In this document: positions 1-64,000 of the stretch, piece by piece
Numbering within the stretch: the first letter of the stretch is position 1
How the letters are laid out: each line of letters starts with the position of its first letter
Source of the DNA: Gemmatimonadales bacterium
GTDB taxonomy: Bacteria; Gemmatimonadota; Gemmatimonadetes; Gemmatimonadales; GWC2-71-9
Length of the DNA: 64,000 nucleotides
NCBI GenBank assembly: GCA_036500345.1
Contig: DASYCE010000025.1
Span: 1 to 64,000 of the forward strand
Direction of reading: 5' to 3'
Made by a program: the position numbers and the translations under genes
Notes under the pieces: generated by a model
The model's input: only the letters and a program-made list of their open reading frames with translations
Database searches by the model: none
Told to the model about the DNA's origin: nothing

Positions 1-792
1 CGGGCGATCGGGTGTATCGTGGTGGATACCACCTGCGGCTCCGTGCTCAATGTCTGGAAGCGCGTCGAGAGTTATGCCCGCGACGGATTCACCTCTGTCA
101 TTCACGGCAAGCACTATCACGAAGAGACGCGGGCGACGGCGAGTCAGGTGAAGCGCTATCCGGGCGGCAAGTACCTGACGGTCTACGACATGGCCGAGGC
201 TCGGCTCGTCTGCGATCACATCGAGCACGGCGGCAGCACCGATTCGCTGGTCGCGGCACTGGGCCACGCCGCATCCGATGGATTCGATTTCGATCGTGAT
301 CTGGTGCGTGTCGGAGTCGCCAACCAGACGACAATGCTCTCCGGTGAGTCGCTGGCGATCGCGGGAGAATTCCGGAAGTCGCTGGCACAACGGTACGGGG
401 ACGACCATGTCCAGGAACACTTTCGAGCCTTTGATACCATCTGTTCGGCGACACAGGAGCGGCAGGACGCCGTGGTGAAGATGCTCGCCGAGCCGGTGGA
501 CGTGATGCTCGTCGTGGGCGGGTACAACTCGTCGAACACCTGTGCGCTGGCCGCGCTCGCGGAGCGCCACGGCGTGCGGACGTACCATATCGAGGATGCC
601 GGGAATATTCACGCCGATGACCGGTCGATCCGGTATCAACCGGTGGGATCGAAGCAAGAGGTCGTTGAAGAGGACTGGCTTCGGAACGCCGCTGTGATCG
701 GCGTGACCGCAGGTGCATCTACCCCCAACAACAAGATTGGCGAGACGGTCGCACGGGTGTGCGACACCGCCGGCGTATCCATGGACAAATAA
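1..792 (+). CDS. ispH: 4-hydroxy-3-methylbut-2-enyl diphosphate reductase, C-terminal part (5' end outside window)
   Basis: Last enzyme of the methylerythritol phosphate isoprenoid pathway. It reduces HMBPP to IPP and DMAPP using a 4Fe-4S cluster in the cytoplasm. The reading frame is already open at base 1. Visible family motifs are VDTTCGSV with a cluster cysteine, FDTICSATQERQDA with another cysteine, the GGYNSSNT substrate loop and the C-terminal TAGASTPNN. The first cluster cysteine and the N-terminus lie outside the window, so the gene is truncated by the window edge and not by mutation. The next gene follows after 75 bp that include a palindrome. Confidence 0.95.
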   Translation, partial: RAIGCIVVDTTCGSVLNVWKRVESYARDGFTSVIHGKHYHEETRATASQVKRYPGGKYLTVYDMAEARLVCDHIEHGGSTDSLVAALGHAASDGFDFDRDLVRVGVANQTTMLSGESLAIAGEFRKSLAQRYGDDHVQEHFRAFDTICSATQERQDAVVKMLAEPVDVMLVVGGYNSSNTCALAALAERHGVRTYHIEDAGNIHADDRSIRYQPVGSKQEVVEEDWLRNAAVIGVTAGASTPNNKIGETVARVCDTAGVSMDK

Positions 793-836
793 GGGGCCAG
801 TTGTACTCAAATCGGTATTGTCTTGAGGCGTGGTTG

Positions 837-864
837 TATAAACTAGGCAATAGCCTAGTTTATA
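837..864. promoter_or_regulatory. Perfect 12-bp inverted repeat, candidate operator
   Basis: The arms TATAAACTAGGC and GCCTAGTTTATA are separated by AATA. The repeat ends 3 bp before the ATG at 868. TATAAT (861-866) overlaps its right arm, so a bound regulator would cover the promoter or start site. The AT-rich palindrome in GC-rich DNA and its position suggest autoregulation by the winged-helix protein just downstream, which is inference. Confidence 0.55.
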
Positions 865-867
865 ATA

Positions 868-1515
868 ATGTCAAAGAACGCTGTGACTGGCTGGCTCCAT
901 AATCCGCTCGCTGCGGCCTTGGGTACTCAGGCAAAGATCGCCGTTCTCAGGATTCTCTGGCGGGCGAGCGTCCCAGTGCCGTTTCGGGAAGTGGTCCGGC
1001 GTTCGGGGATGGCATACGGGAGCATCGATCTCGCGCTGAATGATTTGCTCGAAATCGGCCTCGTTGAGGAAGTGGCGGGGGGGAGGGAGCGCCGGGTCTT
1101 TCTGCGCACGTCGCATCGGCTGGCTCCGACGCTGATGCAACTTCTCCAGGCCGACGGCGATTTCTACGCTGCCTTTCGGGCCGAGTTGCGTGCGGCCTTC
1201 CGTCACTCCGATCTGACGACAGTGGTCAGTGCCGCGCTCGTGGGCGGCGTGGCGCGACGGGAGGAACGGATCGGAGATCGCATCGACCTCGTGGTCATCG
1301 GATCGGACCGTACGGGCCTGGAACTGCTCCGCCCGCGCCTCGAGCAGAGCGCCAGCTCGATGTGCAATACGTTCGGTGTGGCGCTGCACGTGATTGCGTA
1401 CGACGTCGAGACGGCGCGGGCGATGTGGCGAACGCGGACCCCGGCAGCCGAGCGCAATGTCGAGGGGGCGGAGTTGATCGCCGGGGCTCCGCTGGCGGAG
1501 ATTCTCGGCGGGTAG
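868..1515 (+). CDS. Winged-helix protein with degenerate nucleotidyltransferase-like domain
   Basis: 215 residues. Residues about 20-90 look like a winged helix (AKIAVLRILW, FREVVRRSGMAYGSIDLALNDLLEIGLVEE, then a basic wing). Residues about 115-170 resemble a MNT-type nucleotidyltransferase core (ALVGGVARREERIGDRIDLVVIG). The usual G-S-x10-S-D-x-D motif is eroded: the serine after glycine and the first aspartate are missing, so catalysis is doubtful. No HEPN partner gene is adjacent, unlike MNT/HEPN toxin-antitoxin pairs. No Shine-Dalgarno is visible, so a leaderless start is possible. Probably a DNA-binding regulator controlled through the upstream palindrome. Confidence 0.55.
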   Translation: MSKNAVTGWLHNPLAAALGTQAKIAVLRILWRASVPVPFREVVRRSGMAYGSIDLALNDLLEIGLVEEVAGGRERRVFLRTSHRLAPTLMQLLQADGDFYAAFRAELRAAFRHSDLTTVVSAALVGGVARREERIGDRIDLVVIGSDRTGLELLRPRLEQSASSMCNTFGVALHVIAYDVETARAMWRTRTPAAERNVEGAELIAGAPLAEILGG

Positions 1516-1527
1516 CGGCGGCGCGCC

Positions 1528-2520
1528 CTAGGCCGCCGCGCTTGCCAGGAGCATCTGGGCAACGGCGGCGATCGTCAGCGGCGAGCATCCCTCGGTGCGG
1601 TTGTTCACGATCACGTACGCGGGAATGCGAAGGTTGATCGCCGTGTGTGCCACGGCGACCAGGTCGTTGCGGAGCTCCGGAATGACGTCACGAATGCGAT
1701 CGTACGGCGCAAATGCATCAATGGCTGCGTCGAAGGTCCGTCCCGGCTTGAGGAGCGCGCGGACGACGATGAACGGCGCAGTCATCGCATCGGGGAGGAG
1801 GAACTGCTCGCCGATCGACGGCATCCGGGTCCATGAATTGAATACATGGGCCACGCCGTGGTCGCGGAGCACGGCGAAGTACTCCGGGACGAGGAACTCG
1901 GCATTGCGGACCTCCACCGCGTACGGCACGTCGCTCGGCAGCTGTGCGAAGAAGGTGTCGAGTGCCGCGGCGAACTCGCTCCCACCCACGCCGCTGCTTC
2001 GCGCAATCGCCTGGAATTCGAAGACCAGCGGTCCGATGTGGTCGTCGAAGTGCTGTCGCATCGGATCGAGTACGTCGCGAACGAACAGTTCGGCATTGAG
2101 CCAGTCGGGGTTACGCTCGCCGTGCCGCGCCGATCGCGGGGTCGCGAAGGTGTGCGCCGTGATCTGGTTCCAGACCTTGCTGACGCATCGAAAACCGGGC
2201 GGGAGCGCCGCGCTGTAGGCGTCCAGCGTTGCCGGCGTGGGCGGGGCATAGAAGGATGAATCGATCCCGACGGTCCGGAAGAGCGGCCATCGAGCGTATT
2301 CCTCGAGTTGGCGAGCCCCCGCTCCGGTGGCGGGATACTTCCGATGGTAGATCAGCCCGCTCCATCCGGGGTACGTCCACGACGACGTCCCGAAGAGGAT
2401 TTCGGGCGGCAACGTCGTCGCGAGGGCTCGAATCTCATCGCTGGAAGGGGGAGAAGTGCCGTCGAGTGGTACGTCGGCGTGCATCGGCGATCGATCTCCG
2501 CGATGGGGGAGGTCCTGCAT
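1528..2520 (-). CDS. DUF72 family protein (YecE-like)
   Basis: About 330 residues. It carries the DUF72 hallmarks: an N-terminal GTSSWTYPGWSGLIYHRKYP segment, then VGIDSSFYAPPT and a TIM-barrel-like body with WNQITAHTF, VFEFQAI, YAVEVRNAEF and HVFNSWTRMPSI. The biochemical role of the family is not settled. I prefer the ATG at 2520; a GTG at 2544 is the alternative. It converges with the preceding gene and is divergent from the secreted protein gene at 2592. Confidence 0.85.
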   Translation of the reverse strand: MQDLPHRGDRSPMHADVPLDGTSPPSSDEIRALATTLPPEILFGTSSWTYPGWSGLIYHRKYPATGAGARQLEEYARWPLFRTVGIDSSFYAPPTPATLDAYSAALPPGFRCVSKVWNQITAHTFATPRSARHGERNPDWLNAELFVRDVLDPMRQHFDDHIGPLVFEFQAIARSSGVGGSEFAAALDTFFAQLPSDVPYAVEVRNAEFLVPEYFAVLRDHGVAHVFNSWTRMPSIGEQFLLPDAMTAPFIVVRALLKPGRTFDAAIDAFAPYDRIRDVIPELRNDLVAVAHTAINLRIPAYVIVNNRTEGCSPLTIAAVAQMLLASAAA

Positions 2521-2591
2521 GATAACTTCACACTGCTGCTTCACTCGGAATCGGACCGACCGTGCACGGAACCTTCGCAGTCTGGGCGAAG

Positions 2592-3158
2592 ATGGTGACC
2601 GCGATTCGACGCTCGCCGGGTGATCTGTTCCGGATCATCAGGGTCGTGATCGCGGCCGGTCTGGTCTGCCCTGCAATGGTTGTCGCGCAGGGGAACGACA
2701 GCGTCGCCAGCGCAACGCTGAGCGATTCGGGTGTCGTGGTGCGGTTTCCGCGCTTCATGTCGCCCGACTCGATCACCCGGGAAATGCCGGTTGCCGACCT
2801 CTTCTCGGGCTATGAGTGGCGCGTCGCGCTGCTGGGTCACGATGCCGCGCTGCTGACGGCGCTCGTGGTGCCGCCGAACGACAGCCTGCTGATCCACCGG
2901 TTCGGTTCGATCAAGGAGGTCTACATGGCCGGGGACCTTCGCAGCTGCCAGCGAACCAACGATCTGGTGATTTCGTGCAGCCGGCTGGCGAGGGGCCTGG
3001 TCCGCGACGTCGACGGATCGATCGAAATTGCCATCATCGACAGTCGCTGGCTCCTGATGGCGATGCAGCTCGACCACCCTGCTGTGCGCCTGGTCGTCAA
3101 GCGGGCGAGACAGATCCTGTGGTCGGCCGACGTCCCGCTGGTCAATCACATGCCGTAA
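2592..3158 (+). CDS. Hypothetical secreted protein
   Basis: 188 residues, no family recognised. Starting at the ATG at 2592 gives a clean Sec signal peptide: basic MVTAIRRSPGDLFRIIR, hydrophobic VVIAAGLVCPA, and cleavage near AQG. The mature part is short and mixed alpha/beta with two or three cysteines and no clear catalytic motif. An upstream ATG at 2562 would bury the signal, so it is less likely. It ends about 40 bp from the end of the convergent YceI gene. Confidence 0.5.
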   Translation: MVTAIRRSPGDLFRIIRVVIAAGLVCPAMVVAQGNDSVASATLSDSGVVVRFPRFMSPDSITREMPVADLFSGYEWRVALLGHDAALLTALVVPPNDSLLIHRFGSIKEVYMAGDLRSCQRTNDLVISCSRLARGLVRDVDGSIEIAIIDSRWLLMAMQLDHPAVRLVVKRARQILWSADVPLVNHMP

Positions 3159-3201
3159 CGGGGTCGGGAGCTTCGCCATCCGCCTGTCGTGGCTCAGCAG
3201 G

Positions 3202-3870
3202 TCAGGGCGTCGCGGACCGAACGAAATGAAAGTTGTACTGCAGCTGCACGTCATCGACGACGCTCACCACGATCATCAACCTCGGTTGTTCCATGCCGAA
3301 CTCCTCGAACTTGATGTGCGTTGACGCGGTGCCGGTGTACTCATTGCCGTTCGCGGTCATCGTCACATCCCAGGTGCTTGGTCTCGTCACGCCGTGGATG
3401 GTGAGATCACCGACCAGATGAAGCGACAAAGTGCCCGACATCGGAAGGGTCGCGGGTAGCCCGGGAAGATCGCGCACGACAATCACGGCTTTCGGAAACG
3501 AATCGGTGCGCAAGGTGTGACTCTTGATCCACCGATCGCGATTTTCCTTGTCGGTAACCAGTGTGCTCAGATCGACGGTGATGCGTGACTGTGCGGGGTC
3601 CACCTTCCCGGATGGAAGGACGGTGATTCCTCCGGTGATTGCGTGGGTCGTTCCGACGGCGTTGCTGGGAGACTGGACCGTCATCAATTGTTCGCGGACC
3701 GTAAAGCTGGCCTCGTTACCGGACGGCGCGAGCACAAACCGCTGCGCCGCCGGCACCAGCGACGCGGGCGGCGTCGATCGCGTCCGAGGCGACCGGGCGC
3801 GGGCCTGGCCATTTGCGGTCGCGCAAACTCCCAACGTCATCATCAGCGTAAGCAGTGCCCTGCCGGTCAT
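3202..3870 (-). CDS. YceI family periplasmic protein
   Basis: 222 residues. An N-terminal signal peptide (MTGRALLTLMMTLGVCATANGQA) is followed by a YceI lipocalin-like barrel: FVLAPSGNEASFTVRE, then DLSTLVTDKENRDRWIKS, FPKAVIVVRDL, GDLTIHGVTRP and a closing FEEFGMEQP segment. YceI proteins bind polyisoprenoids or other hydrophobic ligands in the periplasm. The start at 3870 has a strong ribosome site (GAGGAGAGG) and a proper signal sequence. The frame extends upstream to 3930 but without either. Confidence 0.85.
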   Translation of the reverse strand: MTGRALLTLMMTLGVCATANGQARARSPRTRSTPPASLVPAAQRFVLAPSGNEASFTVREQLMTVQSPSNAVGTTHAITGGITVLPSGKVDPAQSRITVDLSTLVTDKENRDRWIKSHTLRTDSFPKAVIVVRDLPGLPATLPMSGTLSLHLVGDLTIHGVTRPSTWDVTMTANGNEYTGTASTHIKFEEFGMEQPRLMIVVSVVDDVQLQYNFHFVRSATP

Positions 3871-3969
3871 TCTGGCCTCTCCTCGATCGTCCGACTGCGG
3901 TATGATAGCCTTATACGTCGACTGGTTCATTCAGGTTCTTGCTCACAGGCAATTGTCTTCGAGGGATCG

Positions 3970-4929
3970 ATGCTTGCCGTAACTCATCCAGCGCCGGATG
4001 TCACCGAGATCGTGACGCGCCCCGATCCGGTGCCGGGTCCGAACGACGTCGCGGTGTCGGTACATGCCTCGGGGTTGAATCGTGCCGACCTGCTGCAGCG
4101 TGCCGGACGCTACCCCGCACCTCCCGGGTGGCCCGCTGATATCCCCGGGCTTGAGTACGCCGGCACGATCGACGCGATTGGCTCGCAGGTGCGGCGCTGG
4201 TCAATTGGTGATCGCGTCATGGGACTGGTTGGCGGCGGCGGTCATGCGCAGCGCCTCACTGTGCATGAGGACGAGGCAATCACGATTCCGGATGGGATGT
4301 CGTTCACCGACGCCGCCGCGATTCCCGAGGCGTTCCTGACGGCGTGGGACGCGATGGTGATGCGGGGACGGGCCGTGGCAGGCGATCGAGTGCTGGTGCA
4401 CGCGATCGGCAGCGGTGTGGGAACGGCAGCGGCGCAACTGGGGCGGGCGCTGGCAATCACCATCATCGGCACCAGCCGCACGCCGGAGAAGTTGCAGAGG
4501 TGTGCCGAGCTCGGGATGGCGCACGGGATCCTGACCAGTGAACCGGAATGGACCGACCGCGTCGGCGGACTGGTGCAGGTCGTCGTCGATACGCTCGGCG
4601 CCCAGGCGTTCGAGGCGAACCTGTCGTTGCTCGAGCCGCAGGGCCGCCTGGTGCTGCTCGGCACCATGACCGGAGCCAAGGCGCCGAGTGCCGACCTCGG
4701 GATGATTCTTCGGCGGCGGCTGGAAGTGATCGGAACGGCGATGCGTGTCCGCGACCGGCCGGAACGGATCGAACTGGCCGCACGATTCTCCAGTAACATT
4801 CTGCCGATGTTCAGCGATGGTACGCTGCGGCCGGTGATCGACCGGGTGGTACCGATGCGCGAGATCGAAGCGGCATACCGGGCCCTCGCCGCCAATGAGA
4901 CGTTCGGGAAGATCGTGCTCCGCTGGTAG
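3970..4929 (+). CDS. NAD(P)H-quinone oxidoreductase, zinc-independent MDR family (PIG3-like)
   Basis: 319 residues. The N-terminal GroES-like fold has ASGLNRADLLQRAGRYPAPPGWPADIPGLEYAG, typical of PIG3/TP53I3-like quinone reductases. The Rossmann part has VLVHAIGSGVGTAAAQLGRA, and the C-terminus FGKIVLRW is also typical. No structural or catalytic zinc cysteines are present. The start is the ATG at 3970. The frame stays open upstream, but only there does homology-like sequence begin. It diverges from the YceI gene with a 99-bp spacer. Confidence 0.88.
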   Translation: MLAVTHPAPDVTEIVTRPDPVPGPNDVAVSVHASGLNRADLLQRAGRYPAPPGWPADIPGLEYAGTIDAIGSQVRRWSIGDRVMGLVGGGGHAQRLTVHEDEAITIPDGMSFTDAAAIPEAFLTAWDAMVMRGRAVAGDRVLVHAIGSGVGTAAAQLGRALAITIIGTSRTPEKLQRCAELGMAHGILTSEPEWTDRVGGLVQVVVDTLGAQAFEANLSLLEPQGRLVLLGTMTGAKAPSADLGMILRRRLEVIGTAMRVRDRPERIELAARFSSNILPMFSDGTLRPVIDRVVPMREIEAAYRALAANETFGKIVLRW

Positions 4930-5016
4930 CCCCTGACGCTTTGACAGCCGCATCGCTATTTCTATGGCGCGCGCCGCTCGGTGCGCGCCACCACATCATC
5001 CCTCGGAGAGCTCTTC

Positions 5017-7308
5017 GTGTTCACTGCTCGAATGAAGGGGCGCGTCGTTGCGCTATCGGCAGGGCTTGGGCTTGCGTCGATCACGGCGGCGCATGGCCAG
5101 CAAGTGAACAAGTACGGCAATCCATTCAAGCACCCCGCCAAGCCGACCACAGCAGCGATCACGGCCGAAGAGCTGCGCACCCGGCTGTACATCTTTTCCG
5201 ACGATTCGATGCGCGGCCGGCAGGTGGCGCACCTCGGCAACTACAAGGGGACTTCGTACATCGCGTCGGAACTGAAACGCTTCGGCGTCGAACCGGGCGG
5301 TGACAACGGGAGCTACTTCCAGCGCCTGCCGTATGTCATGCGGCACTTCACCAACGCATCTCTGACGGTGAACGGCGCTGCGCTCACACCCAACACGGAT
5401 TTCGTCGCAGTGCCCGGCGCGACTGCGCCGAGGGCGATCGCAAACGTCGCGGTGATCTACGGCGGAGTCGAAGGAGATACGGCGCGGGAGATCACGCCGG
5501 CACAGGCGGCGGGGAAGTTCGTCATCATGTCGCCTGGTGATGCGGGAGCGGGCGGCGGGTCCAACCGCGGCGGCGGCAACGGTGGCGCGGGTGCGATTGC
5601 GGCGCTACCCGCAGCATGCACGGCGCCGGCTGGCGGGCGCGGGGGGCGCGGCGGAGCCGCCGGCGGCGGTCGTGGTGGAGCGGGCGGTGCAGGGGCCGTG
5701 CGATTCCCGGATGCAGCTGGGATCGCCATCGTCGACCTGTCGCCCATGATCATCCGTCAGTGCGTCACTGATCCCGCAGCAACGGCAGCGGGTGGTGGCC
5801 GCGGTGGCGCCGGCGATCCAACGCTCCTTGCGGCCGCCGCTGTCGCGACGCCGAACCCGGCATTCAAGGGAGTGGCCGGAGATCTCGTCGTCACCAACGG
5901 CAATTCGATCGCGATTGTGCGCAACGGAGCCCTCGTCGCCGGAACGCTTCCGAGCGGAACGACGGCGGCGATGGTTGTCGCCAGGCATCAAGCCGATTCG
6001 GCGACGTCAGCCGACTCGGCGAGGACCGCGGTAGACCGCACTGATACACTGCGTGCCGCCGCGCGCAGCGCACTCGAAGCGAATCAGTTCATGGCGAACG
6101 CGAGCTTCCGCGGCACAGTCACGCGACTCGACAGCACGCAAGTGCTGGCTCTCGGCTGCGCCGCGGTTGGTGGAGGCCGGGGTGCGGGCGCGGGTGGTCG
6201 TGGAGGCGGGCGCGGTGCCGGTGGGCGCGGTGCGGGCGCTGCGGTGGAGACGGGCCCGCCGGCGGCGGAATTTCACATCAGCCGTGCCGCGGCCGCGAAG
6301 CTGCTTGGCGCCGACATCGGCGGCGCGCAGCCCGGCGCCACCGGTGGTATGGTCACGGCCCGTCTCGGCTGGGTGCAGGAGCCGAGTGACTGGGCGCGGA
6401 ACGTGGTCGGGATCGTCCGGGGGAGTGATCCGAAGCTTGCGGGTGAATTCGTGGCAATCGGCGCGCACAACGACCACAACGGCATTCGCGGGATGGAAGA
6501 TCACGATTCGGCCAAGGCGTATCGTGACGCGCGCATCAAGCTCGAGATGCAGGTCGTGAAGGGCGACCTTCGCTCGCTGACCGAGGCACAGTCGGCGACG
6601 ATCCATGTGAACATGGATTCGATCCGCAAGCTCTTCCCCACGCCGCGTCTGGACTCGATCCAGAACGGCGCCGATGACGACGGGTCGGGCTCGATGGGTG
6701 TGCTCGAGATCGCCGAAGCGGTGGCACTGATGCCGGTCAAGCCGAAGCGATCGATCATCTTCGTGTGGCATACCGGTGAGGAAGCCGGATTGCTCGGATC
6801 GACGTACTTCACCGCGAATCCCACCGTGCCGATTGATTCAATCGTGACGCAGATCAACATCGACATGATCGGCCGCGGCCGAGCGGAGGACATGGTTGGC
6901 GGCGGTCCGACGTACGTCGGCGCGGTGGGGTCGAAGCGCCTGTCGGCCGATCTCAATCACGAGATGCTTGCAGTAAACGCCGCGGAGCCTGCGGCGAAGA
7001 GGCTGCGCATCGACTATCGGTTCGACGATCCGACGTTGGGTCTCAGCGTCGATGGCAGGCCGGTTTCCTGGCCCGGCTACAACAACATCTATGGCCGAAG
7101 CGATCACGCAAACTACGCCAACAAGTGCATTCCGATCGTCTTCTTCTTCACCGGCCTGCATGGCGACTATCACCAGAACACCGACGAGCCGCAGTACATC
7201 GATTACCCGCACTACGCGCTGATCGACAGCTACATCCGCGACCTGCTGGTCGATGTGGCCAATCGTCCGGTACGACCAGCGCTCGACAAGGTGTGCAGTC
7301 GCAGATAG
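5017..7308 (+). CDS. Secreted M28 family zinc metallopeptidase with glycine-rich insertions
   Basis: 763 residues from GTG 5017, which has GGAGAG six bases upstream; ATG 5032 is an alternative. Either start gives a signal peptide ending near AHGQ. M28 aminopeptidase zinc ligands are visible: IGAHNDHNG, NGADDDGSGSMG, HTGEEAGLLGS, INIDMIGRG and the final GLHGDYHQNTDEP. The middle carries a PA-like domain into which two Gly/Arg/Ala low-complexity stretches are inserted (about residues 175-235 and 380-410). The enzyme probably trims peptides outside the cytoplasm. It stands alone between two hairpins. Confidence 0.88.
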   Translation: MFTARMKGRVVALSAGLGLASITAAHGQQVNKYGNPFKHPAKPTTAAITAEELRTRLYIFSDDSMRGRQVAHLGNYKGTSYIASELKRFGVEPGGDNGSYFQRLPYVMRHFTNASLTVNGAALTPNTDFVAVPGATAPRAIANVAVIYGGVEGDTAREITPAQAAGKFVIMSPGDAGAGGGSNRGGGNGGAGAIAALPAACTAPAGGRGGRGGAAGGGRGGAGGAGAVRFPDAAGIAIVDLSPMIIRQCVTDPAATAAGGGRGGAGDPTLLAAAAVATPNPAFKGVAGDLVVTNGNSIAIVRNGALVAGTLPSGTTAAMVVARHQADSATSADSARTAVDRTDTLRAAARSALEANQFMANASFRGTVTRLDSTQVLALGCAAVGGGRGAGAGGRGGGRGAGGRGAGAAVETGPPAAEFHISRAAAAKLLGADIGGAQPGATGGMVTARLGWVQEPSDWARNVVGIVRGSDPKLAGEFVAIGAHNDHNGIRGMEDHDSAKAYRDARIKLEMQVVKGDLRSLTEAQSATIHVNMDSIRKLFPTPRLDSIQNGADDDGSGSMGVLEIAEAVALMPVKPKRSIIFVWHTGEEAGLLGSTYFTANPTVPIDSIVTQINIDMIGRGRAEDMVGGGPTYVGAVGSKRLSADLNHEMLAVNAAEPAAKRLRIDYRFDDPTLGLSVDGRPVSWPGYNNIYGRSDHANYANKCIPIVFFFTGLHGDYHQNTDEPQYIDYPHYALIDSYIRDLLVDVANRPVRPALDKVCSRR

Positions 7309-7342
7309 GGGTGGTGTAGGTCGCGGCGCACGCGCCGCGAAG

Positions 7343-7387
7343 CGCCCCGGGAGCTGATCGCCACACTTGGCGACTGAGCCCGGGGCG
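7343..7387. terminator. GC-rich hairpin between convergent genes
   Basis: Perfect 9-bp arms CGCCCCGGG and CCCGGGGCG. A second hairpin (CGCGGCG...CGCCGCG) lies just before at 7322-7339. It sits between the convergent M28 and radical SAM genes. No U-tract follows on either strand, so its use as an intrinsic terminator is uncertain. Confidence 0.4.
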
Positions 7388-7389
7388 TT

Positions 7390-8457
7390 CTACGTCTGTG
7401 CCGACGACATGCGAGCGGTCTGATCACGCACCGCCGTCCAGAGATCGAGCTGGTCCGGCGGACGCCGGGTTCGCGAGAAGTTCCGCTTTTCGCGACTTCC
7501 TTCTTCGGGAACGATGCCCAGTTCGGTTTGCAGGTCGACGAGCCGCCGATGCAGCGCGTCGGCGTACGACCGCGCGACCCAGTGTCGATCGCCGTAGTGA
7601 CGTTGATAGCGAGCGGCGAGGTCGGGGCGCTCGCGGAGGAGCCACGGAATGAGCGTGGCACGGGTCGCCGGCCCCATCCTGAGCGGTGACCCCGCGACCC
7701 ACGCGGCGCCGGCGTCCTTCGCGGCAACGATCAGCGCGCGGAGTGCCGCGCGATCATCGGTGATCCCTGGAAGGATGGGTGCGATCAGCAATCCCACGCG
7801 AACGCCCGCGGCGACGAGCGTCCGCATGGCGCGCAACCGTGCGTGCGGCGCTGGTGTGCGAGGTTCGAGGCGGCGAAGGAGCGGCGCATCGATCGAACCG
7901 AGCGACAGCGATACCGTGACCTTGTGACGTTCGGAGAGTTGCGCGAGGAGCGCGGCGTCGCGGGCGATCAGCGGTGACTTGGTGATCACGCCGAGACGAA
8001 GATCGTGGTACTGGAGCAGCACTTCGAGGAGCGATCGGGTGATGCGGAAGATGCGTTCGGCAGGTTGATAGGGGTCGGTGGCAGTGCCGATCACGAGCGG
8101 ATCGCCCCTCAAGCGCGATGGGTGTAGTGTCGTGGCGAGGAGCGCTGCGGCGTTCTGCTTCACGAGGATTCGTCGTTCGAACGCCGTGGCGGGGGGAAGT
8201 GCGGAGATTTCCCGGACTACCTCGGCAGCGTCATCGCGCTGCGTCGCACGCTCGACCGTCCATCGGTGGGTGTCGCGGGCGTAGCAATAGGCGCAACCGA
8301 ACTCGCATCCGATGTAGGGGTTCACCGAGGCGAAGATCATCTGCGTCGCGGCTGACGCGTTGACGATCGATTTCGCCTCGATCCCGATGAAGCTGGTGCC
8401 CCGCTGGCGGCGATCGAGCTCCGGCCAGATCGTCATCCGCAGCGAGCCCATCCACAT
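7390..8457 (-). CDS. Radical SAM protein, PA0069/Rv2578c type
   Basis: About 355 residues. The radical SAM cluster motif is GCEFGCAYCYARDTHRW (Cys-x3-Cys-x2-Cys) following ASVNPYIG, which is the hallmark of the PA0069/Rv2578c subgroup related to spore photoproduct lyase-like proteins. Later segments include ILVKQNAAALLATTL, GTATDPYQPAE and VTVSLGSID. The substrate is unknown. The start is uncertain: ATG 8457, 8451 and 8436 are all plausible, and an upstream TTG at 8505 is not. Confidence 0.82.
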   Translation of the reverse strand: MWMGSLRMTIWPELDRRQRGTSFIGIEAKSIVNASAATQMIFASVNPYIGCEFGCAYCYARDTHRWTVERATQRDDAAEVVREISALPPATAFERRILVKQNAAALLATTLHPSRLRGDPLVIGTATDPYQPAERIFRITRSLLEVLLQYHDLRLGVITKSPLIARDAALLAQLSERHKVTVSLSLGSIDAPLLRRLEPRTPAPHARLRAMRTLVAAGVRVGLLIAPILPGITDDRAALRALIVAAKDAGAAWVAGSPLRMGPATRATLIPWLLRERPDLAARYQRHYGDRHWVARSYADALHRRLVDLQTELGIVPEEGSREKRNFSRTRRPPDQLDLWTAVRDQTARMSSAQT

Positions 8458-8883
8458 GCGGGACGGGAAACGCAGCCCGACGTGTGCGCGAGTGCGGAGC
8501 CGCAATCGGGACAGTTTGCCGCGACCGGCACTTTCGGTACCGATTCGGTCGATATCACGTTAGAACTGATGCGAATGTTGGACTCATGCGGCGTTTCCAT
8601 ATACCGGTGTCTCCTGCTCGCGCCGCAACATAACCGAATAAATGCCGAACAAAAGTGAGGCGCAATCTGGGGGACTCACAGGAGGGTCAGGCACTGGGAG
8701 TCCCTGTCCCAGCCAAATAGATGTAAGTCCAAGTCAGCATTGTGTTTCAGTCTGTACGCGCTTCTCATTTCTTCGGAGATTTGTTAGCTTCTGCCGCACC
8801 GCAAAGCTGTCGGGATGCTGACACGAACGATGGCTCTGCGAATTCCCCCTGTCACATCCTGCTGCTTTTCGGAAGGCACATCG
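8458..8883 (+). promoter_or_regulatory. Leader of the TonB receptor gene with a nested hairpin
   Basis: 426 bp without a gene I can support. The notable part is 8671-8712. GGGACTC (8671-8677) pairs with GAGTCCC (8698-8704), or alternatively CTGGGA (8694-8699) pairs with TCCCAG (8707-8712). The two hairpins are mutually exclusive because they share bases. It has no recognisable cobalamin-riboswitch core. A ribosome site (GGAAGG) lies about 8 bases before the ATG at 8884. Confidence 0.35.
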
Positions 8884-11214
8884 ATGCGTCGTCTTTGTCG
8901 GCTCCTTCTGCTCCTCCTGGTTCCCGCTACGCTGCACGCGCAGGGCACGCTCCGCGGCACCGTCGTCAACCACGTCAGCGGCTCGGCCGTCACCGGGGCG
9001 AGAGTCACGACCGATGGCACCACCAATGCCGCCGTGACCGATGATGCCGGGCAATTCACGTTGGTGGTCCGCCAGAACCGCCGAGATATCACGGTGACGG
9101 CCGTGGGATATCTGCCGAAGTCGGTATCGGTATCGGGATCGACCGAGTCGATTCGCATCGAACTCACGCCGACGCCGGTGGAATTGCAGGGGCTCGAGGC
9201 GACGGCGACCAAGGCCAAGGCATCTCCGTCGACGGTGACTCGGCACGACCTCAACCGCTTCAACGGTATCGATCTCGTCGACGCGATCAACACGGTGCCA
9301 GGCGTCTTCATGCAGTCGCGGACGCCGTTCGGCGGAATGCACATCGACATCCGCGGCTACTATCCGAGCGTGAGCGGCAACTCGCCGAATTCGAACGGAA
9401 TGGGCGCCGATGTCTTCCTCAACGGCATTCCGATCACCGACGCGAGCGGGAACACGGTAATGGACGATGTCGACTTCTCGTCGCTCGGCAATGTGCAGAT
9501 CATCAAGGGCCCCGCCTCAAGCCTCTATGGCGGTGCCATCGGCGGGACGGTGCTGCTGACGACGGTCCGTCCGACTCCGGGTCAGACCACCGCCAGCGAG
9601 AACTTCCTCGGCGGCGGGACAGGGTTGATCCGCTCGAACACCAACCTGCAGGGCTCCGACGGAACCTCGGATTACATGCTCAACTACGGCTACCAGAACG
9701 ACGATTCCTGGCGGCCGCACAGCCAGTCGCAGAAGAACTACGCGCGCGCCTCGGGGGACTACCAGATTTCGTCGAACTCGACGCTGAGGGGATTCTTCTC
9801 ATACAACAGGTCATATGAGGAACTGGCTGGCGAGATCGACAGCACCGATTTCTACGCGGCGAAGCCGGTCAGCGACGCGAACTACCTCGCCAACAATTCC
9901 CATATCCAGCTCACCAGCGTCCTCTCCGGGATCACCGACGACCAGCGGATCAGCGCGCACTTCACCAATTCGACGTCGGTGTTCGGCAGCTCGCGCTTCG
10001 CGAATCAGCCGTTCGCGCACGGATTCACCGACGTGACGCAATTCAACTTCGGAGTGCGGTCGGCATTCGGATATACCGGCCGGGCGGGGAACGTCGGGAT
10101 CAGCGGGAGCCTTGGCGTGATGGCGCAGCGGTCGAACGTGACGAGCAACGGCGTCTTCATCACGCCGGCGCCGCCATTCACGGAGCGGCCGAGCGCTTCG
10201 GAGAACTATGCCGTCAATTCGTACGAGTTCACCGAATGGACCTTCGCATTCCAGCACGCGTTCAGCGTGACCGCCGGCGGTTCGCTGATCAAGAATTCAT
10301 TCAGCATCCAGAACCTGCTCAAGAACAATCAGCTGTTCGACACGACGGTGGTCCGGACCAATTCGTTCGCGACGGTCTTCGCCCCTCGCGTCGAGGTGGC
10401 CAAGGGGATCGGGGCGAACCGACTGATCTACGCCAGTGTGAGTACCGGCTACACCCCGCCGCTGCTGACCAACGCGATTTCGACCGACGGCACCGTCGAC
10501 ACGCTTCTCAAGCCAGAGCGCGCGGTGCAGTACGAGGTCGGCTTCCAGGGAGACATCGCTCCGCACCTCAACAGCCAGATCGCGTTGTTCGATCTCGACA
10601 ACAAGGACAAGCTGACGTCGCAGACGATCAACTCGATCACGTCGCCGATCAACGTCGGCGAGCAACGGAACGAGGGTGCCGAGGTCTCGCTCAGCTGGGC
10701 AGCGATTTCCGATCCGGCGAAGCAGCTCTCGCTGGTGCGGCCATGGGTGTCGTACACCTACACGAACGCCAAGTACATCTCGTTCAAGAGTGACAACAAC
10801 AACACCGCCAATACCGTCGATTTTTCGGGGAACTACGTCGCGCGCGTGCCGAAGAACCGATACGCGATCGGGCTCGATGCCGCGACGAAGAGCGGCTTCA
10901 CGCTTGACGGGACGTATCAGTTCGTCGATCGCGTGCCGGTGACCTACGACAACTCCACCTGGGTGCACTCCTACAACCTGTTGAGTGCCAGGCTTGGCTA
11001 CCAGGCGAAGCTGAACACTCTCTGGCAGCTCAATCTCGCCGTCGGCGGCGACAACCTCACGGGGAGCACCTACTACACCTTCCTGTTCGTGGGGCCGAAT
11101 TACAAGGGACTGGCGCAAAGTCAGGACGGAGGGACCGGCGACGGCTACATCCTTCCGGGAAATCCGAGCGCCCGGGTCTACGCCAGCGCCGGACTGTCGT
11201 ATCAGCTGAAGTAA
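8884..11214 (+). CDS. TonB-dependent outer-membrane receptor
   Basis: 776 residues. Signal peptide MRRLCRLLLLLLVPATLHAQ; a CarboxypepD_reg-like beta-sandwich (about 22-100, GTLRGTVVNHVSGSAVTGARV); a plug domain (about 115-235, LVDAINTVPGVFMQSRTPFGG, VQIIKGPASSLYGGAIGG); then a long beta-barrel ending in an aromatic-rich strand (LSYQLK). It would take up a scarce ligand across the outer membrane with TonB energy. The substrate cannot be read from sequence; no transporter genes are adjacent. The 426-bp upstream gap and its hairpins suggest regulation. Confidence 0.9.
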   Translation: MRRLCRLLLLLLVPATLHAQGTLRGTVVNHVSGSAVTGARVTTDGTTNAAVTDDAGQFTLVVRQNRRDITVTAVGYLPKSVSVSGSTESIRIELTPTPVELQGLEATATKAKASPSTVTRHDLNRFNGIDLVDAINTVPGVFMQSRTPFGGMHIDIRGYYPSVSGNSPNSNGMGADVFLNGIPITDASGNTVMDDVDFSSLGNVQIIKGPASSLYGGAIGGTVLLTTVRPTPGQTTASENFLGGGTGLIRSNTNLQGSDGTSDYMLNYGYQNDDSWRPHSQSQKNYARASGDYQISSNSTLRGFFSYNRSYEELAGEIDSTDFYAAKPVSDANYLANNSHIQLTSVLSGITDDQRISAHFTNSTSVFGSSRFANQPFAHGFTDVTQFNFGVRSAFGYTGRAGNVGISGSLGVMAQRSNVTSNGVFITPAPPFTERPSASENYAVNSYEFTEWTFAFQHAFSVTAGGSLIKNSFSIQNLLKNNQLFDTTVVRTNSFATVFAPRVEVAKGIGANRLIYASVSTGYTPPLLTNAISTDGTVDTLLKPERAVQYEVGFQGDIAPHLNSQIALFDLDNKDKLTSQTINSITSPINVGEQRNEGAEVSLSWAAISDPAKQLSLVRPWVSYTYTNAKYISFKSDNNNTANTVDFSGNYVARVPKNRYAIGLDAATKSGFTLDGTYQFVDRVPVTYDNSTWVHSYNLLSARLGYQAKLNTLWQLNLAVGGDNLTGSTYYTFLFVGPNYKGLAQSQDGGTGDGYILPGNPSARVYASAGLSYQLK

Positions 11215-11233
11215 CGTTCGTCGGTTCCCTGTC

Positions 11234-11267
11234 GAGCCCGTCTCCGCGCACTGGCGGGGGCGGGCTC
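11234..11267 (+). terminator. Candidate terminator after the TonB receptor
   Basis: GAGCCCG pairs with CGGGCTC around a 20-base loop, 20 bp after the receptor stop. No T-run follows, so it may only protect the 3' end. Confidence 0.35.
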
Positions 11268-11313
11268 GTGCATCACGATCGTCGCTGCCAAAACGCGTTA
11301 CCTTCGAAGCAGG

Positions 11314-11928
11314 ATGGACATCTATCAGCTGGCGCTGATCATCGGCGCGGTGGGTCTTTGCGTGATGGCGTTCTCCGGACTCGGGCGGCACGGTGGCGGA
11401 GCGCGCGGTCACGGCGGTGGGCATGCCAGTCACGGCGGCCACGCCGGGCAGGGACACGTGACAGCAGGGCATGCTTACGGATCGGTGATCGGTGGCGCGT
11501 CGCGCATCGGGCTGTGGATGCTGATGTCGCCGCGCTATCTCTTTGCCGCACTCCTCGGCTTCGGATTGATCGGTGTGGCGTTGCATTCATGGGTGGGCGG
11601 CACGCTGCTCCTCGTGGCAGCGATCGCAGGCGGCATCGCGATCGAGCGGCTGCTGGTGGCGCCGCTGTGGAAACTGACGATGCGATTCGCATCGAACCCC
11701 GCCACGACGATTGAATCGGCGACCTTTGCCGAGGCGACCGTCGTCTCGAATTTCGACCGCAACGGGCAGGGGATCGTGGCGGTCGAAGTGGATGGCCAGG
11801 TACGGCAGATCCTCGCGACGCTTTCCGAAGCCGATCGCGCCCGTGGCGCGCGGGTGCGCGCCGGCGAGCTGGTGCGTGTGGAGGAGGTCGATCCGGCGCG
11901 GCACCGATGCGTGGTCTCGTCGTTGTAG
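11314..11928 (+). CDS. NfeD-like membrane protein with OB fold (YqiJ-type)
   Basis: 204 residues. A first transmembrane helix (LALIIGAVGLCVMAFSG) is followed by a His/Gly-rich segment (about residues 24-55) and two further helices (about 70-110). A C-terminal OB-like domain (VVSNFDRNGQGIVAVEVDGQVRQILATL) ends the protein. Proteins of this type partner SPFH/flotillin proteins in membrane microdomains, and the next gene, 33 bp on, is exactly that. The His-rich loop is unusual and could bind metal. Confidence 0.7.
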   Translation: MDIYQLALIIGAVGLCVMAFSGLGRHGGGARGHGGGHASHGGHAGQGHVTAGHAYGSVIGGASRIGLWMLMSPRYLFAALLGFGLIGVALHSWVGGTLLLVAAIAGGIAIERLLVAPLWKLTMRFASNPATTIESATFAEATVVSNFDRNGQGIVAVEVDGQVRQILATLSEADRARGARVRAGELVRVEEVDPARHRCVVSSL

Positions 11929-11961
11929 GATGTTCACTCTTTTCGATTCGGAGCAGGAGAG

Positions 11962-13287
11962 ATGAATTCGGGGCTGCTGATTCTGGTGGGCGGGGTGGTC
12001 TTCGTCGTCGTCGTGATTCCGATGGTCGTCGCGGGTTTCCTGCGCAATGTCGAAGCGGGAACGATCCGGATGGTCAGCTGGCTCCAGGGCGGCACGGTGA
12101 TCTATCGAGGGCCGGGGAAATCGAAGGAGATTCCGCTCCTCACCACGGGCACGACGATCTCGAGCAAGGTGATCAACGTCGACCTCGACATCACCGACCA
12201 GACCGCCGATATCGATGACACGGGGACGCCGCGGCCGATCAAGGTCCGGGTCCTCGCCAGCGCGATCGTCTCGGTCGGCGACAGCGACGTCCTGATTCGC
12301 ACGGCGGCGAACCGGTTTTTCTCGAAGAGCGACGCCGATCAGCTCAGCACGCTGACCGACCTGCTCTCGAGTTCGGGGCGCCGCGCGATCAATCTGCTCA
12401 CGCACGACCAGCTTTTCTCGGCGAAGGCAACGCCGAGTGCGTCGCGTGCACTGCTCCCGCCGCCTGCGGGAGTCGAGCCGCTGCCGGTCAAGATCCAGCC
12501 AGCGGTTATCGTGTCGACCGAACCGACGGTGATCGAAGACGACGACGATCCGCTCGCGGTGATCATCCGCAAGGCGTGTTCGCGCGAACTGACGGATCTC
12601 GGGCTGATCTTCAATTCGCTCAACATCAAGATCGTGCAGTCGGAGGTCGCGGAGGCTCGGCGGCGGCAGTCGGCGGCAGAAGCGCAGGCGAACTCCGAAA
12701 TCGTGGCGGCGATGCAGGCGCGCCGGTCGAAGGAGGCGCAGCTCGACGCCGAGCGGGCGATCTCCGACAAGCAGCGTGAACTGGAGCAAACCAAGGCGGC
12801 GAACGCGGCACTGGTTGCCGAGGCCGAAGCGAAGCGGCAGGAAGCCGCCGGGCTGCAGCGCGTCGCCGAGCTCGATGCCACGCAGATCGCCCAGGCCAAG
12901 GCCGATGCCGCGCGCGTCCGCCTCGAAGCGGAAGCCGCCGCCGATGCGGAGGCGATCAAGATCCGCAAGATCGCCGACGCGACCGCCGAGAGCATCCAGA
13001 AGGTGAACCAGGCGATCCAGGCCGGCGGCGAGAGCTACTTCCGGTACCGCCAGATCGAGATGCTGCCACAGATTGCGCCGGCGATCGCCGACGCGCTCTC
13101 CGCGGCGAAGATGGTAACAATCTCAGGCGGCGGCGGACCAGGAGCGGCCGAGACCACGACCAGCAACATCGCGAGCGTGATCCAGACGATCGTTGCCGCG
13201 CAGCTGGTTTCCAGGTCGGGGATGCTGGACGGAGGGCCGACGAAGGACGCCGATGATCGGCAGGATCAGGACAAGAAGGCGCGCTGA
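11962..13287 (+). CDS. SPFH-domain flotillin-like protein
   Basis: 441 residues. One N-terminal transmembrane helix (LLILVGGVVFVVVVIPMVVAGF), an SPFH domain (about 25-240) and a long coiled coil rich in Ala, Glu, Lys and Arg (about 240-365: EARRRQSAAEAQANSEI, KADAARVRLEAEAAADAEA). The tail is Gly/Thr-rich and charged. Flotillin-like proteins scaffold membrane domains with NfeD partners. A strong ribosome site (GGAGCAGGAGAG) precedes the ATG. It is co-directional with the NfeD-like gene. Confidence 0.85.
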   Translation: MNSGLLILVGGVVFVVVVIPMVVAGFLRNVEAGTIRMVSWLQGGTVIYRGPGKSKEIPLLTTGTTISSKVINVDLDITDQTADIDDTGTPRPIKVRVLASAIVSVGDSDVLIRTAANRFFSKSDADQLSTLTDLLSSSGRRAINLLTHDQLFSAKATPSASRALLPPPAGVEPLPVKIQPAVIVSTEPTVIEDDDDPLAVIIRKACSRELTDLGLIFNSLNIKIVQSEVAEARRRQSAAEAQANSEIVAAMQARRSKEAQLDAERAISDKQRELEQTKAANAALVAEAEAKRQEAAGLQRVAELDATQIAQAKADAARVRLEAEAAADAEAIKIRKIADATAESIQKVNQAIQAGGESYFRYRQIEMLPQIAPAIADALSAAKMVTISGGGGPGAAETTTSNIASVIQTIVAAQLVSRSGMLDGGPTKDADDRQDQDKKAR

Positions 13288-13309
13288 TTTCAATCAAAAG
13301 GAGAATCTG

Positions 13310-13819
13310 GTGGCGACACTCATCATCCTGCGAATCGTTCATATCGGCTGCGGAGTGTTCTGGGCGGGCGGCGTCCTGTTCATGAACTTCCTGGTCGGAC
13401 CGTCGCTTGCAGCGACGGGGCCCGACGGGATCCGCGTGGTGCAGGAAATGAATCGCCGGCACTACTTCGACGTCGTCCTCACGACAGGGCTGCTCACGAT
13501 CCTTGCGGGCCTCGAGCTCGTGAATCGTGACTCGGCCGGCTTCACGCCGAGCTGGTTCCGATCGCCGTTCGGCAGCGGGATTGCGGCCGGGATGATCGCG
13601 GCGATCATTGCCTTCCTGATCGGCGTCATCGTCATCAAGCCGACCATGGTGCGGATGTCGAAGCTCGGTGCTGAAATGGCACAATCTCCGGCCGAAGCCC
13701 GCGGAGCGTTCATGCCCCGCATCGACGCGCTTCGGAGCCGACTCAAGGCCTCCGGCATGGTGGGCTCGATCTTCATGATCATCGCGGTGCTGGCGATGGC
13801 GACGGCGCGGTATCTCTAG
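13310..13819 (+). CDS. Small integral membrane protein (DUF2269/CopD-like)
   Basis: 169 residues with about four transmembrane segments: LRIVHIGCGVFWAGGVLFMNF, VVLTTGLLTILAGLEL, GIAAGMIAAIIAFLIGVIVI and MVGSIFMIIAVLAMATA. The HIGCGVFWAGG start resembles DUF2269/CopD-type membrane proteins. Function is unknown. The GTG at 13310 follows AAAGGAG by 7 bases. It lies 22 bp after the SPFH gene, so it may be co-transcribed, and it overlaps the convergent DUF983 gene by 4 bp. Confidence 0.6.
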   Translation: MATLIILRIVHIGCGVFWAGGVLFMNFLVGPSLAATGPDGIRVVQEMNRRHYFDVVLTTGLLTILAGLELVNRDSAGFTPSWFRSPFGSGIAAGMIAAIIAFLIGVIVIKPTMVRMSKLGAEMAQSPAEARGAFMPRIDALRSRLKASGMVGSIFMIIAVLAMATARYL

Positions 13820-14220
13820 CGCTCGAGGTTGAGCGGCGGTTCGGTCGGAGCGGCGAAGTCTTCTTCCGTCGGCGGGCGAAAGATCACATCCAGGGCGAGA
13901 TAGAGGGTCTTGGTCCACGGAAAGAGTGCGAACGGCAGGACGATCGCCACCACCACGGCACCGATGGTGATCGCCGTCCAGTCGGGACGGGGCCACTGGA
14001 GCCAGATCGCGACGACTATGGCAACGGTTACTACAGTCAGCGTGATGCTGGTATTGACCGTGAGCGAGCCGAGCCAGTAGCCGCGCTCGGCGCGATCGAG
14101 CCGGAATCCGCAGCGCGGACAGTTCGGGGCTTCAAGAAACCAGCTGAGAAGGACCGGCCGGCGACCGCAGGCGACGCACTGGAGGAGGAGTGCCCGCCGG
14201 AGGACGACCGCCGGATTCAG
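13816..14220 (-). CDS. DUF983 zinc-ribbon membrane protein
   Basis: About 134 residues. A zinc ribbon (CVACG...CPRCG, residues about 13-40) is followed by two transmembrane helices (TLTVVTVAIVVAIWLQW and ITIGAVVVAIVLPFALFPW), as in DUF983. No ATG or GTG lies near the expected N-terminus. The only fitting in-frame start is a CTG at 14220, which overlaps the stop of the upstream gene as CTGA, suggesting translational coupling from a non-standard start. Function is unknown. Confidence 0.7.
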   Translation of the reverse strand: MNPAVVLRRALLLQCVACGRRPVLLSWFLEAPNCPRCGFRLDRAERGYWLGSLTVNTSITLTVVTVAIVVAIWLQWPRPDWTAITIGAVVVAIVLPFALFPWTKTLYLALDVIFRPPTEEDFAAPTEPPLNLER

Positions 14221-14591
14221 GGGAGCGGCACGGTGTCGCGGACCAGGACGAGGATCGCTGCCTGGGGCACGACCAGATAATGCCGATCTTCGAAGGTGAT
14301 CTCGACCGCCGCCTTGCGGAAGAAGATGGCGTGATCGCCGATCCGCGCCTGGAGCGGCCGGTGACGCGCCGGACGGTCGTCGACCTTCCACGGTTCGTTC
14401 TCGAAGGCGGTCGGATCAGGAAGCGGATCTCCGGGGCCGGTGGCGACGATCAGCCCGGTCTGCACCGCCAGATTGTCGACGGCGCTGGCGGGGAGGTAGA
14501 GCCCAACACGAGTCCGCTGCTCCTCACCGTCTTCGAGGGTGATCAGCACCCGGTCGCCGACGACGATCAGCTCCTTCGGAAACGGATCCAC
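14217..14591 (-). CDS. GroES-like (Cpn10 fold) protein, divergent
   Basis: 124 residues. The opening IVVGDRVLITLEDGEEQRTRVGLYLP matches the start of Cpn10/GroES, and the rest (TGLIVATGPG, then VEITFEDRHYLVVPQAAILVLV) follows the GroES barrel. An insertion replaces the usual mid-section, and there is no groEL gene nearby. Its start codon directly abuts the stop of the upstream greA gene. It may be a specialised co-chaperonin rather than the housekeeping one. Confidence 0.7.
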   Translation of the reverse strand: MDPFPKELIVVGDRVLITLEDGEEQRTRVGLYLPASAVDNLAVQTGLIVATGPGDPLPDPTAFENEPWKVDDRPARHRPLQARIGDHAIFFRKAAVEITFEDRHYLVVPQAAILVLVRDTVPLP

Positions 14592-15068
14592 TCAGGCGCC
14601 GCCCTGCTGATGGATCGTCACGAGGTGGGTCACGCGGAGCTGGCGGCGCATGGTGGGAAGTTGCAGCTGCACTTCCTCGCCGACCTGCCGGTCCTTGAGG
14701 GCGCGGCCCAGCGGCGATGCCAGCGAAATGTGACCGGCATCGATGTCCATCATCTCCGCGAGGACGAGGGTGTATTCCTCTTCCTCTCCCGTCTTCACGT
14801 CCTCCACCTTGACCCGTGAACCGAGGCCAACGCGGTCGATTGGGGCCTCGGTGTTGGCGAGCTGGGTCAGCTGATTGAGCCGCTGGTGCAGCTGACCGAG
14901 GCGTGCCTGGACGAACTGCTGCCGCTCCAGCGCCGCCTTGTACTCGGAGTTTTCCCGCAGATCGCCCATTTCGACGGCGGTCGCGATCGCCTGCGGCAGG
15001 GTGACGGCGAGTTCGTGAGTGAGCTCCTCGATCTCGCGGCCGAGTTGTTCGCGCATTTCCCGGATCAT
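14592..15068 (-). CDS. greA: Transcription elongation factor GreA family
   Basis: 158 residues. The N-terminal coiled coil contains EMGDLRENSEYKAALERQQ with the acidic tip residues (D, E) that enter the RNA polymerase secondary channel to stimulate cleavage of backtracked RNA. The C-terminal FKBP-like domain has VGLGSRVKVEDVKTGEEEEYTLV and ISLASPLGRALKDRQVGEEV. AGGA lies about 8 bases before the ATG. The N-terminus is slightly shorter than in E. coli. It heads the greA - GroES-like - DUF983 cluster and has a hairpin in its leader. Confidence 0.9.
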   Translation of the reverse strand: MIREMREQLGREIEELTHELAVTLPQAIATAVEMGDLRENSEYKAALERQQFVQARLGQLHQRLNQLTQLANTEAPIDRVGLGSRVKVEDVKTGEEEEYTLVLAEMMDIDAGHISLASPLGRALKDRQVGEEVQLQLPTMRRQLRVTHLVTIHQQGGA

Positions 15069-15146
15069 GCTGCTATTCCTGGCAAGGTCCGCGGCACGGC
15101 GGCCGGAACGGACCGAGTGCTGGTGAGGACTCGAAAAACAAGGTAC

Positions 15147-15174
15147 GGTCCATCCGGCTCGTCCCGGATGGACC
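15147..15174 (-). promoter_or_regulatory. Perfect hairpin in the greA leader, possible attenuator
   Basis: Arms GGTCCATCCGG and CCGGATGGACC (11 bp, 6-base loop). On the minus strand it is followed after 8 bases by TTTTT (15134-15138), and the greA start is about 65 bases further on. It could terminate or attenuate greA transcription. The gap before the T-run makes this less certain than a standard terminator. Confidence 0.45.
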
Positions 15175-15254
15175 GCTTGGTGATCTCATCAATAGTACTC
15201 GGTTCCCCGGGAAAGGGGGACCATTGCCGCGCCACCGGGCGCTAGATTGGCGGG

Positions 15255-15947
15255 ATGGTGACCAGATTTGCGATGGCATCGCTCGCAGTACTCGCGGCGG
15301 GCCACCCCGCTGCGGCTGCGTCCCAGGCGATCCAGGCGACCCAGGCGAACGCTCCGGTTCAGGCGACAGCCCCAGACTCGGTCGCGCGGATGCAGTTGGC
15401 CGATCTAGCCACGGCGGCACCGGGTGTTCGTTTCGATCTGCGCTACGCCACCCCCGATAACTTCACCGGCACGGTGCTGCCGGGATACGGTGCCGCGAGG
15501 CCACTCCTTCGGCGGGAAGCCGCCGTTGCGCTCGCGCGTGTGGAACGCGATCTCGAGCGTCACGGGATGGGACTCAAGGTCTGGGATGGCTATCGCCCGG
15601 TCCGTGCTACCCTCGGTATGGTCGCCTGGTGCGAGGCGAATCATCGCGTCGATCTGCTCGATCAGGGCTACATCGCGCGCCATTCGCGACACAATCAGGG
15701 CGTTGCGATCGATCTGACGGTGGTCCGGCTCGCGGACGGACGCGAGCTCGACATGGGGACGGGGTTCGACGAATTCTCCGAGCGGGCGCACACGGCGAAC
15801 GCGTCGGGAGCCGAGGCAGCGAACCGGAAGATCCTAGGCGACGCGATGCGCCGCGCTGGTTTCGTCAATTACGTCGATGAGTGGTGGCATTTCTCGTTCG
15901 ATGTTCCCGATCCGGTGCCGTTCGATCTGCCACTGGAGCGCTGGTGA
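15255..15947 (+). CDS. D-alanyl-D-alanine dipeptidase, VanX/DdpX family (M15D)
   Basis: 230 residues. A short exported-type N-terminus with a low-complexity Ala/Gln/Thr stretch (about residues 22-40) precedes the peptidase domain. Zinc ligands appear as SRHNQGVAIDLT (His and Asp) and DEWWHFSF (His, with catalytic Glu), plus the family sequence KVWDGYRPVRA. It splits D-Ala-D-Ala dipeptides. With no van genes nearby, cell-wall recycling or nutrition is more likely than glycopeptide resistance. ATG 15273 is an alternative start. Confidence 0.88.
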   Translation: MVTRFAMASLAVLAAGHPAAAASQAIQATQANAPVQATAPDSVARMQLADLATAAPGVRFDLRYATPDNFTGTVLPGYGAARPLLRREAAVALARVERDLERHGMGLKVWDGYRPVRATLGMVAWCEANHRVDLLDQGYIARHSRHNQGVAIDLTVVRLADGRELDMGTGFDEFSERAHTANASGAEAANRKILGDAMRRAGFVNYVDEWWHFSFDVPDPVPFDLPLERW

Positions 15948-16078
15948 CACGCCGTGCGCGCGATGTCGCACGCGCGTTTTTCTTGACCGAAACGCGTCAA
16001 CCGGGTATCCTGTACCCCCGAAATCCCTGTGATGAGCGCCTTCCCATCGACGGAACCCGAAGCCGGGATGTATTGCTG

Positions 16079-17188
16079 ATGCGACAATTGCGCGTGCCGC
16101 GACGGTGGTTGCAACCACTCGGTCTGTTGTCTGTCCTTGCGGTGGTGCTCGTCGCCGGTTGCGGTGGCCCCTATCCGCAGTCCACCCTCGACCCGCGCGG
16201 CGATTTCGCGCAGATGGTCGACGCGGTGTTCTCCAAGACGGTCTACCTGGCGACCATCGTCTTCGTGCTGGTGGAAGGCGCGCTGCTGTGGGCGGTGTTC
16301 AAGTTCCGCGGCAAGCCCGACGACGCCGAACCGCACCAGATCCATGGCAGCACCGTCGTGGAAATCGTCTGGACGATCATTCCGGCGGTGGTCCTCGCGA
16401 TCGTCGCGGTGCCGACGGTACAGACGATCTTCAGGACGGCGGAGGTGCCGGCCAGCTCTCCTGACGGCCAGCCGCCGCTCAAGGTGGAAGTGGTCGGTCA
16501 TCAATGGTTCTGGGAGTTCCGGTATCCCGAACTGGGGATCACGACCGCGAACGAGCTCCACGTTCCGGTGAACCGGACCGTTGACCTCCGCATGAAGTCG
16601 ATCGACGTGATCCATTCATTCTGGGTGCCCCAGTTCGCCGGCAAGCGCGACGTCTTCCCGAATCGCGAGACCCGGCTCTGGTTCACGGCGAAGGTGACCG
16701 GCGCGTTTCCTGGCGCGTGCGCCGAGTTCTGCGGGACAGAACACGGGCGGATGGATTTCTACCTGATGGTTGATTCGCCCGACTCGTTCAAGGCGTTCGT
16801 CAATCGCCGGCTCAGCGACACGGCGATGGCGTATAACGGGCTCCCGATGGGAGCGACGGCGGCGACCGCCGCGTCGATGATGCCGGTACCGGCCACCGCG
16901 CAGGATTCGCTGGTGGCGCACGGCCGCCAGCTCTTCACGGCGAAAGCCTGCACGACCTGCCATTCGATCTCATCGATGCACCTGCTCTCGACGATCGGCC
17001 CGAACCTGAGCGGCATCGGGACGCGCAAGATGATCGGGGCTGGATGGCTGCCGAATACCGACGCCAACCTGCGCGACTGGATCGAGCACACGCAGAAGGT
17101 GAAGCCCGATGTCAAGATGGTTCTGCCGCTGCCGGTGTCGGACGATGACGTGACGGCGTTGATCGCGTACCTGCGCACGATGCGCTGA
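16079..17188 (+). CDS. coxB: Cytochrome c oxidase subunit II fused to cytochrome c (caa3 type)
   Basis: 369 residues. Lipoprotein-like N-terminus with lipobox LVAGC; two transmembrane helices (ATIVFVLVEGALLWAVF and IVWTIIPAVVLAIVAV); a CuA domain with CAEFCGTEHGRMDFY holding the two cysteines, histidine and methionine; then a C-terminal cytochrome c with CTTCH haem site and a distal methionine near KMVLPLP. It accepts electrons from soluble cytochrome c and passes them to subunit I. The frame is open further upstream, but ATG 16079 gives a sensible signal region. First gene of the cox operon. Confidence 0.93.
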   Translation: MRQLRVPRRWLQPLGLLSVLAVVLVAGCGGPYPQSTLDPRGDFAQMVDAVFSKTVYLATIVFVLVEGALLWAVFKFRGKPDDAEPHQIHGSTVVEIVWTIIPAVVLAIVAVPTVQTIFRTAEVPASSPDGQPPLKVEVVGHQWFWEFRYPELGITTANELHVPVNRTVDLRMKSIDVIHSFWVPQFAGKRDVFPNRETRLWFTAKVTGAFPGACAEFCGTEHGRMDFYLMVDSPDSFKAFVNRRLSDTAMAYNGLPMGATAATAASMMPVPATAQDSLVAHGRQLFTAKACTTCHSISSMHLLSTIGPNLSGIGTRKMIGAGWLPNTDANLRDWIEHTQKVKPDVKMVLPLPVSDDDVTALIAYLRTMR

Positions 17189-17210
17189 CGGGACGAGGAT
17201 ACTGAGACCT

Positions 17211-19082
17211 ATGGCAACTACTGTTCTCGAACCAGCCCACGCCACAACGGCGAAGCGCAGCGTGCTGGTGGAGTGGCTCACCACGGTCGACCACAAGCGG
17301 GTCGGCATTCTGTACGGTGCGTCGGCGTTCATCTTCTTCCTGATGGGCGGCATCGAGGCCGAGATCATCCGCCTCCAGCTGATGAAGCCGGACAATCACC
17401 TGGTGTCGCCGGAGTTCTACAATCAGCTGTTCACGATGCACGGCACCACCATGATCTTCCTCGCGGTGATGCCGATCAGCGCGATGTTCTTCAACTTCTT
17501 CGTGCCGCTGCTGATCGGCGCGCGCGACGTGGCGTTCCCCCGGCTCAACGCAATGAGCCTCTGGGTGTTCATCCTCGGCGGGCTGTTCATCAACTTCTCG
17601 TTCCTGCTCAATTCGGCGCCCAACGGCGGCTGGTTCGGTTACGCGCCGCTGTCATCGCGGGAGTATTCGCCCGGCGTGAACATGGATTTCTGGATGCTTG
17701 GCCTCCAGATCCTCGGTATCGCGTCGCTGGCCGCCGGAGTGAATTTCTTCACCACGATCCTCAACATGCGCGCCAAGGGGATGACCCTGATGCGCATGCC
17801 GATGTTCGTCTGGTCGGTGCTGGTGACGCAGGTGCTGGTGCTGCTGGCGTTCCCGGTGATTACCGTGGCGCTGATTCTCCTCATGGCGGACCGGATCTAC
17901 GGCGCGAGCTTCTTCGAGCTCAAGGCTGCCGGCGATCCGATGCTCTGGCAGCACCTCTTCTGGGTCTTCGGCCACCCCGAGGTGTACATCCTGATCCTGC
18001 CGGCGTTCGGCATCGTGTCGGAGATCCTGCCGGTCTTCTCGCGCAAGCCGCTCTTCGGCTACAGCGCGATGGTCTTCTCGATGGCATTCATCGCATTTCT
18101 CGGATTCGGCGTCTGGTCGCACCACATGTTCGCCACCGGGATGGGCCCGCTCGCCGACTCGTTCTTCTCGCTGGCGACGATGCTGATCGCGATTCCGACC
18201 GGTGTGAAGATCTTCAACTGGATCGGGACGATCTGGGGCGGATCGCTGCAGTTCAAGACGCCGCTCTATTTCGCCCTCGGCTTCATCGCGATGTTCATCA
18301 TGGGCGGACTCTCGGGCGTGATGCACGCCGTCGCGCCGGCAGACCTGCAGCAGACCGATTCGTACTTCGTGGTGGCGCACTTCCACTACGTCCTCTTCGG
18401 CGGGTCGATCTTCGCGCTGGCGGCCGGTGCGTACTACTGGTGGCCGAAGATGTTCGGCCGGGTGCTCAATGAAACGCTCGGGAAGACGCACTTCTGGCTG
18501 ATGCTGATCGGGTTCAACCTGACCTTCTTCCCGATGCACTTCTCCGGACTGCTGGGGATGCCGCGGCGCATCTACACCTATCCCGCGGGGCTCGGCCTCG
18601 GCTGGCTGAATCTCCTGTCGACGGTCGGCGCGCTGATCCTCGGCTTCTCGTTCCTGGTGTTCATCTACAACATCATCACGACCTGGCGAAGCGGCGAACC
18701 GGCCCCGGCTGATCCGTGGGGCGGCGCGACGCTGGAGTGGTCGATTCCGTCGCCGCCGCAGGAATGGAACTTTGCGGTCGAGCCGGAAGTGCACGAGAAG
18801 GATGCTCTCTGGGCGATGAAGCGCGCTGCCGGAGTGCGCATGCTCCCCGAACCGCCGCGGGTGAGCGGTCAGGGGATTCACCTGCCGAGCCCATCGTGGT
18901 GGCCACTCTTCACGGCAATCGGCCTGCTCGTCTTCATGGTCGGGATTCTGGTGCGCGGGCCGGTGAGCCACGCCTTTCCGTTCGGGCTGATCTCGGCGGC
19001 AGGCTTCGCGATCGCAGCGTTCTCGATCTTCAAGTGGTCGTACGAGCCGCCCGACCATCACACGTCTCACATCGCTCACTGA
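17211..19082 (+). CDS. coxA: Cytochrome c oxidase subunit I
   Basis: 623 residues with about 12 to 14 transmembrane helices. It houses haem a and the haem a3-CuB centre that reduces oxygen and pumps protons. Signature segments include the first haem a histidine region TMHGTTMIF, the CuB-ligand loop WVFGHPEVYI (His-Pro-Glu-Val-Tyr cross-link), WSHHMFATG and VVAHFHYVLFGG. The extended C-terminus (about residues 500-623) adds two helices typical of caa3 enzymes. It starts 22 bp after coxB. Confidence 0.97.
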   Translation: MATTVLEPAHATTAKRSVLVEWLTTVDHKRVGILYGASAFIFFLMGGIEAEIIRLQLMKPDNHLVSPEFYNQLFTMHGTTMIFLAVMPISAMFFNFFVPLLIGARDVAFPRLNAMSLWVFILGGLFINFSFLLNSAPNGGWFGYAPLSSREYSPGVNMDFWMLGLQILGIASLAAGVNFFTTILNMRAKGMTLMRMPMFVWSVLVTQVLVLLAFPVITVALILLMADRIYGASFFELKAAGDPMLWQHLFWVFGHPEVYILILPAFGIVSEILPVFSRKPLFGYSAMVFSMAFIAFLGFGVWSHHMFATGMGPLADSFFSLATMLIAIPTGVKIFNWIGTIWGGSLQFKTPLYFALGFIAMFIMGGLSGVMHAVAPADLQQTDSYFVVAHFHYVLFGGSIFALAAGAYYWWPKMFGRVLNETLGKTHFWLMLIGFNLTFFPMHFSGLLGMPRRIYTYPAGLGLGWLNLLSTVGALILGFSFLVFIYNIITTWRSGEPAPADPWGGATLEWSIPSPPQEWNFAVEPEVHEKDALWAMKRAAGVRMLPEPPRVSGQGIHLPSPSWWPLFTAIGLLVFMVGILVRGPVSHAFPFGLISAAGFAIAAFSIFKWSYEPPDHHTSHIAH

Positions 19083-19095
19083 GGGATTGCACTCG

Positions 19096-19719
19096 ATGAC
19101 CGCCGCCGCACTCCCGCACGATTCCGCATCGGCCCACGAGGAGCACCACACCTCGCTTCCGGTCAACAACCGGAAGCTGGCCATCTGGACCTTCATCGGT
19201 TCGGAGTGCATGTTCTTCGCGTCGCTGATCACTACCTTCGTGATCTATCGCGACTCGCATGCGACCGGCCCGGGGCCGAAGGATGTCCTCGGTGTGCCGC
19301 TGGTGACCTCCGGTACCGCCGTGCTCCTCTTCTCGTCGTTCTTCGTGGTGATGGCGCTCAACGGCGCGCAGCAGGGGAATCGGAAAAAGCTGCTGACCTG
19401 GCTCTCGCTCACGGTACTGTGCGGCCTCTTCTTCGCCGGGATGCAGGTGTACGAATTCACCCATTTCGTCCGTGATGGAATGGGATACACCACCAATCTC
19501 TTTGCGACGAGCTTCTTCACCCTCACGGGTTTCCATGGCACGCACGTCGCGATCGGCACGCTGTGGCTCGCGACGCTGCTGAAGGACGCATGGAAGGGGC
19601 GGATTCCGCCGGAGAAGTCGCTCAATCTCGAGATCGCTGCGCTCTACTGGCACTTCGTCGACGTGGTGTGGATCATCATCTTCCCGGTCGTCTACCTGAT
19701 GAGCCTGGGGCACAAATGA
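19096..19719 (+). CDS. coxC: Cytochrome c oxidase subunit III
   Basis: 207 residues, five transmembrane helices as in short caa3-type subunit III. Family marks are WTFIGSECMFFASLITTF at the first helix, THFVRDGMGYTTN, TLTGFHGTHVAIGTLWL and the final YWHFVDVVWIIIFPVVYL. It stabilises the core and its proton path. The ATG at 19096 lies 13 bp after coxA. Its stop overlaps the next start as ATGA. Confidence 0.93.
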   Translation: MTAAALPHDSASAHEEHHTSLPVNNRKLAIWTFIGSECMFFASLITTFVIYRDSHATGPGPKDVLGVPLVTSGTAVLLFSSFFVVMALNGAQQGNRKKLLTWLSLTVLCGLFFAGMQVYEFTHFVRDGMGYTTNLFATSFFTLTGFHGTHVAIGTLWLATLLKDAWKGRIPPEKSLNLEIAALYWHFVDVVWIIIFPVVYLMSLGHK

Positions 19720-20093
19720 GCGATACCGTCGCAGTCGTTCACGATTCTCACGACATCCCGCACGCCACGGGATCGAAGTACGTCCAGATCGCCTGCATTC
19801 TCTTCGTGCTGACGGCGCTGGAGGTCCTGCTGTACGAAGTGTGCTTCGGCCATCTGTCGGGGAGTTCGTTCAGTGCGTCGCTGGCGCCGCATTTCGTCTC
19901 GGTGCTGCTGATCCTGTCGGCGATGAAGTTCTGGTTCGTGGCGATGTTCTACATGCACCTCAAGTTCGACATCAAGATCCTGTCGTGGCTGTTCGGTTTC
20001 TCCTTGATGATCGCGTCGGTGGTGATCCTCGCGCTGTTCGTGCTGTTCACCTACAACCGGACGCTCTGGTGGTGGAACGGCGCCTGGCATTGA
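19716..20093 (+). CDS. Cytochrome c oxidase subunit IV (caa3-type small subunit)
   Basis: 125 residues with three hydrophobic helices: QIACILFVLTALEVLLYE, FVSVLLILSAMKFWFVAMFYMHLKFD and FGFSLMIASVVILALFVLF. The MKFWFVAMFYMHLKFD motif is typical of COX4/caa3 subunit IV. The start overlaps the stop of the subunit III gene (ATGA), so it is translationally coupled. Last gene of the operon. Confidence 0.88.
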   Translation: MSDTVAVVHDSHDIPHATGSKYVQIACILFVLTALEVLLYEVCFGHLSGSSFSASLAPHFVSVLLILSAMKFWFVAMFYMHLKFDIKILSWLFGFSLMIASVVILALFVLFTYNRTLWWWNGAWH

Positions 20094-20119
20094 CGCGCCG
20101 GGCTCCACGCTGATCTACC

Positions 20120-20144
20120 GAGGCGGCTCCTACGGGACCGCCTC
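20120..20144. terminator. Hairpin between the cox operon and the convergent YkgJ-type gene
   Basis: GAGGCGG and CCGCCTC form a 7-bp stem with an 11-base loop. It overlaps the last codons of the convergent minus-strand gene. It could serve the cox operon, but the following TTCGCT is a weak U-tract. Confidence 0.4.
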
Positions 20145-20744
20145 TTCGCTTGTCGGCGTCCGCATGATCGCGCCGGCAACCGTCGTGGAGACCCACCCGC
20201 GGGAGGAGGCCTCGGCGTCGCAGCGGTCGGCGGCGGTCTCGAACGCTTCGAGATCGAACGGGACCGGCTCGAGCGCCGCATATCGCGGCGAGGTGTTGAT
20301 GATCGGGCAGGGATTCGGAATGACGTCGCCGCTGGCCGCAACGATCGGCAGGCCGATCATCCTGCAGGTGGCCGGGCGACCGTCATAGATCCGGCAGGCG
20401 CCATCATCGCCGAGCGCCGGGCAGGGAAGTGGTTCGAGATCTTCGGCGAGAGCGTCGAACGCTTCGTCGCCGAGCGCATCGACGTCCCACGGGGCGTCCC
20501 AGTCGACCCGCGCGCGATAGTGTGCGACGTGTTCGCCGGCTCGACGCTGCAGTTCGCGTTGTAGCCGCGGTTCAAGCCCGCGGACCGCATTCGCTACCAG
20601 CTCCGCATCAGCAGGGGAGATATCAAACGGTCCATGGCAGCAGGCCGAGCAGCCACGGCGGCATAGAACGACGCCGGGTCCGGCACGCTCCACGCCGTCC
20701 GCAAACCACCGATCAATTGTCGCGAGGAGTGCGCTGTACGTCAC
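20130..20744 (-). CDS. YkgJ family cysteine-cluster protein
   Basis: 204 residues. Cysteines are spaced as CRRGCSACCHGPFDIS near residue 35, then CPALGDDGACRIYDGRPATCRMIG and a late CP, matching the YkgJ/UPF0153 group thought to bind zinc or an iron-sulfur cluster. Role unknown. The GTG at 20744 overlaps the stop of the upstream DUF423 gene (GTGA), so the two are coupled. Confidence 0.78.
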   Translation of the reverse strand: MTYSALLATIDRWFADGVERAGPGVVLCRRGCSACCHGPFDISPADAELVANAVRGLEPRLQRELQRRAGEHVAHYRARVDWDAPWDVDALGDEAFDALAEDLEPLPCPALGDDGACRIYDGRPATCRMIGLPIVAASGDVIPNPCPIINTSPRYAALEPVPFDLEAFETAADRCDAEASSRGWVSTTVAGAIMRTPTSEEAVP

Positions 20745-21115
20745 TCGGGGAGCTTCATTGCCGCCATGCCGAGGAGTATCCAGCCGGCGATGAAGGCGAG
20801 ACCGCCTATCGGCGTGATCGCGCCGAGCCAGCGGTGCCCGGTGGCAACAAGGAGGTAGAGCGAGCCGGAAAAGACGATCACGCCGCCGATGAATGCCCAG
20901 GCGGCCATGGCGGCGGAGGGTGCCTGGCGAGAGATGAGCCACGCCGCGGCAAAGAGCGCGAAGGCGTGGTACATCTGATATCGCACCCCTGTCTCGAAGA
21001 TCTCGAGGTCGCCGGGGGAGAGTCTGGCGCGGAGCGCATGTGCGCCGAACGCGCCGAGCATCACGGCGAGCGCGCCGAAGGTGGCACCGACGGTGGCGGC
21101 GAGGCGGCTCGTCAT
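20741..21115 (-). CDS. DUF423 family small membrane protein
   Basis: 124 residues with four transmembrane helices. It has the family opening GATFGALAVMLGAFGAHALR and the conserved VRYQMYHAFALF segment, followed by FIGGVIVFSGSLYLL and PIGGLAFIAGWILLG. Its length equals the usual family length. Function is unknown. It sits between fabI, 19 bp upstream, and the YkgJ-type gene in one minus-strand run. Confidence 0.85.
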   Translation of the reverse strand: MTSRLAATVGATFGALAVMLGAFGAHALRARLSPGDLEIFETGVRYQMYHAFALFAAAWLISRQAPSAAMAAWAFIGGVIVFSGSLYLLVATGHRWLGAITPIGGLAFIAGWILLGMAAMKLPE

Positions 21116-21134
21116 TGGTGCGGCAAGACGATGG

Positions 21135-22043
21135 TCATGAGGCTGCCGGCTGGACCAGGTCGGTCGCCATGCCCATCGCGTGGTAGCCGTTGTCGACGTA
21201 GATCGTGGTACCGGTGATCCCGGCCGCAAGCGGCGAAGAGAGAAAGGCGGCGGTGTGGCCGACGTCGGCCGCTTCGAGGTCGCGCTGCAGCGGCGAATTG
21301 CTGCGGCAGTACTCGACCATCCGTTCGATGATGCCGATCGCCGACGCGGCACGCGATGCATACGGCCCGGCGGAAATGGTGTTGACGCGAACGCCCCAGC
21401 GCCGACCAGCCTCGAATGCCAGCGTGCGCGTGTCGGACTCGAGCGCCGCCTTTGCCGATGACATCCCGCCGCCGTAGCCGGGAACGGCGCGCTCGCTCGC
21501 CATGTACGTGAGCGAGAGGAACGAGCCGTCCGGTCGCATCAGCGGAGCGAAATCGCGAATCATCGCGAGATGGCTGTAGGCGGAGACACTGACCGCGGCC
21601 AGATATCCCGGACGTGAGGTTTCGAGCAGCGGCTTCTTCACTTCGGGGCCGTTGGCGAGCGAGTGCACGACGATGTCAAGCGGTTGCTCGCCGAAATCGG
21701 CACGAAGCGCTGCCGCGACGCCGGCGATCGAGAAGTCACCGCGCTCGCGGTATCGCTTGTTCTCGCGGATCTCCGCCGGCGCGTCAGCGAGCGTATCATA
21801 TGCCGCATCGAGCGGATAGATCCGCTCGAAGGTCATTGTTCCGCCGCGGCGCAGCTCGAGGGAGGCGGCGATCTTGCCGCGTTCGAGCAGGTTCTCGAAA
21901 ATCCCCATGGCTGGGGGCCAGGTGCCGACGCAGACCGTGGCACCGGCTTCGGCAAGCGCCTTCGCGATCGCGAAGCCGAATCCGCCGTCGTCGGCCACGC
22001 CCGCGACGAAGGCGCGCCGATTCGATAGATCGATGGAAAGCAT
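21135..22043 (-). CDS. fabI: Enoyl-[acyl-carrier-protein] reductase (NADH), long/plant-type FabI
   Basis: 302 residues, longer than the E. coli form (about 262) and like plant and chlamydial enzymes. It carries an insertion around ELRRGGTMTFERIYPLDAAYDTLADAP. The short-chain dehydrogenase core has a divergent nucleotide loop (GVADDGGFGFAIAKALAEAGA) and the catalytic Tyr-x6-Lys in YGGGMSSAK. It catalyses the last reduction of fatty-acid elongation in the cytoplasm. Confidence 0.92.
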   Translation of the reverse strand: MLSIDLSNRRAFVAGVADDGGFGFAIAKALAEAGATVCVGTWPPAMGIFENLLERGKIAASLELRRGGTMTFERIYPLDAAYDTLADAPAEIRENKRYRERGDFSIAGVAAALRADFGEQPLDIVVHSLANGPEVKKPLLETSRPGYLAAVSVSAYSHLAMIRDFAPLMRPDGSFLSLTYMASERAVPGYGGGMSSAKAALESDTRTLAFEAGRRWGVRVNTISAGPYASRAASAIGIIERMVEYCRSNSPLQRDLEAADVGHTAAFLSSPLAAGITGTTIYVDNGYHAMGMATDLVQPAAS

Positions 22044-22087
22044 TGGTCAATTATAAGGCGGAATGAGGCAGGGAGAAGTTCGACACG

Positions 22088-24682
22088 CTACTCGGCGCGG
22101 AGTACCTCGAGGGGCGGACGGCGGAGCGCTTCCGCTGAACTGCCAAGACCGATCGCGGTCGTCAGTACAACGAGCAATACAGCGAGCGCCGCCATTGAAC
22201 CAATCGGCAGGATGAAATGTGTGTCGAAGACCCACTTCGACAGCGCCCAGCCCGCGCCGCCGGCGAGGAGAACGGCGACCAATGCGGCGCTCAACCCGAG
22301 CGCCGCGTATTCCACGCACAGGATGACCAGAACCTGCGGACGGGTGGCACCGAGCGTTCGAAGGAGGGTCGCTTCGCGAAGCCGCTGCCAGCGGCTCGTG
22401 GCGATCGCACCGATCAACACGATCGTTCCCGTGATCAGGGAGAAAAGCGCCATGAATCTGATCGCCAGGATCACGCGATCGATGATCGACTCGACAGCCT
22501 GCTCCATCTGGCCGATGTCGACTGCGGTCACGTTGGCAGCGTGCTCGGCCACGACGCGTTGCACCTGACCGCGCACCAGCGGGTCGGCGGCGTGCACGAG
22601 GGTCACCCACGATTGCGGCGCACGCTCGAGCGCACCGGGCGCAAAGACGACGAAAAAGTTGGGCTCGAAGCGCGCCCAGTTGACGGCGCGCAGCGAGGTG
22701 ATGCGACTGTAGACGGGGATGCCCTGTACATCCCACGCGATGCTGCTGCCGAGTCCGACGCCCAACTCATGAGCGAGATCGCTCTCGACCGAGATCTCCA
22801 CGGGGTGTGCCGCTGTTCGTCCATCGCCCGATGATGTGTCGAACCAGCGCCCGGTGGTGATTCGCTCACTGGATGTGCGGTCGGCACGATAGGTCGAACG
22901 GAACTCGCGACGATACGCCCAGGCGGACGGTTCACGAGCATTGCCGTCACGGCCAACAGCATTCCGGGTACTGTCCCGAGCCGCGAGGGTCGTCACGGTG
23001 ACGCCGTTCAATTCGCGAATCCGCATCGGAATGATCGGAACGTACGGCGTGAACGTCAGATGGTCGGCGTGCAGAATCGAATCGATGATCGATCGCTGTT
23101 CGTTCTGGATGTCGATCAACACCAGGTCGGCGTGGCCGCCGACGTCATCGATCTGCACCGCATGCAACAGGTTCTGCTGTGCGGCGAAGAGCGTGGTGAG
23201 GATGAAGGCCCCGAACCCGAGGGAGAGTACGACCGTCACCGTCTGATTCGCGGGGCGGTGAAGATTGGCGAGGCCTTGCCGAACGAGGTAGCGCCGGATG
23301 AGCGGTGTGCCGCGACGTGCGACCGCGATCACGGCGAGCGAGACGACCCAGAGAGCGGCGATGGCAACGGCGCAACCGGCCGCAAAGGCGGCCGCATGGC
23401 GAAGCGAGCCGACCTGGATCGTCGCGAGCGCCACCACGCTCGCGGCGACGATCACCGCCGCGCCGATCCGCGCAACATCCCACCGGCCCGCGACCGGATC
23501 GACGTTGCGTCGCAACGTCACCAGCGGTGCGACCGAGCGGACTGCCAGGAGCGGAACGAGTGCAAAGACGGCCGCGGTCCAGAGGCCGCTCGCGATCCCC
23601 ACCACGATGGCGTGCGGCGACGGCACCACGTGCACGCCGACCGGGAGAAAGTCGCGCACGACGTATGGCATCAGCTGCTGCAAGCCGACTCCCACAACCG
23701 CACCGATCAGCGATCCGACGAACGCCATGCCGAGTGCCTGCAGCAGATATGCAGCGAGGATCTGCCCCGAGGTGGCGCCGAGACACCGAAGCACCGCGAT
23801 GCTGTCGAGCTGCCGGCGGATGAAGACATGGACCGCGCTGGCGACACCGAGACCACCGAGGAGCAGCGCGGCGAGCGCCACGAGACCGAGATAATTGCCG
23901 AGCCGGATCAATCCGCGGGTGAGGTTGTCGCGATCTTCCGCAACGGTGTGCAGGGAGAACTGTGCACGACGCATCGACGGCGCGTTGGACGTCGCGACCT
24001 GCTGCGGACTGATCGTGGCCGGAAGCTTCAGAAACGTCTCGTAATCCGCTCGCGAGCCGAAAGCGATCAGCTTGGTCGCGGGGAGTGCGCTTGTCGAGAT
24101 GAACACGCGCGCGCCGAACGCCATCTGCAGTCCGATGTCACCGGGGACATTTGTCGCGGTCGCAATCACCGGGAATCGGGAGGCGCCGAGTGCAACGGTA
24201 TCGCCGAGGTGTACGTCAAGCGCGGTCAGCAGCGAGGGATCGACGATGATCCCGCCGCGTTGCAACCCGGACCAGGCGCCGGATGGCGCAGTCGTGATCT
24301 CGCCATAATAGGGCCAGCCGGGGTCGACGGTGCGGACCTGAACCAGTCGGCCCGCTCCCGCACCGGGACGATACGCCATCGCTGCAAAGTTCACCGAACG
24401 CGCGACCTGAACGGCCTGGCCACCGGTGCGCCGAAGTGAATCGATCAGACGGGTCGCGACGGCGTTGCTGTCGGCCGGTATGCGGCCGGCAACGGACAGG
24501 TCGGCGCCGAGAAGGTCCTGGGCCTGCTGGGCGACGGCAACGGTGAGGTTTCGCGTGAAGGAGTTGACGGCGACGAGTGCGCCGACCCCGGCAATGACCG
24601 AGCCCGTGAGGAGGACAAGCCGGCGCCGCGCCGCATGGGCTTCGCGCCAGGCCAGACGAAGAGCGAATGCCGCTCCGGTCAC
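22088..24682 (-). CDS. ybbP: ABC transporter permease, YbbP type (FtsX/MacB fold)
   Basis: 864 residues. It has an N-terminal transmembrane segment (LVLLTGSVIAGVGALVAVNS), a large periplasmic domain, and two FtsX-type membrane blocks (about 265-450 and 745-850) with a MacB-like LRCLGATSGQILAAYLLQALGMAF loop. The size and double FtsX organisation match YbbP rather than LolC/E. It overlaps the ATPase gene by 4 bp, and a tesA-like gene diverges from that ATPase, as in the E. coli tesA/ybbA-ybbP locus. Probable mechanotransmission or lipid-related export; the substrate is unknown. Confidence 0.82.
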   Translation of the reverse strand: MTGAAFALRLAWREAHAARRRLVLLTGSVIAGVGALVAVNSFTRNLTVAVAQQAQDLLGADLSVAGRIPADSNAVATRLIDSLRRTGGQAVQVARSVNFAAMAYRPGAGAGRLVQVRTVDPGWPYYGEITTAPSGAWSGLQRGGIIVDPSLLTALDVHLGDTVALGASRFPVIATATNVPGDIGLQMAFGARVFISTSALPATKLIAFGSRADYETFLKLPATISPQQVATSNAPSMRRAQFSLHTVAEDRDNLTRGLIRLGNYLGLVALAALLLGGLGVASAVHVFIRRQLDSIAVLRCLGATSGQILAAYLLQALGMAFVGSLIGAVVGVGLQQLMPYVVRDFLPVGVHVVPSPHAIVVGIASGLWTAAVFALVPLLAVRSVAPLVTLRRNVDPVAGRWDVARIGAAVIVAASVVALATIQVGSLRHAAAFAAGCAVAIAALWVVSLAVIAVARRGTPLIRRYLVRQGLANLHRPANQTVTVVLSLGFGAFILTTLFAAQQNLLHAVQIDDVGGHADLVLIDIQNEQRSIIDSILHADHLTFTPYVPIIPMRIRELNGVTVTTLAARDSTRNAVGRDGNAREPSAWAYRREFRSTYRADRTSSERITTGRWFDTSSGDGRTAAHPVEISVESDLAHELGVGLGSSIAWDVQGIPVYSRITSLRAVNWARFEPNFFVVFAPGALERAPQSWVTLVHAADPLVRGQVQRVVAEHAANVTAVDIGQMEQAVESIIDRVILAIRFMALFSLITGTIVLIGAIATSRWQRLREATLLRTLGATRPQVLVILCVEYAALGLSAALVAVLLAGGAGWALSKWVFDTHFILPIGSMAALAVLLVVLTTAIGLGSSAEALRRPPLEVLRAE

Positions 24683-25395
24683 GCGCCACTATCTCCGACG
24701 ATCGATCCGTTCGCCAGCCGGATGATCCGCCGCGCGCGGGAGGCAAGGTCGTGGTCGTGCGTCACCAACACGAGTGTCGTACCATACTCGGCGTTCAACG
24801 CGGTCATGATGTCGACGACATTCGCGCCGTTTTCGGCGTCGAGGTTCCCTGTCGGCTCATCGGCGAAGAGAATGGGCGGCCGGTTGCTGAAGGCGCGCGC
24901 CACGGCAACGCGCTGCTGCTCGCCCCCGGAGAGCTGGGCCGGGTAGTGGCTGGCGCGGTCGCCGAGGTGGACGCGATCCAGGAGTTCGTCGGCCCGGATC
25001 CCCGCGTCGTCGGCGCCGGCGAGTTCGAGCGGGACCTGGATGTTCTCGCGCGCAGTCAATGTCGGGATCAACTGAAACGACTGGAACACGAACCCGATTC
25101 GCCCGCGACGGAAGCGGGCGCGATCGTCCTCGTCGAGGTCACCGATATCGACGCCATCGACGATGACCCGTCCGGCGGTCGGCCGGTCGAGGCCGGCAAG
25201 GAGGCCGAGCAGTGTTGTCTTGCCACTTCCCGATGCACCGGTGATCGCGAGAAAGCCGCCGGCCTCGAGTGCGAAGGTGATATCCTTGAGCACCGGAAGG
25301 CGACGCCCGCCGGACAGGTATTCATGCCCGATCCCTTCGCAGGCAAGGATCGGGGATCCAGATCGGGGAGGCCGAACGGGTGCGATGGTCGACAC
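24679..25395 (-). CDS. ybbA: ABC transporter ATP-binding protein, YbbA/LolD type
   Basis: 238 residues. Walker A GASGSGKTT, Q-loop FQSFQLIPTLTARENIQVPL, signature LSGGEQQRVAVARAF, Walker B PILFADEPTGNLD and a switch histidine in THDHDL. It powers the downstream YbbP-type permease (4-bp overlap). The start at 25395 lies 16 bases inside the divergent esterase gene if that gene uses its GTG at 25380, so one of the two starts may be slightly further in. Confidence 0.9.
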   Translation of the reverse strand: MSTIAPVRPPRSGSPILACEGIGHEYLSGGRRLPVLKDITFALEAGGFLAITGASGSGKTTLLGLLAGLDRPTAGRVIVDGVDIGDLDEDDRARFRRGRIGFVFQSFQLIPTLTARENIQVPLELAGADDAGIRADELLDRVHLGDRASHYPAQLSGGEQQRVAVARAFSNRPPILFADEPTGNLDAENGANVVDIMTALNAEYGTTLVLVTHDHDLASRARRIIRLANGSIVGDSGA

Positions 25396-26093
25396 GAGGG
25401 AAATACCTGAAGATCGTGATGACGGCGTGCACTCTCGCCGGGTGCGGTGCGCGCTCTCGCCCTGTTGCCACGGCGGCGAAGAATAGTGGCGAAGCGCTCA
25501 GTCCCGCGACACCGTCGGTGCTCCTCATCGGTACATCGCTGACGGCCGGGTATGGACTCGACCCGCACGATGCCTGGGCGACACGGATCCAGGAGAAGGT
25601 TGATTCGGCCAGGCTCGGATTCCGGGTCATCAACGCCGGCGTGAGCGGTGAATCGTCCGCCGATGCGTTGCACCGGATTGATTGGCTCCTGTCGCAGGGC
25701 GCGCCGGCGGTCGTGATCGTCGAAACCGGCGCGAACGACGCACTGCGCGGCGCTCCGGTCGATTCGATCCGCACCAACCTCGATTCGACTCTCTCGCGCC
25801 TCGATCAGCGTCAGCCGCGACCGGTCATCATCGTGGCCGGGATGGAGGCGCTGCCCAACCTTGGCCGGCAATACGGCGAGGCGTTCCGGGGCATCTTCCC
25901 GGCCGAGGCCCGGGCGCACCACGATCGGTATCTTCCGTTTCTTCTCGACGGTGTCGCAGGGATTCCGGCGCTGAACCAGGGTGACGGCATTCACCCGAAT
26001 GCCACCGGTTCCCGCCGCGTCGCAGAGAATGTCTGGCAGTTGCTCGAGCCGATCCTCGACTCTCTCCATCGGATGCGTCATGACAGTCTTTGA
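25380..26093 (+). CDS. tesA: TesA-like SGNH-fold esterase/thioesterase, predicted lipoprotein
   Basis: 237 residues. GDSL/SGNH hydrolase: block I reads GTSLTAGYGL (the aspartate of GDSL is replaced by threonine but the nucleophile serine stays), block III has GANDALRG and block V DGIHPN with the Asp-His pair. The GTG start at 25380 gives a lipoprotein signal (RGKYLK, hydrophobic core, LAGC lipobox). A later ATG (25419) would lose it. Divergence from ybbA-ybbP matches the conserved tesA locus. Its 3' end overlaps the next gene by 14 bp. Confidence 0.85.
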   Translation: MRWSTRGKYLKIVMTACTLAGCGARSRPVATAAKNSGEALSPATPSVLLIGTSLTAGYGLDPHDAWATRIQEKVDSARLGFRVINAGVSGESSADALHRIDWLLSQGAPAVVIVETGANDALRGAPVDSIRTNLDSTLSRLDQRQPRPVIIVAGMEALPNLGRQYGEAFRGIFPAEARAHHDRYLPFLLDGVAGIPALNQGDGIHPNATGSRRVAENVWQLLEPILDSLHRMRHDSL

Positions 26094-27084
26094 TTCCAAG
26101 CACCAGCGCGCGGCGTGGCTGGTCGCGATTCTTGGCGTCGTGCTGGTCATCGCGCTGCTGCCGTACGCGTCCGGCCTGCTCGGGGCGCCGGTGCTGTACG
26201 TCGTCTTTGCCAAGCTGCACAAACGGATCGCACGATGGACGCGGAGCCGCGCGCTGGCGGCGATTGCGGTGATCCTGATCGCACTGGTGAGCGTGATTCT
26301 GCCGCTGGTGTGGCTGGTGACGCTGCTGGTGGGCCAGGCCCATGGCGCGCTGGATGCAATGCTGCACTCGACCACGCTGCAGCGCCTCGATGCGCTCAGG
26401 ATCGGCAACTACGACGTCGGGCCGCAGCTCAAGAATGTCAGCGAACAGGCGGTCTCGTTTCTCGGAAGCAACGCCTTCGCACTGCTGGGAACGGCGGCCC
26501 GAACGGTGCTCTCGCTGGTGTTCACCTTCTTCGGCCTCTACTACCTGCTGATGGATCCCGACGGCGCGTGGCACGGCTTGCGGCCCTACATCCCGTTCTC
26601 CGACGAGAACGTCGAGATCCTGAAGGTTCGATTCGAAGAGGTCACCAAGTCGACGATCATCGGAAGCGGCCTGTCGGCGCTGCTGCAGGGAACGCTGATG
26701 TGCGTTGCGTTCATTGTCGTCGGGCTTGCCAATCCGGTCTTCTGGGGCGCGGTCGTGGTCGTGGCGGCGATTCTGCCGGTGATCGGCAGCGCGCTCGTCT
26801 GGATTCCCGCTGCGCTGGTGCTCTTCGCCAAGGCGCGGCCGGGCGCGGCGGTCGGCCTGATCATCTGGTGCGCGGCGACCGGATCCGGCGTCGACCACAT
26901 CTTCCGTCCATGGGTATCCGGCCGGTATGCCGAGATTCATCCGTTCATCATCCTGATCGGCGCGATTGCGGGCGTGAGCTATCTCGGGATCATCGGGCTC
27001 CTGATCGGACCACTGGCGCTCTCGTACTTCTTCGAGCTGCTGAAGATGTATCGCAAGGAATATCTGCCGAACTCGCGGCACTGA
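26080..27084 (+). CDS. AI-2E family transporter (PerM/YdiK-like)
   Basis: 334 residues with seven or eight transmembrane helices. It starts with AAWLVAILGVVLVIALLPYASGL, has a soluble middle part and the family-typical FTFFGLYYLLMDPDGAW, VVVVAAILPVIGSALVWIPAALVLF and GIIGLLIGPLALSYFFELL. Members have been proposed to export autoinducer-2 or act as sodium/proton antiporters. Substrate unknown here. A bulged hairpin terminator follows. Confidence 0.85.
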   Translation: MTVFDSKHQRAAWLVAILGVVLVIALLPYASGLLGAPVLYVVFAKLHKRIARWTRSRALAAIAVILIALVSVILPLVWLVTLLVGQAHGALDAMLHSTTLQRLDALRIGNYDVGPQLKNVSEQAVSFLGSNAFALLGTAARTVLSLVFTFFGLYYLLMDPDGAWHGLRPYIPFSDENVEILKVRFEEVTKSTIIGSGLSALLQGTLMCVAFIVVGLANPVFWGAVVVVAAILPVIGSALVWIPAALVLFAKARPGAAVGLIIWCAATGSGVDHIFRPWVSGRYAEIHPFIILIGAIAGVSYLGIIGLLIGPLALSYFFELLKMYRKEYLPNSRH

Positions 27085-27104
27085 CCGACTCGACGAAAAG
27101 GGAA

Positions 27105-27137
27105 AACGGGGCCCCGTGACCTGCGCGGGACCCCGTT
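27105..27137 (+). terminator. Intrinsic terminator between convergent genes
   Basis: AACGGGGCCC pairs with GGGACCCCGTT with one bulged base. A pyrimidine-rich CTTCTCTTCT tract follows. It serves the AI-2E family gene and, being nearly symmetrical, possibly the convergent OmpA-like gene too. Confidence 0.6.
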
Positions 27138-27186
27138 CTCCTTCACGCTTCTCTTCTCTTCTCTTCTACTACACCTGCAGTCCTGC

Positions 27187-28449
27187 TCAGTTGTTCTGCT
27201 TGACCTCGACGCGGCGATTCATTGCCCGGCCGTCCTTGGTCTTGTTGTCGGCAATCGGCTCATCCTTGCCACGCCACTTCACGGTGATCCGTGAATCGGT
27301 GACGCCGTCCTTGATCAGCAGGCGGCGGACCGTCTCGGCACGAGCGCGCGAGAGCTTCATGTTGTACGCCTCGGTTCCGATCCAGTCGGTGTGGCCGACG
27401 ACGTCGACGTTCACCTCGGAATGCGCCTTCAACGTCTCGGCGATCTCCGATACCGTGTCCTGGCCACCCTTGGTCAGATCCGCGTGGTCGAAGCGGAAGT
27501 GGACCATCTGCAGATCGAACGTGTACCGTGCCGGTGCTGGCGGCGGCGGTGGGGGCGGCGGCGGCGGGGGTGGCGGCGGCGGTGGCGGCGGGGGCGGTGG
27601 TGGCGCCGGCGCAGCAACCTGGATGGTTGCGGTCGACGTCATCTTCCCCTTGCGGCTGTGCGCCGTGACCTGCGCGCTCCCCACGGCACCGGCAGTGTAG
27701 AGGCCGGTGAGCGTGTCGAGCGTGCCAACGCCGGTCAGGTGATACGTGACCTCGTCGGGATTGCCGCAATAGGTCGCCGTCGCGGTGAACGATTGCGTCT
27801 GGCCTGGTGTGAGCGACGCCGACGTCGGCATGATGCTGATGGCGTCGTTGTTGTGATTGCAGTTGTGGCCACCGAGCATCAGGGAGAGGCCCAGCTGCGC
27901 TCCGAGGTACGTGTTGCTCTTGTCATCGAATCCGCTGGGAAGGACGTCGATGGTTCCCTCGGCGCGGATGTCCCAGTGCCGACTGAGCCCGAAGCGCAGG
28001 CCGGTCATTCCGCCGAAGCCGAAGTCCTTCTGGTCGATCCCAGCCGCCAACGTGGTGTGGTTGCCACCGGCGCCGATCATCCAGCTGACGTGACTTCCGA
28101 TCGGTGCGTTGTAGACGAGCTGGAGATGCGCGGGCCAGTAGACCAGGCGCTGCAGGTACGCCAGTGGGCCCTGCGTGGACGGAACATTCGCCTGTCCGTG
28201 GGAGAGATCGGTCTCGTTCCTCGACAGGTCGGCTTCAATGGCCCAATTATGGGCGAAGAAAAAGCCGATGCGCCCACCGCCGCCGAGATGATCGCCGAAC
28301 CCGCCTTCAACCTTGTAGACATCGGGGTAATCGGTGGCCCGGGCGAATCCGCCCAGCTCCCACGTTCCCTTGCCGATGCCGTTTCCCTGTGCCGCCAGCG
28401 GCCCCGCCATCGCCAGCGACCCCAACACAACCCACGCAACGCGACGCAT
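27187..28449 (-). CDS. OmpA family protein with beta-barrel, Ig-like domain and polyproline linker
   Basis: 420 residues. Signal peptide (MRRVAWVVLGSLAMAGPLAAQ), an OmpA-like 8-strand barrel (about 22-195), a bacterial Ig-like segment (about 205-275, ASLTPGQTQSFTATATY), an uninterrupted run of 22 prolines, and a C-terminal peptidoglycan-binding OmpA domain (VDVVGHTDWIGTEAYNMKLSRARA; end NRRVEV). It would tether the outer membrane to the wall, the polyproline acting as a rigid spacer. Ribosome site GGGGAGG. A stable hairpin sits in the leader. Confidence 0.92.
   Translation of the reverse strand: MRRVAWVVLGSLAMAGPLAAQGNGIGKGTWELGGFARATDYPDVYKVEGGFGDHLGGGGRIGFFFAHNWAIEADLSRNETDLSHGQANVPSTQGPLAYLQRLVYWPAHLQLVYNAPIGSHVSWMIGAGGNHTTLAAGIDQKDFGFGGMTGLRFGLSRHWDIRAEGTIDVLPSGFDDKSNTYLGAQLGLSLMLGGHNCNHNNDAISIMPTSASLTPGQTQSFTATATYCGNPDEVTYHLTGVGTLDTLTGLYTAGAVGSAQVTAHSRKGKMTSTATIQVAAPAPPPPPPPPPPPPPPPPPPPPPPAPARYTFDLQMVHFRFDHADLTKGGQDTVSEIAETLKAHSEVNVDVVGHTDWIGTEAYNMKLSRARAETVRRLLIKDGVTDSRITVKWRGKDEPIADNKTKDGRAMNRRVEVKQNN
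27538..27603 (-). repeat. Polyproline-coding tract (22 consecutive proline codons)
   Basis: A 66-bp run of CCN codons (mixed CCG, CCA, CCC) encodes the spacer before the OmpA domain. The mixed codons show it is not a perfect trinucleotide repeat, but length variation by slippage remains possible. Confidence 0.9.
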
Positions 28450-28467
28450 TCAACCTCCCCGGTTACA

Positions 28468-28493
28468 GCTCCCGGTCTCAGGCCGCCGGGAGC
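28468..28493 (-). promoter_or_regulatory. 5'-UTR hairpin of the OmpA-like gene
   Basis: GCTCCCGG and CCGGGAGC form a perfect 8-bp stem with a 10-base loop, 18 bases before the start codon and just ahead of the ribosome site. E. coli ompA mRNA is known to be stabilised by leader stem-loops; a similar role here is inference. Confidence 0.45.
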
Positions 28494-28657
28494 AAAGTCA
28501 GGCACATGATTGTCAATGTGCCCAATGGAAACATCCTGCTGAACTCATCGCAAGAGAGGTACCAGTATCACTCAGGGCGATAAGGTAAACCTCTCGGCGG
28601 AACCTCGCCTGACCGTCATTACATTGCGGCCGCGCTTGTCCTAACGACGGTTAAACA

Positions 28658-29350
28658 ATGCTTTACCCCACATCTGTCTATCGTTTTCGCCGGGGAGGGC
28701 CGGTCCTGCCTCTCCTGGCGATTCTCCTCGCAATCGTTCTTCTCCCCCGGTCCGCGCGGGCCCAATGGCGGATCGACGCGTGGCTCGGCGACGCGTGGAG
28801 TGCGCCGACGAATGTGACCTTCATGCAGGCTTCGGAGCCGGATATCAGCGCGACGGGCCACTGGTCGACCCGTCCGTTCGATCCGACCTGGTACTATGGC
28901 GGCAGGATCTCGAGCTGGAAGGGAAATAGCGGCTGGGGATTCGAGTACCTCCACCACAAGATCTACATGGACAACCCGCCGCCGGGGGTGGAGTTCTTCC
29001 GGGTCACCAACGGGGTCAATCTCTTCCTGCCGGAGCGGCTTTGGCGGCGGCACGGCTGGGAATTCAACGTCGGTGCGGGGCCGGTCATGGTGGTGCCGGT
29101 GAGCAAGGTCAGGGGGCTGGAATACGACAACGCCAACGGCATCTTCGACTCACGCTACGAGTTCGGAGGCGGAGCGATTGCGGCGGGGATTTCGCGGCGA
29201 TTGCGGCTGCTCCCATTCACGTTTGGTGAGGTATCGATCCAGGGGAGCGCGGCGTACGTGCGCGGGCGGATCGTGGACGGGCACGCGACCACCATGAATT
29301 ACGCTCTGCACATTCAGTACGGGCTTTCGTTACAGACCAAGCCCCGGTAG
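28658..29350 (+). CDS. Hypothetical exported protein, outer-membrane beta-barrel-like
   Basis: 230 residues, no family recognised. Signal peptide (RFRRGGPVLPLLAILLAIVLLPRSARAQ) followed by alternating hydrophobic/polar strands rich in Gly, Tyr and Trp (WYYGGRISSW, GWGFEYLHHKIYM, WEFNVGAGPVMVVPVS), ending in a strand-like YALHIQYGLSLQ. This pattern suggests a small barrel. It ends only 34 bp before the mobile-element junction, and the promoter of argG would lie directly behind its stop. Confidence 0.5.
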   Translation: MLYPTSVYRFRRGGPVLPLLAILLAIVLLPRSARAQWRIDAWLGDAWSAPTNVTFMQASEPDISATGHWSTRPFDPTWYYGGRISSWKGNSGWGFEYLHHKIYMDNPPPGVEFFRVTNGVNLFLPERLWRRHGWEFNVGAGPVMVVPVSKVRGLEYDNANGIFDSRYEFGGGAIAAGISRRLRLLPFTFGEVSIQGSAAYVRGRIVDGHATTMNYALHIQYGLSLQTKPR

Positions 29351-29353
29351 GGC

Positions 29354-29384
29354 TTGCATCGTGGGCCGGCGCTTGCATATTCAT
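29354..29384 (+). promoter_or_regulatory. Stranded native argG promoter and left half of the ArgR box
   Basis: TTGCAT (29354-29359), a 16-base spacer and CATATT (29376-29381) form a plausible promoter reading towards argG. The left ArgR half-site TTGCAT lies at 29373-29378. In the reconstructed uninterrupted site the argG ATG would follow 8 bases after the -10 box, giving a leaderless or near-leaderless message. The insertion now points this promoter into the element. Inference from sequence. Confidence 0.5.
29377..29384. repeat. Target-site duplication, left copy (ATATTCAT)
   Basis: The 8 bases ATATTCAT directly precede the left terminal repeat and recur exactly at 34771-34778 after the right terminal repeat. 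As I recall, IS1595-family insertions usually make 8-bp duplications. Confidence 0.85.
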
Positions 29385-29409
29385 CGGGAGTATGTACCTA
29401 GCGCACAAG
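29385..29409 (+). repeat. Left terminal inverted repeat of the transposon
   Basis: CGGGAGTATGTACCT, two variable bases (AG), then CGCACAAG. It matches the complement of 34746-34770 at 23 of 25 positions. Confidence 0.85.
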
Positions 29410-29450
29410 CCCTGAATCGCCGGGCGCGCCGGGAAACTGCATAGAGTATG

Positions 29451-29481
29451 CAAAACGGGCCGGGGAGTTTTCCCGGCCCGT
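29451..29481 (-). terminator. Intrinsic terminator of the transposase transcript
   Basis: On the minus strand, ACGGGCCGGG pairs with CCCGGCCCGT around a 7-base loop and is followed by TTTTG. It lies directly after the stop of the small gene at 29488. A separate palindrome, TGCATA-GAG-TATGCA, lies just beyond at 29438-29452. Confidence 0.72.
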
Positions 29482-29487
29482 CGTGGT

Positions 29488-29880
29488 TTAGCGGATTACG
29501 CTCATGGCTTGGGAGACTGAGATTCGCGGCTTGTGAGGCCAATCGGTAGTGATTGCCGAAATCGGTATGGCGTCGCCGCTGAAGTTTTCGGCCTCGCGAG
29601 TTGTCAGGCGAGAAATCAATTCACGCGCCCGGCGATTGTGTCGCGCTTTTTCCCACGGAATCGTGGCAATCACAGCGAGTAGTCCGAACGGATACCGGCT
29701 CACGGCCTGAGAAAAATACTGGCACGCGACAAAGCCGATTACAGTCGCGGTGACGCCAAACGCGCCCCTCCATTGGTCTGCTTCCGATTCGGCAAGCTGC
29801 CGGAGTTCTTCAACTCGGTTGGGCACTAAGAAGCCGCTGACCCAACGAACGCTCTTGCTTCCAACGCGCTCTAACGGCAT
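29488..29880 (-). CDS. Hypothetical protein downstream of the transposase
   Basis: 130 residues, no family recognised. A central hydrophobic stretch (GVTATVIGFVACQYFSQAVSRYPFGLLAVIATIPW, quoted as two likely membrane segments at residues about 43-57 and 64-75) suggests membrane insertion. The rest is polar. GGAGGGA precedes the ATG. It follows the transposase by 32 bp on the same strand and is closed by a terminator, so it is probably co-transcribed and part of the element. Confidence 0.5.
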   Translation of the reverse strand: MPLERVGSKSVRWVSGFLVPNRVEELRQLAESEADQWRGAFGVTATVIGFVACQYFSQAVSRYPFGLLAVIATIPWEKARHNRRARELISRLTTREAENFSGDAIPISAITTDWPHKPRISVSQAMSVIR

Positions 29881-29912
29881 CGAATTCCCTCCGGCCTAAG
29901 AGACGGAGCAGA

Positions 29913-30920
29913 TCATAGCGCCGCGCTGCTCCGGTTGTCGAGCTTCTTCCCAACTGCTCCTTTGATCGCTGCCAGTGTCCGCTCCCCGTCTTCCATCTTC
30001 CGGGTATTGTGCTTGAACGCCACTTCCGCGACGTAACGGTGCAGGTGGCGCGGGCTGACCGCGTGGTGCGTCCCGTACATCTGGCGCTTCAACCGCGAGA
30101 AGAAGGACTCCACGCTGTTGCTGTGCGCGTCACCCCGGGCGTACTCATGCGAGGAATGGTTCACCGTTTCGTGGTTGGCGAATGGTGACCCGACCTTGGT
30201 GTAGAGCGGGCTTTCGTCCGTCATCAAGGTGGAACCCAGGTCGACGTTTTCGACCAGCATTGTCTTGATGTTGGCGGCGGTCACCACCGGCATGACCGAG
30301 GCCCGGACTTCGCCGTCCCGCTGCACCACCGCCACCACCGGGACTTTGCTCTTGCCGGTGCGGCGCGGGAGGCGCTTGGCGCCCTTCGCGTAGGCTTCGA
30401 TCCGGGCGGCACGCTTCTCGGCCCGGCTCATCTGGCGCGGCGACCCGCCCACATACGTCTCGTCGGCTTCCACGACCCCGGACAGCTTCGCCTGTGGGCC
30501 GTAATCCGGCGTCATGGCGAACCGAATCCGGTGCATGAGGAACAGGGCCGACTTGTAGCTGAGGCCGGTCTGGCGGCGAATCTGGAGCGCCGAGACGCCC
30601 TTCTTCGACGCACAGGCCGCCCAGAAGGCGTAGCACCAATGGCGAAGGGGAATCTTGCTGTCCCCGAAGATCGACCCGATCCGGACGGTGAACTGCTTCT
30701 TACAGGCCGTGCAGCGCCACAGATAGCGCGGTCCGCGCTGGCCGTCCTTGCCAACGATCTGCCGGGCTTCGTTCACCGTCCCACAGTGCGGGCAAACCGG
30801 CTCCCCACCCCACCGCTGCTCTTCGATGAACGCCACCGCGGCGTCTTCGTCGGCACAGGCCAGTGGAAGGGAGGCAACCAGCGGGCTCTTGTCGTTGGCG
30901 ATCTTCGGCGCGTTTGTCAT
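29913..30920 (-). CDS. IS1595 family transposase
   Basis: 335 residues. An N-terminal zinc ribbon (CPHCG...CTACKKQF) with an RWGGEPVCPHC lead-in is followed by a helix-turn-helix region and a DDE-type catalytic core: GVVEADETYVGG (first Asp), LMTDESPLY (second Asp) and the NSVESFFSRLKRQMYGTHH segment, which takes the place of the final acidic residue. This arrangement is characteristic of IS1595 elements. A strong promoter lies immediately upstream; the message appears leaderless. Confidence 0.92.
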   Translation of the reverse strand: MTNAPKIANDKSPLVASLPLACADEDAAVAFIEEQRWGGEPVCPHCGTVNEARQIVGKDGQRGPRYLWRCTACKKQFTVRIGSIFGDSKIPLRHWCYAFWAACASKKGVSALQIRRQTGLSYKSALFLMHRIRFAMTPDYGPQAKLSGVVEADETYVGGSPRQMSRAEKRAARIEAYAKGAKRLPRRTGKSKVPVVAVVQRDGEVRASVMPVVTAANIKTMLVENVDLGSTLMTDESPLYTKVGSPFANHETVNHSSHEYARGDAHSNSVESFFSRLKRQMYGTHHAVSPRHLHRYVAEVAFKHNTRKMEDGERTLAAIKGAVGKKLDNRSSAAL

Positions 30921-30925
30921 ATATT

Positions 30926-30954
30926 ATAATACATAACGCATAAGCAAGAGTCAA
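30926..30954 (-). promoter_or_regulatory. Promoter of the transposase gene
   Basis: On the minus strand TTGACT (30949-30954), a 17-base spacer and TATTAT (30926-30931), close to sigma-70 consensus. The ATG begins 5 bases after the -10 box, so transcription should start at or near the start codon: a leaderless mRNA. Confidence 0.75.
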
Positions 30955-31013
30955 GCGCCGTTCCACTGGGCAACGTCTGTGGAACTTCCGCTCATGTTAT
31001 TCGTTATTGTTGC

Positions 31014-31036
31014 GATAATGGTAGCACCGTGCTACC
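31014..31036 (+). promoter_or_regulatory. Operator palindrome and -10 box of the toxin-antitoxin operon
   Basis: GGTAGCA-CCG-TGCTACC (31020-31036) is a perfect inverted repeat. GATAAT (31014-31019) just before it is a likely -10 box. It lies 10 bp before the toxin ATG. MqsA-type antitoxins bind palindromes at their own promoter, so this is the expected operator. Confidence 0.65.
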
Positions 31037-31046
31037 GTTCCGCGGC

Positions 31047-31364
31047 ATGGGGGACGGATGGAAGGATCCGAATCACCCGTTGGCGAGGGTGAAGGAACTG
31101 GCACGCGCCGGGCGAATCGACCCGACCGGGCGAGCAACCATCGACGCGCTCATGATGAAGATGGATACGGAGGACATGCAGGAATGCTTGGAGAAGCTAT
31201 GCGAGGCCGACTACTACATCACCAAGGATTCCGAGGAAAAGCCGGGACTGATACAGCACTATTATCGCTGCTGCTTTCGGGGAAAGTGGTTGCTGGTCAA
31301 GTTGCGCGTCAACGACCAGGCGCGTGTTGAGCTCATTTCATTCCACAAAGGGAAGCCACGGTGA
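31047..31364 (+). CDS. MqsR-like toxin (putative mRNA interferase)
   Basis: 105 residues from ATG 31047; the GTG at 31029 lies inside the operator and is unlikely. The N-terminus HPLARVKELARAGRID parallels MqsR (LSQVKKLVNAGQV), followed by LEKLCEADYYITKD and a strand-rich end KLRVNDQARVELISFHKG, like the MqsR end with its ISF motif. MqsR is a RelE-fold ribonuclease that cleaves mRNA. The order toxin, then antitoxin, with a 4-bp overlap is the MqsRA arrangement. Divergent from the E. coli protein, so activity needs testing. Confidence 0.72.
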   Translation: MGDGWKDPNHPLARVKELARAGRIDPTGRATIDALMMKMDTEDMQECLEKLCEADYYITKDSEEKPGLIQHYYRCCFRGKWLLVKLRVNDQARVELISFHKGKPR

Positions 31365-31960
31365 ACGATCAGAATGACGTCACAGCATGCCCAGAGTGCG
31401 GCAAGCCTGTTCGACGCATTCGGGGGTCGCGTGCGATCGCAATCGGTCGTCGAACGGTGAACGTTGACGGCGAATACAGGTATTGCGATGCGTGCGGGGA
31501 AACGGTGTACACGCTGGAGGAAGCGACTGAGCTACAGCGACAGGTCGCCACGCAGATCCGGGAACAGCTTGGTTTGCTGATGCCGGAAGCCATCACCGAA
31601 ATCCGCGAGGATCTCGGGCTATCGAAGGCTGCGTTCGAACGACTGCTGGGAGTTGGTCCTAAGACGGTGACACGGTGGGAACGCGGAACCGTCTTTCAGA
31701 ACCGAGCGACCGACACCTTGCTGCGGTTAATCGCAAATGTGCCGGGGACTGCTGAGTTCCTCGCAGCGTTGCATGGCGTAAAGCTGCCGCAGAAGGCGCA
31801 CAATCAGATGTCGTTCCAGCGGACGTTCGGGCCGTCGATGTACTTCGACGGTGCGGCCGCGTACGCCGGTGTAGCGATGGCAACGGGGCCGAGTCGCACG
31901 ATCCACGATACCGGACCGCCGGAACGAGGGAGGCCCCCATCCTCCGCCGTCTGGAGCTAG
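31361..31960 (+). CDS. MqsA-like antitoxin with C-terminal extension
   Basis: 199 residues. An N-terminal YgiT/MqsA zinc finger (CPECG...CDACG, residues about 9-45) and a HTH-3 domain (about 70-120: IREDLGLSKAAFERLLGVGPKTVTRWERG) are followed by about 65 further residues (HNQMSFQRTFGPSMYFDGAAAY...) that E. coli MqsA lacks. In toxin-antitoxin-chaperone systems such an extension is the chaperone-addiction region recognised by a SecB-like protein, and the next gene encodes one. GTG start overlaps the toxin stop (GTGA). Confidence 0.82.
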   Translation: MNDQNDVTACPECGKPVRRIRGSRAIAIGRRTVNVDGEYRYCDACGETVYTLEEATELQRQVATQIREQLGLLMPEAITEIREDLGLSKAAFERLLGVGPKTVTRWERGTVFQNRATDTLLRLIANVPGTAEFLAALHGVKLPQKAHNQMSFQRTFGPSMYFDGAAAYAGVAMATGPSRTIHDTGPPERGRPPSSAVWS

Positions 31961-31976
31961 ACACAGGATATGACCA

Positions 31977-32510
31977 ATGACTGAACCGACAATCGCACAG
32001 AGTGGCTACGTCCTCAACCGCGTCTATTTCCCGCATCTTCGATTTGAAGGTGTGTCGAATCCCGATGAGATCAAGCAAGGCCCCAGCACGCCCATTGGCC
32101 TCACTTGGAATTGGCGTATCATCGGCGACCGGGCATTTGAGGTCATGGTCAACGTGAAGACAGAGCCGATCACGGCGAGACCGGAGCGTGTCGACGTTCT
32201 CGCGATCGGTCGCTTTGAACTACAGGGGCCGCCTCCCGGCCTCGCTCTCCCGCGTTTTGTTCGGGTGGGCGCCGTGTCGCTCATCTACCCGTATGCACGC
32301 GAGGCAATTACAAACCTGACCGCGCGAGGTGCGTTCGGTCCGTTGTTCCTCGATCCCGTCAACCTGACGACGCTCGACAATTTTGATATGTCGCTCACGA
32401 TCGCCGCTCAGCAATTGCGAGAGAATCCCGCGCTAGGCGCGGCATTTGGCGATGTGCGTGCACTGACCGCCCCGCCCTCGCAACAGCTTCCTCTCCCGGA
32501 GGCACAGTGA
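31977..32510 (+). CDS. SecB-like chaperone of the toxin-antitoxin module
   Basis: 177 residues. It resembles SecB along its length: YVLNRVYFPHLRFEGVSNP at the first strand, IGRFEL in the middle and LIYPYAREAITNLTARGAFGPLFLDPVNL, which matches the SecB [28 protein letters not shown] block. It is placed 16 bp after the MqsA-like gene. Solitary SecB-like proteins of this kind protect and fold an aggregation-prone antitoxin. It is unlikely to be the housekeeping export chaperone, given its location on a transposon. Confidence 0.85.
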   Translation: MTEPTIAQSGYVLNRVYFPHLRFEGVSNPDEIKQGPSTPIGLTWNWRIIGDRAFEVMVNVKTEPITARPERVDVLAIGRFELQGPPPGLALPRFVRVGAVSLIYPYAREAITNLTARGAFGPLFLDPVNLTTLDNFDMSLTIAAQQLRENPALGAAFGDVRALTAPPSQQLPLPEAQ

Positions 32511-32550
32511 GGATCGGCAATACGCGACCGCCTCGATCTAGCGTATCAAA

Positions 32551-32633
32551 GCGCTCGTGGCGGAATGGTAGACGCGGCGGCATTGGGGGCTGCTAGTGAG
32601 TAAACTGTGCGGGTTCGAATCCCGCCGAGCGCA
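32551..32633 (+). tRNA. Class II (leucine-like) tRNA with UGG anticodon
   Basis: Full cloverleaf: acceptor GCGCTCG/CGAGCGC, D arm GCG/CGC with GAATGGTAGA loop, anticodon stem GCGGC/GCTGC (one G-U), loop ATTGGGG giving anticodon UGG, a 15-base variable arm with an AGT/ACT stem, T arm GCGGG-TTCGAAT-CCCGC, discriminator A, CCA not encoded. The long variable arm, D arm and A73 are leucine-type, but UGG reads proline codons. G1-C72 is not the proline-type C1-G72. Lies inside the transposon. Confidence 0.8.
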
Positions 32634-32659
32634 TTTTGTCTAAGGCTTGAGGATTACGT

Positions 32660-32812
32660 ATGGCGTCGAAGAAGGCAAAGAAGGCGACTTCCAATAAACG
32701 CGGCCCAAAGCCAGAGCGATTGAAGCTCGATGGTGATTGGGAAGACGCTGTCAAGAAAGCGGCAGCGAGGAAACCCGTTGCGGAGGCGACTTTGAAGCAA
32801 CGACCCCGTTAG
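32660..32812 (+). CDS. Small basic protein (50 residues)
   Basis: 50 residues, strongly basic start (MASKKAKKATSNKRGPKPERLK) then LDGDWEDAVKKAAARK. It resembles the many short lysine-rich proteins with a GPKPERLKLDGDWEDAV core found near mobile genes; function unknown. TTGAGGA lies upstream of the ATG. It starts 27 bp after the tRNA and overlaps the end of the convergent OLD-type gene by 4 bp. Confidence 0.65.
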   Translation: MASKKAKKATSNKRGPKPERLKLDGDWEDAVKKAAARKPVAEATLKQRPR

Positions 32813-34398
32813 GCACCTACCTCCGCGGAAAACAACGGCAGAAGCTGCGCTGCGGTGCCGATCGTTTGCGAACTCTCCCCGCGAACAATCGACCTTTTCG
32901 TCTCTCGGGCGGCAGGCAGACGCCACCGCTGGCCGCGCAAAGCGTCGGCTACTGACTCGCGAATTTCGGTGAGCGTTTCGTCGGCTACACACCGCTTCAC
33001 CCATTCGCTGCACATCAGGTTCCAAAGCATTTCGGTGCCAACGCTGAGTCGCGACGCGGCCGAACCTACCCAATCATGATGGTTCGTGAGGGTCATTGCA
33101 CCTCGACATGCGTCAATCACGTCCGACAGCGCGCGCCCAACACGAACGTCTAAGCCAGCCCAGTTCAATTCGGCCAAGGCTTTGAACACGACGGGCTCAG
33201 GAGCGTCGTCGCCAGGTAGCACGTGGCACCCATACGCGCCGCCCTGATCTCCGTCCAGAAACACTCGCGTGGGCCGAGGAAACTTGTTTTCCCCCACCAT
33301 GAGTCCAAGTGTAGTGCAAACCGATGCCGCACCTGCCGGTATCACCTGACATTGGCGCGCCATGTCAGAATCAGCAGCTGTCAGTAGTTCCGTCAACATG
33401 ATCTTCGCGCGCATATCTTCGACAAATAGGTCGCATTCGTAATGCGGCACGTCATCCATGCTACTCATCGCGTATTCCGGACTAACTCCATAGATGATCC
33501 GCCGGGCGCCCGGTTGCGGAAGGACGAACACCCGAGCTTCTGGAGGCAGTTCGTCCAAGATCGTCGCGGAATGGGTGGTCAAGATTACCTGAAGATCGCG
33601 CTCCCGGCACATTCGAGCTATTTCGCCGATCAGCCGCCGCTGGACTTTAGGGTGCAGCGACGTCTCGATCTCGTCGATCACGAGCAATCCTGTCGGCGGT
33701 ACATCGGCCTGAAGCAACTCAAAGACCGTCGTCTCACCAGACCCTTGATGAAAGCTGGAAAATTGAGCGTGGTCCCATTGAAGCACGGGCACCGGTCGCC
33801 GATCGTCAAAGTTGGTCACCGAAGCCCGAGCGCCTTCGTACGCACGGCCCATTACCTGACTGTAGCGAGCGAGCCGCTTCTGGTCGAACGGTGATGCCCC
33901 TACCTCAGTGTGCTCCGACTTCGCCAATCGGGAGAATCCGGGTCGACCTGAGACGGGCGTTACGCGCGAGAGGTCGTAGTATTCGACGTGTCGCTCAGGG
34001 CGCTCGCGGTTTCCGCGCCAACGATCACTCGGGCGGTTAATTCGTCCCGGCCGCTCTGTGTTGCCATCGCGGACCTGAAATCGGATCTCGGCGAGCCTGA
34101 TCCGCTCCCAGGCGGTGTCGGGGAAGAAATCTGACGCGTATCTCCCACTGGTTGTCTCGCGATCTGTCGGGGCATAAACCGCAGCGGCGCACTGCAAGAT
34201 CGTGCTCTTGCCGACCCCGTTCTCGCCGACGATTGCCGTAATTGGATAATTGAACTCGATCCGCTCCCGATGCCAGCCCCGGATGCCATCAATCTCGATC
34301 CACCGAAGGCGTTTCGGCCATCCGCTGCCAGTACCCCATCGCCCGCCGAGGCGGCGCATTTCATCATTCAAAGGCAACTTGGCCCCCAAGGTGGTCAA
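32809..34398 (-). CDS. OLD-family ATPase with TOPRIM-like domain (candidate defence nuclease)
   Basis: 529 residues. An SMC/ABC-like ATPase with Walker A GENGVGKST (about 58-66), signature FHQGSGETTVFE, Walker B LLVIDEIETSLHP and the His-switch ILTTHSATIL, then a C-terminal TOPRIM-like part (LFVEDMRAK and FLDGDQGG supply the acidic residues). This matches class 1 OLD proteins, several of which defend against phages. No GajB-type helicase gene follows. It is read towards the small basic gene and probably starts from a promoter in the right arm of the element. Confidence 0.82.
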   Translation of the reverse strand: MTTLGAKLPLNDEMRRLGGRWGTGSGWPKRLRWIEIDGIRGWHRERIEFNYPITAIVGENGVGKSTILQCAAAVYAPTDRETTSGRYASDFFPDTAWERIRLAEIRFQVRDGNTERPGRINRPSDRWRGNRERPERHVEYYDLSRVTPVSGRPGFSRLAKSEHTEVGASPFDQKRLARYSQVMGRAYEGARASVTNFDDRRPVPVLQWDHAQFSSFHQGSGETTVFELLQADVPPTGLLVIDEIETSLHPKVQRRLIGEIARMCRERDLQVILTTHSATILDELPPEARVFVLPQPGARRIIYGVSPEYAMSSMDDVPHYECDLFVEDMRAKIMLTELLTAADSDMARQCQVIPAGAASVCTTLGLMVGENKFPRPTRVFLDGDQGGAYGCHVLPGDDAPEPVVFKALAELNWAGLDVRVGRALSDVIDACRGAMTLTNHHDWVGSAASRLSVGTEMLWNLMCSEWVKRCVADETLTEIRESVADALRGQRWRLPAARETKRSIVRGESSQTIGTAAQLLPLFSAEVGA

Positions 34399-34631
34399 CT
34401 ACCGCAAAAACGCGGCTCCATAGGTGCATAGCGCCGCTAATATAGTCCGATAAACGCAACTAATGTTGCCCTATCCAACAAAAGCCGGTCTTTCTACGGT
34501 GCGTCAAGTTCCGAATTTCATTATGAACTGATGCCAAGTTGGGTAGAGGTAAGGCGTTGCGCCGTATCCATTGTGCCCGGGCGCCGCCGGTGGAAACGAA
34601 GCGATCGGCCGATCGATTGGAGCATGAATAT

Positions 34632-34655
34632 CGGGAGTAGGGACATGGCGCACAG
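34632..34655 (+). repeat. Third, degenerate copy of the transposon terminal repeat
   Basis: CGGGAGTA identical, then four scattered differences before GCGCACA; about 19 of 25 positions match the left repeat. It is preceded by GCATGAATAT, the complement of the ATATTCATGC found outside the right end. Confidence 0.7.
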
Positions 34656-34721
34656 CGAAGCCGTTTTCGGCAAGTATGCAGCGCCACCGTTTTATGCAGA
34701 AATTCGACTAGACTTCCGGGC

Positions 34722-34748
34722 ACGAAAAAGGGGCCGGAAGGCCCCCTT
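34722..34748 (-). terminator. Hairpin with T-run on the minus strand near the right end
   Basis: GGGGCC and GGCCCC with a 4-base loop; on the minus strand TTTTTCG follows. It would stop transcripts entering the element from the arginine operon side. On the plus strand it lies just ahead of the outward promoter candidate. Confidence 0.55.
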
Positions 34749-34770
34749 GTGCGGCAGGTACATACTCCCG
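34746..34770 (-). repeat. Right terminal inverted repeat of the transposon
   Basis: Read on the minus strand: CGGGAGTATGTACCT, GC, CGCACAAG. 23 of 25 positions match the left repeat at 29385-29409. Confidence 0.85.
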
Positions 34771-34775
34771 ATATT
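34747..34775 (+). promoter_or_regulatory. Candidate hybrid promoter for argG at the transposon junction
   Basis: TTGTGC (34747-34752, inside the terminal repeat), a 17-base spacer and GATATT (34770-34775, spanning the junction). The argG ATG starts 8 bases after the -10 box. The -35 belongs to the element and the -10 mostly to the target, the classic way an insertion supplies a new promoter. Both boxes are only moderate matches to consensus. Confidence 0.45.
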
Positions 34776-34778
34776 CAT
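34771..34778. repeat. Target-site duplication, right copy (ATATTCAT)
   Basis: Exact copy of 29377-29384. It is followed by GCAATATG, so that the joined site would read TTGCATATTCATGCAA directly before argG. Confidence 0.85.
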
Positions 34779-34783
34779 GCAAT

Positions 34784-35986
34784 ATGCAGAAACCAACCGT
34801 CGCCCTCGCCTTCTCCGGCGGCCTCGATACCTCCTACTGCGTTCCCCGCCTCGGCGAACGCGGATTCCTGGTCCATACTGTCTTCGTCAATACCGGTGGC
34901 ACCTCGCCGGAACAGCGCCAGGCGATCCGGACCCAGGCCCTCGCCGTCGGCGCCGCCGAGCACCATGAAGTCGACGCCCGGAGCGCGGTGTTCGACCGCT
35001 TCGTCCGGGTCCTGATCCAGGCCAACGTCCTGCGTGGTGAGGTCTATCCGCTCTCGGTGGCGGCGGAGCGGACCCAGCAAGCGATCTCGGTCGTCGACAT
35101 CGCCCGCACCGTCGGCGCGACCGCCGTGGCGCACGGGTCGACCGGTGCGGGGAACGACCAGGTGCGATTCGACATCGCCCTCCGCGTTCTCGCCCCCGAG
35201 CTACAGATCATCACGCCGATTCGCGACGAATCACTGTCGCGCGAACAGTCCATCGCGTATCTCGAATCACGGGGACTCCCGGTGCCACCCAAGTCGGGAG
35301 CATTCTCGATCAATCGCGGCCTCTGGGGCACCACCTGGGGCGGTGGTTGGACGCACGACACCTGGGCTGGACCGCCGCCTGAACTTCTCGACCCGCCCGC
35401 GAGCGCGCCGGCGCCCGCCGATGTCGTGATCGGATGGCACGAGGGAATCCCGACGTCGATCGACGGCCAGGCAATGGCGGGCCATGAACTTGTCGACGCC
35501 CTCGCTCGTCACGCCGAGGCGTACGGCATCGGCCACGGAATCCACGTCGGCGAGACCGCGCTCGGCATCAAGGGGCGGATCGGTTTCGAAGCGGGAAGTG
35601 CATTGATCCTGATCGGGTCGCACCGCGAGCTCGAAAAGCTGGTGCTCACCAAGTGGCAATCGTTCTGGAAGGACCAGCTCGGCCGGTTCTACGGCGATCG
35701 CCTGCACGAAGGACACTACTTCGACCCTGCACTGCGTGACATCGAAGCGATGGTGACTTCATCGCAGCGCCGCGTGAGTGGCGATACGCGGGTGCATCTC
35801 GCCGCCGGGCGCTTCACCGTGACCGGTGCGCGTTCCCCGTTCTCGATGATGGACCGCGCGGTCGCCACGTATGGCGAGGAGAACCGGCTCTGGACCGGCG
35901 ACGAGGCACGCGCCTTCGCGCGAGTCGGCGCGGTTCCCGAGCTGCTGGCGATGCGGGCCGACGCGCGCGCGCGCGGTGAGGGCTGA
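34784..35986 (+). CDS. argG: Argininosuccinate synthase
   Basis: 400 residues. Joins citrulline and aspartate using ATP in the cytoplasm. The ATP-pyrophosphatase loop is FSGGLDTSY at residues 10-18, with HGSTGAGNDQVRFD, PIRDESLSREQSIAYL and the SINRGLWGTTWGGGW segment. Some Gram-positive-like details and an unusually plain ASxxxx linker set it apart from E. coli ArgG. First gene of the arginine operon. Its leader was interrupted by the transposon: the ATG lies 14 bp from the element's right end, with no Shine-Dalgarno. Confidence 0.93.
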   Translation: MQKPTVALAFSGGLDTSYCVPRLGERGFLVHTVFVNTGGTSPEQRQAIRTQALAVGAAEHHEVDARSAVFDRFVRVLIQANVLRGEVYPLSVAAERTQQAISVVDIARTVGATAVAHGSTGAGNDQVRFDIALRVLAPELQIITPIRDESLSREQSIAYLESRGLPVPPKSGAFSINRGLWGTTWGGGWTHDTWAGPPPELLDPPASAPAPADVVIGWHEGIPTSIDGQAMAGHELVDALARHAEAYGIGHGIHVGETALGIKGRIGFEAGSALILIGSHRELEKLVLTKWQSFWKDQLGRFYGDRLHEGHYFDPALRDIEAMVTSSQRRVSGDTRVHLAAGRFTVTGARSPFSMMDRAVATYGEENRLWTGDEARAFARVGAVPELLAMRADARARGEG

Positions 35987-37075
35987 GTGGTCGTGACCAC
36001 GCGAGTCCGACTCGATCGCATTGCGTCGTCGACGCGGAATGCCGCGCTGCAGCCCGATGTCATCCTCGGTGACGAAATCGTGGCCGAGGAGGGATATGTC
36101 CTCGCGGTGCGCCTGCTTAACGACAAGAGCACATACAATGAAGTCGAGGACCTGAGCGGGCGGATGGTTGCGCTGCGCGCCGGCGACATCCTTGCCGGTA
36201 CCCTGGGCGTTCGACGCGCGCTCCGGGGCTATGCCGGCGAGGTGCCCGCGACGCTTGCGGTGGGCGAGGTGATCAACGTCCTCAATCTCGGCGGCATTCT
36301 TGGCCGGTGCACGTCGCAGAATCCCGACATCGGCGCTCCGTTTGACGCGGAGGTTCTCGGCGCGGTGCTCGCCTTTCCGGACCTTGGCGATCGGGTCGGG
36401 CGGCCGGCGCACATCCGCGATCACGCCATTCCGCCGGCGGAGACTCTGCAGTGCGACATCCCGGTCGTGTACGTCGCGGGAACGTGCATGAACGCCGGCA
36501 AGACGGTCGCGGCGACCGAACTGGTGCGTGGTCTCACTCGCGCCGGCTGGCGCGTCGGCGCGGCCAAGCTCACCGGGGTGTCGCTGATGCGCGATGCCCT
36601 CTCGATGCGCGACGCCGGTGCGGTGGCCGCGGTGACCTTCAACGATGCCGGTGCCGCGAGCACGCGCGCCGGGATGACCGTGCCGGTCGCTCGCGGCCTG
36701 TTCAACCGGCTGGCCGATCCGCGCGGTGCCAAACCCGACGTCGTTGTCGCCGAACTCGGTGACGGGATCCTCGGCGAATACGGTGTCCAGGACATTCTGC
36801 GCGCGCCCGACCTGATGGCGATTGGGGCCGCATATGTCGTGGCGGCGCCCGATCCGGTCGCGTGCTGGGGTGCGCGCGAACTGATGCGCGATGAGTTCGA
36901 CCTGCCGATCACGGCGATCACCGGTCCGGCCACCGACAACGATGTCGGTCGCCGATACATCGACCAGCAACTCGACCTCCCCGCGCACAACGCGCGTCGC
37001 GACGCGGAGGGGCTGGTGTTGCGGGTGCGCGAGGCGATTGATCGCTGGAAATCCCGCCGGGCGGACGCTGCATGA
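35987..37075 (+). CDS. DUF1611 protein, DgcN-like (putative glutamate N-acetyltransferase)
   Basis: 362 residues. An N-terminal domain (about 1-150) and a P-loop domain with VAGTCMNAGKTVAATELVRGL (about 163-180) and GAAKLTGVSLMRD match DUF1611 (COG3367). To my knowledge a member, DgcN, N-acetylates D-glutamate in a route to N-acetyl-L-glutamate. The gene sits between argG and argC, directly abutting argG (GTG after its stop) and overlapping argC by 4 bp. The operon has no argA or argJ, so supply of acetylglutamate is an attractive but unproven role. Confidence 0.75.
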   Translation: MVVTTRVRLDRIASSTRNAALQPDVILGDEIVAEEGYVLAVRLLNDKSTYNEVEDLSGRMVALRAGDILAGTLGVRRALRGYAGEVPATLAVGEVINVLNLGGILGRCTSQNPDIGAPFDAEVLGAVLAFPDLGDRVGRPAHIRDHAIPPAETLQCDIPVVYVAGTCMNAGKTVAATELVRGLTRAGWRVGAAKLTGVSLMRDALSMRDAGAVAAVTFNDAGAASTRAGMTVPVARGLFNRLADPRGAKPDVVVAELGDGILGEYGVQDILRAPDLMAIGAAYVVAAPDPVACWGARELMRDEFDLPITAITGPATDNDVGRRYIDQQLDLPAHNARRDAEGLVLRVREAIDRWKSRRADAA

Positions 37076-38097
37076 GAGTTGCGGTGCTGGGGGCCGCGGG
37101 GTACGCTGGCGGTGAATTGCTGCGGATCGCCCTGCAGCATCCGGAGGTGCGCGAGGTGACTGCCACCTCACGATCGCACGCAGGGAAACCGATCGCTGAT
37201 CTTCATCCCGCGATGGCGCTGATCACGTCGGCTCGCTTCGCGGCGCACGATCCGGTGGCAGCCGCGCGCGGCAAGGATGTCGTCTTCCTCGCGCTCGAAC
37301 ACGGAGAATCCTCGGCACTCGTCGAATCGCTCGTCGACGCCGGCTGCGGCATGATCGTCGACCTCTCCGCGGATTTCCGGATCCGTGACGGGCGCCTGCA
37401 CGAACGGTACTACACGGCGCCGCGCCCGGCGGCGATGGTGCACCGGTTTGCCTATGGGCTCGCTGATGTGGCGGGAAATGCGTTGCGGGGCTCGACGGCG
37501 ATCGCCGCGCCGGGATGTTTCGCCACGGCGGCGCAACTCGGTCTGCGCGCACTTGCCGATCTGCCGCTGGCGGCGCCGCCGGTCGTCTTTGCGGTCACCG
37601 GATCGAGCGGCGCGGGTCAGCAGCCCAGGCCGACGACCCATCACCCGGCTCGCGCGCACAACATGTTCGCCTATCCGGGGATGGGCCATCGCCACGAAGG
37701 CGAGGTGCTGGAGCAGTGGCGCGCGTGGCGGAGCGATCCGGCGGCGCACGCCAGGATGATCTGCCACTCGGGGCCCTTTGTTCGCGGTATCCACGCCACG
37801 ATCCACGCCCAGCTTGGCGCACCGGTCAGCGACGTCGGTCAGCATCTGCAGCAACAGTTTGCGGACCGGCCGTTCGTCCGGGTGCTCGACGCGCCGCCGC
37901 AGCTCACGCAGGTCGTCGGATCCAATTTCGCGTTGCTCCATGCGGTCGCTTCCGACGACCGTCGCGAACTCCAGGTCATGTGCGTCATCGACAACCTCAT
38001 CAAGGGCGCCGGCGGACAGGCGGTCCAGGCGATGAATCTCGCGCTGGGCCTCGACGAAACCGCGGGGCTCACCGCGCCAGGAGTCTTTCCATGCTGA
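37072..38097 (+). CDS. argC: N-acetyl-gamma-glutamyl-phosphate reductase
   Basis: 341 residues. NADPH-dependent reduction of acetylglutamyl phosphate to the semialdehyde. Nucleotide loop GAAGYAGGELLRI at the start, catalytic cysteine in APGCFATA (residues about 143-150), then VTGSSGAGQQPRPTTHHP and the C-terminal VIDNLIKGAGGQAVQAMNL motif. Starts within the stop of the DUF1611 gene (ATGA) and overlaps argD by 7 bp. Confidence 0.94.
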   Translation: MRVAVLGAAGYAGGELLRIALQHPEVREVTATSRSHAGKPIADLHPAMALITSARFAAHDPVAAARGKDVVFLALEHGESSALVESLVDAGCGMIVDLSADFRIRDGRLHERYYTAPRPAAMVHRFAYGLADVAGNALRGSTAIAAPGCFATAAQLGLRALADLPLAAPPVVFAVTGSSGAGQQPRPTTHHPARAHNMFAYPGMGHRHEGEVLEQWRAWRSDPAAHARMICHSGPFVRGIHATIHAQLGAPVSDVGQHLQQQFADRPFVRVLDAPPQLTQVVGSNFALLHAVASDDRRELQVMCVIDNLIKGAGGQAVQAMNLALGLDETAGLTAPGVFPC

Positions 38098-39245
38098 CAG
38101 AGACGGCGCCGAGCGCGCTGCTTCCGGTGTATGCCACCTTTCCGTTGCGCGCAGTGTCGGGCCACGGATCGTGGCTCGTCGACGACACCGGCACCGAATG
38201 GCTTGATGCCTACGGCGGGCACGCAGTAGCGAGCTGCGGTCATTCGCATCCCGATGTGGTTGCCGCGATCGCAGATCAGGCGGCGCGGCTTCTCTTCTAT
38301 TCGACCGCGGTGCCGCACGCGGCGCGTGAAGAGCTTGCCGACACGCTGGCGCGACTCGCTCCCGATCCGCTGGCGCATGTCTTCTTCTGCAATTCCGGTG
38401 CGGAAGCCAACGAAAACCAGTTGGGCCTCGCCCGCCGCAAGACCGGTCGCACCACGGTCGTGACAATGCGCGGTGGATGGCACGGCCGCACCGCGGCGAC
38501 GCTGGCGTGCACCGATGGCGAGCGCTATGAAGCGGGCGCCCGGCGAGCGGGTGTGCCGTTGTCGCGCAAGGTTCCGTTCAACGACGTTGAGGCGCTGGAC
38601 CACGCCGTTGACGATACCGTTGCTGCCGTGCTGCTCGAACCGGTGCAGGGATTCAGCGGCGCGCGCACGGCGACACCGGCGTTTCTGGAGGCGGCGCGCC
38701 GTCTTTGTAATGAGCGCGGTGCGAAGCTGCTCTTCGATGAAGTGCAATGCGGCGTCGGCCGGACCGGAACGTTCACCGCCGCGGAGCAGTTCGGGGTGGT
38801 CCCCGACGCGATTGCGATGGCCAAGGGGCTCGCGGCGGGGCTGCCGATCGGTGCCGTCGTGGCCGCACCATCGCTGGTCGACGACATCAAGGTCGGCGAT
38901 CTCGGCTCGACCTTCGGCGGCGGCCCGGTGCCGTGCGCGGCGGCACTCGCGAACCTTGCCGTGATCGAGCGTGACGATCTGCTCGACAACGTGCGTACCG
39001 TGAGCAGCTGGATCGCCGCCGAGGCGCGTCGCCTGCCGCACGTCGTTGCGGTGCACGGGCTGGGGTTCCTCCTCGGCCTCGAACTCGATCGTCCCGCTGC
39101 GGAGGTGCAGCGCGCGCTCTGGGCGCACCACGTGCTCACCGGTACGTCGACCGATCCCCGTACGCTGCGCCTCCTCCCACCGCTCTCGTTCTCGCAGGAT
39201 GAAGCGGGGAGGCTTCTCATGGCGCTGCGCTCGGTGCTGGCATGA
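38091..39245 (+). CDS. argD: Acetylornithine aminotransferase family protein
   Basis: 384 residues. Class III PLP aminotransferase converting N-acylglutamate semialdehyde to N-acylornithine. Visible: FCNSGAEANENQLGLARR (phosphate/PLP region), WHGRTAATLACT, LLFDEVQCGVGRTGTF with the PLP aspartate and AMAKGLAAGLPIGAV with the Schiff-base lysine. The ATG at 38091 follows CCAGGAG by 7 bases and lies inside the end of argC. The next gene overlaps its stop by 4 bp. Confidence 0.92.
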   Translation: MLTETAPSALLPVYATFPLRAVSGHGSWLVDDTGTEWLDAYGGHAVASCGHSHPDVVAAIADQAARLLFYSTAVPHAAREELADTLARLAPDPLAHVFFCNSGAEANENQLGLARRKTGRTTVVTMRGGWHGRTAATLACTDGERYEAGARRAGVPLSRKVPFNDVEALDHAVDDTVAAVLLEPVQGFSGARTATPAFLEAARRLCNERGAKLLFDEVQCGVGRTGTFTAAEQFGVVPDAIAMAKGLAAGLPIGAVVAAPSLVDDIKVGDLGSTFGGGPVPCAAALANLAVIERDDLLDNVRTVSSWIAAEARRLPHVVAVHGLGFLLGLELDRPAAEVQRALWAHHVLTGTSTDPRTLRLLPPLSFSQDEAGRLLMALRSVLA

Positions 39246-40285
39246 GCGGACGCGATTTCCTGGCGATGGAAGAGTGGTCGGCGGACGAGATCGATCACCT
39301 CTTCGCGCTCGCGGCGCGGTGCAAGCGTCGCGAGATCGACAGCGGTCTGGTGAAGAAGGTGCTGGCGATGATCTTCATGGATCCGTCGCTGCGGACCCGG
39401 TCGTCGATGGAGACGGCGATGTTCCTCCACGGCGGTCACGCCCTCTGCCTCGAACCCGGGAAGGGAAGCTGGTCGCTCGAGACCGATGTCGATGCCGTGA
39501 TGGACGGCGCCACGGTCGAACACATCATCGAAGCGGCGCGCGTGCTCAGCCGATACGCGGACGCGCTTGCCGTGCGGACCTTTCCCAAGGGGACGGACTG
39601 GAACGTCGAGCGTCAGGACCTGACGATCCGGAACTTCGCCAGGTACAGCACCAAGCCGGTGATCAATCTCGAATCCTCCCGCCGGCATCCATGCCAGGGG
39701 CTCGCCGACGCCTTCACGATGCAGGAGAAGCTCGGCGAGACTGGCGGAAAACGATTCGTGCTGATGTGGGCGTGGCATCCGAAGGCCCTCCCGACCGCCG
39801 TCCCGGCAAGCGGTGCGATCGCCGCGGCGCATCTCGGCATGCAGATCACGATTGCTCGTCCTCCGGGATTCGATCTCGACCCCGACGATTACGCTGCGAT
39901 CCGGACGCTGGCGCAGGCCCGCGGCGGATCGGTCGACGTGACCGACGATCTCGACGGCGCGATCGACGGTGCCCACGTCGTCTATCCCAAGTCGTGGGGT
40001 TCGCTGCTTCACTTTGGCGCGCCGGACGCGGAGCGCGCTCTTCGGGAGGGTCGGCGCGACTGGCGATTGACCGCGGAACGGATGCGGCGAACGGCTGGCG
40101 GTGCGGGGATCGCGATGCACTGTCTCCCGGTCCGGCGCAACGTGGAAATCGATGGCGCCGTGCTCGATGGACCGCAGAGCGCGGTGATCGACGAAGCAGA
40201 GAATCGCCTCCACGTGCAGCGCGCGCTGCTGCTGGAAATGATCGGCGATGCAGGTCAGACCACTCGTGCGGGGATTGCAGCGTGA
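39242..40285 (+). CDS. argF: N-acylornithine carbamoyltransferase (acetyl- or succinylornithine)
   Basis: 347 residues. Transfers the carbamoyl group to an N-acylated ornithine. Carbamoyl-phosphate loop FMDPSLRTRSSME, SRRHPCQGLAD and HCLPVRRNVEIDG match the acetylornithine/succinylornithine subfamily rather than ordinary OTCase. At the residue that I recall decides acetyl (Glu) versus succinyl (Pro) specificity, the alignment DGATVEH places Val. The adjacent deacylase gene fits either route. Start overlaps argD; argB starts in its stop. Confidence 0.88.
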   Translation: MSGRDFLAMEEWSADEIDHLFALAARCKRREIDSGLVKKVLAMIFMDPSLRTRSSMETAMFLHGGHALCLEPGKGSWSLETDVDAVMDGATVEHIIEAARVLSRYADALAVRTFPKGTDWNVERQDLTIRNFARYSTKPVINLESSRRHPCQGLADAFTMQEKLGETGGKRFVLMWAWHPKALPTAVPASGAIAAAHLGMQITIARPPGFDLDPDDYAAIRTLAQARGGSVDVTDDLDGAIDGAHVVYPKSWGSLLHFGAPDAERALREGRRDWRLTAERMRRTAGGAGIAMHCLPVRRNVEIDGAVLDGPQSAVIDEAENRLHVQRALLLEMIGDAGQTTRAGIAA

Positions 40286-41217
40286 CGATCGATTCAACCA
40301 AGGGTGTCACCGGTCTCAAGGGCGCGCTGCGATACGTCCGCGCCTATCGAGACAATGTGTTTGTCGTGAAGCTCGGCGGTGAGGTCCTTGCCGACGCGCA
40401 TACTCTCGAGCAGGTGACCGAACAGCTCGCGCTCCTGGCGTCGCTGTCGATCCGGCTCGTCGTGGTCCACGGTGGCGGACCGCAGGCTACCGCGCTGTCC
40501 CGGCGAATGGGGATCGAGCCGGTGATGGTGGCGGGGCGTCGCGTCACCGACGACGCGGCGCTCGAGATCGCCAAGATGGTCTACCGCGGCCTGCTCAACA
40601 CCCAGCTGGTATCGGCGCTTCACGGAAGCGGCGTGCAGGCGGTGGGATTGTCCGGTGTGGACGGCGAGTTGCTCAGCGCCACGCGCCGTCCGCCGGTCCG
40701 GGTCACGGACGACGCGGGGGTCGAGCGGACGGTGGACTACGGTCATGTCGGCGACATCGAACGCGTCGATTCGCGTGTGCTCCTCACGTTGATGGATGCG
40801 CGATTTGTTCCGGTCATTTCATCGCTCGCCGGCGACGCCGATGGCAACGTGTTCAACGTCAACGCGGACACCGTGGCCGAATCGATCGCCCTCGCGCTGA
40901 AAGCCCAGAAGCTGATTTTCCTCACCGGGGCGCCGGGCGTGCTGCGCGATCGCACGGACCCGGCCACGCTGGTGACGTTCGCCGATCCGGACGACTTGCA
41001 GGAACTCATCACCAGCGGTGCGGTGGCGGGCGGAATGCGGCCCAAGGTCGAATCGTGCATCCGCGCCGCCACCGGTGGCGTCGAGCGCACCCACATCATC
41101 GATGGCCGCGCGCCAGATGCGCTGCTGCTCGAGGTCTTCACCGGGTCGGGATGTGGAACGATGATCGTTGGGCGGAAGGAGAAGGCGACCTATCTCGGAG
41201 TTGACCTGGCCAGCTGA
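40282..41217 (+). CDS. argB: Acetylglutamate kinase
   Basis: 311 residues. Amino-acid kinase fold phosphorylating N-acetylglutamate. Motifs: VVKLGGEVLAD (ATP lysine), VVHGGGPQATALSRRMG, VAGRRVTDDAALEIAKM for substrate, VNADTVAESIALALKAQKLIFLTGAPGVL and GAVAGGMRPKVESC. The N-terminal extension (about 25 residues) resembles the arginine-sensitive type, so feedback control is possible. GTG start overlaps the carbamoyltransferase stop (GTGA). Confidence 0.94.
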   Translation: MTIDSTKGVTGLKGALRYVRAYRDNVFVVKLGGEVLADAHTLEQVTEQLALLASLSIRLVVVHGGGPQATALSRRMGIEPVMVAGRRVTDDAALEIAKMVYRGLLNTQLVSALHGSGVQAVGLSGVDGELLSATRRPPVRVTDDAGVERTVDYGHVGDIERVDSRVLLTLMDARFVPVISSLAGDADGNVFNVNADTVAESIALALKAQKLIFLTGAPGVLRDRTDPATLVTFADPDDLQELITSGAVAGGMRPKVESCIRAATGGVERTHIIDGRAPDALLLEVFTGSGCGTMIVGRKEKATYLGVDLAS

Positions 41218-42262
41218 GATCGCGTTTCTCCGCGATCTCGTTGCCGTCCCGTCGATCAGCGGTGGCGAAGCCGCCGCAGCGGCGCTGGTCGAGGCGCGCG
41301 CGCAGGAGCTCGGGCTCGACGTGGTGCGCGACGAGACCAGCGTGCGCATTGCCGTTGGGGATGCGGCATCGGGGCCGACGCTTGCGCTGGCATCGCATCT
41401 CGATGTGGTCCCGCCGGGCGACGGCTGGACCCGCGATCCCTTCGTGCCGGAGATCGAACACGGGCTCCTGTACGGCCGCGGATCAGGGGATGCCAAGGCC
41501 TCCGTCAGCGCGATGCTGCACGCCGTGTGGGACCTGTCGCAGTCGCGCCGGGAATTTCGCGGCCGGCTCCTCGCCATCTTCTCATACGGCGAGGAAACCC
41601 GCTTCGCCACGATGCCCGATGCGATTGCCCGTGCCGGCGCCATCGACGCGGCGCTCGTCGGCGAACCGACCAATCTCCAGTTCGCGATCGCGCAACGCGG
41701 CCTGATGATGGTCGATCTCGTGGCGCGCGGGTCGCAGCGCCACGCCGGATATGCCGGTGACGGCGACAACGCGATCACGACACTGGCGCGCGATCTGGTC
41801 CGGCTCGACGACCTCGTGGGGGAGCGGGTGCACCCCGTTCTCGGCCGGGCGACGGTCACGCCGACGATGCTCGACGCCGGCGTGTCGCGGAACGTCACGC
41901 CGCCATCAGCCAAGGCGATTCTCGACGTTCGTTCGACGCCGGCCTGGTCGCACGACGAGCTGGAAGAGGCGCTTCGCGAACGACTGTCGAGCGAGGTGAT
42001 CGTAACGTCGAAGCGGCTGGTGCCGTGCGAGACGCCGCCGGGATCACGCCTCCTGGGCGCCGCGCGACGTGCGGCACCGGCTGCCACCACCTTCGGCTCG
42101 CCGACCTGTTCCGACTGGTGCTACCTGCGGCACCTCGATGCGATCAAGGTCGGACCGGGGACGTCACGACGCTCGCACACGCCCGATGAGGCGGTCGAAA
42201 TCGCTGAAGTCACGGAAGCGCGCGCCTTCTACTTCCGCACCGCGATGGAGTACCTCGCATGA
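41201..42262 (+). CDS. argE: M20 family deacylase, ArgE-type (acetylcitrulline or acetylornithine)
   Basis: 353 residues. Di-zinc M20 peptidase/deacylase: HLDVVPPGDGW (first ligands), YGRGSGDAKASVSAML (bridging Asp), SYGEETRFA (catalytic Glu pair), VGEPT and a closing SHTPDEAVEI. With the acylornithine carbamoyltransferase present, the natural substrate is probably N-acylcitrulline. The start is uncertain: TTG 41201 and TTG 41168 are candidates, both within the end of argB. The gene ends in the argH start (ATGA). Confidence 0.82.
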   Translation: MTWPAEIAFLRDLVAVPSISGGEAAAAALVEARAQELGLDVVRDETSVRIAVGDAASGPTLALASHLDVVPPGDGWTRDPFVPEIEHGLLYGRGSGDAKASVSAMLHAVWDLSQSRREFRGRLLAIFSYGEETRFATMPDAIARAGAIDAALVGEPTNLQFAIAQRGLMMVDLVARGSQRHAGYAGDGDNAITTLARDLVRLDDLVGERVHPVLGRATVTPTMLDAGVSRNVTPPSAKAILDVRSTPAWSHDELEEALRERLSSEVIVTSKRLVPCETPPGSRLLGAARRAAPAATTFGSPTCSDWCYLRHLDAIKVGPGTSRRSHTPDEAVEIAEVTEARAFYFRTAMEYLA

Positions 42263-43635
42263 AGCGATCGGAAACGCTCTGGTCTTCCTCGGCCGGCCCC
42301 GACCCGCGAATGCTGGCGTACACCGTCGGTGACGACCGGGTCGCCGATGCGCGCCTTCTTTCGTGGGACGTGATCGGCTCGCTCGGGCATCTCGAGGCGC
42401 TCGCCGGCGGCGGGATCATCTCGGCGCGCGAGCATGGTCGCATGCGCCGGGCGCTGCAGGCCGCGCTCGACGCGGCGAAGAGCGGGGCATTGCGGATCGA
42501 GGCGCGGCACGAGGACGTGCACAGCGCCGTAGAATTCTGGTTGACCCGTCATGCCGGCGACGTCGGCGAACGGGTCCACACCGGTCGGTCGCGCAACGAC
42601 CAGGTCGCGCTCGACCTGCGGCTGTCGCTCAAGGATGAGGCGCTGTCGCTCCACGCGCGGATGATCGCCCTTGCGGAGGTGCTCCTCGCGTTCGGGCGTC
42701 AACACCGCGCCGTCGTGTGGCCGGGGTACACGCATCATCGGATTGCGATGCCGTCATCGGCCGGACTCTGGGCCGCGGCGTATGCCGAAGGGATCCTCGA
42801 CGCCGCCGACGGGATCGCGGGGTTCTGGCCACGACTCGACCGGTCGCCCCTCGGCAGTGCTGCCGGGTACGGCGTCCCGCTACCGCTCGATCGCGAAGCC
42901 GCAGCGCGTGCGCTGGGATTTGCCGGCGTCGATCAGGTCGTCACCACCACGCAGAACGCTCGTGGACAGATCGAGGGAGCGGTCCTCTTCTGGTGTCTCG
43001 GTGCGGCGCAGGAATGTGCCAAGCTCTCCACCGACGTCATCCAGTTCAGCGCGGCGGAAGCGGGATGGGTGGTGCTGCCGCCGCGGTGGGCCACCGGCTC
43101 CAGCATCATGCCGCACAAGCGGAATCCCGATCTCTTCGAGCTGACGCGCGCACGGACGGCGCTGATCGAGGGCGATCTCGCCGCGGTGCTTGCGCTCCGC
43201 TCCAAACTGGCCGGCGGATATCACCGCGACTTTCAGCTGCTCAAGGGGCCGCTCTGGCGCGGTGTCGACCTGACGCGCGAGATGCTCGACATCCTGGCCG
43301 CAGCGATTCCGGAACTCGGCGTCAACGTGGCGCGCGGCGATGCGGCCCTCGTCAACGATGTTTTCGCGACCGACGAGGTGATGCGGCGGGTGAGTGCGGG
43401 TGCCCCCTTTCGACGCGCCTACCATGAAGTCGCCACCGCGAGTGCGCGTGGTGAGATCTTCCCACGCCCGTCGGCGCGAGCGCTTGCCGCGAAGCGCACC
43501 AGCACGGGCGGCATGGGGAACATTCCGTGGCGGGCACTCGCGGCGAGGGCCCGCGCCGCGCGTCGGTGGGGCGAAGGAGAGCGCCGCCGGTTCCAGGGTG
43601 CGCTCGACCGGCTCTGCGGCAGGAAACGTCGATGA
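42259..43635 (+). CDS. argH: Argininosuccinate lyase
   Basis: 458 residues. Splits argininosuccinate into arginine and fumarate. The superfamily signature GSSIMPHKRNPDLFE is present with its flexible serine loop, as are HTGRSRNDQVALDLRL, GYTHHRIAMPS and the EDVHSAVE region. The C-terminal end is somewhat shortened and basic. Coupled at both ends (ATGA overlaps) to the argE-like gene and argR. Confidence 0.94.
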   Translation: MKRSETLWSSSAGPDPRMLAYTVGDDRVADARLLSWDVIGSLGHLEALAGGGIISAREHGRMRRALQAALDAAKSGALRIEARHEDVHSAVEFWLTRHAGDVGERVHTGRSRNDQVALDLRLSLKDEALSLHARMIALAEVLLAFGRQHRAVVWPGYTHHRIAMPSSAGLWAAAYAEGILDAADGIAGFWPRLDRSPLGSAAGYGVPLPLDREAAARALGFAGVDQVVTTTQNARGQIEGAVLFWCLGAAQECAKLSTDVIQFSAAEAGWVVLPPRWATGSSIMPHKRNPDLFELTRARTALIEGDLAAVLALRSKLAGGYHRDFQLLKGPLWRGVDLTREMLDILAAAIPELGVNVARGDAALVNDVFATDEVMRRVSAGAPFRRAYHEVATASARGEIFPRPSARALAAKRTSTGGMGNIPWRALAARARAARRWGEGERRRFQGALDRLCGRKRR

Positions 43636-44120
43636 CACACGGCCGGCGACAGCGACACCTCAAGATCCTCGAACTGGTTGCCACCCGCCCGCTGCGGACC
43701 CAGGAGGATCTGGCCGAAGCGCTCGGCCGCGAAGGATGGGATGTGACGCAGAGCTCCGTGAGCCGCGATATCGCGGCGCTTGGATTGATCAAGATCGACG
43801 GCATTTATCAACGAGCCGCCGCGGCGCGGATCCGGGAGATCGTCGATCCGAATCAGCGCCGCATTGCCGAGTCGCTGCTGTCGGTCGAAACGGCGGGCGA
43901 CGCATTGCTGGTGCTGCACACCCCGCCCGGCGAGGCACAGCGCGTCGGCAGCGCGATCGATCTGCTCGCGTGGCCTGAGGTGGTCGGAACGATCGGTGGA
44001 GACGATACCATCTTCGTGGCGACCCGGGATCGTGCGGCGCAGGCTCAGATCGTCCGGCATCTGCGCGGGCTCGCCGGCGGCGACGACGGCACCGACATGG
44101 ACGAAGCCGATTCCCGCTAG
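43632..44120 (+). CDS. argR: Arginine repressor/attenuator ArgR
   Basis: 162 residues. The N-terminal winged helix has the ArgR recognition helix VTQSSVSRDIAALGLIKI, and the C-terminal hexamerisation/arginine-binding domain has HTPPGEAQRVGSAIDLLAWPEVVGTIGGDDTIFVATRD. It ends the arginine operon, making the operon self-regulated through boxes such as the one reconstructed before argG. It overlaps argH by 4 bp and the convergent phosphatase gene by 4 bp. Confidence 0.93.
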   Translation: MTHGRRQRHLKILELVATRPLRTQEDLAEALGREGWDVTQSSVSRDIAALGLIKIDGIYQRAAAARIREIVDPNQRRIAESLLSVETAGDALLVLHTPPGEAQRVGSAIDLLAWPEVVGTIGGDDTIFVATRDRAAQAQIVRHLRGLAGGDDGTDMDEADSR

Positions 44121-44764
44121 CCTTCGATGATCGCGAGCAGCTCCGCCGGCGAGGCGCAGTAGTAGTCGGGCGCGACGATTTCGAGATGCGTCCGGTCGAA
44201 CGGGCCCCATGTCACGCCCGCAGTCCGCACGCCGGCATTTCGTCCACAGATCACATCGTGATGTGAATCGCCGACAAAGAGGCAGCCTTCACGCGACGTA
44301 CCCAGCGCTTCGAGTGCACGCTCCACCGGTTCGGGATGCGGTTTGGGGTGCGTGACATCATCGGCGCCGACGATGACCTCCATGACCGCTCCCAACCCAA
44401 TCAGATTGAGCCCGCGCTGTGCACCCGATCGGTTCTTGCTGGTCACCAGCCCCAGCCGCCGCCCACCGGCGGCGATCCGCTGCACCATCATGACGACCTC
44501 GGGATATGCGTGAATCCGAGTATCGTGATGCGTCAGATTGTACTCGCGGTACGTCGCGATCCACGAGTCGATTGTGGCGGCGTCACCGGACATCGTGCCG
44601 AAGACGGCGCGGAGTGGCGTGCCCATCCCCGCCAGGATCTCATCCCGCGAACGGGGCGGGAGGCCGTGCGTCCGGAAGGTGTGGTGGTAGCTGTCGACGA
44701 TCAGGTCGACCGAATCGATGAGCGTCCCGTCGAGGTCGAAGAGTACGGTGTCGAAATGCGCCAT
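44117..44764 (-). CDS. HAD-superfamily phosphatase (phosphoglycolate phosphatase/PpaX-like)
   Basis: 215 residues. Nucleophile motif FDLDGTLIDS, motif II VTSKN, motif III lysine in HPKPHPEP and motif IV FVGDSHHDV, with an alpha-helical cap (subclass IA) after residue 15. Such enzymes hydrolyse phosphoglycolate or pyrophosphate; the exact substrate cannot be told. Convergent with argR and separate from the next operon by 57 bp. Confidence 0.87.
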   Translation of the reverse strand: MAHFDTVLFDLDGTLIDSVDLIVDSYHHTFRTHGLPPRSRDEILAGMGTPLRAVFGTMSGDAATIDSWIATYREYNLTHHDTRIHAYPEVVMMVQRIAAGGRRLGLVTSKNRSGAQRGLNLIGLGAVMEVIVGADDVTHPKPHPEPVERALEALGTSREGCLFVGDSHHDVICGRNAGVRTAGVTWGPFDRTHLEIVAPDYYCASPAELLAIIEG

Positions 44765-44821
44765 GCGTCAACGTAGCCAGCGAACGCTCGGAAGGTAGGG
44801 GACCGAGCGACACGGAACGGC

Positions 44822-46933
44822 TCACTGGAGGAAGATCGCGCCGACCACACAGGCGGTCACGGGACTCACACCCGGACAATCGGGAACGTCGGCTCGACAG
44901 AGTTCGTCGTCACGGGCCGCGCACAGGTCGGAGAGGATCGACCGTGCGCCCGCGGTCGGCGAGGCCGCTGCGAAGCGGAGCAACCGGTCGAGTCTGGCCA
45001 GTACCGCCGCGTCGCGCTCCTTCGCCGCACGGCGCGCCAGGCGGTGCACGCGAGCGATCAGGCCGGCGCATGGCGCGTGATGCTCCGATGACGCCAGGCC
45101 GAGCGCGGCGCGCATTGCCTCGCCAATCAACTGGCGCTGCTCGTCGACGCGGCCAACACCCGGCATCGCCCGCCGCGCTCGGTCGATCAGCGCGCGGGCC
45201 TGCCGCAGATCGCTGGTCCACGGCGTCCCGGCGATTCGCGTCACGACCATCCGTCCATGCCGCGATCCGCGCGCAAGTTGGACCGCGACAATTGTCGCAG
45301 AGGCGCCGCCGTCGCGCAGCGCCGTGGTGCTGACGTGCGATGCGGCGTCTCCGCACGCTGGAGGATGAAACTCGAGTGCGGCGAGCCATTGCCGTGTCAG
45401 TGCGCTCTTGCGGTCGATCCGCGCCGCGGGCGCCAGCGCCGCTTCGATCGCAGGGGCCGGCATCCGCACCACCACATCGACGCGATGGTGATGTTGACCG
45501 ATCCGGAGCAGTCGCCCCTCACGTTGCTCGATGCGCATCGCCGTCCACGGCAGATCGACGTGGACGATCCGACCCGCGGCATGCAGGTCGAGTCCTTCGG
45601 CGGCGACGTCGGTCGCGATCAGCATCAACGGGACATGCCGGCGCGATTGCCACGACGCTCGTGATGGTCCGAACGCGGCAAGCACCGTTGCGCGATCCAT
45701 CCGATGCGGGCCGATTCCCGCGGCACCACCGGTGACCCACGCCGCGGAATCACCCATTGTCTCCCGCAGTCGCTGGGCGGTGGCGCGATGGCGCGCAAAG
45801 CAGGTCGTAATCGCGCCGTCCGCGCACCGATGCGCGATGTCGACAATCCATCGCTCCGCCGGCGCCGGTTGAGCGAGGATCCTGTCGAGATATGCAATGT
45901 CGCCATGGGGAAGATCGCCCAATGCCGGCTGGACCTCGAGCAACGGCCAGAAGACGAGCTGGTCGAGTGCCTCTCCCGCGAATCGGCGGAGCATGGCGCG
46001 AGACGCCCCCCCCGAGTCTCGAGACTGCAGCAGCAGGGCGCGATACCGATGGAGTGCACTCCACAGCGCGGCGTCGCTCGACGCGGCGGCATCGAGGAGC
46101 ACCGACCGGACCAGTCGCCGGACGCTCCCCGATTCGCTCAGCACCAGCCGGCCGATCACTGCGACCGCAGCTTCTCCTCGGCGGACCTCCTCCTCGTCGG
46201 CGTTGATCACTTCCGTTCGCCGTGCGAAGAGCTCCGGCGGTACAGCGGTCGACCGCACCACGACCCGGCGGAGCCCTGAATTCGTGGGAATCTCCTGTTG
46301 CAGGTCGGTCAATCGCTGGGTGCCATCCAGGGCCAGCGCATCGTCCGACACGACCAGGCGGAGCAGCGCGATGAGATCCGCGACGCGATTGACGATTGGC
46401 GTGGCGCTGATCAGCAAGGTCTTCCGGCCGACGAGCCATGGTGCCATCGTGCGGCTTCGCCGAGACGACAGGTCCCGAAAGCGGTGGGCTTCGTCGACGA
46501 TCACCAGTCTCGCGTCTATCGGCGGCAACTTTCCGCGCGACAGCCGCTCGTGCGTCCAGAAGGTCAATTGGAGCTGGGCACGCGCTGCGGCCGACTCCCA
46601 CTGCCCACGAACGATGGCCGGAACCATGGCAACGACCGGACCGTCATGCCGCGATGCGATGGCCAGCGCTATCCAGGTTTTTCCGGTACCCGGTCGCTCC
46701 GCCAGCAGGGCGCCGTCCCACCCTCGCAACGCCGCGGTCACCCGCCGCCATGGCTCGATCTGGTGAGGGAGCAGGAACGCCGGCGCCGCCGCGTTCGGCA
46801 ATTCTGCCCTCTCTGCGTCGGCGATGCGCTGCAGCGTCGTCGCGAGCGGATGGGTGGTGAGAGAGGCAGCGCCCATCTCCGCCGGATGCGCAACCGATCG
46901 GAGCGCTTCAGCGACGACGCGCGGCCACGGCAT
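44822..46933 (-). CDS. SNF2/DEAD-like helicase paired with a methyltransferase
   Basis: 703 residues from ATG 46933, which lies 26 bp inside the end of the upstream methyltransferase gene. Superfamily 2 motifs: Walker A AERPGTGKTWIALAIA, DEAH box LVIVDEAHRF, motif III LLISATPIVNR, motif V IATDVAAEGLDLHAAGRIVHVDLPW and motif VI QREGRLLRIGQ, the last typical of SNF2-type translocases. No separate nuclease domain is apparent. It probably acts with the methyltransferase as a defence or restriction module. Confidence 0.8.
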   Translation of the reverse strand: MPWPRVVAEALRSVAHPAEMGAASLTTHPLATTLQRIADAERAELPNAAAPAFLLPHQIEPWRRVTAALRGWDGALLAERPGTGKTWIALAIASRHDGPVVAMVPAIVRGQWESAAARAQLQLTFWTHERLSRGKLPPIDARLVIVDEAHRFRDLSSRRSRTMAPWLVGRKTLLISATPIVNRVADLIALLRLVVSDDALALDGTQRLTDLQQEIPTNSGLRRVVVRSTAVPPELFARRTEVINADEEEVRRGEAAVAVIGRLVLSESGSVRRLVRSVLLDAAASSDAALWSALHRYRALLLQSRDSGGASRAMLRRFAGEALDQLVFWPLLEVQPALGDLPHGDIAYLDRILAQPAPAERWIVDIAHRCADGAITTCFARHRATAQRLRETMGDSAAWVTGGAAGIGPHRMDRATVLAAFGPSRASWQSRRHVPLMLIATDVAAEGLDLHAAGRIVHVDLPWTAMRIEQREGRLLRIGQHHHRVDVVVRMPAPAIEAALAPAARIDRKSALTRQWLAALEFHPPACGDAASHVSTTALRDGGASATIVAVQLARGSRHGRMVVTRIAGTPWTSDLRQARALIDRARRAMPGVGRVDEQRQLIGEAMRAALGLASSEHHAPCAGLIARVHRLARRAAKERDAAVLARLDRLLRFAAASPTAGARSILSDLCAARDDELCRADVPDCPGVSPVTACVVGAIFLQ

Positions 46934-49850
46934 CGAATAACTGGCGTTCTGACGTCGAAAGATCGAGCAATTGCGCGACGTGCGAATCGAGTGCGTCCTG
47001 TACGTCGTGGCCGGCCGCCGTATGGCAGAATGCCGCGAGGACCGGATCGCCCAACGCGACCGCTGGCAGTGGAATCGCGCCGACGGCCCGGGCGGCATAG
47101 CGCGCGCATCCGCCGGCCGCCGGTTCCGCCACGAGCCGAGCCAGCACGCGAATCGGTGTGGCATTCAGCCACGCCGCGAGCGACGCGGCGATGAGTTCCG
47201 ACCGGACCGCCGCGACATAGCAGCTGTTGAGCGGAACGTCGGACGATCGCCACACCACGGCGGCTTGCAACGTCGGAGCGAGGTCTCGCCATATCACGCG
47301 GTGGGGCGCTGTCGCAGCGCGCGTTCGGAACAGCTGCCACCAGGGCCCGTTGTGATGATCAGCGCGACGCTTGAGTCGCAACGCATGAGTCTCGAGATAT
47401 TCCGCGACCGGCGTGGGAAGCGTCTCCCACGGAACGCCGCGGTCGTCCGCCGGCCAGAGTACCATCGTGCCGGCCGGCGCAGAGAACGGCCTGATGTCTC
47501 GTCCCCTGATTGCCGGGCGTCCCCACGCGTGCAGTGCCGCCGGCGGATCGATGAATGCCGCATTGGCGCCGGTCTTGAGTCCCAGCTGCGCCGCGACATG
47601 CTCCGATAGCGGCGGATGCTCGCGCGACAGTCGTGCGGCGATGCGATGGATCTCGGGTGACCCGAGGCTCCACGTCGCAGCGCTCCCCCACTGCTGCTGC
47701 GGTGCAGTCGGTGCGTCGCGGGTCAGCCCGAGACGGACGCGATCCGTTGCCGACGGCGGTCGCCGGCTGGCGATCAGCGCAAGCGGATACGTTGTCGCGT
47801 CGAAGCCGGCGCGCGGATCGTCGGCGAGGTCGGCCACACAATGGAGCGATGTCTTGGTCGCCAGTGACGCTCTGGCGGCGGCACCATAATTCGCCGTGGC
47901 GATCTTGGCTGGGACCAGCAACGCCACGGTGCCGTCCGGCGCTGCCAGTTCGACGCTCCGCTCCATGAAGGCAATCGCGATATCGGGGAGATGTTGCCAC
48001 CCCGTTCCGCTGCCGCGCCACCAGCGATACCGCTGCATGAGGGTGTCTCGAGTCGACGGCGCCAGTCGCTCGGCCCGGATCCACGGGGGATTGCCCAGGA
48101 CGAGATCAAACCCGCCGCGGCGTGCGAAGACGGGAGCAAACGCCGTCCGGATGGCGAATGGCGCGGAAGACGCATCACGCGCCAGACGGCGAAGCTCCGC
48201 GCGACACCTCCACATTGCCGCTCGGAGGGTGACCAGTTCGCGCCGACCGGCGGTGCCGACACGATGTCGTCCGCCGAAGAGAGTCGGAGCGCGTGCTGCC
48301 GCAAGCCACTGGGCGATGTCCTGCTGCAATTGATCTCGGCGCTGCTCGAGCGCCTCGAGGACTGCCCGTCGCTCACTCGCGCGGGCGGAAGTGATCGCAG
48401 CACGTTTCGGTTGCCCATGCATTCCATCGATCGACCGCTGACGGGCAGCAATCAACTGCGCGGCGCGACGGCCGACCGTCTCATGATGGAGTGGATCGAT
48501 CAGCGTGTCGCCCGCTCGCACCCTGGCGTCGAGATTCGGCAGTGGCGGAATCTCCGCAATCGATCGGCCGCGCATCGCTCGCAGGACTTCGAGCCAGAGC
48601 CGGAGTTCGCAGAGCCGTACCGCATCCGGATGTCGGTCGACACCATAGAGTCGGCGGGTGACGAGAAAGCGAGTGCGCCCGGCATGCCGAGGACCCGGCC
48701 CGTGAAGGATCGCCAGCGCACCGACCAGAAACGCGCCCGATCCCACCGCGGGATCGAGCACGGCCACGTCGAGCAGCGTCCGGCGCAACACGGGGTCTGG
48801 ATCGTCGAGCGATCTGGCGAGTTCCGATTCTCCCCGGGGCATTCGCCACGCGAGGTGGCACGTCAAGGCGTCCCGCACCAGTGCCTCGACCAGCGCCGGT
48901 GGCGTGAAGAACGTGCCATGCTCCTTGCGTTCCGCAGGTTGCATGACTCCTTCGAACACGCGACCAAGGAGTTCCGGGGCGACTCGTCCATCGTCGGCAT
49001 CGGCATCGAGCGTCACGTCGACCCGCTCGACCAACGCTTCGAACGCATGCTGCCAGTACGAAACGGGAAGTCGCATCTTGATTCGCCGCTCAATCACGTG
49101 TGGTTCGAACAGGCCGCCGTTGAGGAACGGAACTGCACCAAAGGACCGCGCGAGCGCACTTCGTTCGTGAGCGGGCCGATTGAGCGTGCCGAAGAAGAGC
49201 GGATCGAGGAAATAGCGTGTGGGGTCACGACGAGCAGCAGCGCACCGGTCGAAGCCATCGAGCAGGAAGCGCGGATTCCCGTCGAGCCAGCCTTCCGATT
49301 CGACGAACCGCAGAAAGAGAAGGCGAGTCAGCTGGGCCAGGGTCCATGCGTGACGATCTTCCAGCCGGACCGACCGCGGGAGCATCTCCACGCCGGCGCG
49401 AATCAGGCCGTGAAGGAGACGAAATGTTCTGCGGCCTTCGGCATCGACGTCGAGCGCCTCGGCGAACGCGACCGCCTGCTCCAGCGACGTGACGGAGGCA
49501 GCTCGCACCGCGCGAGCAAGCCGGCGGAATGGCAGCGCCATGACGTCGCCGCGGAGCATTGCGACCGGACGCATCGGATGGACATTGATCACCGCACTCC
49601 AGCGATCGGTTGCCGGGTCCGATCCGACGACCAATCCAAGCCTCCCGCACCGAGCTAAACGTCTGGCGGTGTGGACCGTCTCATGTGAGGAACCGATGAC
49701 GCCCCAGACGTCCAGCGCCGCCAGCGTACCGATCGCGGCAATCGGAATCGGGCCGAGAAACACTCGCGGAAGGGCCAACGCTTCGCCACCGAGATGGCGA
49801 ACGAGCGCGGCGAACTCCGCCATCGACTCGGCCTTCGACGAGGATTCCAT
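46908..49850 (-). CDS. Class I SAM-dependent adenine DNA methyltransferase, type IIG/Eco57I-like
   Basis: 980 residues. The N-terminal region (about 1-300) is unassigned. The gamma-type N6-adenine methyltransferase core has KEHGTFFTPPALVEALVRDAL, motif I DPAVGSGAFLVGAL and motif IV DLVLGNPPWIR, and the C-terminal part (about 700-980) looks like a target-recognition domain. No clear PD-(D/E)xK motif is visible in the N-terminus. It is translationally coupled to the SNF2-like gene. Codon use looks like the rest of the chromosome. Confidence 0.8.
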   Translation of the reverse strand: MESSSKAESMAEFAALVRHLGGEALALPRVFLGPIPIAAIGTLAALDVWGVIGSSHETVHTARRLARCGRLGLVVGSDPATDRWSAVINVHPMRPVAMLRGDVMALPFRRLARAVRAASVTSLEQAVAFAEALDVDAEGRRTFRLLHGLIRAGVEMLPRSVRLEDRHAWTLAQLTRLLFLRFVESEGWLDGNPRFLLDGFDRCAAARRDPTRYFLDPLFFGTLNRPAHERSALARSFGAVPFLNGGLFEPHVIERRIKMRLPVSYWQHAFEALVERVDVTLDADADDGRVAPELLGRVFEGVMQPAERKEHGTFFTPPALVEALVRDALTCHLAWRMPRGESELARSLDDPDPVLRRTLLDVAVLDPAVGSGAFLVGALAILHGPGPRHAGRTRFLVTRRLYGVDRHPDAVRLCELRLWLEVLRAMRGRSIAEIPPLPNLDARVRAGDTLIDPLHHETVGRRAAQLIAARQRSIDGMHGQPKRAAITSARASERRAVLEALEQRRDQLQQDIAQWLAAARAPTLFGGRHRVGTAGRRELVTLRAAMWRCRAELRRLARDASSAPFAIRTAFAPVFARRGGFDLVLGNPPWIRAERLAPSTRDTLMQRYRWWRGSGTGWQHLPDIAIAFMERSVELAAPDGTVALLVPAKIATANYGAAARASLATKTSLHCVADLADDPRAGFDATTYPLALIASRRPPSATDRVRLGLTRDAPTAPQQQWGSAATWSLGSPEIHRIAARLSREHPPLSEHVAAQLGLKTGANAAFIDPPAALHAWGRPAIRGRDIRPFSAPAGTMVLWPADDRGVPWETLPTPVAEYLETHALRLKRRADHHNGPWWQLFRTRAATAPHRVIWRDLAPTLQAAVVWRSSDVPLNSCYVAAVRSELIAASLAAWLNATPIRVLARLVAEPAAGGCARYAARAVGAIPLPAVALGDPVLAAFCHTAAGHDVQDALDSHVAQLLDLSTSERQLFDAVAARRR

Positions 49851-49964
49851 GCGGGTAGACTCGCAGCCCGCGATCGTTGGGACGGTGCGAAAGTCGGCTG
49901 ACCGGTACTTGGCGACGCGGAACTTCGTTCCAGGTCACGCCGTACCGTGAATTCGGAGGTATCA

Positions 49965-50855
49965 ATGCGGATGCAACTGAGCGTGGCGGCGCTGCTGTTA
50001 TTCCCAGGCGCCCTCGCCGCACAATCGTCGATGGCGATGGATCACGGTCAGATGATGATCATGAACCATCCACTGACGCAGAAGGCGAAAGACCAGATCG
50101 CCGAAGCCCGCAGGGTCGCGTCGCAACTCGACTCGCCCGAAAAAGCCCGCGCCGCCGGGTACCGGCCGCGGTTTGGCGATGTCCCGATGCAGGGAGAGCA
50201 CTGGAGCAATCCCGCGCTCGTCCTGAGCGGCGAGTTTGACATCGAGCATCCGCCGACGCTGATGTTCGCGCCGATCGGTGGCGCGCAGAAGCTCGTGGGT
50301 GTGGCGTACACCTACGAAGTGAAGACCGGGGCACCGACCCCGGATGGGTTCGACGGGGCGGCGATGTGGCACGAACATCCAGCGCTGTCGATCCCGGGCC
50401 ATCGGCTGGTGATGACGCACGTCTGGTTCATCGATTCGCCGTACGGGCCATTCGCTCACGACAATCCGGAGCTCGCCTTCCTCGAGCGTGGCATCAGCTA
50501 TCCTCCCGATGGATGGCTCGATGCCGAGACCACGCGCCAGGTGGCGCTGGCGATCTCGCTGGGAAACCGACCGCTCGCCGCCGCTCGTCGATTCAACGCC
50601 GGACCGCGCAACGATTCGCTGCTGAAGGTCTTCCTGTCCGAGCGGGATACCGTGGACGCCGAAGCGGCTCGGCTCGAAGCGGCGCGTGTTGCGGGGAAGC
50701 GGGATGTCTATCGAACAGTCGCCGCGCAGATCGCGCAGGATGGCGACGCGATGCTGGCGGTCATCAAGGAGATACCGGCCGATCCGGTGTCGCGGGCCAT
50801 CTTCTCCCGTCTCCTCGACGAAGCGCTCGCCGGCCACTCGACCACGACACCGTAG
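49965..50855 (+). CDS. Hypothetical secreted protein rich in His and Met
   Basis: 296 residues; no family recognised. The ATG at 49965 follows CGGAGG by 4-5 bases and gives the signal peptide MRMQLSVAALLLFPGALAAQ. The start of the mature protein is rich in Met and His (MAMDHGQMMIMNH), and later MWHEHPALSIPGHRLVMTHVWF contains four more histidines, which suggests metal binding. It diverges from the methyltransferase gene. Confidence 0.55.
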   Translation: MRMQLSVAALLLFPGALAAQSSMAMDHGQMMIMNHPLTQKAKDQIAEARRVASQLDSPEKARAAGYRPRFGDVPMQGEHWSNPALVLSGEFDIEHPPTLMFAPIGGAQKLVGVAYTYEVKTGAPTPDGFDGAAMWHEHPALSIPGHRLVMTHVWFIDSPYGPFAHDNPELAFLERGISYPPDGWLDAETTRQVALAISLGNRPLAAARRFNAGPRNDSLLKVFLSERDTVDAEAARLEAARVAGKRDVYRTVAAQIAQDGDAMLAVIKEIPADPVSRAIFSRLLDEALAGHSTTTP

Positions 50856-50860
50856 CCCGG

Positions 50861-51469
50861 CTAGCGGCCGTTTTTCCCCGCGATCGGTTCGAGCTCGGCT
50901 TCGAGACCTTCCAGCTGGCGGCCGAGATCCTCGGCATTCGTCTCGGTGAGCAGCTGGCCATCGCGGTCCTTGAGGAGCAGCGAGGCGACCAGCGCGTCGG
51001 TGTATCCCACCACGGCCGCGGCAATGCCGCGATCGACGATCGCATTGAGCCGGAGAAAGACGGCGACCGCTCGGCGGGGCCGCATCGCCGCCACGAAGGG
51101 CCCGATGTACTTGATCAACAGGACCCGCAGTTGCTGCAGTTCCTCCACCACTTCGCCCGCCGCCAGTCCGCGCGCGGCGGCGCTCCGTCCGTAATGTTCC
51201 AGCACGTGCTGCCAGACGAGCTTGGCTTCGCGCTTCAGTGGCCCTAGCATTTCCACCAGCGTCTCGATCACCAGACGGAACTGGCGCTCGAGCGTGGCGC
51301 GTGGAATGGTGCTGGAGCCGGCGCGGTCGACCAGCCAGTCGGCCCATTCGGCCGCCATCGCATCGCGCGCATCGAGCGTGGCCTTTGCTGCGGCCAGCTG
51401 TGTGGGGTGGGACGAACGCAATCGATCGTCTCCAGAACAGAGTGGATCAATCGTAATCGGACTCTCCAT
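50861..51469 (-). CDS. RsbRD N-terminal-like helical protein
   Basis: About 202 residues, all-helical (EWADWLVDRAGSSTIPRAT, LVIETLVEMLGPLKREAKLVWQ, EVVEELQQLRVLLIKYIGPFV, ending in a coiled-coil-like LGRQLEGLEAELEPI). The pattern resembles the sensory N-terminal domain of RsbRD-type stress-signalling proteins, here without a STAS domain. The ATG at 51469 overlaps the start of the divergent gene as CATG. An internal ATG at 51358 would leave a normal promoter gap and is a real alternative. Confidence 0.5.
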   Translation of the reverse strand: MESPITIDPLCSGDDRLRSSHPTQLAAAKATLDARDAMAAEWADWLVDRAGSSTIPRATLERQFRLVIETLVEMLGPLKREAKLVWQHVLEHYGRSAAARGLAAGEVVEELQQLRVLLIKYIGPFVAAMRPRRAVAVFLRLNAIVDRGIAAAVVGYTDALVASLLLKDRDGQLLTETNAEDLGRQLEGLEAELEPIAGKNGR

Positions 51470-52427
51470 GACACCCAAGCCGATCCTTCCTCCCAGACTC
51501 CGACCCGGCGCGCGCGTAGCACTCATCGCGCCGTCGGGGCCGTTGCTCGAGCGCGATCATCTGGCGCGCGGTGAAGCGCTCTGCCGCGCCCTGGGCTACG
51601 CACCACGGGTGATGCCCAACGCCGGCGCCGTGCACGGATACCTCGCCGGGACCGACGCCGAACGACTCGCCGACCTCAACGCTGCGCTTATCGATCCGTC
51701 GATTGATGCGGTCTGGTGTCTCCGCGGCGGCGACGGACTCAACCGCATTCTCGATCGGGTCGACTTCGACGGCTTCGCGGCGCAGCCCAAACCGGTAATC
51801 GGCTATTCGGACATCACGCTCCTGCTTCTCGCATTGATGCGCGAGACCGGCGTGGTGGCGTTCCACGGTCCGATGGCGCGTTCCGCGATGCCGGAGTTTT
51901 CGCGGCATCATTTCGACCTGGTCCTCACCAACCCCGAGCCGGCAGGAGAACTTGGTCGGCTACAACCGGATCCAGCGATCCTGATTCCCGAACGCGGCCG
52001 CATCGTCACGGTGATTCCAGGCTGCGCAGTCGGGACGCTCGTTGGCGGCAATCTCACGCTGCTGCAGGCACTCATCGGCACGCGCTATTTCCCCGATCTC
52101 ACCGGGGCAATCCTTTTTCTCGAGGAGATCGGCGAAGACCTCTACCGCATCGACCGCATGCTGGCGCACCTGCAGATGGCCGGTCTCCTGGCGGGCCTCG
52201 CGGGTGTCGCGATCGGTCGCCTGTCGCGGATGAGGCACGCAACGGTGGAAGGGGCGTTCGGACTCGATCAGGTGCTGCGAAATTACTTCGAACGACTCAA
52301 CATTCCTGTCGCGCACGGGTTTCCGATCGGTCACATTCGCGAGCAATGGACGCTGCCGATCGGCGTGCGAGCCGCACTCGATGCGACCGCCGGCGCACTC
52401 TCGCTCCTCGAGGCTGCGGTCTGCTGA
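51468..52427 (+). CDS. ldcA: LD-carboxypeptidase (S66 family)
   Basis: 319 residues. Cleaves the terminal D-Ala from murein tetrapeptides during wall recycling. The serine nucleophile lies in VIGYSDITLLLLAL, with WCLRGGDGLNRIL and AFHGPM of the family, and the later Glu and His in LEEIGEDLYRIDRML and PVAHGFPIGHI complete the triad. No Shine-Dalgarno precedes the ATG. Its stop overlaps the next start by one base. Confidence 0.9.
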   Translation: MTPKPILPPRLRPGARVALIAPSGPLLERDHLARGEALCRALGYAPRVMPNAGAVHGYLAGTDAERLADLNAALIDPSIDAVWCLRGGDGLNRILDRVDFDGFAAQPKPVIGYSDITLLLLALMRETGVVAFHGPMARSAMPEFSRHHFDLVLTNPEPAGELGRLQPDPAILIPERGRIVTVIPGCAVGTLVGGNLTLLQALIGTRYFPDLTGAILFLEEIGEDLYRIDRMLAHLQMAGLLAGLAGVAIGRLSRMRHATVEGAFGLDQVLRNYFERLNIPVAHGFPIGHIREQWTLPIGVRAALDATAGALSLLEAAVC

Positions 52428-53263
52428 TGGCCACCACCATCCTCTCGCGTCATGAGCTTCCCGGCGCACTCGGCCCGATCCTGGTCGATGTGCGGACCGC
52501 CAATCGAACGACGGCGCAGCCGGCGATACTGGTGATGCATGGGTTCAAGGGATTCAAGGACTACGCATTCCTCCCGGTGATTTCCGAGCGGATTGCGCGC
52601 GCGGGGTTCACGGCCGTCACCTTTTCAGTGAGCGGCTCGGGTGTCGACCAGCACGGCAACTTCGTCTTTCCCGATCGCTTTGCCCACAACACTTACACTC
52701 GGGAATTCGCCGACATCGCCGCCGTCCTCACTGCGCTGGATGACGGCACCCTCGCGCTCCCGCGACCGACTACCGTCGGTATCCTCGGCCATTCCCGCGG
52801 CGGCGGTGTCGTCATCTGCGTCGCGCGGGAGACGCCGCGAATCGCGGCCGTGGTGACATGGGCCGCGATCTCCACTGTTCGGCGCTACACCGACGCACAG
52901 GTCGAACTCTGGCGGCGCAGGCGAACGATGAGCGTCACCAACGCGCGGACGGGGCAGGTGCTCCCGATGGATTATGAAATTGTCGAGGACGTCCTCGCTC
53001 ATCCGGATCGATTCGACATCCTCGCCGCGGCTGCCGCACTGAAGCGGCCCTGGCTGCTGATCCACGGTGACGCGGATGAAACGGTCCCCGTCGCGGAGGC
53101 GCATGAGCTTGCGGCCGCAGCGCGAAATCCCGAGTTCGAGGCGTGCTTCATCGCGGGCGGAAGTCACACGTTTGGTGCGGTGCATCCCTGGGGCGGTGGC
53201 ACGGCGGCCACGACCGAATTGTTCGACGCGACGGTGCGATTCTTCGCGCAGCATCTGCGCTGA
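52427..53263 (+). CDS. Alpha/beta hydrolase (S9-like/dienelactone-type)
   Basis: 278 residues. Nucleophile elbow GHSRGGG, oxyanion HGFKGFKDY, acid in HGDADETVP and catalytic histidine in GGSHTFG. It lacks a signal peptide and is probably cytoplasmic. Translationally coupled to ldcA (TGATG) and followed 2 bp after its stop by the NUDIX gene. Substrate unknown. Confidence 0.85.
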   Translation: MATTILSRHELPGALGPILVDVRTANRTTAQPAILVMHGFKGFKDYAFLPVISERIARAGFTAVTFSVSGSGVDQHGNFVFPDRFAHNTYTREFADIAAVLTALDDGTLALPRPTTVGILGHSRGGGVVICVARETPRIAAVVTWAAISTVRRYTDAQVELWRRRRTMSVTNARTGQVLPMDYEIVEDVLAHPDRFDILAAAAALKRPWLLIHGDADETVPVAEAHELAAAARNPEFEACFIAGGSHTFGAVHPWGGGTAATTELFDATVRFFAQHLR

Positions 53264-53265
53264 TC

Positions 53266-53850
53266 ATGCCACTTGAACGGCTGATCGAACGGCTGCGTGC
53301 ATCGACACCTCGACACGCCGACGATCTCGACCGCCCGCGCGCCGCAGTCGCCCTCGCCCTTGCGCCGAACCCCGATCAGATCCTCCTCATCAGGAGAGCC
53401 GAGCGGGTCGGTGATCCGTGGTCGGGACATCTCGCGCTTCCGGGCGGCCGGCGGCAGGACGACGATCCCGATCTCCTTGCGACGGCGATTCGTGAGACGT
53501 TCGAGGAAACGGGAATACAGCTCCAGCGCGAATGGTGCGTCGCGCAGCTCGACGATCTCGTCCCCCGCACGCCGACCCTCCCGCCGATTGTGGTGCGTCC
53601 GTTCGTCTTTGTCATCGACCGCGCGCATGAACCGGGAACGAGCGGTGAAGTCGTCCAATCGATGTGGACCTCGATCGAGGCGCTCGCTCGCGCCGGAGTC
53701 GTCACGCGGCGGATCGATGTCAAAGGATCACTTCGCGATGTCGCGGGATACGCGATCGGCGATGGCTTGCTCTGGGGAATGACGGAGCGGATCGTGACAC
53801 CGGTGCTGGCACTCTGGGAGGAAGCGCGGTTGGGCACCCGGAAGACTTAG
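53266..53850 (+). CDS. NUDIX hydrolase, CoA pyrophosphatase-like
   Basis: 194 residues. The NUDIX box reads GGRRQDDDPDLLATAIRETFEETGI with the metal-binding REtfEETG part. The preceding SGHLALPGG and the position of LIRRAERVGDPW are like NudL/YeaB CoA diphosphatases. Probably cleaves CoA or related dinucleotide metabolites. It starts 3 bp after the hydrolase gene in the same run. Confidence 0.85.
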   Translation: MPLERLIERLRASTPRHADDLDRPRAAVALALAPNPDQILLIRRAERVGDPWSGHLALPGGRRQDDDPDLLATAIRETFEETGIQLQREWCVAQLDDLVPRTPTLPPIVVRPFVFVIDRAHEPGTSGEVVQSMWTSIEALARAGVVTRRIDVKGSLRDVAGYAIGDGLLWGMTERIVTPVLALWEEARLGTRKT

Positions 53851-53861
53851 TGCTACAGCGA

Positions 53862-53890
53862 TTGACTTTGCTGTCTAACTAGACAACTAT
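53862..53890 (+). promoter_or_regulatory. Promoter and palindrome of the DtxR-type regulator
   Basis: TTGACT (53862-53867), 17 bases, AACTAT (53885-53890). Inside the spacer lies TGTCTA-AC-TAGACA (53872-53885), a perfect inverted repeat with a 2-base centre. A regulator bound there would block the promoter. The GTG start follows 6 bases later, so the message may be leaderless. Confidence 0.55.
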
Positions 53891-53896
53891 TTCGTC

Positions 53897-54574
53897 GTGC
53901 CTAAATATCTGGCCTCCGACCTCTCCCGCTCAGTCGAGGACTACCTCAAGGTCATCTACCACCTGACCGAAGCCGGTAAGTCGGCATCCACAAATGACAT
54001 AGCTGAGTCCCTCGACGTGGCAGCCCCGTCCGTGAGCGGGATGATCAAGCGACTCGCCGAGGCCGGACTCGTCGAGCATCTCCCGTACAAGGGCGTCACG
54101 CTCACCTCCGACGGTGCCCGTGCGGCACTCCAGATCCTTCGGCGCCACCGCATCATCGAGAGCTACCTCGTTTCGTCGCTCGGCTATAGCTGGGACAACG
54201 TCCACGACGAGGCCGAGCAGCTGGAGCACGCCGTCTCGGACGAACTGGTCGAACGGATGTCGCGGGCCCTGGGCGATCCGCGCTTCGATCCCCACGGCGA
54301 TCCGATCCCGGCCGCCAATGGCCAGATGGCTCGAGTCGACACGACGCCGTTGCCGTCGGTCGTGATCGGTGAAACGGTGATCATTGCGCGCGTCGATACC
54401 GGCGCTGCCGATCGACTGCGCTGGCTCGCGGACGCCGGCCTGATACCCGGCGCCTGTGTCACCATGCTCGAATTGCAGCCGTTCAACGGACCGATCACCC
54501 TTTCGCTCAATGGCGACCGGCGCGTGATCGGGCGCGATCTCGCCCAGCAGATTCTCTGCGCCCGGACGCGCTGA
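53897..54574 (+). CDS. DtxR/MntR family metal-dependent regulator
   Basis: 225 residues. N-terminal winged helix ([53 protein letters not shown]), the metal-binding dimerisation domain ([40 protein letters not shown], with the conserved Glu and His ligands) and a C-terminal SH3-like FeoA domain (about 150-220). It lies directly before the Nramp gene (1-base overlap), so it probably controls manganese or iron uptake. Start: GTG 53897. Confidence 0.9.
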
Positions 54575-55962
54575 TGGACACGGCATCGAACCCGCCGGTC
54601 GCAAAGTTCGGTGACGACGCCGCGACGGCGACCAGCTCGAATGGCTGGCGCCGCGGTCGTACCCGTCCCTCGCTGCCGGAATCGTTCCACACCGTTGATG
54701 TGCCGCGCACCGGATCGTGGTGGCGGAAGGCGCTCGCCTTCGCCGGCCCGGGATACATGGTGGCCGTGGGATACATGGATCCCGGCAACTGGGCGACCGA
54801 TCTCGCCGGTGGCGCACGATTCGGTTACCAGCTTCTCAGCGTCGTGCTCCTCTCCAATCTGATGGCGATTCTGCTGCAGTCCCTCGCCGTCAAGCTTGGC
54901 ATCGTGACCGGTCGCGACCTGGCGCAGGCGTGCCGCGATCACTTTTCCCGACCAGTCTCCTTCGCCCTGTGGGTCCTGTGCGAGATCGCCATCGCTGCCT
55001 GCGACCTCGCCGAGGTGATCGGTTCGGCGATCGCGCTCAATCTCCTCTTTCATATTCCGCTGGTGGCCGGCGTGCTGCTCACGTCGCTCGACGTGCTGCT
55101 GATCCTCCTGTTGCAACAGCGCGGATATCGCTGGCTCGAGGCTTTCATCATCGCGCTCGTCGCCATGGTCGGCCTCTGCTTTGCCGCCGAGATGGTCTTC
55201 TCGCATCCGAGCCTCGCCCACGTGGCACGCGGGCTCATTCCGTCGGGACAGCTCGTCACCGATCCCGCCATGCTGTTCATCGCCATCGCGATTCTCGGCG
55301 CTACCGTGATGCCGCACAATCTCTACCTCCACTCCGCCATCGTGCAGACGCGGCGCATTGGAGCGGATTCGGCGTCAAAGCGTGAGGCAATCCAGCACAG
55401 CACCATCGATTCGACCGTCGCCCTCGGCATCGCCTTCTTCATCAACGCCGCGATCCTGGTCCTGGCCGCCGCAACCTTCCATGGCACCGGGCACGACAAC
55501 GTCGCCGATATCGGTGATGCTCATCGGCTGCTGAGCCCGTTGCTGGGAACGTCGCTTGCGAGCGTGCTCTTCGCGATAGCGCTGCTGGCATCTGGACAGA
55601 ATTCCACCATCACGGGGACCCTCGCGGGGCAGATCGTGATGGAAGGCTTTCTCGACATCCGGCTGCCGCCGTGGCTCCGGCGGCTGATTACCCGGTTGCT
55701 CGCCATCATCCCGGCCGTGATCGTCACGATCCTCTACGGTGAGAAGGGGATCGGCACGCTGCTCATCCTGAGTCAGGTGATCCTGTCGTTGCAGCTTTCG
55801 TTTGCGGTCATTCCGCTCGTCGCCTTCACCTCGTCCCGTCAGAAGATGGGAGCCTTCGTCAATCATCGCGTGACGGCAGCAGCGTCGTGGGTGGTGGCGA
55901 TTGCAATCGCCGGCCTCAACGGATGGCTGGTCATCCAGATGGCGGGGAAGTGGTTCGCGTGA
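54574..55962 (+). CDS. mntH: Nramp family divalent metal transporter
   Basis: 462 residues, 11 helices. Metal-binding motif DPGN in helix 1 ([14 protein letters not shown]) and the helix 6 motif [14 protein letters not shown] with the conserved Met and His, both needed for manganese or iron transport with protons. Ends with an amphipathic helix pair. Coupled to the DtxR-type regulator (TGATG) and to the following outer-membrane gene (GTGA). Confidence 0.93.
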
Positions 55963-56732
55963 TCGGTTGGGCGGGAGCGATCGCGCTGGTCGCTGTGGCT
56001 CGTCTCGCAGCGCAACAACCCGATTCACTGCCAATCGATACTGACCGGCCGGATTTCACCGACGGTGTCCACTCGGTGGCACCCGGCAGGATCCAGCTCG
56101 AGACGGGGTACACCTACCAGCAGGGTCGCGGGTCCAATGCCGCGAACTCTCGTTCCTTCCCCGAGGCGCTGATCCGCGTCGGCATCACGCCCCGCGCGGA
56201 ACTTCGCGTCGGCGAGAATTATCTCGTTGACCATGACGCGGGTTCTGGCGGCGCAACTTCCAATGGATTCGACGATCTCTATCTCGGCACCAAGATCGGT
56301 GCAATCGATCAACACGGCGTGCGGCCAGCACTTTCGGTCGAGGCACAGGCGCGCGTCCCGACCGGACAAGGTGCCGTGTCGGGAAACACCGGTAGACATC
56401 TCCTTCCGGGAGGTGCAATTCTTCTCGGATGGGAATCATCGGGACCATGGTCCGCCGGTATCGAACTGTTCGCGACGCGGACAGCCGGCGCGCATGGTCA
56501 AGGCGTTGCGTCACTTTCAGTGCAGTACCAGGCGACCGCACGGGTGCAGTTCTACGGCGAATGCTTCAGCGTCCGTCCGATCGGGGCCGGTGATGGTGCG
56601 GAGCAGTATGCCAATTCCGGCATTCTTGTCCTGCTGTCGCGAAACCTGCAGGTCGATGCGCGCGCCGGTGTGGGGCTCAACCAGGAAGCCGACCGGTACT
56701 TCGTGGGTGCGGGGGTCGCCGTTCGTCGCTGA
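55959..56732 (+). CDS. Outer-membrane beta-barrel protein, MetA-pathway/phenol-degradation type fold
   Basis: 257 residues. A short signal ([20 protein letters not shown]) leads into [29 protein letters not shown], the opening typical of the PF13557-type barrel family, with repeated amphipathic strands after it. It begins in the stop of mntH (GTGA), so outer-membrane passage of manganese is a reasonable inference. Another GTG at 55950 is a possible start. Confidence 0.68.
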
Positions 56733-57602
56733 GTGTCAATGAGAACGCTCCAGGCTGCTCAACTGTCGATACAACTCATCGGTGCCGCAGCGGGGCAATC
56801 GCCTCCAACGCAGCGTCCGGCGCCGCCGCGGACGCCGCCGCTCTCGATTGCGATTGAACGCCGCTTCGCTATCGCCGCGCATCTCCGCGTCGGCGACACT
56901 CTTTCCCTCTCGCTACCCGGCGCCGTCAGGAATTCACCGGCAATCGTCAGCGCCGTCTACGAACCCGCACCGGATCCGTCGACGATCATGCGGCGGGATT
57001 TTCACGTGCACTTCCATCTTGCGGAGCTCGCCGCCCTTCTCGGTGAGCCGGACCGCGTCGACCGGATCGGCGTGGTACTTCATGCCGGTACCGATCCGGC
57101 TCACGTCGCGGCGGAGCTGAATCACACGGCGTTTGGCTACGATCTCTTTCCGTCGGCGCAGATCGCCGCGCAGTCATCGACCACCTTTGTCGTGGTGAGC
57201 AGTTTCCACCGCGCCATCGCCCTGATTTCGATCCTGGCGAGCACGGTCTTCCTGTTGTGCCTGATGATGCTCAAGATCGAAGCGAGGCGCCGGGACGTCG
57301 CGGTGCTCCGATTCATCGGCATTTCCCGGCGGACGGTCTTTCTCTCGCTGCAGCTCGAAGCGACCGTCGTCGCCCTCACAGGTTCGCTGCTCGGCGCGAT
57401 GATCGCCGCGGTCGCGAGCGCCATCATCAACGCGTACTACCGGCGTGCGTTCGATACGGCGTTGATCTTTTCCGAGCTCACCCCGGGAACGATCTTCCTC
57501 GCCGTCGGACTTGCGATCGCATTGGGGTTGATCGTCGGCGCGATCACGGCGTGGCGCCTGGTGCGCCTGCCACCGCTGGAATTGTGGAGCCGCGCCGCAT
57601 GA
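56733..57602 (+). CDS. FtsX-like ABC permease lacking its N-terminal part
   Basis: 289 residues (GTG 56733; ATG 56739 is also possible). It contains the end of a MacB-type periplasmic domain and the C-terminal FtsX block (LISILASTVFLLCLMMLKIEARRRDVAVLRFIGISRRTVFLSLQLEATV, then two more helices). The usual first transmembrane helix and the front of the periplasmic domain are missing. The N-terminal 45 residues (Pro-rich) look unrelated. The missing half resembles the start of the gene at 59457 in the same operon. Confidence 0.65.
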   Translation: MSMRTLQAAQLSIQLIGAAAGQSPPTQRPAPPRTPPLSIAIERRFAIAAHLRVGDTLSLSLPGAVRNSPAIVSAVYEPAPDPSTIMRRDFHVHFHLAELAALLGEPDRVDRIGVVLHAGTDPAHVAAELNHTAFGYDLFPSAQIAAQSSTTFVVVSSFHRAIALISILASTVFLLCLMMLKIEARRRDVAVLRFIGISRRTVFLSLQLEATVVALTGSLLGAMIAAVASAIINAYYRRAFDTALIFSELTPGTIFLAVGLAIALGLIVGAITAWRLVRLPPLELWSRAA

Positions 57603-58789
57603 CGTGGGACTGGGCCGTGAAAGACCTCCTGCGCCACCCGGCCCGTACCGTGCTGTCGCTCCTCGGCGTCGCCGTTGCCACGGCACTCCTCCTCGACATG
57701 GTGATGCTCAGTGGCGGAATCGAGCGGTCGTTCGCGCGGCTCCTCGCGAGCCGCGGTTTCGAACTGCGGGTCTCTCCGCAGGGCACCTTGCCGTTCGATA
57801 CCGATGCGATGCTCGACCATCTCGGACAGCTGACTCACACACTTGCCGCTGACCCTGGTGTCGCGGCTGTCGGACCGGTGCTCGGCGCGTCGCTGTTTGC
57901 GAAGAGGGATGCCAGTCTGGTTCCGGTCGTGGTGTATGGCGTCAATCCCACCGTTCAGGGGATGTATGAGGTCGAGCGCGGTGCCGACCTTGACCGGACT
58001 GACACCACCGGCGTGCTCCTCGGTGCGCCGTCGGCGCGACGCCTTCGCCTCGCCGTCGGCGATACGGTGCGCCTCACCGGAGATCTCGATCCGCAGGTTG
58101 CAGCCGGGCTGCGAGACCGCGTCGTCACGGTGCGAGGGATCGCTCGATTCACCTACGACGCCGCCGATCAGCCATCGATCGCCGTGCCGTTGAGCGTGGC
58201 GCAATACCTGGTTGGGCCGCGCGCCGATGATCGTGCGTCGTTTCTCATGATACGTGTCAAGCCGCAGGCAGTACCCGAAGTGGTCGCCGCCCGGCTCTCC
58301 GCAGCCGTTCCCGAGGTGAGCGTGCGCAGCATTGCCGATATGGTGGCGCAGTTTCGATTGCGCCTGAGCTACTTCCGGCAGATGTCGCTGATCCTCGGAT
58401 CGATTGCATTGATCGTGACGGTGCTCCTGGTCGGAACCCTCCTTGCCATCACGGTCAACGAACAGATCGCCGACATCGCGGCACTGCGGGCGATCGGCAT
58501 CGCCAGGCGCACCGTCGTGAGACAGATCCTTGCCGCCGGCTTTCTCCTCACCGTCTTTGGCGGGGTCGCCGGCGTCGGGCTTGGCCTCGTGACCGCGCAC
58601 TGGCTCGATCGCATCCTCACTTCGTTTCCCGGGCTTCCGGCGGCGATTTCGTTTTTCGTGCCGGATGCGCGGCAATTGATCATCGCCGGAGTGATCCTGA
58701 TCGTCACCGGCGTCGCCGCGGGGATCTGGCCCGCCGTGCGCGCAGCACACGCACCCATCGCGACAACGCTGCGAAGCGAGGCACCGTGA
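57599..58789 (+). CDS. ABC transporter permease, MacB/FtsX type
   Basis: 396 residues, complete: first helix (TVLSLLGVAVATALLLDMVML), a MacB-like periplasmic domain (about 40-265) and a C-terminal FtsX block (LSYFRQMSLILGSIALIVTVLLVGTLLAITVNEQIADIAALRAIGIARRTVVRQILAAGF). It overlaps the upstream permease (ATGA) and the ATPase downstream, making one operon. Confidence 0.88.
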   Translation: MTWDWAVKDLLRHPARTVLSLLGVAVATALLLDMVMLSGGIERSFARLLASRGFELRVSPQGTLPFDTDAMLDHLGQLTHTLAADPGVAAVGPVLGASLFAKRDASLVPVVVYGVNPTVQGMYEVERGADLDRTDTTGVLLGAPSARRLRLAVGDTVRLTGDLDPQVAAGLRDRVVTVRGIARFTYDAADQPSIAVPLSVAQYLVGPRADDRASFLMIRVKPQAVPEVVAARLSAAVPEVSVRSIADMVAQFRLRLSYFRQMSLILGSIALIVTVLLVGTLLAITVNEQIADIAALRAIGIARRTVVRQILAAGFLLTVFGGVAGVGLGLVTAHWLDRILTSFPGLPAAISFFVPDARQLIIAGVILIVTGVAAGIWPAVRAAHAPIATTLRSEAP

Positions 58790-59460
58790 CCGATCGCGTC
58801 ATCTCCACCGAACGGTTGAGCAAGGAATACCGGCTTGCAGGTCAGACTGTCCGCGCGGTACAGGACGTCTCGCTTCAAGTTGACGCCGGAGAATACGTCG
58901 CGATCGTCGGGCCATCTGGCTGCGGCAAGTCGACGCTGCTCTCCTTGCTCGGCGGGCTCGACGCACCGACCGCCGGGCATGTCGAGCTGCTTGGCCAGCC
59001 GCTGCACCTCCTCAACGATCGAGCGCTCACCCGTCTCAGGCTGGAGAAGGTCGGGTTCGTCTTCCAGCGCTTTCACCTGCTGCCGGTGCTGACCGCGCGC
59101 GAGAACATCGAGTTGCCGATGGCGGAGCGGGGAGTCGGCAAGGCAGAGCGTCGCGCGCGGGCGCTCGAGCTGCTGGAATACGTCGGATTGCCGCTGCGCG
59201 CCGCACACCGCGCTACCCAGTTGTCCGGCGGGGAGATGCAGCGCGTTGCGATCGCGCGGGCGCTGGCCAACCGACCATCACTGATTCTCGCCGATGAACC
59301 AACGGGTGAGCTCGATGCCGCCACCGGCGCTGGAATTCTCGCGCTCTTCCGGCAGCTGCACGCCGACGGCATCACGATCGTGGTGGTCACGCACGATGCC
59401 AGGCTCGCGGCGGACGCCAGGCGCGTGATCGAGTTGCTCGACGGCCGGGTGGTGTCGTGA
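58786..59460 (+). CDS. ABC transporter ATP-binding protein, LolD/MacB type
   Basis: 224 residues. Walker A GPSGCGKST, Q-loop FQRFHLLPVLTARENIELPM, signature LSGGEMQRVAIARAL, Walker B LILADEPTGELD and H-loop VVTHD. GTG start overlaps the permease stop (GTGA). It powers the permeases on either side. Confidence 0.92.
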   Translation: MTDRVISTERLSKEYRLAGQTVRAVQDVSLQVDAGEYVAIVGPSGCGKSTLLSLLGGLDAPTAGHVELLGQPLHLLNDRALTRLRLEKVGFVFQRFHLLPVLTARENIELPMAERGVGKAERRARALELLEYVGLPLRAAHRATQLSGGEMQRVAIARALANRPSLILADEPTGELDAATGAGILALFRQLHADGITIVVVTHDARLAADARRVIELLDGRVVS

Positions 59461-60932
59461 TCATTGCGCTGGCGTTGCGTCACCTGCTGGTTCGGCCGGG
59501 GCGCGCCGCACTGCTGCTCCTGGGTTATGCGCTTGGCGTCGCGGTGATGATCGTGCTCCTGTCGATCGGCGACGCCATGCTCGACCAGTCCCGCGACGTC
59601 CCGCTCATAGGCGGTGGTGACCTGACGGCGCTGCCGCACGGCATCGACATCGAGGCGATGCGCACTGGCGGGCTCGCAGGAATGTTCTTCGGAATCGACG
59701 GCGCCCGCTTCGTGAGCCGCGAACTGCTCGGCGGACCTCGGCATCGTGCGATGGTCGATGCGGTGTCGCCCGAAGTCACGCAGAAACTCGTCGAGGTCCG
59801 CGTGCACGATACGACGTGGGCGGTGCGCGCAGCCGGTAACATTCCGAGCGAGGCCGCAGCCGCCGGTGCCGGCCTCCGCATCCTCAGTGGCCGCTGGGTC
59901 GACGACAGCGCGGACCTCGAGTGGATCGCGCCGACTCGCGAGGCTTTGTACGATGGGATCGATCGCTTTCATCGTCCTCCGCCTGATGCGTCTGATTGGG
60001 CGGAGTGGGATTACTTCAATGTGGTCGTCAGTCCGGCCGAGTGGTGGTACGTGACACTGCTTGTTGGCGCTGAGAATCCGTCCGGTAGCCGCGGCGAAAT
60101 CCTGGTGACGCATCGCCGCCCCGACGGCGGTTATCAGCGGTTCCAGACGATCACGACGGACAGCATCCGGATCGATACCGCTCACGCTGCACTCACGGTC
60201 GGCTCGAGCTCGGTGTCGCAGCACGACGGTGTGTACGACGTGCATGGTCACGCTGGCGCGGCGACGTTCCAGTTCTCGCTTCACCCCCGTCCGCACCACT
60301 ATTTCCCGCCGGTCGAACTCGGCCACGACAGTATCCCCTCCGGGTACGCCGTCGCGGCACTGGCGGGGACCGCGTCGGGGAAGTTCTGCACCGCGGGTTC
60401 GTGTACCGTCGTGGTGGATCGCCCTGCCTATCATGATCACAACTGGGGGGAATGGCGGGCTGCCACTTGGGAATGGGGGATGGGACACGGTACTTCGCAC
60501 GACCTTCTCTACGGCGGAATAATCGTTGCCGAGCAGCCAGGCGCAGTCCCCTTCTTCCTGTTGCTCGACGATTCGATCGGTCTGGAGCAGACCTACCGTT
60601 TTCGCAGCGTCACCCGGATCGGCTCGCATCACGCCGCCGGCATCGAGGGCGTCGAGGCTCCCGACTCGCTCCGCATCCTGGCCACCCGAACCGGAGATTC
60701 ACTGGTCATCACCATTGCGGTGATCGACGCCGTGGCGTCACGTTCTGCCCCCGCCGGGAAAGACCGGGCCTTCCTGCAGATGCGGGGGAGATGGCGCGCT
60801 CACGGTACGGCCGCGGGGGCCGCGGTCGCGGATTCGGGCTCGGGATTCTTCGAAACCTGGGTGCCGCTGGCATCGGCGCCGACCACTAGATTGAAGCCAG
60901 CTTCTCACGACAACGGCGCACGTGATCATTGA
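59457..60932 (+). CDS. Permease N-terminus fused to an AttH/CrtC lipocalin-like domain
   Basis: 491 residues. Residues 1-40 form the first helix of a MacB-type permease (RPGRAALLLLGYALGVAVMIVLLS), 45-180 look like the front of its periplasmic domain, and 190-470 form a CrtC/AttH-like lipocalin domain (EWWYVTLLVGAENP, PAYHDHNWGEWRAATWEWGMGHG, GLEQTYRF). No C-terminal FtsX block is present. The operon parallels AttEFGH-type ABC clusters, where the lipocalin-like protein works with the transporter. GTG start overlaps the ATPase stop. Confidence 0.7.
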   Translation: MIIALALRHLLVRPGRAALLLLGYALGVAVMIVLLSIGDAMLDQSRDVPLIGGGDLTALPHGIDIEAMRTGGLAGMFFGIDGARFVSRELLGGPRHRAMVDAVSPEVTQKLVEVRVHDTTWAVRAAGNIPSEAAAAGAGLRILSGRWVDDSADLEWIAPTREALYDGIDRFHRPPPDASDWAEWDYFNVVVSPAEWWYVTLLVGAENPSGSRGEILVTHRRPDGGYQRFQTITTDSIRIDTAHAALTVGSSSVSQHDGVYDVHGHAGAATFQFSLHPRPHHYFPPVELGHDSIPSGYAVAALAGTASGKFCTAGSCTVVVDRPAYHDHNWGEWRAATWEWGMGHGTSHDLLYGGIIVAEQPGAVPFFLLLDDSIGLEQTYRFRSVTRIGSHHAAGIEGVEAPDSLRILATRTGDSLVITIAVIDAVASRSAPAGKDRAFLQMRGRWRAHGTAAGAAVADSGSGFFETWVPLASAPTTRLKPASHDNGARDH

Positions 60933-61001
60933 CGAACCAGGGGTACACGCGGCGCTCGATCGGCACGCGCGCCCAACCGAACTGCGTGGAGGGGGCTGGC
61001 G

Positions 61002-61421
61002 ATGACGACCGGGACGACACCACAGCCTGAGCCGATGCGCGCCGTTGCCCGGCAGCTGGCGGACCGGCTTGCCGAGGGATGGACCAAGGGACGCCCCGAC
61101 ATCATGACGGAAGTGTTCGCGGCGGAGCCGGTATTTATCGAGACTCCGTTTTCCACGCCGATCAGCGGCATCGACGCCATCCGACAATGGGCGGGGGATA
61201 TTCCCTACTATCAGTCGGAGGCGACCTTCACGGTTGGGGAGGTCTTTGTCGCCGGGCCGTGGTTCTCGACCGAATTCAAGCTGGTTTTCCGGCGGCGGAC
61301 GACCGGTGAATGGGTCGATGCCCGCGGGGCGCTGTTTGCCGAGACCGATGGCGAACGCATTACCGAATTGCGGATGTATTGGCACCGATGGAACGGCGGT
61401 CGCGAGACATCGCAGCCATAG
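61002..61421 (+). CDS. NTF2-like/SnoaL-like domain protein
   Basis: 139 residues with an alpha+beta cone fold: ADRLAEGWTKGRPDIMTEVFAAEPVFIETPF, GIDAIRQWAGDIPYYQ, GEVFVAGPWFSTEFKLVFRR, ITELRMYWHRWN. NTF2-like proteins are ligand-binding or catalytic in varied roles; no function can be assigned. It follows the ABC operon by 69 bp. Confidence 0.7.
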   Translation: MTTGTTPQPEPMRAVARQLADRLAEGWTKGRPDIMTEVFAAEPVFIETPFSTPISGIDAIRQWAGDIPYYQSEATFTVGEVFVAGPWFSTEFKLVFRRRTTGEWVDARGALFAETDGERITELRMYWHRWNGGRETSQP

Positions 61422-61436
61422 CGGCGTGGGAAAAAC

Positions 61437-61462
61437 GTCCGGAATTCGGACAACATTGTCCG
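61437..61462. promoter_or_regulatory. Interlocking GTCCG/CGGAC half-sites
   Basis: Three half-sites, GTCCG (61437-61441), CGGAC (61447-61451) and GTCCG (61458-61462), form two overlapping palindromes about one helical turn apart, upstream of the secreted DUF4384 gene. A candidate operator. Confidence 0.4.
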
Positions 61463-61582
61463 GCTACACGACAACCACGCCAGGCCTGTTTTTGTAAGTC
61501 TTGAATTTTCAACCACTTAGCTGTGGCACGGATCTGGATATTGTCCGCCGCATCCGTTGCAACTCAGGGTGGAGGATTCGTT

Positions 61583-62836
61583 ATGCTGACACTGCTCGCT
61601 TCAATGCTCATCGCCGCCCCGCCAGCCGACACCGGCGGATACCCGGCTCCCCCGGCCGATCCAGCTCCAGCCATTCAGGTCTCGCTCAACAACGACGGCA
61701 ACTACCTCGCCGGCGGCCGGGCCGACGTTCGAGTCCAGACCAACGACGACGGCTACCTCCTTGTCCTCCGCGTCGACGGTGATGGACAGATTCGCGTCCT
61801 CTTCCCGCTCGATCCTGAGGGCGACACCTTCGTCCGCGGCGGCAAGGAATACGAGCTTCGCGGCCGCGACGACCGGCAGACCTTCATGGCCGACGATCGT
61901 GCCGGCAATGGATTGATCTACGCCGCGATCTCCCACGAGCCTTTCGTCATCGCGGACTTCAGCGCCAACGGGCACTGGGACTACAATGCGTTGCGTCTGC
62001 CGGATTCGAGTACCGACGCCGAGAATGACCTGACGCAGCTGGTGGCGCAGATGACCAACCACGCACGGTTCGAATACGACGCGGTGGGGTACCGGGTCCA
62101 GGATCTGTCGCCGATCGCAAGCATGCCGCCGGCCGGCGACGGGTACTATCCCGGCTTCTATGATCCATACTACGATCCGGCGTGGCGTTGCCTCGGCTGC
62201 GGCTGGGCGTATCCGGGGAGCGACATCTCCTTCGGCCTCGATTTCGGATACTCGCCGTTCTACGATCCGTACCTCTTCTCGCCGTGGGCCTACAACTACG
62301 GCTACCGGTACGGTGGCGGGTTTTTCCCCGGCACATTCCCGGTGATCATCAACCCGCGTCCGTTTCGTCCGCTTCCCCCCGGAACGCGCGCTCGCCCGCG
62401 CGGCTCGATGCCGATGCCGGGAAATGGGTCTGGTCGATTCCATCCGTCGCCGTCGGGTGCGGGGCAGCCCGCCGTTCGCGGGACCGCTCCGTCCGGCCCC
62501 GTTGGAACGCGTGCCCGGCCGCGGCCGAACAATGAGCCGATGATGCCGAGCCGGATGCCTTACCAGCAACAGCCGTCGTCGCGCCCGATCTTCCGCGAGC
62601 CGCCGCGGGCGGGTTCTCCGGCACCGCAAGTCGACCGGCGGCCGATGACGGGTCAGCCCGAATCACGGCCGGTGTATCGCGAACCGCCGCGTCCCTCATC
62701 CCCGCCGCCGTCGGTGCGGGTCTCGCCACCACCCCGCTCGGCACCGCCTTCAGGCGGAGGTGAACGTTCTCGCCCGTCGGGTGGTGGTGGCGGTGGTGGC
62801 AGTAGTCACGGGGGTGGTGGGCACCACGGCAGATAG
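61583..62836 (+). CDS. Secreted DUF4384 protein with Pro/Arg-rich tail
   Basis: 417 residues. Signal-like MLTLLASMLIAAPPADTG, a DUF4384 domain (about 30-130, VRVQTNDDGYLLVLRVDGDGQIRVLFP), a Tyr/Gly/Asp-Pro-rich stretch (about 190-250, YYPGFYDPYYDP) and a long disordered tail of Pro, Arg, Ser and Gly ending in poly-Gly/His. Ribosome site GGAGGA. The domain suggests a surface or periplasmic binding role; nothing more can be said. Confidence 0.7.
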   Translation: MLTLLASMLIAAPPADTGGYPAPPADPAPAIQVSLNNDGNYLAGGRADVRVQTNDDGYLLVLRVDGDGQIRVLFPLDPEGDTFVRGGKEYELRGRDDRQTFMADDRAGNGLIYAAISHEPFVIADFSANGHWDYNALRLPDSSTDAENDLTQLVAQMTNHARFEYDAVGYRVQDLSPIASMPPAGDGYYPGFYDPYYDPAWRCLGCGWAYPGSDISFGLDFGYSPFYDPYLFSPWAYNYGYRYGGGFFPGTFPVIINPRPFRPLPPGTRARPRGSMPMPGNGSGRFHPSPSGAGQPAVRGTAPSGPVGTRARPRPNNEPMMPSRMPYQQQPSSRPIFREPPRAGSPAPQVDRRPMTGQPESRPVYREPPRPSSPPPSVRVSPPPRSAPPSGGGERSRPSGGGGGGGSSHGGGGHHGR

Positions 62837-62857
62837 CGGGCTATAGCAGATGAGGGG

Positions 62858-62891
62858 GAGGGCAGCGAAGCAGCGCTGCCCTCTCTTTTTT
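62858..62891 (+). terminator. Strong intrinsic terminator
   Basis: GAGGGCAGCG pairs perfectly with CGCTGCCCTC around AAGCAG and is followed by TCTTTTTT. It closes the DUF4384 gene and lies just before the end of the convergent phosphatase gene. Confidence 0.88.
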
Positions 62892-62898
62892 GTTCGGA

Positions 62899-63375
62899 TC
62901 AACTGCTCAGATGATCCCGCGCATATCCAGTGGCCCACTCGAGATACTCGGCGCTGCGCAACCCCGACCGCATGGCGGCGTCGACCGCGGAAGATTCGTC
63001 GAGCCCCTCATCCAGCATCAAATAGGCGATCAATGCGCCACCAGTCCGGTTGGCGCTATTGCAGTGCATCAGCGTCGGCGTGCCGGATGCGGTCCGCAGC
63101 GCCTCGAGAATCGCATCCATTGTCGGGTCGTCTACTGCGCCCGAGACGACCGGCGTGTTCACGTACCGCATCCCGAGTCCGCGCACGATTCCCGGTTCGT
63201 CAAACGGTCGTGGTTCCATCGCTTCGCGCAGGTCGATGACCGTCGACACTCCGGCCGCCTGAAGCGCGGCCAATTGCTCGGCCGAAGGCTGGCCTGTTAC
63301 CAGAAGCCACGGGAGCGGTGTCGATGCATTGATGATTCCTGCGGCTGCTTCGAGGAGTGATACCGGTGATTCCAT
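62899..63375 (-). CDS. DUF442-type protein phosphatase
   Basis: 158 residues. A dual-specificity-phosphatase-like fold: TGQPSAEQLAALQAAGVSTVIDLRE, ending in the catalytic loop MHCNSANRTGGALIAYLML with C-x4-R spacing as in the DUF442 (beta-lactamase-hydrolase-like phosphatase) group. An aspartate (VDDPTM) may be the general acid. It stands alone, divergent from the nitrilase gene. Confidence 0.75.
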   Translation of the reverse strand: MESPVSLLEAAAGIINASTPLPWLLVTGQPSAEQLAALQAAGVSTVIDLREAMEPRPFDEPGIVRGLGMRYVNTPVVSGAVDDPTMDAILEALRTASGTPTLMHCNSANRTGGALIAYLMLDEGLDESSAVDAAMRSGLRSAEYLEWATGYARDHLSS

Positions 63376-63430
63376 CGTTCAGCGACCTCGGCGTCGATAG
63401 TGCTGGTTTCCATCGGATTCAACCGGGCCA

Positions 63431-63448
63431 AAAGATACGTGTATCTTT
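63431..63448. promoter_or_regulatory. 18-bp perfect palindrome before the nitrilase gene
   Basis: AAAGATAC-GT-GTATCTTT ends 4 bases before the ATG at 63453. Its position, between divergent genes and over the start region, suggests an operator. Confidence 0.5.
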
Positions 63449-63452
63449 CGCC

Positions 63453-64000
63453 ATGCCGCCGATTACCGTCGCGCTGTGTCAGTTCCGGCCGACCAAGGGA
63501 TCGTTGTCAGCGAACCTCGATACGATCGAGCGGGTGCTTCGCGCCGCGGCTGCCGCCCCTTTCGTTCCCGACGTGCTGATCTTCTCCGAAGCCTCGCTAA
63601 CCGGCTACTTCCTCGAAGGCGGCGTGCGTGAACTCGCGCTCACCGCGCACGAGGTCTTCGCCGCACTCCAGGAGCGGCATGCCCGGAGCGGTGCCCCCCC
63701 AGTGGAGATCTGCCTCGGTTGCTACGAGCTGTTTGAGGAGCGGCTGCACAATTCCGCAATCTGGGTCGCTCTTGGCGGCTCCGATCCCGGCATTCGACAC
63801 GTGCATCGCAAGGTCTTCCTGCCGACATACGGGGTCTTCGACGAAGAGCGATTCGTCGAAGCGGGGCGAGAGGTCCGGGCGTTCGAGGCACGGATCGGTC
63901 GTGTGGCGATGCTGGTGTGCGAGGATGCCTGGCACTCGATCACGGGAACGCTGGCGGCACTCGATGGCGCACAGCTGATAGCGGTGGTGTCGGCGTCGCC
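63453..64000 (+). CDS. Carbon-nitrogen hydrolase (nitrilase superfamily), N-terminal part
   Basis: 182 residues visible; the gene runs off the end of the window. The nitrilase triad is present: Glu in LIFSEASLTGY, Lys in HVHRKVFLPTYGVFDE and Cys in MLVCEDAWHS. This could be a stand-alone amidase or the glutaminase domain of a glutamine-dependent NAD synthetase; the C-terminus would decide. No Shine-Dalgarno is visible. Confidence 0.88.
   Translation, partial: MPPITVALCQFRPTKGSLSANLDTIERVLRAAAAAPFVPDVLIFSEASLTGYFLEGGVRELALTAHEVFAALQERHARSGAPPVEICLGCYELFEERLHNSAIWVALGGSDPGIRHVHRKVFLPTYGVFDEERFVEAGREVRAFEARIGRVAMLVCEDAWHSITGTLAALDGAQLIAVVSAS

Follow-up and report, generated by a model that had tools for sequence, protein, structure and literature searches.

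A leucine-bodied tRNA with a proline anticodon in an IS1595-family transposon of a Gemmatimonadales bacterium

Bacterial tRNAs of hybrid identity are already known. The allo-tRNAs (Mukai et al., 2017), as portrayed in a review (PMC7609411), combine a long variable arm and an anticodon-blind serine identity with many non-cognate anticodons, of which UAU, GCG and GUC are the commonest in the 8/4 type; their hosts are Acidobacteria, Proteobacteria and Clostridia, and a link to transposons is suspected. In Streptomyces and Kitasatospora, the tRNA-ProX genes join a proline body to alanine, asparagine or threonine anticodons, and they mistranslate when tested and are accompanied by a second prolyl-tRNA synthetase, ProRSx (PMC11415595). 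Phages display tRNA-dependent lysogeny, in which a phage tRNA of normal isotype replaces a disrupted host tRNA, and a further proposal regards phage tRNA genes as a countermeasure to defences that degrade tRNA (PMC10865867).

The present work deals with a tRNA gene in a stretch of 64,000 nucleotides from a Gemmatimonadales bacterium (the window), which combines a leucine body with the anticodon UGG and lies within a transposon of the IS1595 family. Elements of this family feature an ISXO2-like transposase, terminal inverted repeats and target duplications, usually of 8 bases, and offer room for passenger genes.

The tRNA gene and the transposon around it

ARAGORN detected a single tRNA gene in the window (32551-32633, plus strand, anticodon TGG), which matched the Rfam tRNA family with 48.6 bits (E 2.4e-7) and has no encoded CCA. 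In the structure parse, the acceptor (7/7), anticodon (5/5) and T (5/5) stems are complete, the anticodon loop reads ATTGGGG, and the body shows the A14/A15 D arm, the long variable arm and the A73 of class II leucine tRNAs together with G1-C72. Covariance models built from 13 canonical leucine tRNAs, including those of the host, and from nine proline tRNAs gave 83.1 bits for leucine (host leucine tRNAs: 88-91) and 29.2 bits for proline (host proline tRNAs: 93-96). As the anticodon is UGG and none of the leucine anticodons NAG, UAA and CAA, the gene is not classed as an ordinary tRNA-Leu; it is no tRNA-Pro either, given its low score in the proline model and its class II body with G1-C72, unlike the C1-G72 of the host proline tRNAs. 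The initial annotation had already described a complete class II fold with A73, G1-C72 and UGG, that is, a leucine-type body with a proline anticodon, and the programs and both models agree with it; a covariance model placing the gene as tRNA-Pro, which it had named as the contrary outcome, did not result. A73 and the body suggest that the tRNA would be charged by leucyl-tRNA synthetase (LeuRS).

Among the 48 tRNAs of the host genome, which comprises 3.3 Mb and is 96% complete, are leucine tRNAs of all five species (GAG, CAA, TAG, TAA, CAG) and normal class I proline tRNAs with TGG, GGG and CGG; one LeuRS of the bacterial type is encoded. Since the complete leucine and the normal proline species are retained, the gene is an extra one. 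It differs from every leucine tRNA found at about one quarter of its bases, and the search for a near parent in the host and 60 relatives yielded at best 73-77% identity, so that ancestry from a host leucine tRNA was rejected. Two origins that had been considered initially are thereby affected. As acceptor, anticodon and T stem are all intact despite this divergence, a decaying recent copy is not supported, and a single A35-to-G change in a UAG leucine tRNA is too simple an explanation where the host and 60 relatives offer no near parent; it is likewise disfavoured by relatives in other transposons, which carry UGG on very divergent leucine bodies, mostly with A37.

The main fact about this tRNA, which the initial annotation had missed, is the transposon in which it resides (Table 1). 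Its exact ends are CGGGAGTATGTACCT... at 29385 and, at 34770, the complement of this sequence, with ATATTCAT flanking both sides. A DDE transposase with zinc ribbon, terminal inverted repeats and an 8-bp target duplication characterize the element as a member of the IS1595 family. It was inserted upstream of argG (34784), between that gene and one at 28658-29350; the flanking genes are syntenic with those of congeners, and the 5.4 kb in the window compare with about 48 bp in congener G009. As the inverted repeats and the perfect duplication enclose the tRNA, it is cargo of the transposon, and the anatomy together with the linkage in related elements leaves hardly any doubt that it is a passenger integral to a lineage of IS1595-family transposons.

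Table 1. Features of the transposon and its surroundings (positions refer to the window)
Feature	Position	Strand	Evidence
Left target-site duplication ATATTCAT, 8 bp	29377..29384		exact match to 34771-34778
Whole IS1595-family transposon, 5,386 bp	29385..34770		terminal inverted repeats and perfect 8-bp duplication; absent from same site in congener G009
Left terminal inverted repeat CGGGAGTATGTACCTAGCGCACAAG	29385..29409	+	inverted-repeat search, end finder
ORF, 130 aa, very weak DUF6232 resemblance	29488..29880	-	Pfam E 0.069, below cut-off
IS1595-family transposase	29913..30920	-	PF12762 E 2.9e-39, PF12760 E 5.2e-12
MqsR-like toxin	31029..31364	+	PF15723 E 3.6e-8
MqsA-like antitoxin	31361..31960	+	PF15731 E 2e-12; TIGR03830 E 8.7e-27
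SecB-like chaperone, third gene of toxin-antitoxin-chaperone set	31977..32510	+	PF02556 E 3.2e-13
Class II tRNA, leucine body, anticodon UGG	32551..32633	+	ARAGORN, Rfam, Leu/Pro covariance models
Anticodon TGG, positions 34-36	32584..32586	+	ARAGORN (anticodon at position 34)
ORF, 50 aa, without family	32660..32812	+	no Pfam, PADLOC or NCBIfam match
AAA/ABC-type ATPase, best PADLOC model HEC-04	32809..34398	-	PADLOC HEC-04 E 1e-42; PF13304 E 1.4e-21
Extra inner copy of terminal repeat	34622..34654		repeats D1 and I2
Right terminal inverted repeat	34746..34770	-	inverted-repeat search, end finder
Right target-site duplication ATATTCAT	34771..34778		exact match to 29377-29384

The cargo further includes a toxin-antitoxin-chaperone set of the MqsR-MqsA-SecB kind (31029-32510). 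The tRNA starts 40 bp behind the SecB-like gene on the same strand, and a search of the interval between the two gave no promoter-like site; this fits a co-transcription of both genes, but is no proof of it. The additional terminal-repeat copy lies some 120 bp inwards of the right end and was perhaps left behind by a nested or one-ended event. Besides, the gap upstream of argG (29351-34783) is an insertion hotspot, where the congeners G004, G006 and G007 have other DNA, 1.6 to 3.7 kb in length.

Related elements and the codon usage of their transposases

A first search, covering 288 genomes of the order, a sample of a species-genome collection and viral contigs, looked for leucine D arms followed by a non-leucine anticodon. 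Such combinations occurred in 45 of the 288 genomes, mostly with complete cloverleaves according to ARAGORN, CGC and GCG being the commonest odd anticodons. Leucine-bodied tRNAs with TGG, TGC, TCC, TTA or CTA were also encountered in the collection sample and the viral contigs, where many pattern matches from the genome collection had been discarded because they resemble intron-split tRNA-Leu(UAA) genes. An IS1595 transposase adjoins most odd tRNAs of the collection and viral contigs (Acidobacteria, Proteobacteria, Gemmatimonadota and viral contigs), but almost none of those from the order.

The latter (L065-L107, L112-L114) are mostly stand-alone chromosomal leucine-bodied tRNAs with CGC, GCG, GTC, GTG and other non-leucine anticodons. 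Some of them are conserved across genera with compensated stems, and they make up a second class of chimeric tRNAs, distinct from the transposon-borne one; a neighbour family shared by the CGC, GCG, GTC and GTG genes was looked for and not found. Azospirillum cavernae features two tandem leucine-bodied tRNAs with the alanine anticodon UGC (L145:4043-4379); this 8-kb locus gave no match to IS1595.

A second search started from the transposases alone, which removed the selection for tRNAs. Of the transposases in 395 Gemmatimonadota genomes, the nine that match the window transposase best were located in G000, G009, G069, G082, G235, G448, G247, G276 and G248, and seven of these nine closest elements carry a leucine-bodied UGG tRNA within about 3.3 kb. 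In the element of G009, the anticodon loop is irregular and TGG was read by eye. Thirteen more distant elements of the phylum contributed one UGG tRNA (G416) and one serine-bodied CAG tRNA (G008), and none of eight plasmid IS1595 loci had an odd tRNA. Viral loci found by their transposase carry UGG tRNAs (L331, L332, L336, L337, L339, L342, L345, L410) or, in L338, an AGG tRNA. Altogether, 15 elements of 1.2 to 5.4 kb are delimited by terminal repeats and perfect 8-bp duplications that enclose both transposase and odd tRNA. In several phyla, a leucine-bodied tRNA thus recurs among the related transposons, nearly always with UGG; relatives on other elements, for which the initial annotation had proposed a search, are present in IS1595 elements of several phyla and of viral contigs.

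The element tRNAs have kept leucine body and anticodon, while the remainder diverged to a mean identity of 63%; UGG sits on very divergent leucine bodies with intact stems and mostly A37. All of them score higher as leucine than as proline tRNAs, e.g., 80 vs 33, 77 vs 27 and 75 vs 29 bits, and the serine-bodied one fits both models poorly. The same IS1595 setting also occurs with UGC, UCC, UUA, CUA or serine-bodied CAG tRNAs, and some close elements have no odd tRNA (L389, L334, L340). Co-divergence of tRNA and transposase was considered and not seen (Mantel r 0.10, p 0.25). A link to the toxin-antitoxin set was rejected as well: a further 54 genomes of the order have MqsA homologues, 29 scanned homologue loci had no leucine-bodied odd tRNA, and the loci of the other elements with a tRNA yielded no relative of the MqsR-MqsA-SecB-like set.

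Several elements contain two odd tRNAs each (L191:7463-7657, L332:7003-8356, L388:8209-8453), for example UGG with CUA, or UGG with a serine-like body bearing CGC. Leucine-bodied, ochre-reading UUA tRNAs belong to the IS1595 elements L155:3347-5308 and L222:2973-6062, the former with an additional class I tRNA with UGC, and the serine-bodied tRNA of G008 with its leucine anticodon CAG to L395:6841-9066.

The linked transposases differ in their proline codons. The expected codon counts, with CCA taken from the A-ending codons in other four-fold boxes, were compared for 19 GC-matched transposases of UGG elements and 77 IS1595 transposases of tRNA-less elements. In the former, CCA makes up 69 of 230 proline codons against 23.8 expected (2.9 times), and CCU occurs three times against 29.9 expected (a tenth); the latter show neither bias (CCA 72 vs 66.9, CCU 130 vs 140.7). 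The two sets differ (Mann-Whitney U 2e-8; Fisher for CCU 8e-11), with a CCA excess in 19 of the 19 UGG elements tested first. The window transposase itself has three CCA and no CCU among 16 proline codons, and within the Gemmatimonadota CCA accounts for 31 of 109 in these transposases as opposed to 2 of 145 in distant tRNA-less elements. The MqsR, MqsA, SecB-like and ATPase genes of the window are unbiased (CCA 5, CCU 12 of 67). The CCA excess recurs in six close relatives that have no tRNA (19 of 59) and may thus mark the clade and not the tRNA. CCU alone separates these relatives (9 of 59) from the UGG elements (3 of 230, p 5e-5); within the Gemmatimonadota alone no separation was found (p 0.4), CCU being scarce there regardless. 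Two single cases lean the same way, namely the UGC element L138 (GCA in 10 of 22 alanine codons) and the AGG element L338 (CCU 4, CCA 0 of 9). From this codon usage, the tRNA probably decodes CCA in the transposase mRNA.

Amino acid and possible roles of the tRNA

Bacterial LeuRS is indifferent to the anticodon. This trait, the leucine body, A73 and the avoidance of CCU form the basis of a leucine reading, as a tRNA that merely supplied proline would leave the CCU avoidance unexplained. Moreover, CCA is rarer at the columns in which tRNA-less relatives conserve proline (7% vs 18%, permutation p 0.035), which would be odd for a codon meaning proline. Leucine was not significantly enriched at the CCA columns of tRNA-less relatives (p 0.22). 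Leucine at proline codons, as initially suggested, is still the best reading; the CCA and CCU usage of the linked transposases, which favours an effect on these two codons, speaks for it indirectly, and we give leucine as the delivered amino acid an even chance.

Three further candidates for direct signs of recoding were rejected. A clean exchange of CCA for leucine at a C-terminal column was strong against 23 sequences and weaker against 83, where proline occurs as well. In the UUA elements L155 and L222, the stop codon TAA of the transposase occupies exactly the CCA column of the UGG elements, at which many tRNA-less transposases have leucine; suppression of an in-frame stop is a hint only, as the downstream frame in L155 overlaps another apparent small frame and natural ends nearby are common. 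Likewise, serine at CTG in G008 (L395) was dismissed, for the five CTG codons are too few and lie at variable columns, being neither serine columns nor conserved leucine columns.

The overall best explanation, to which we assign somewhat less than an even chance, is an element tRNA charged by LeuRS that inserts leucine at some CCA codons and thus exerts a private missense control of transposition. The tRNA would be transcribed, probably together with the MqsR-MqsA-SecB genes 40 bp upstream, and matured by RNase P and the CCA-adding enzyme. The host LeuRS, blind to the anticodon, would load it with leucine, and the charged tRNA would decode CCA, and other CCN codons less well, in competition with the host tRNA-Pro(UGG). 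A share of the protein made from CCA-rich mRNA would in consequence carry leucine. As the transposase mRNA would be the chief CCA-rich message, composition or yield of the transposase would be tied to presence and dose of the element, and its activity would depend on the element's own tRNA. That the purpose of the tRNA is transposase control is a possibility held with reserve. A more far-reaching version appears unlikely: a transposon lineage with a private code, in which CCA wholly or partly means leucine, sister elements have their own codon-tRNA pairs (GCA with UGC, CCU with AGG, possibly UAA with UUA) and a functional transposase would arise only with the own tRNA.

A role outside translation is rather unlikely. 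The tRNA might aid the element itself or the toxin-antitoxin and ATPase genes on it, e.g., as bait for a tRNA-cleaving defence, the anticodon being a nuclease target only. The adjoining MqsR-MqsA-SecB set and defence-like ATPase fit such a decoy, as do the phage tRNAs proposed to act against tRNA-degrading defences (PMC10865867). Nevertheless, relatives possess the tRNA without the MqsA system, MqsA homologues occur elsewhere without an odd tRNA, the codon bias resides in the transposase, and a decoy would not need a leucine body.

Chance retention of a functionless tRNA captured by the transposon, a selfish hitch-hiker, would agree with the uncorrelated tRNA and transposase distances and with the close elements that have no tRNA; it is improbable in view of the retention of UGG on very divergent bodies with intact stems, the repeated independent presence and the codon signature of the transposases. 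Quite improbable, too, is a tRNA charged with proline despite its leucine body, which merely speeds the translation of CCA. G35 and G36 of the anticodon, the CCA excess in the linked transposases and the position of CCA mostly at variable sites, where proline may be acceptable, are in line with it, but the host already has a tRNA-Pro(UGG), G1-C72 and the class II arm stand against the C1-G72 of the host proline tRNAs, and the proline model gives just 29 bits; neither the CCU avoidance nor the same setting with UGC, UCC, UUA, CUA and serine-bodied CAG tRNAs would be explained. A deliberately miscoding tRNA, harmful in some condition and held in check by the toxin-antitoxin genes, is very improbable, since other tRNA-bearing element loci have no relative of that set, even though a leucine tRNA with a proline anticodon would be expected to miscode and the gene lies directly behind the set.

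If the preferred explanation of a tRNA that recodes its own transposase holds, the mobile element would give a codon a meaning of its own, and missense tRNAs would have a natural path by which to spread between phyla. As the odd tRNAs belong to one definable mobile element, whose ends, associated enzyme and measurable codon signature are at hand, their function is directly testable.

Comparison with known systems

The window element shares transposase, terminal inverted repeats and 8-bp duplication with IS1595 transposons that carry passenger genes. A literature search, beyond whose scope many subscription journals lay, found no report of a tRNA as passenger of IS1595 elements, and we know of no IS1595 link of tRNA-ProX. 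Like the phages of tRNA-dependent lysogeny, the element is mobile and has a tRNA bound up with its own life cycle; it differs from them in the chimeric isotype of this tRNA and in leaving the tRNAs of the host undisrupted (PMC10865867).

With tRNA-ProX, the tRNA has in common that the body of one amino acid is joined to the anticodon of another. The direction is opposite, the body here being that of leucine and not of proline, which places the gene outside this kind, and unlike tRNA-ProX with its ProRSx, the host has one bacterial LeuRS and the identified genes of the element include no synthetase. With the allo-tRNAs, the tRNA shares the long variable arm and a non-cognate anticodon. It lacks the 8/4 or 9/3 arrangement of acceptor and T stems in their 12-bp acceptor branch, and also their serine identity, having 7/5 stems and a leucine body, and unlike them this kind of tRNA is shown inside delimited IS1595 elements. 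Allo-tRNAs and tRNA-ProX are the nearest kinds; by the features tested the window tRNA belongs to neither, but it may work like them.
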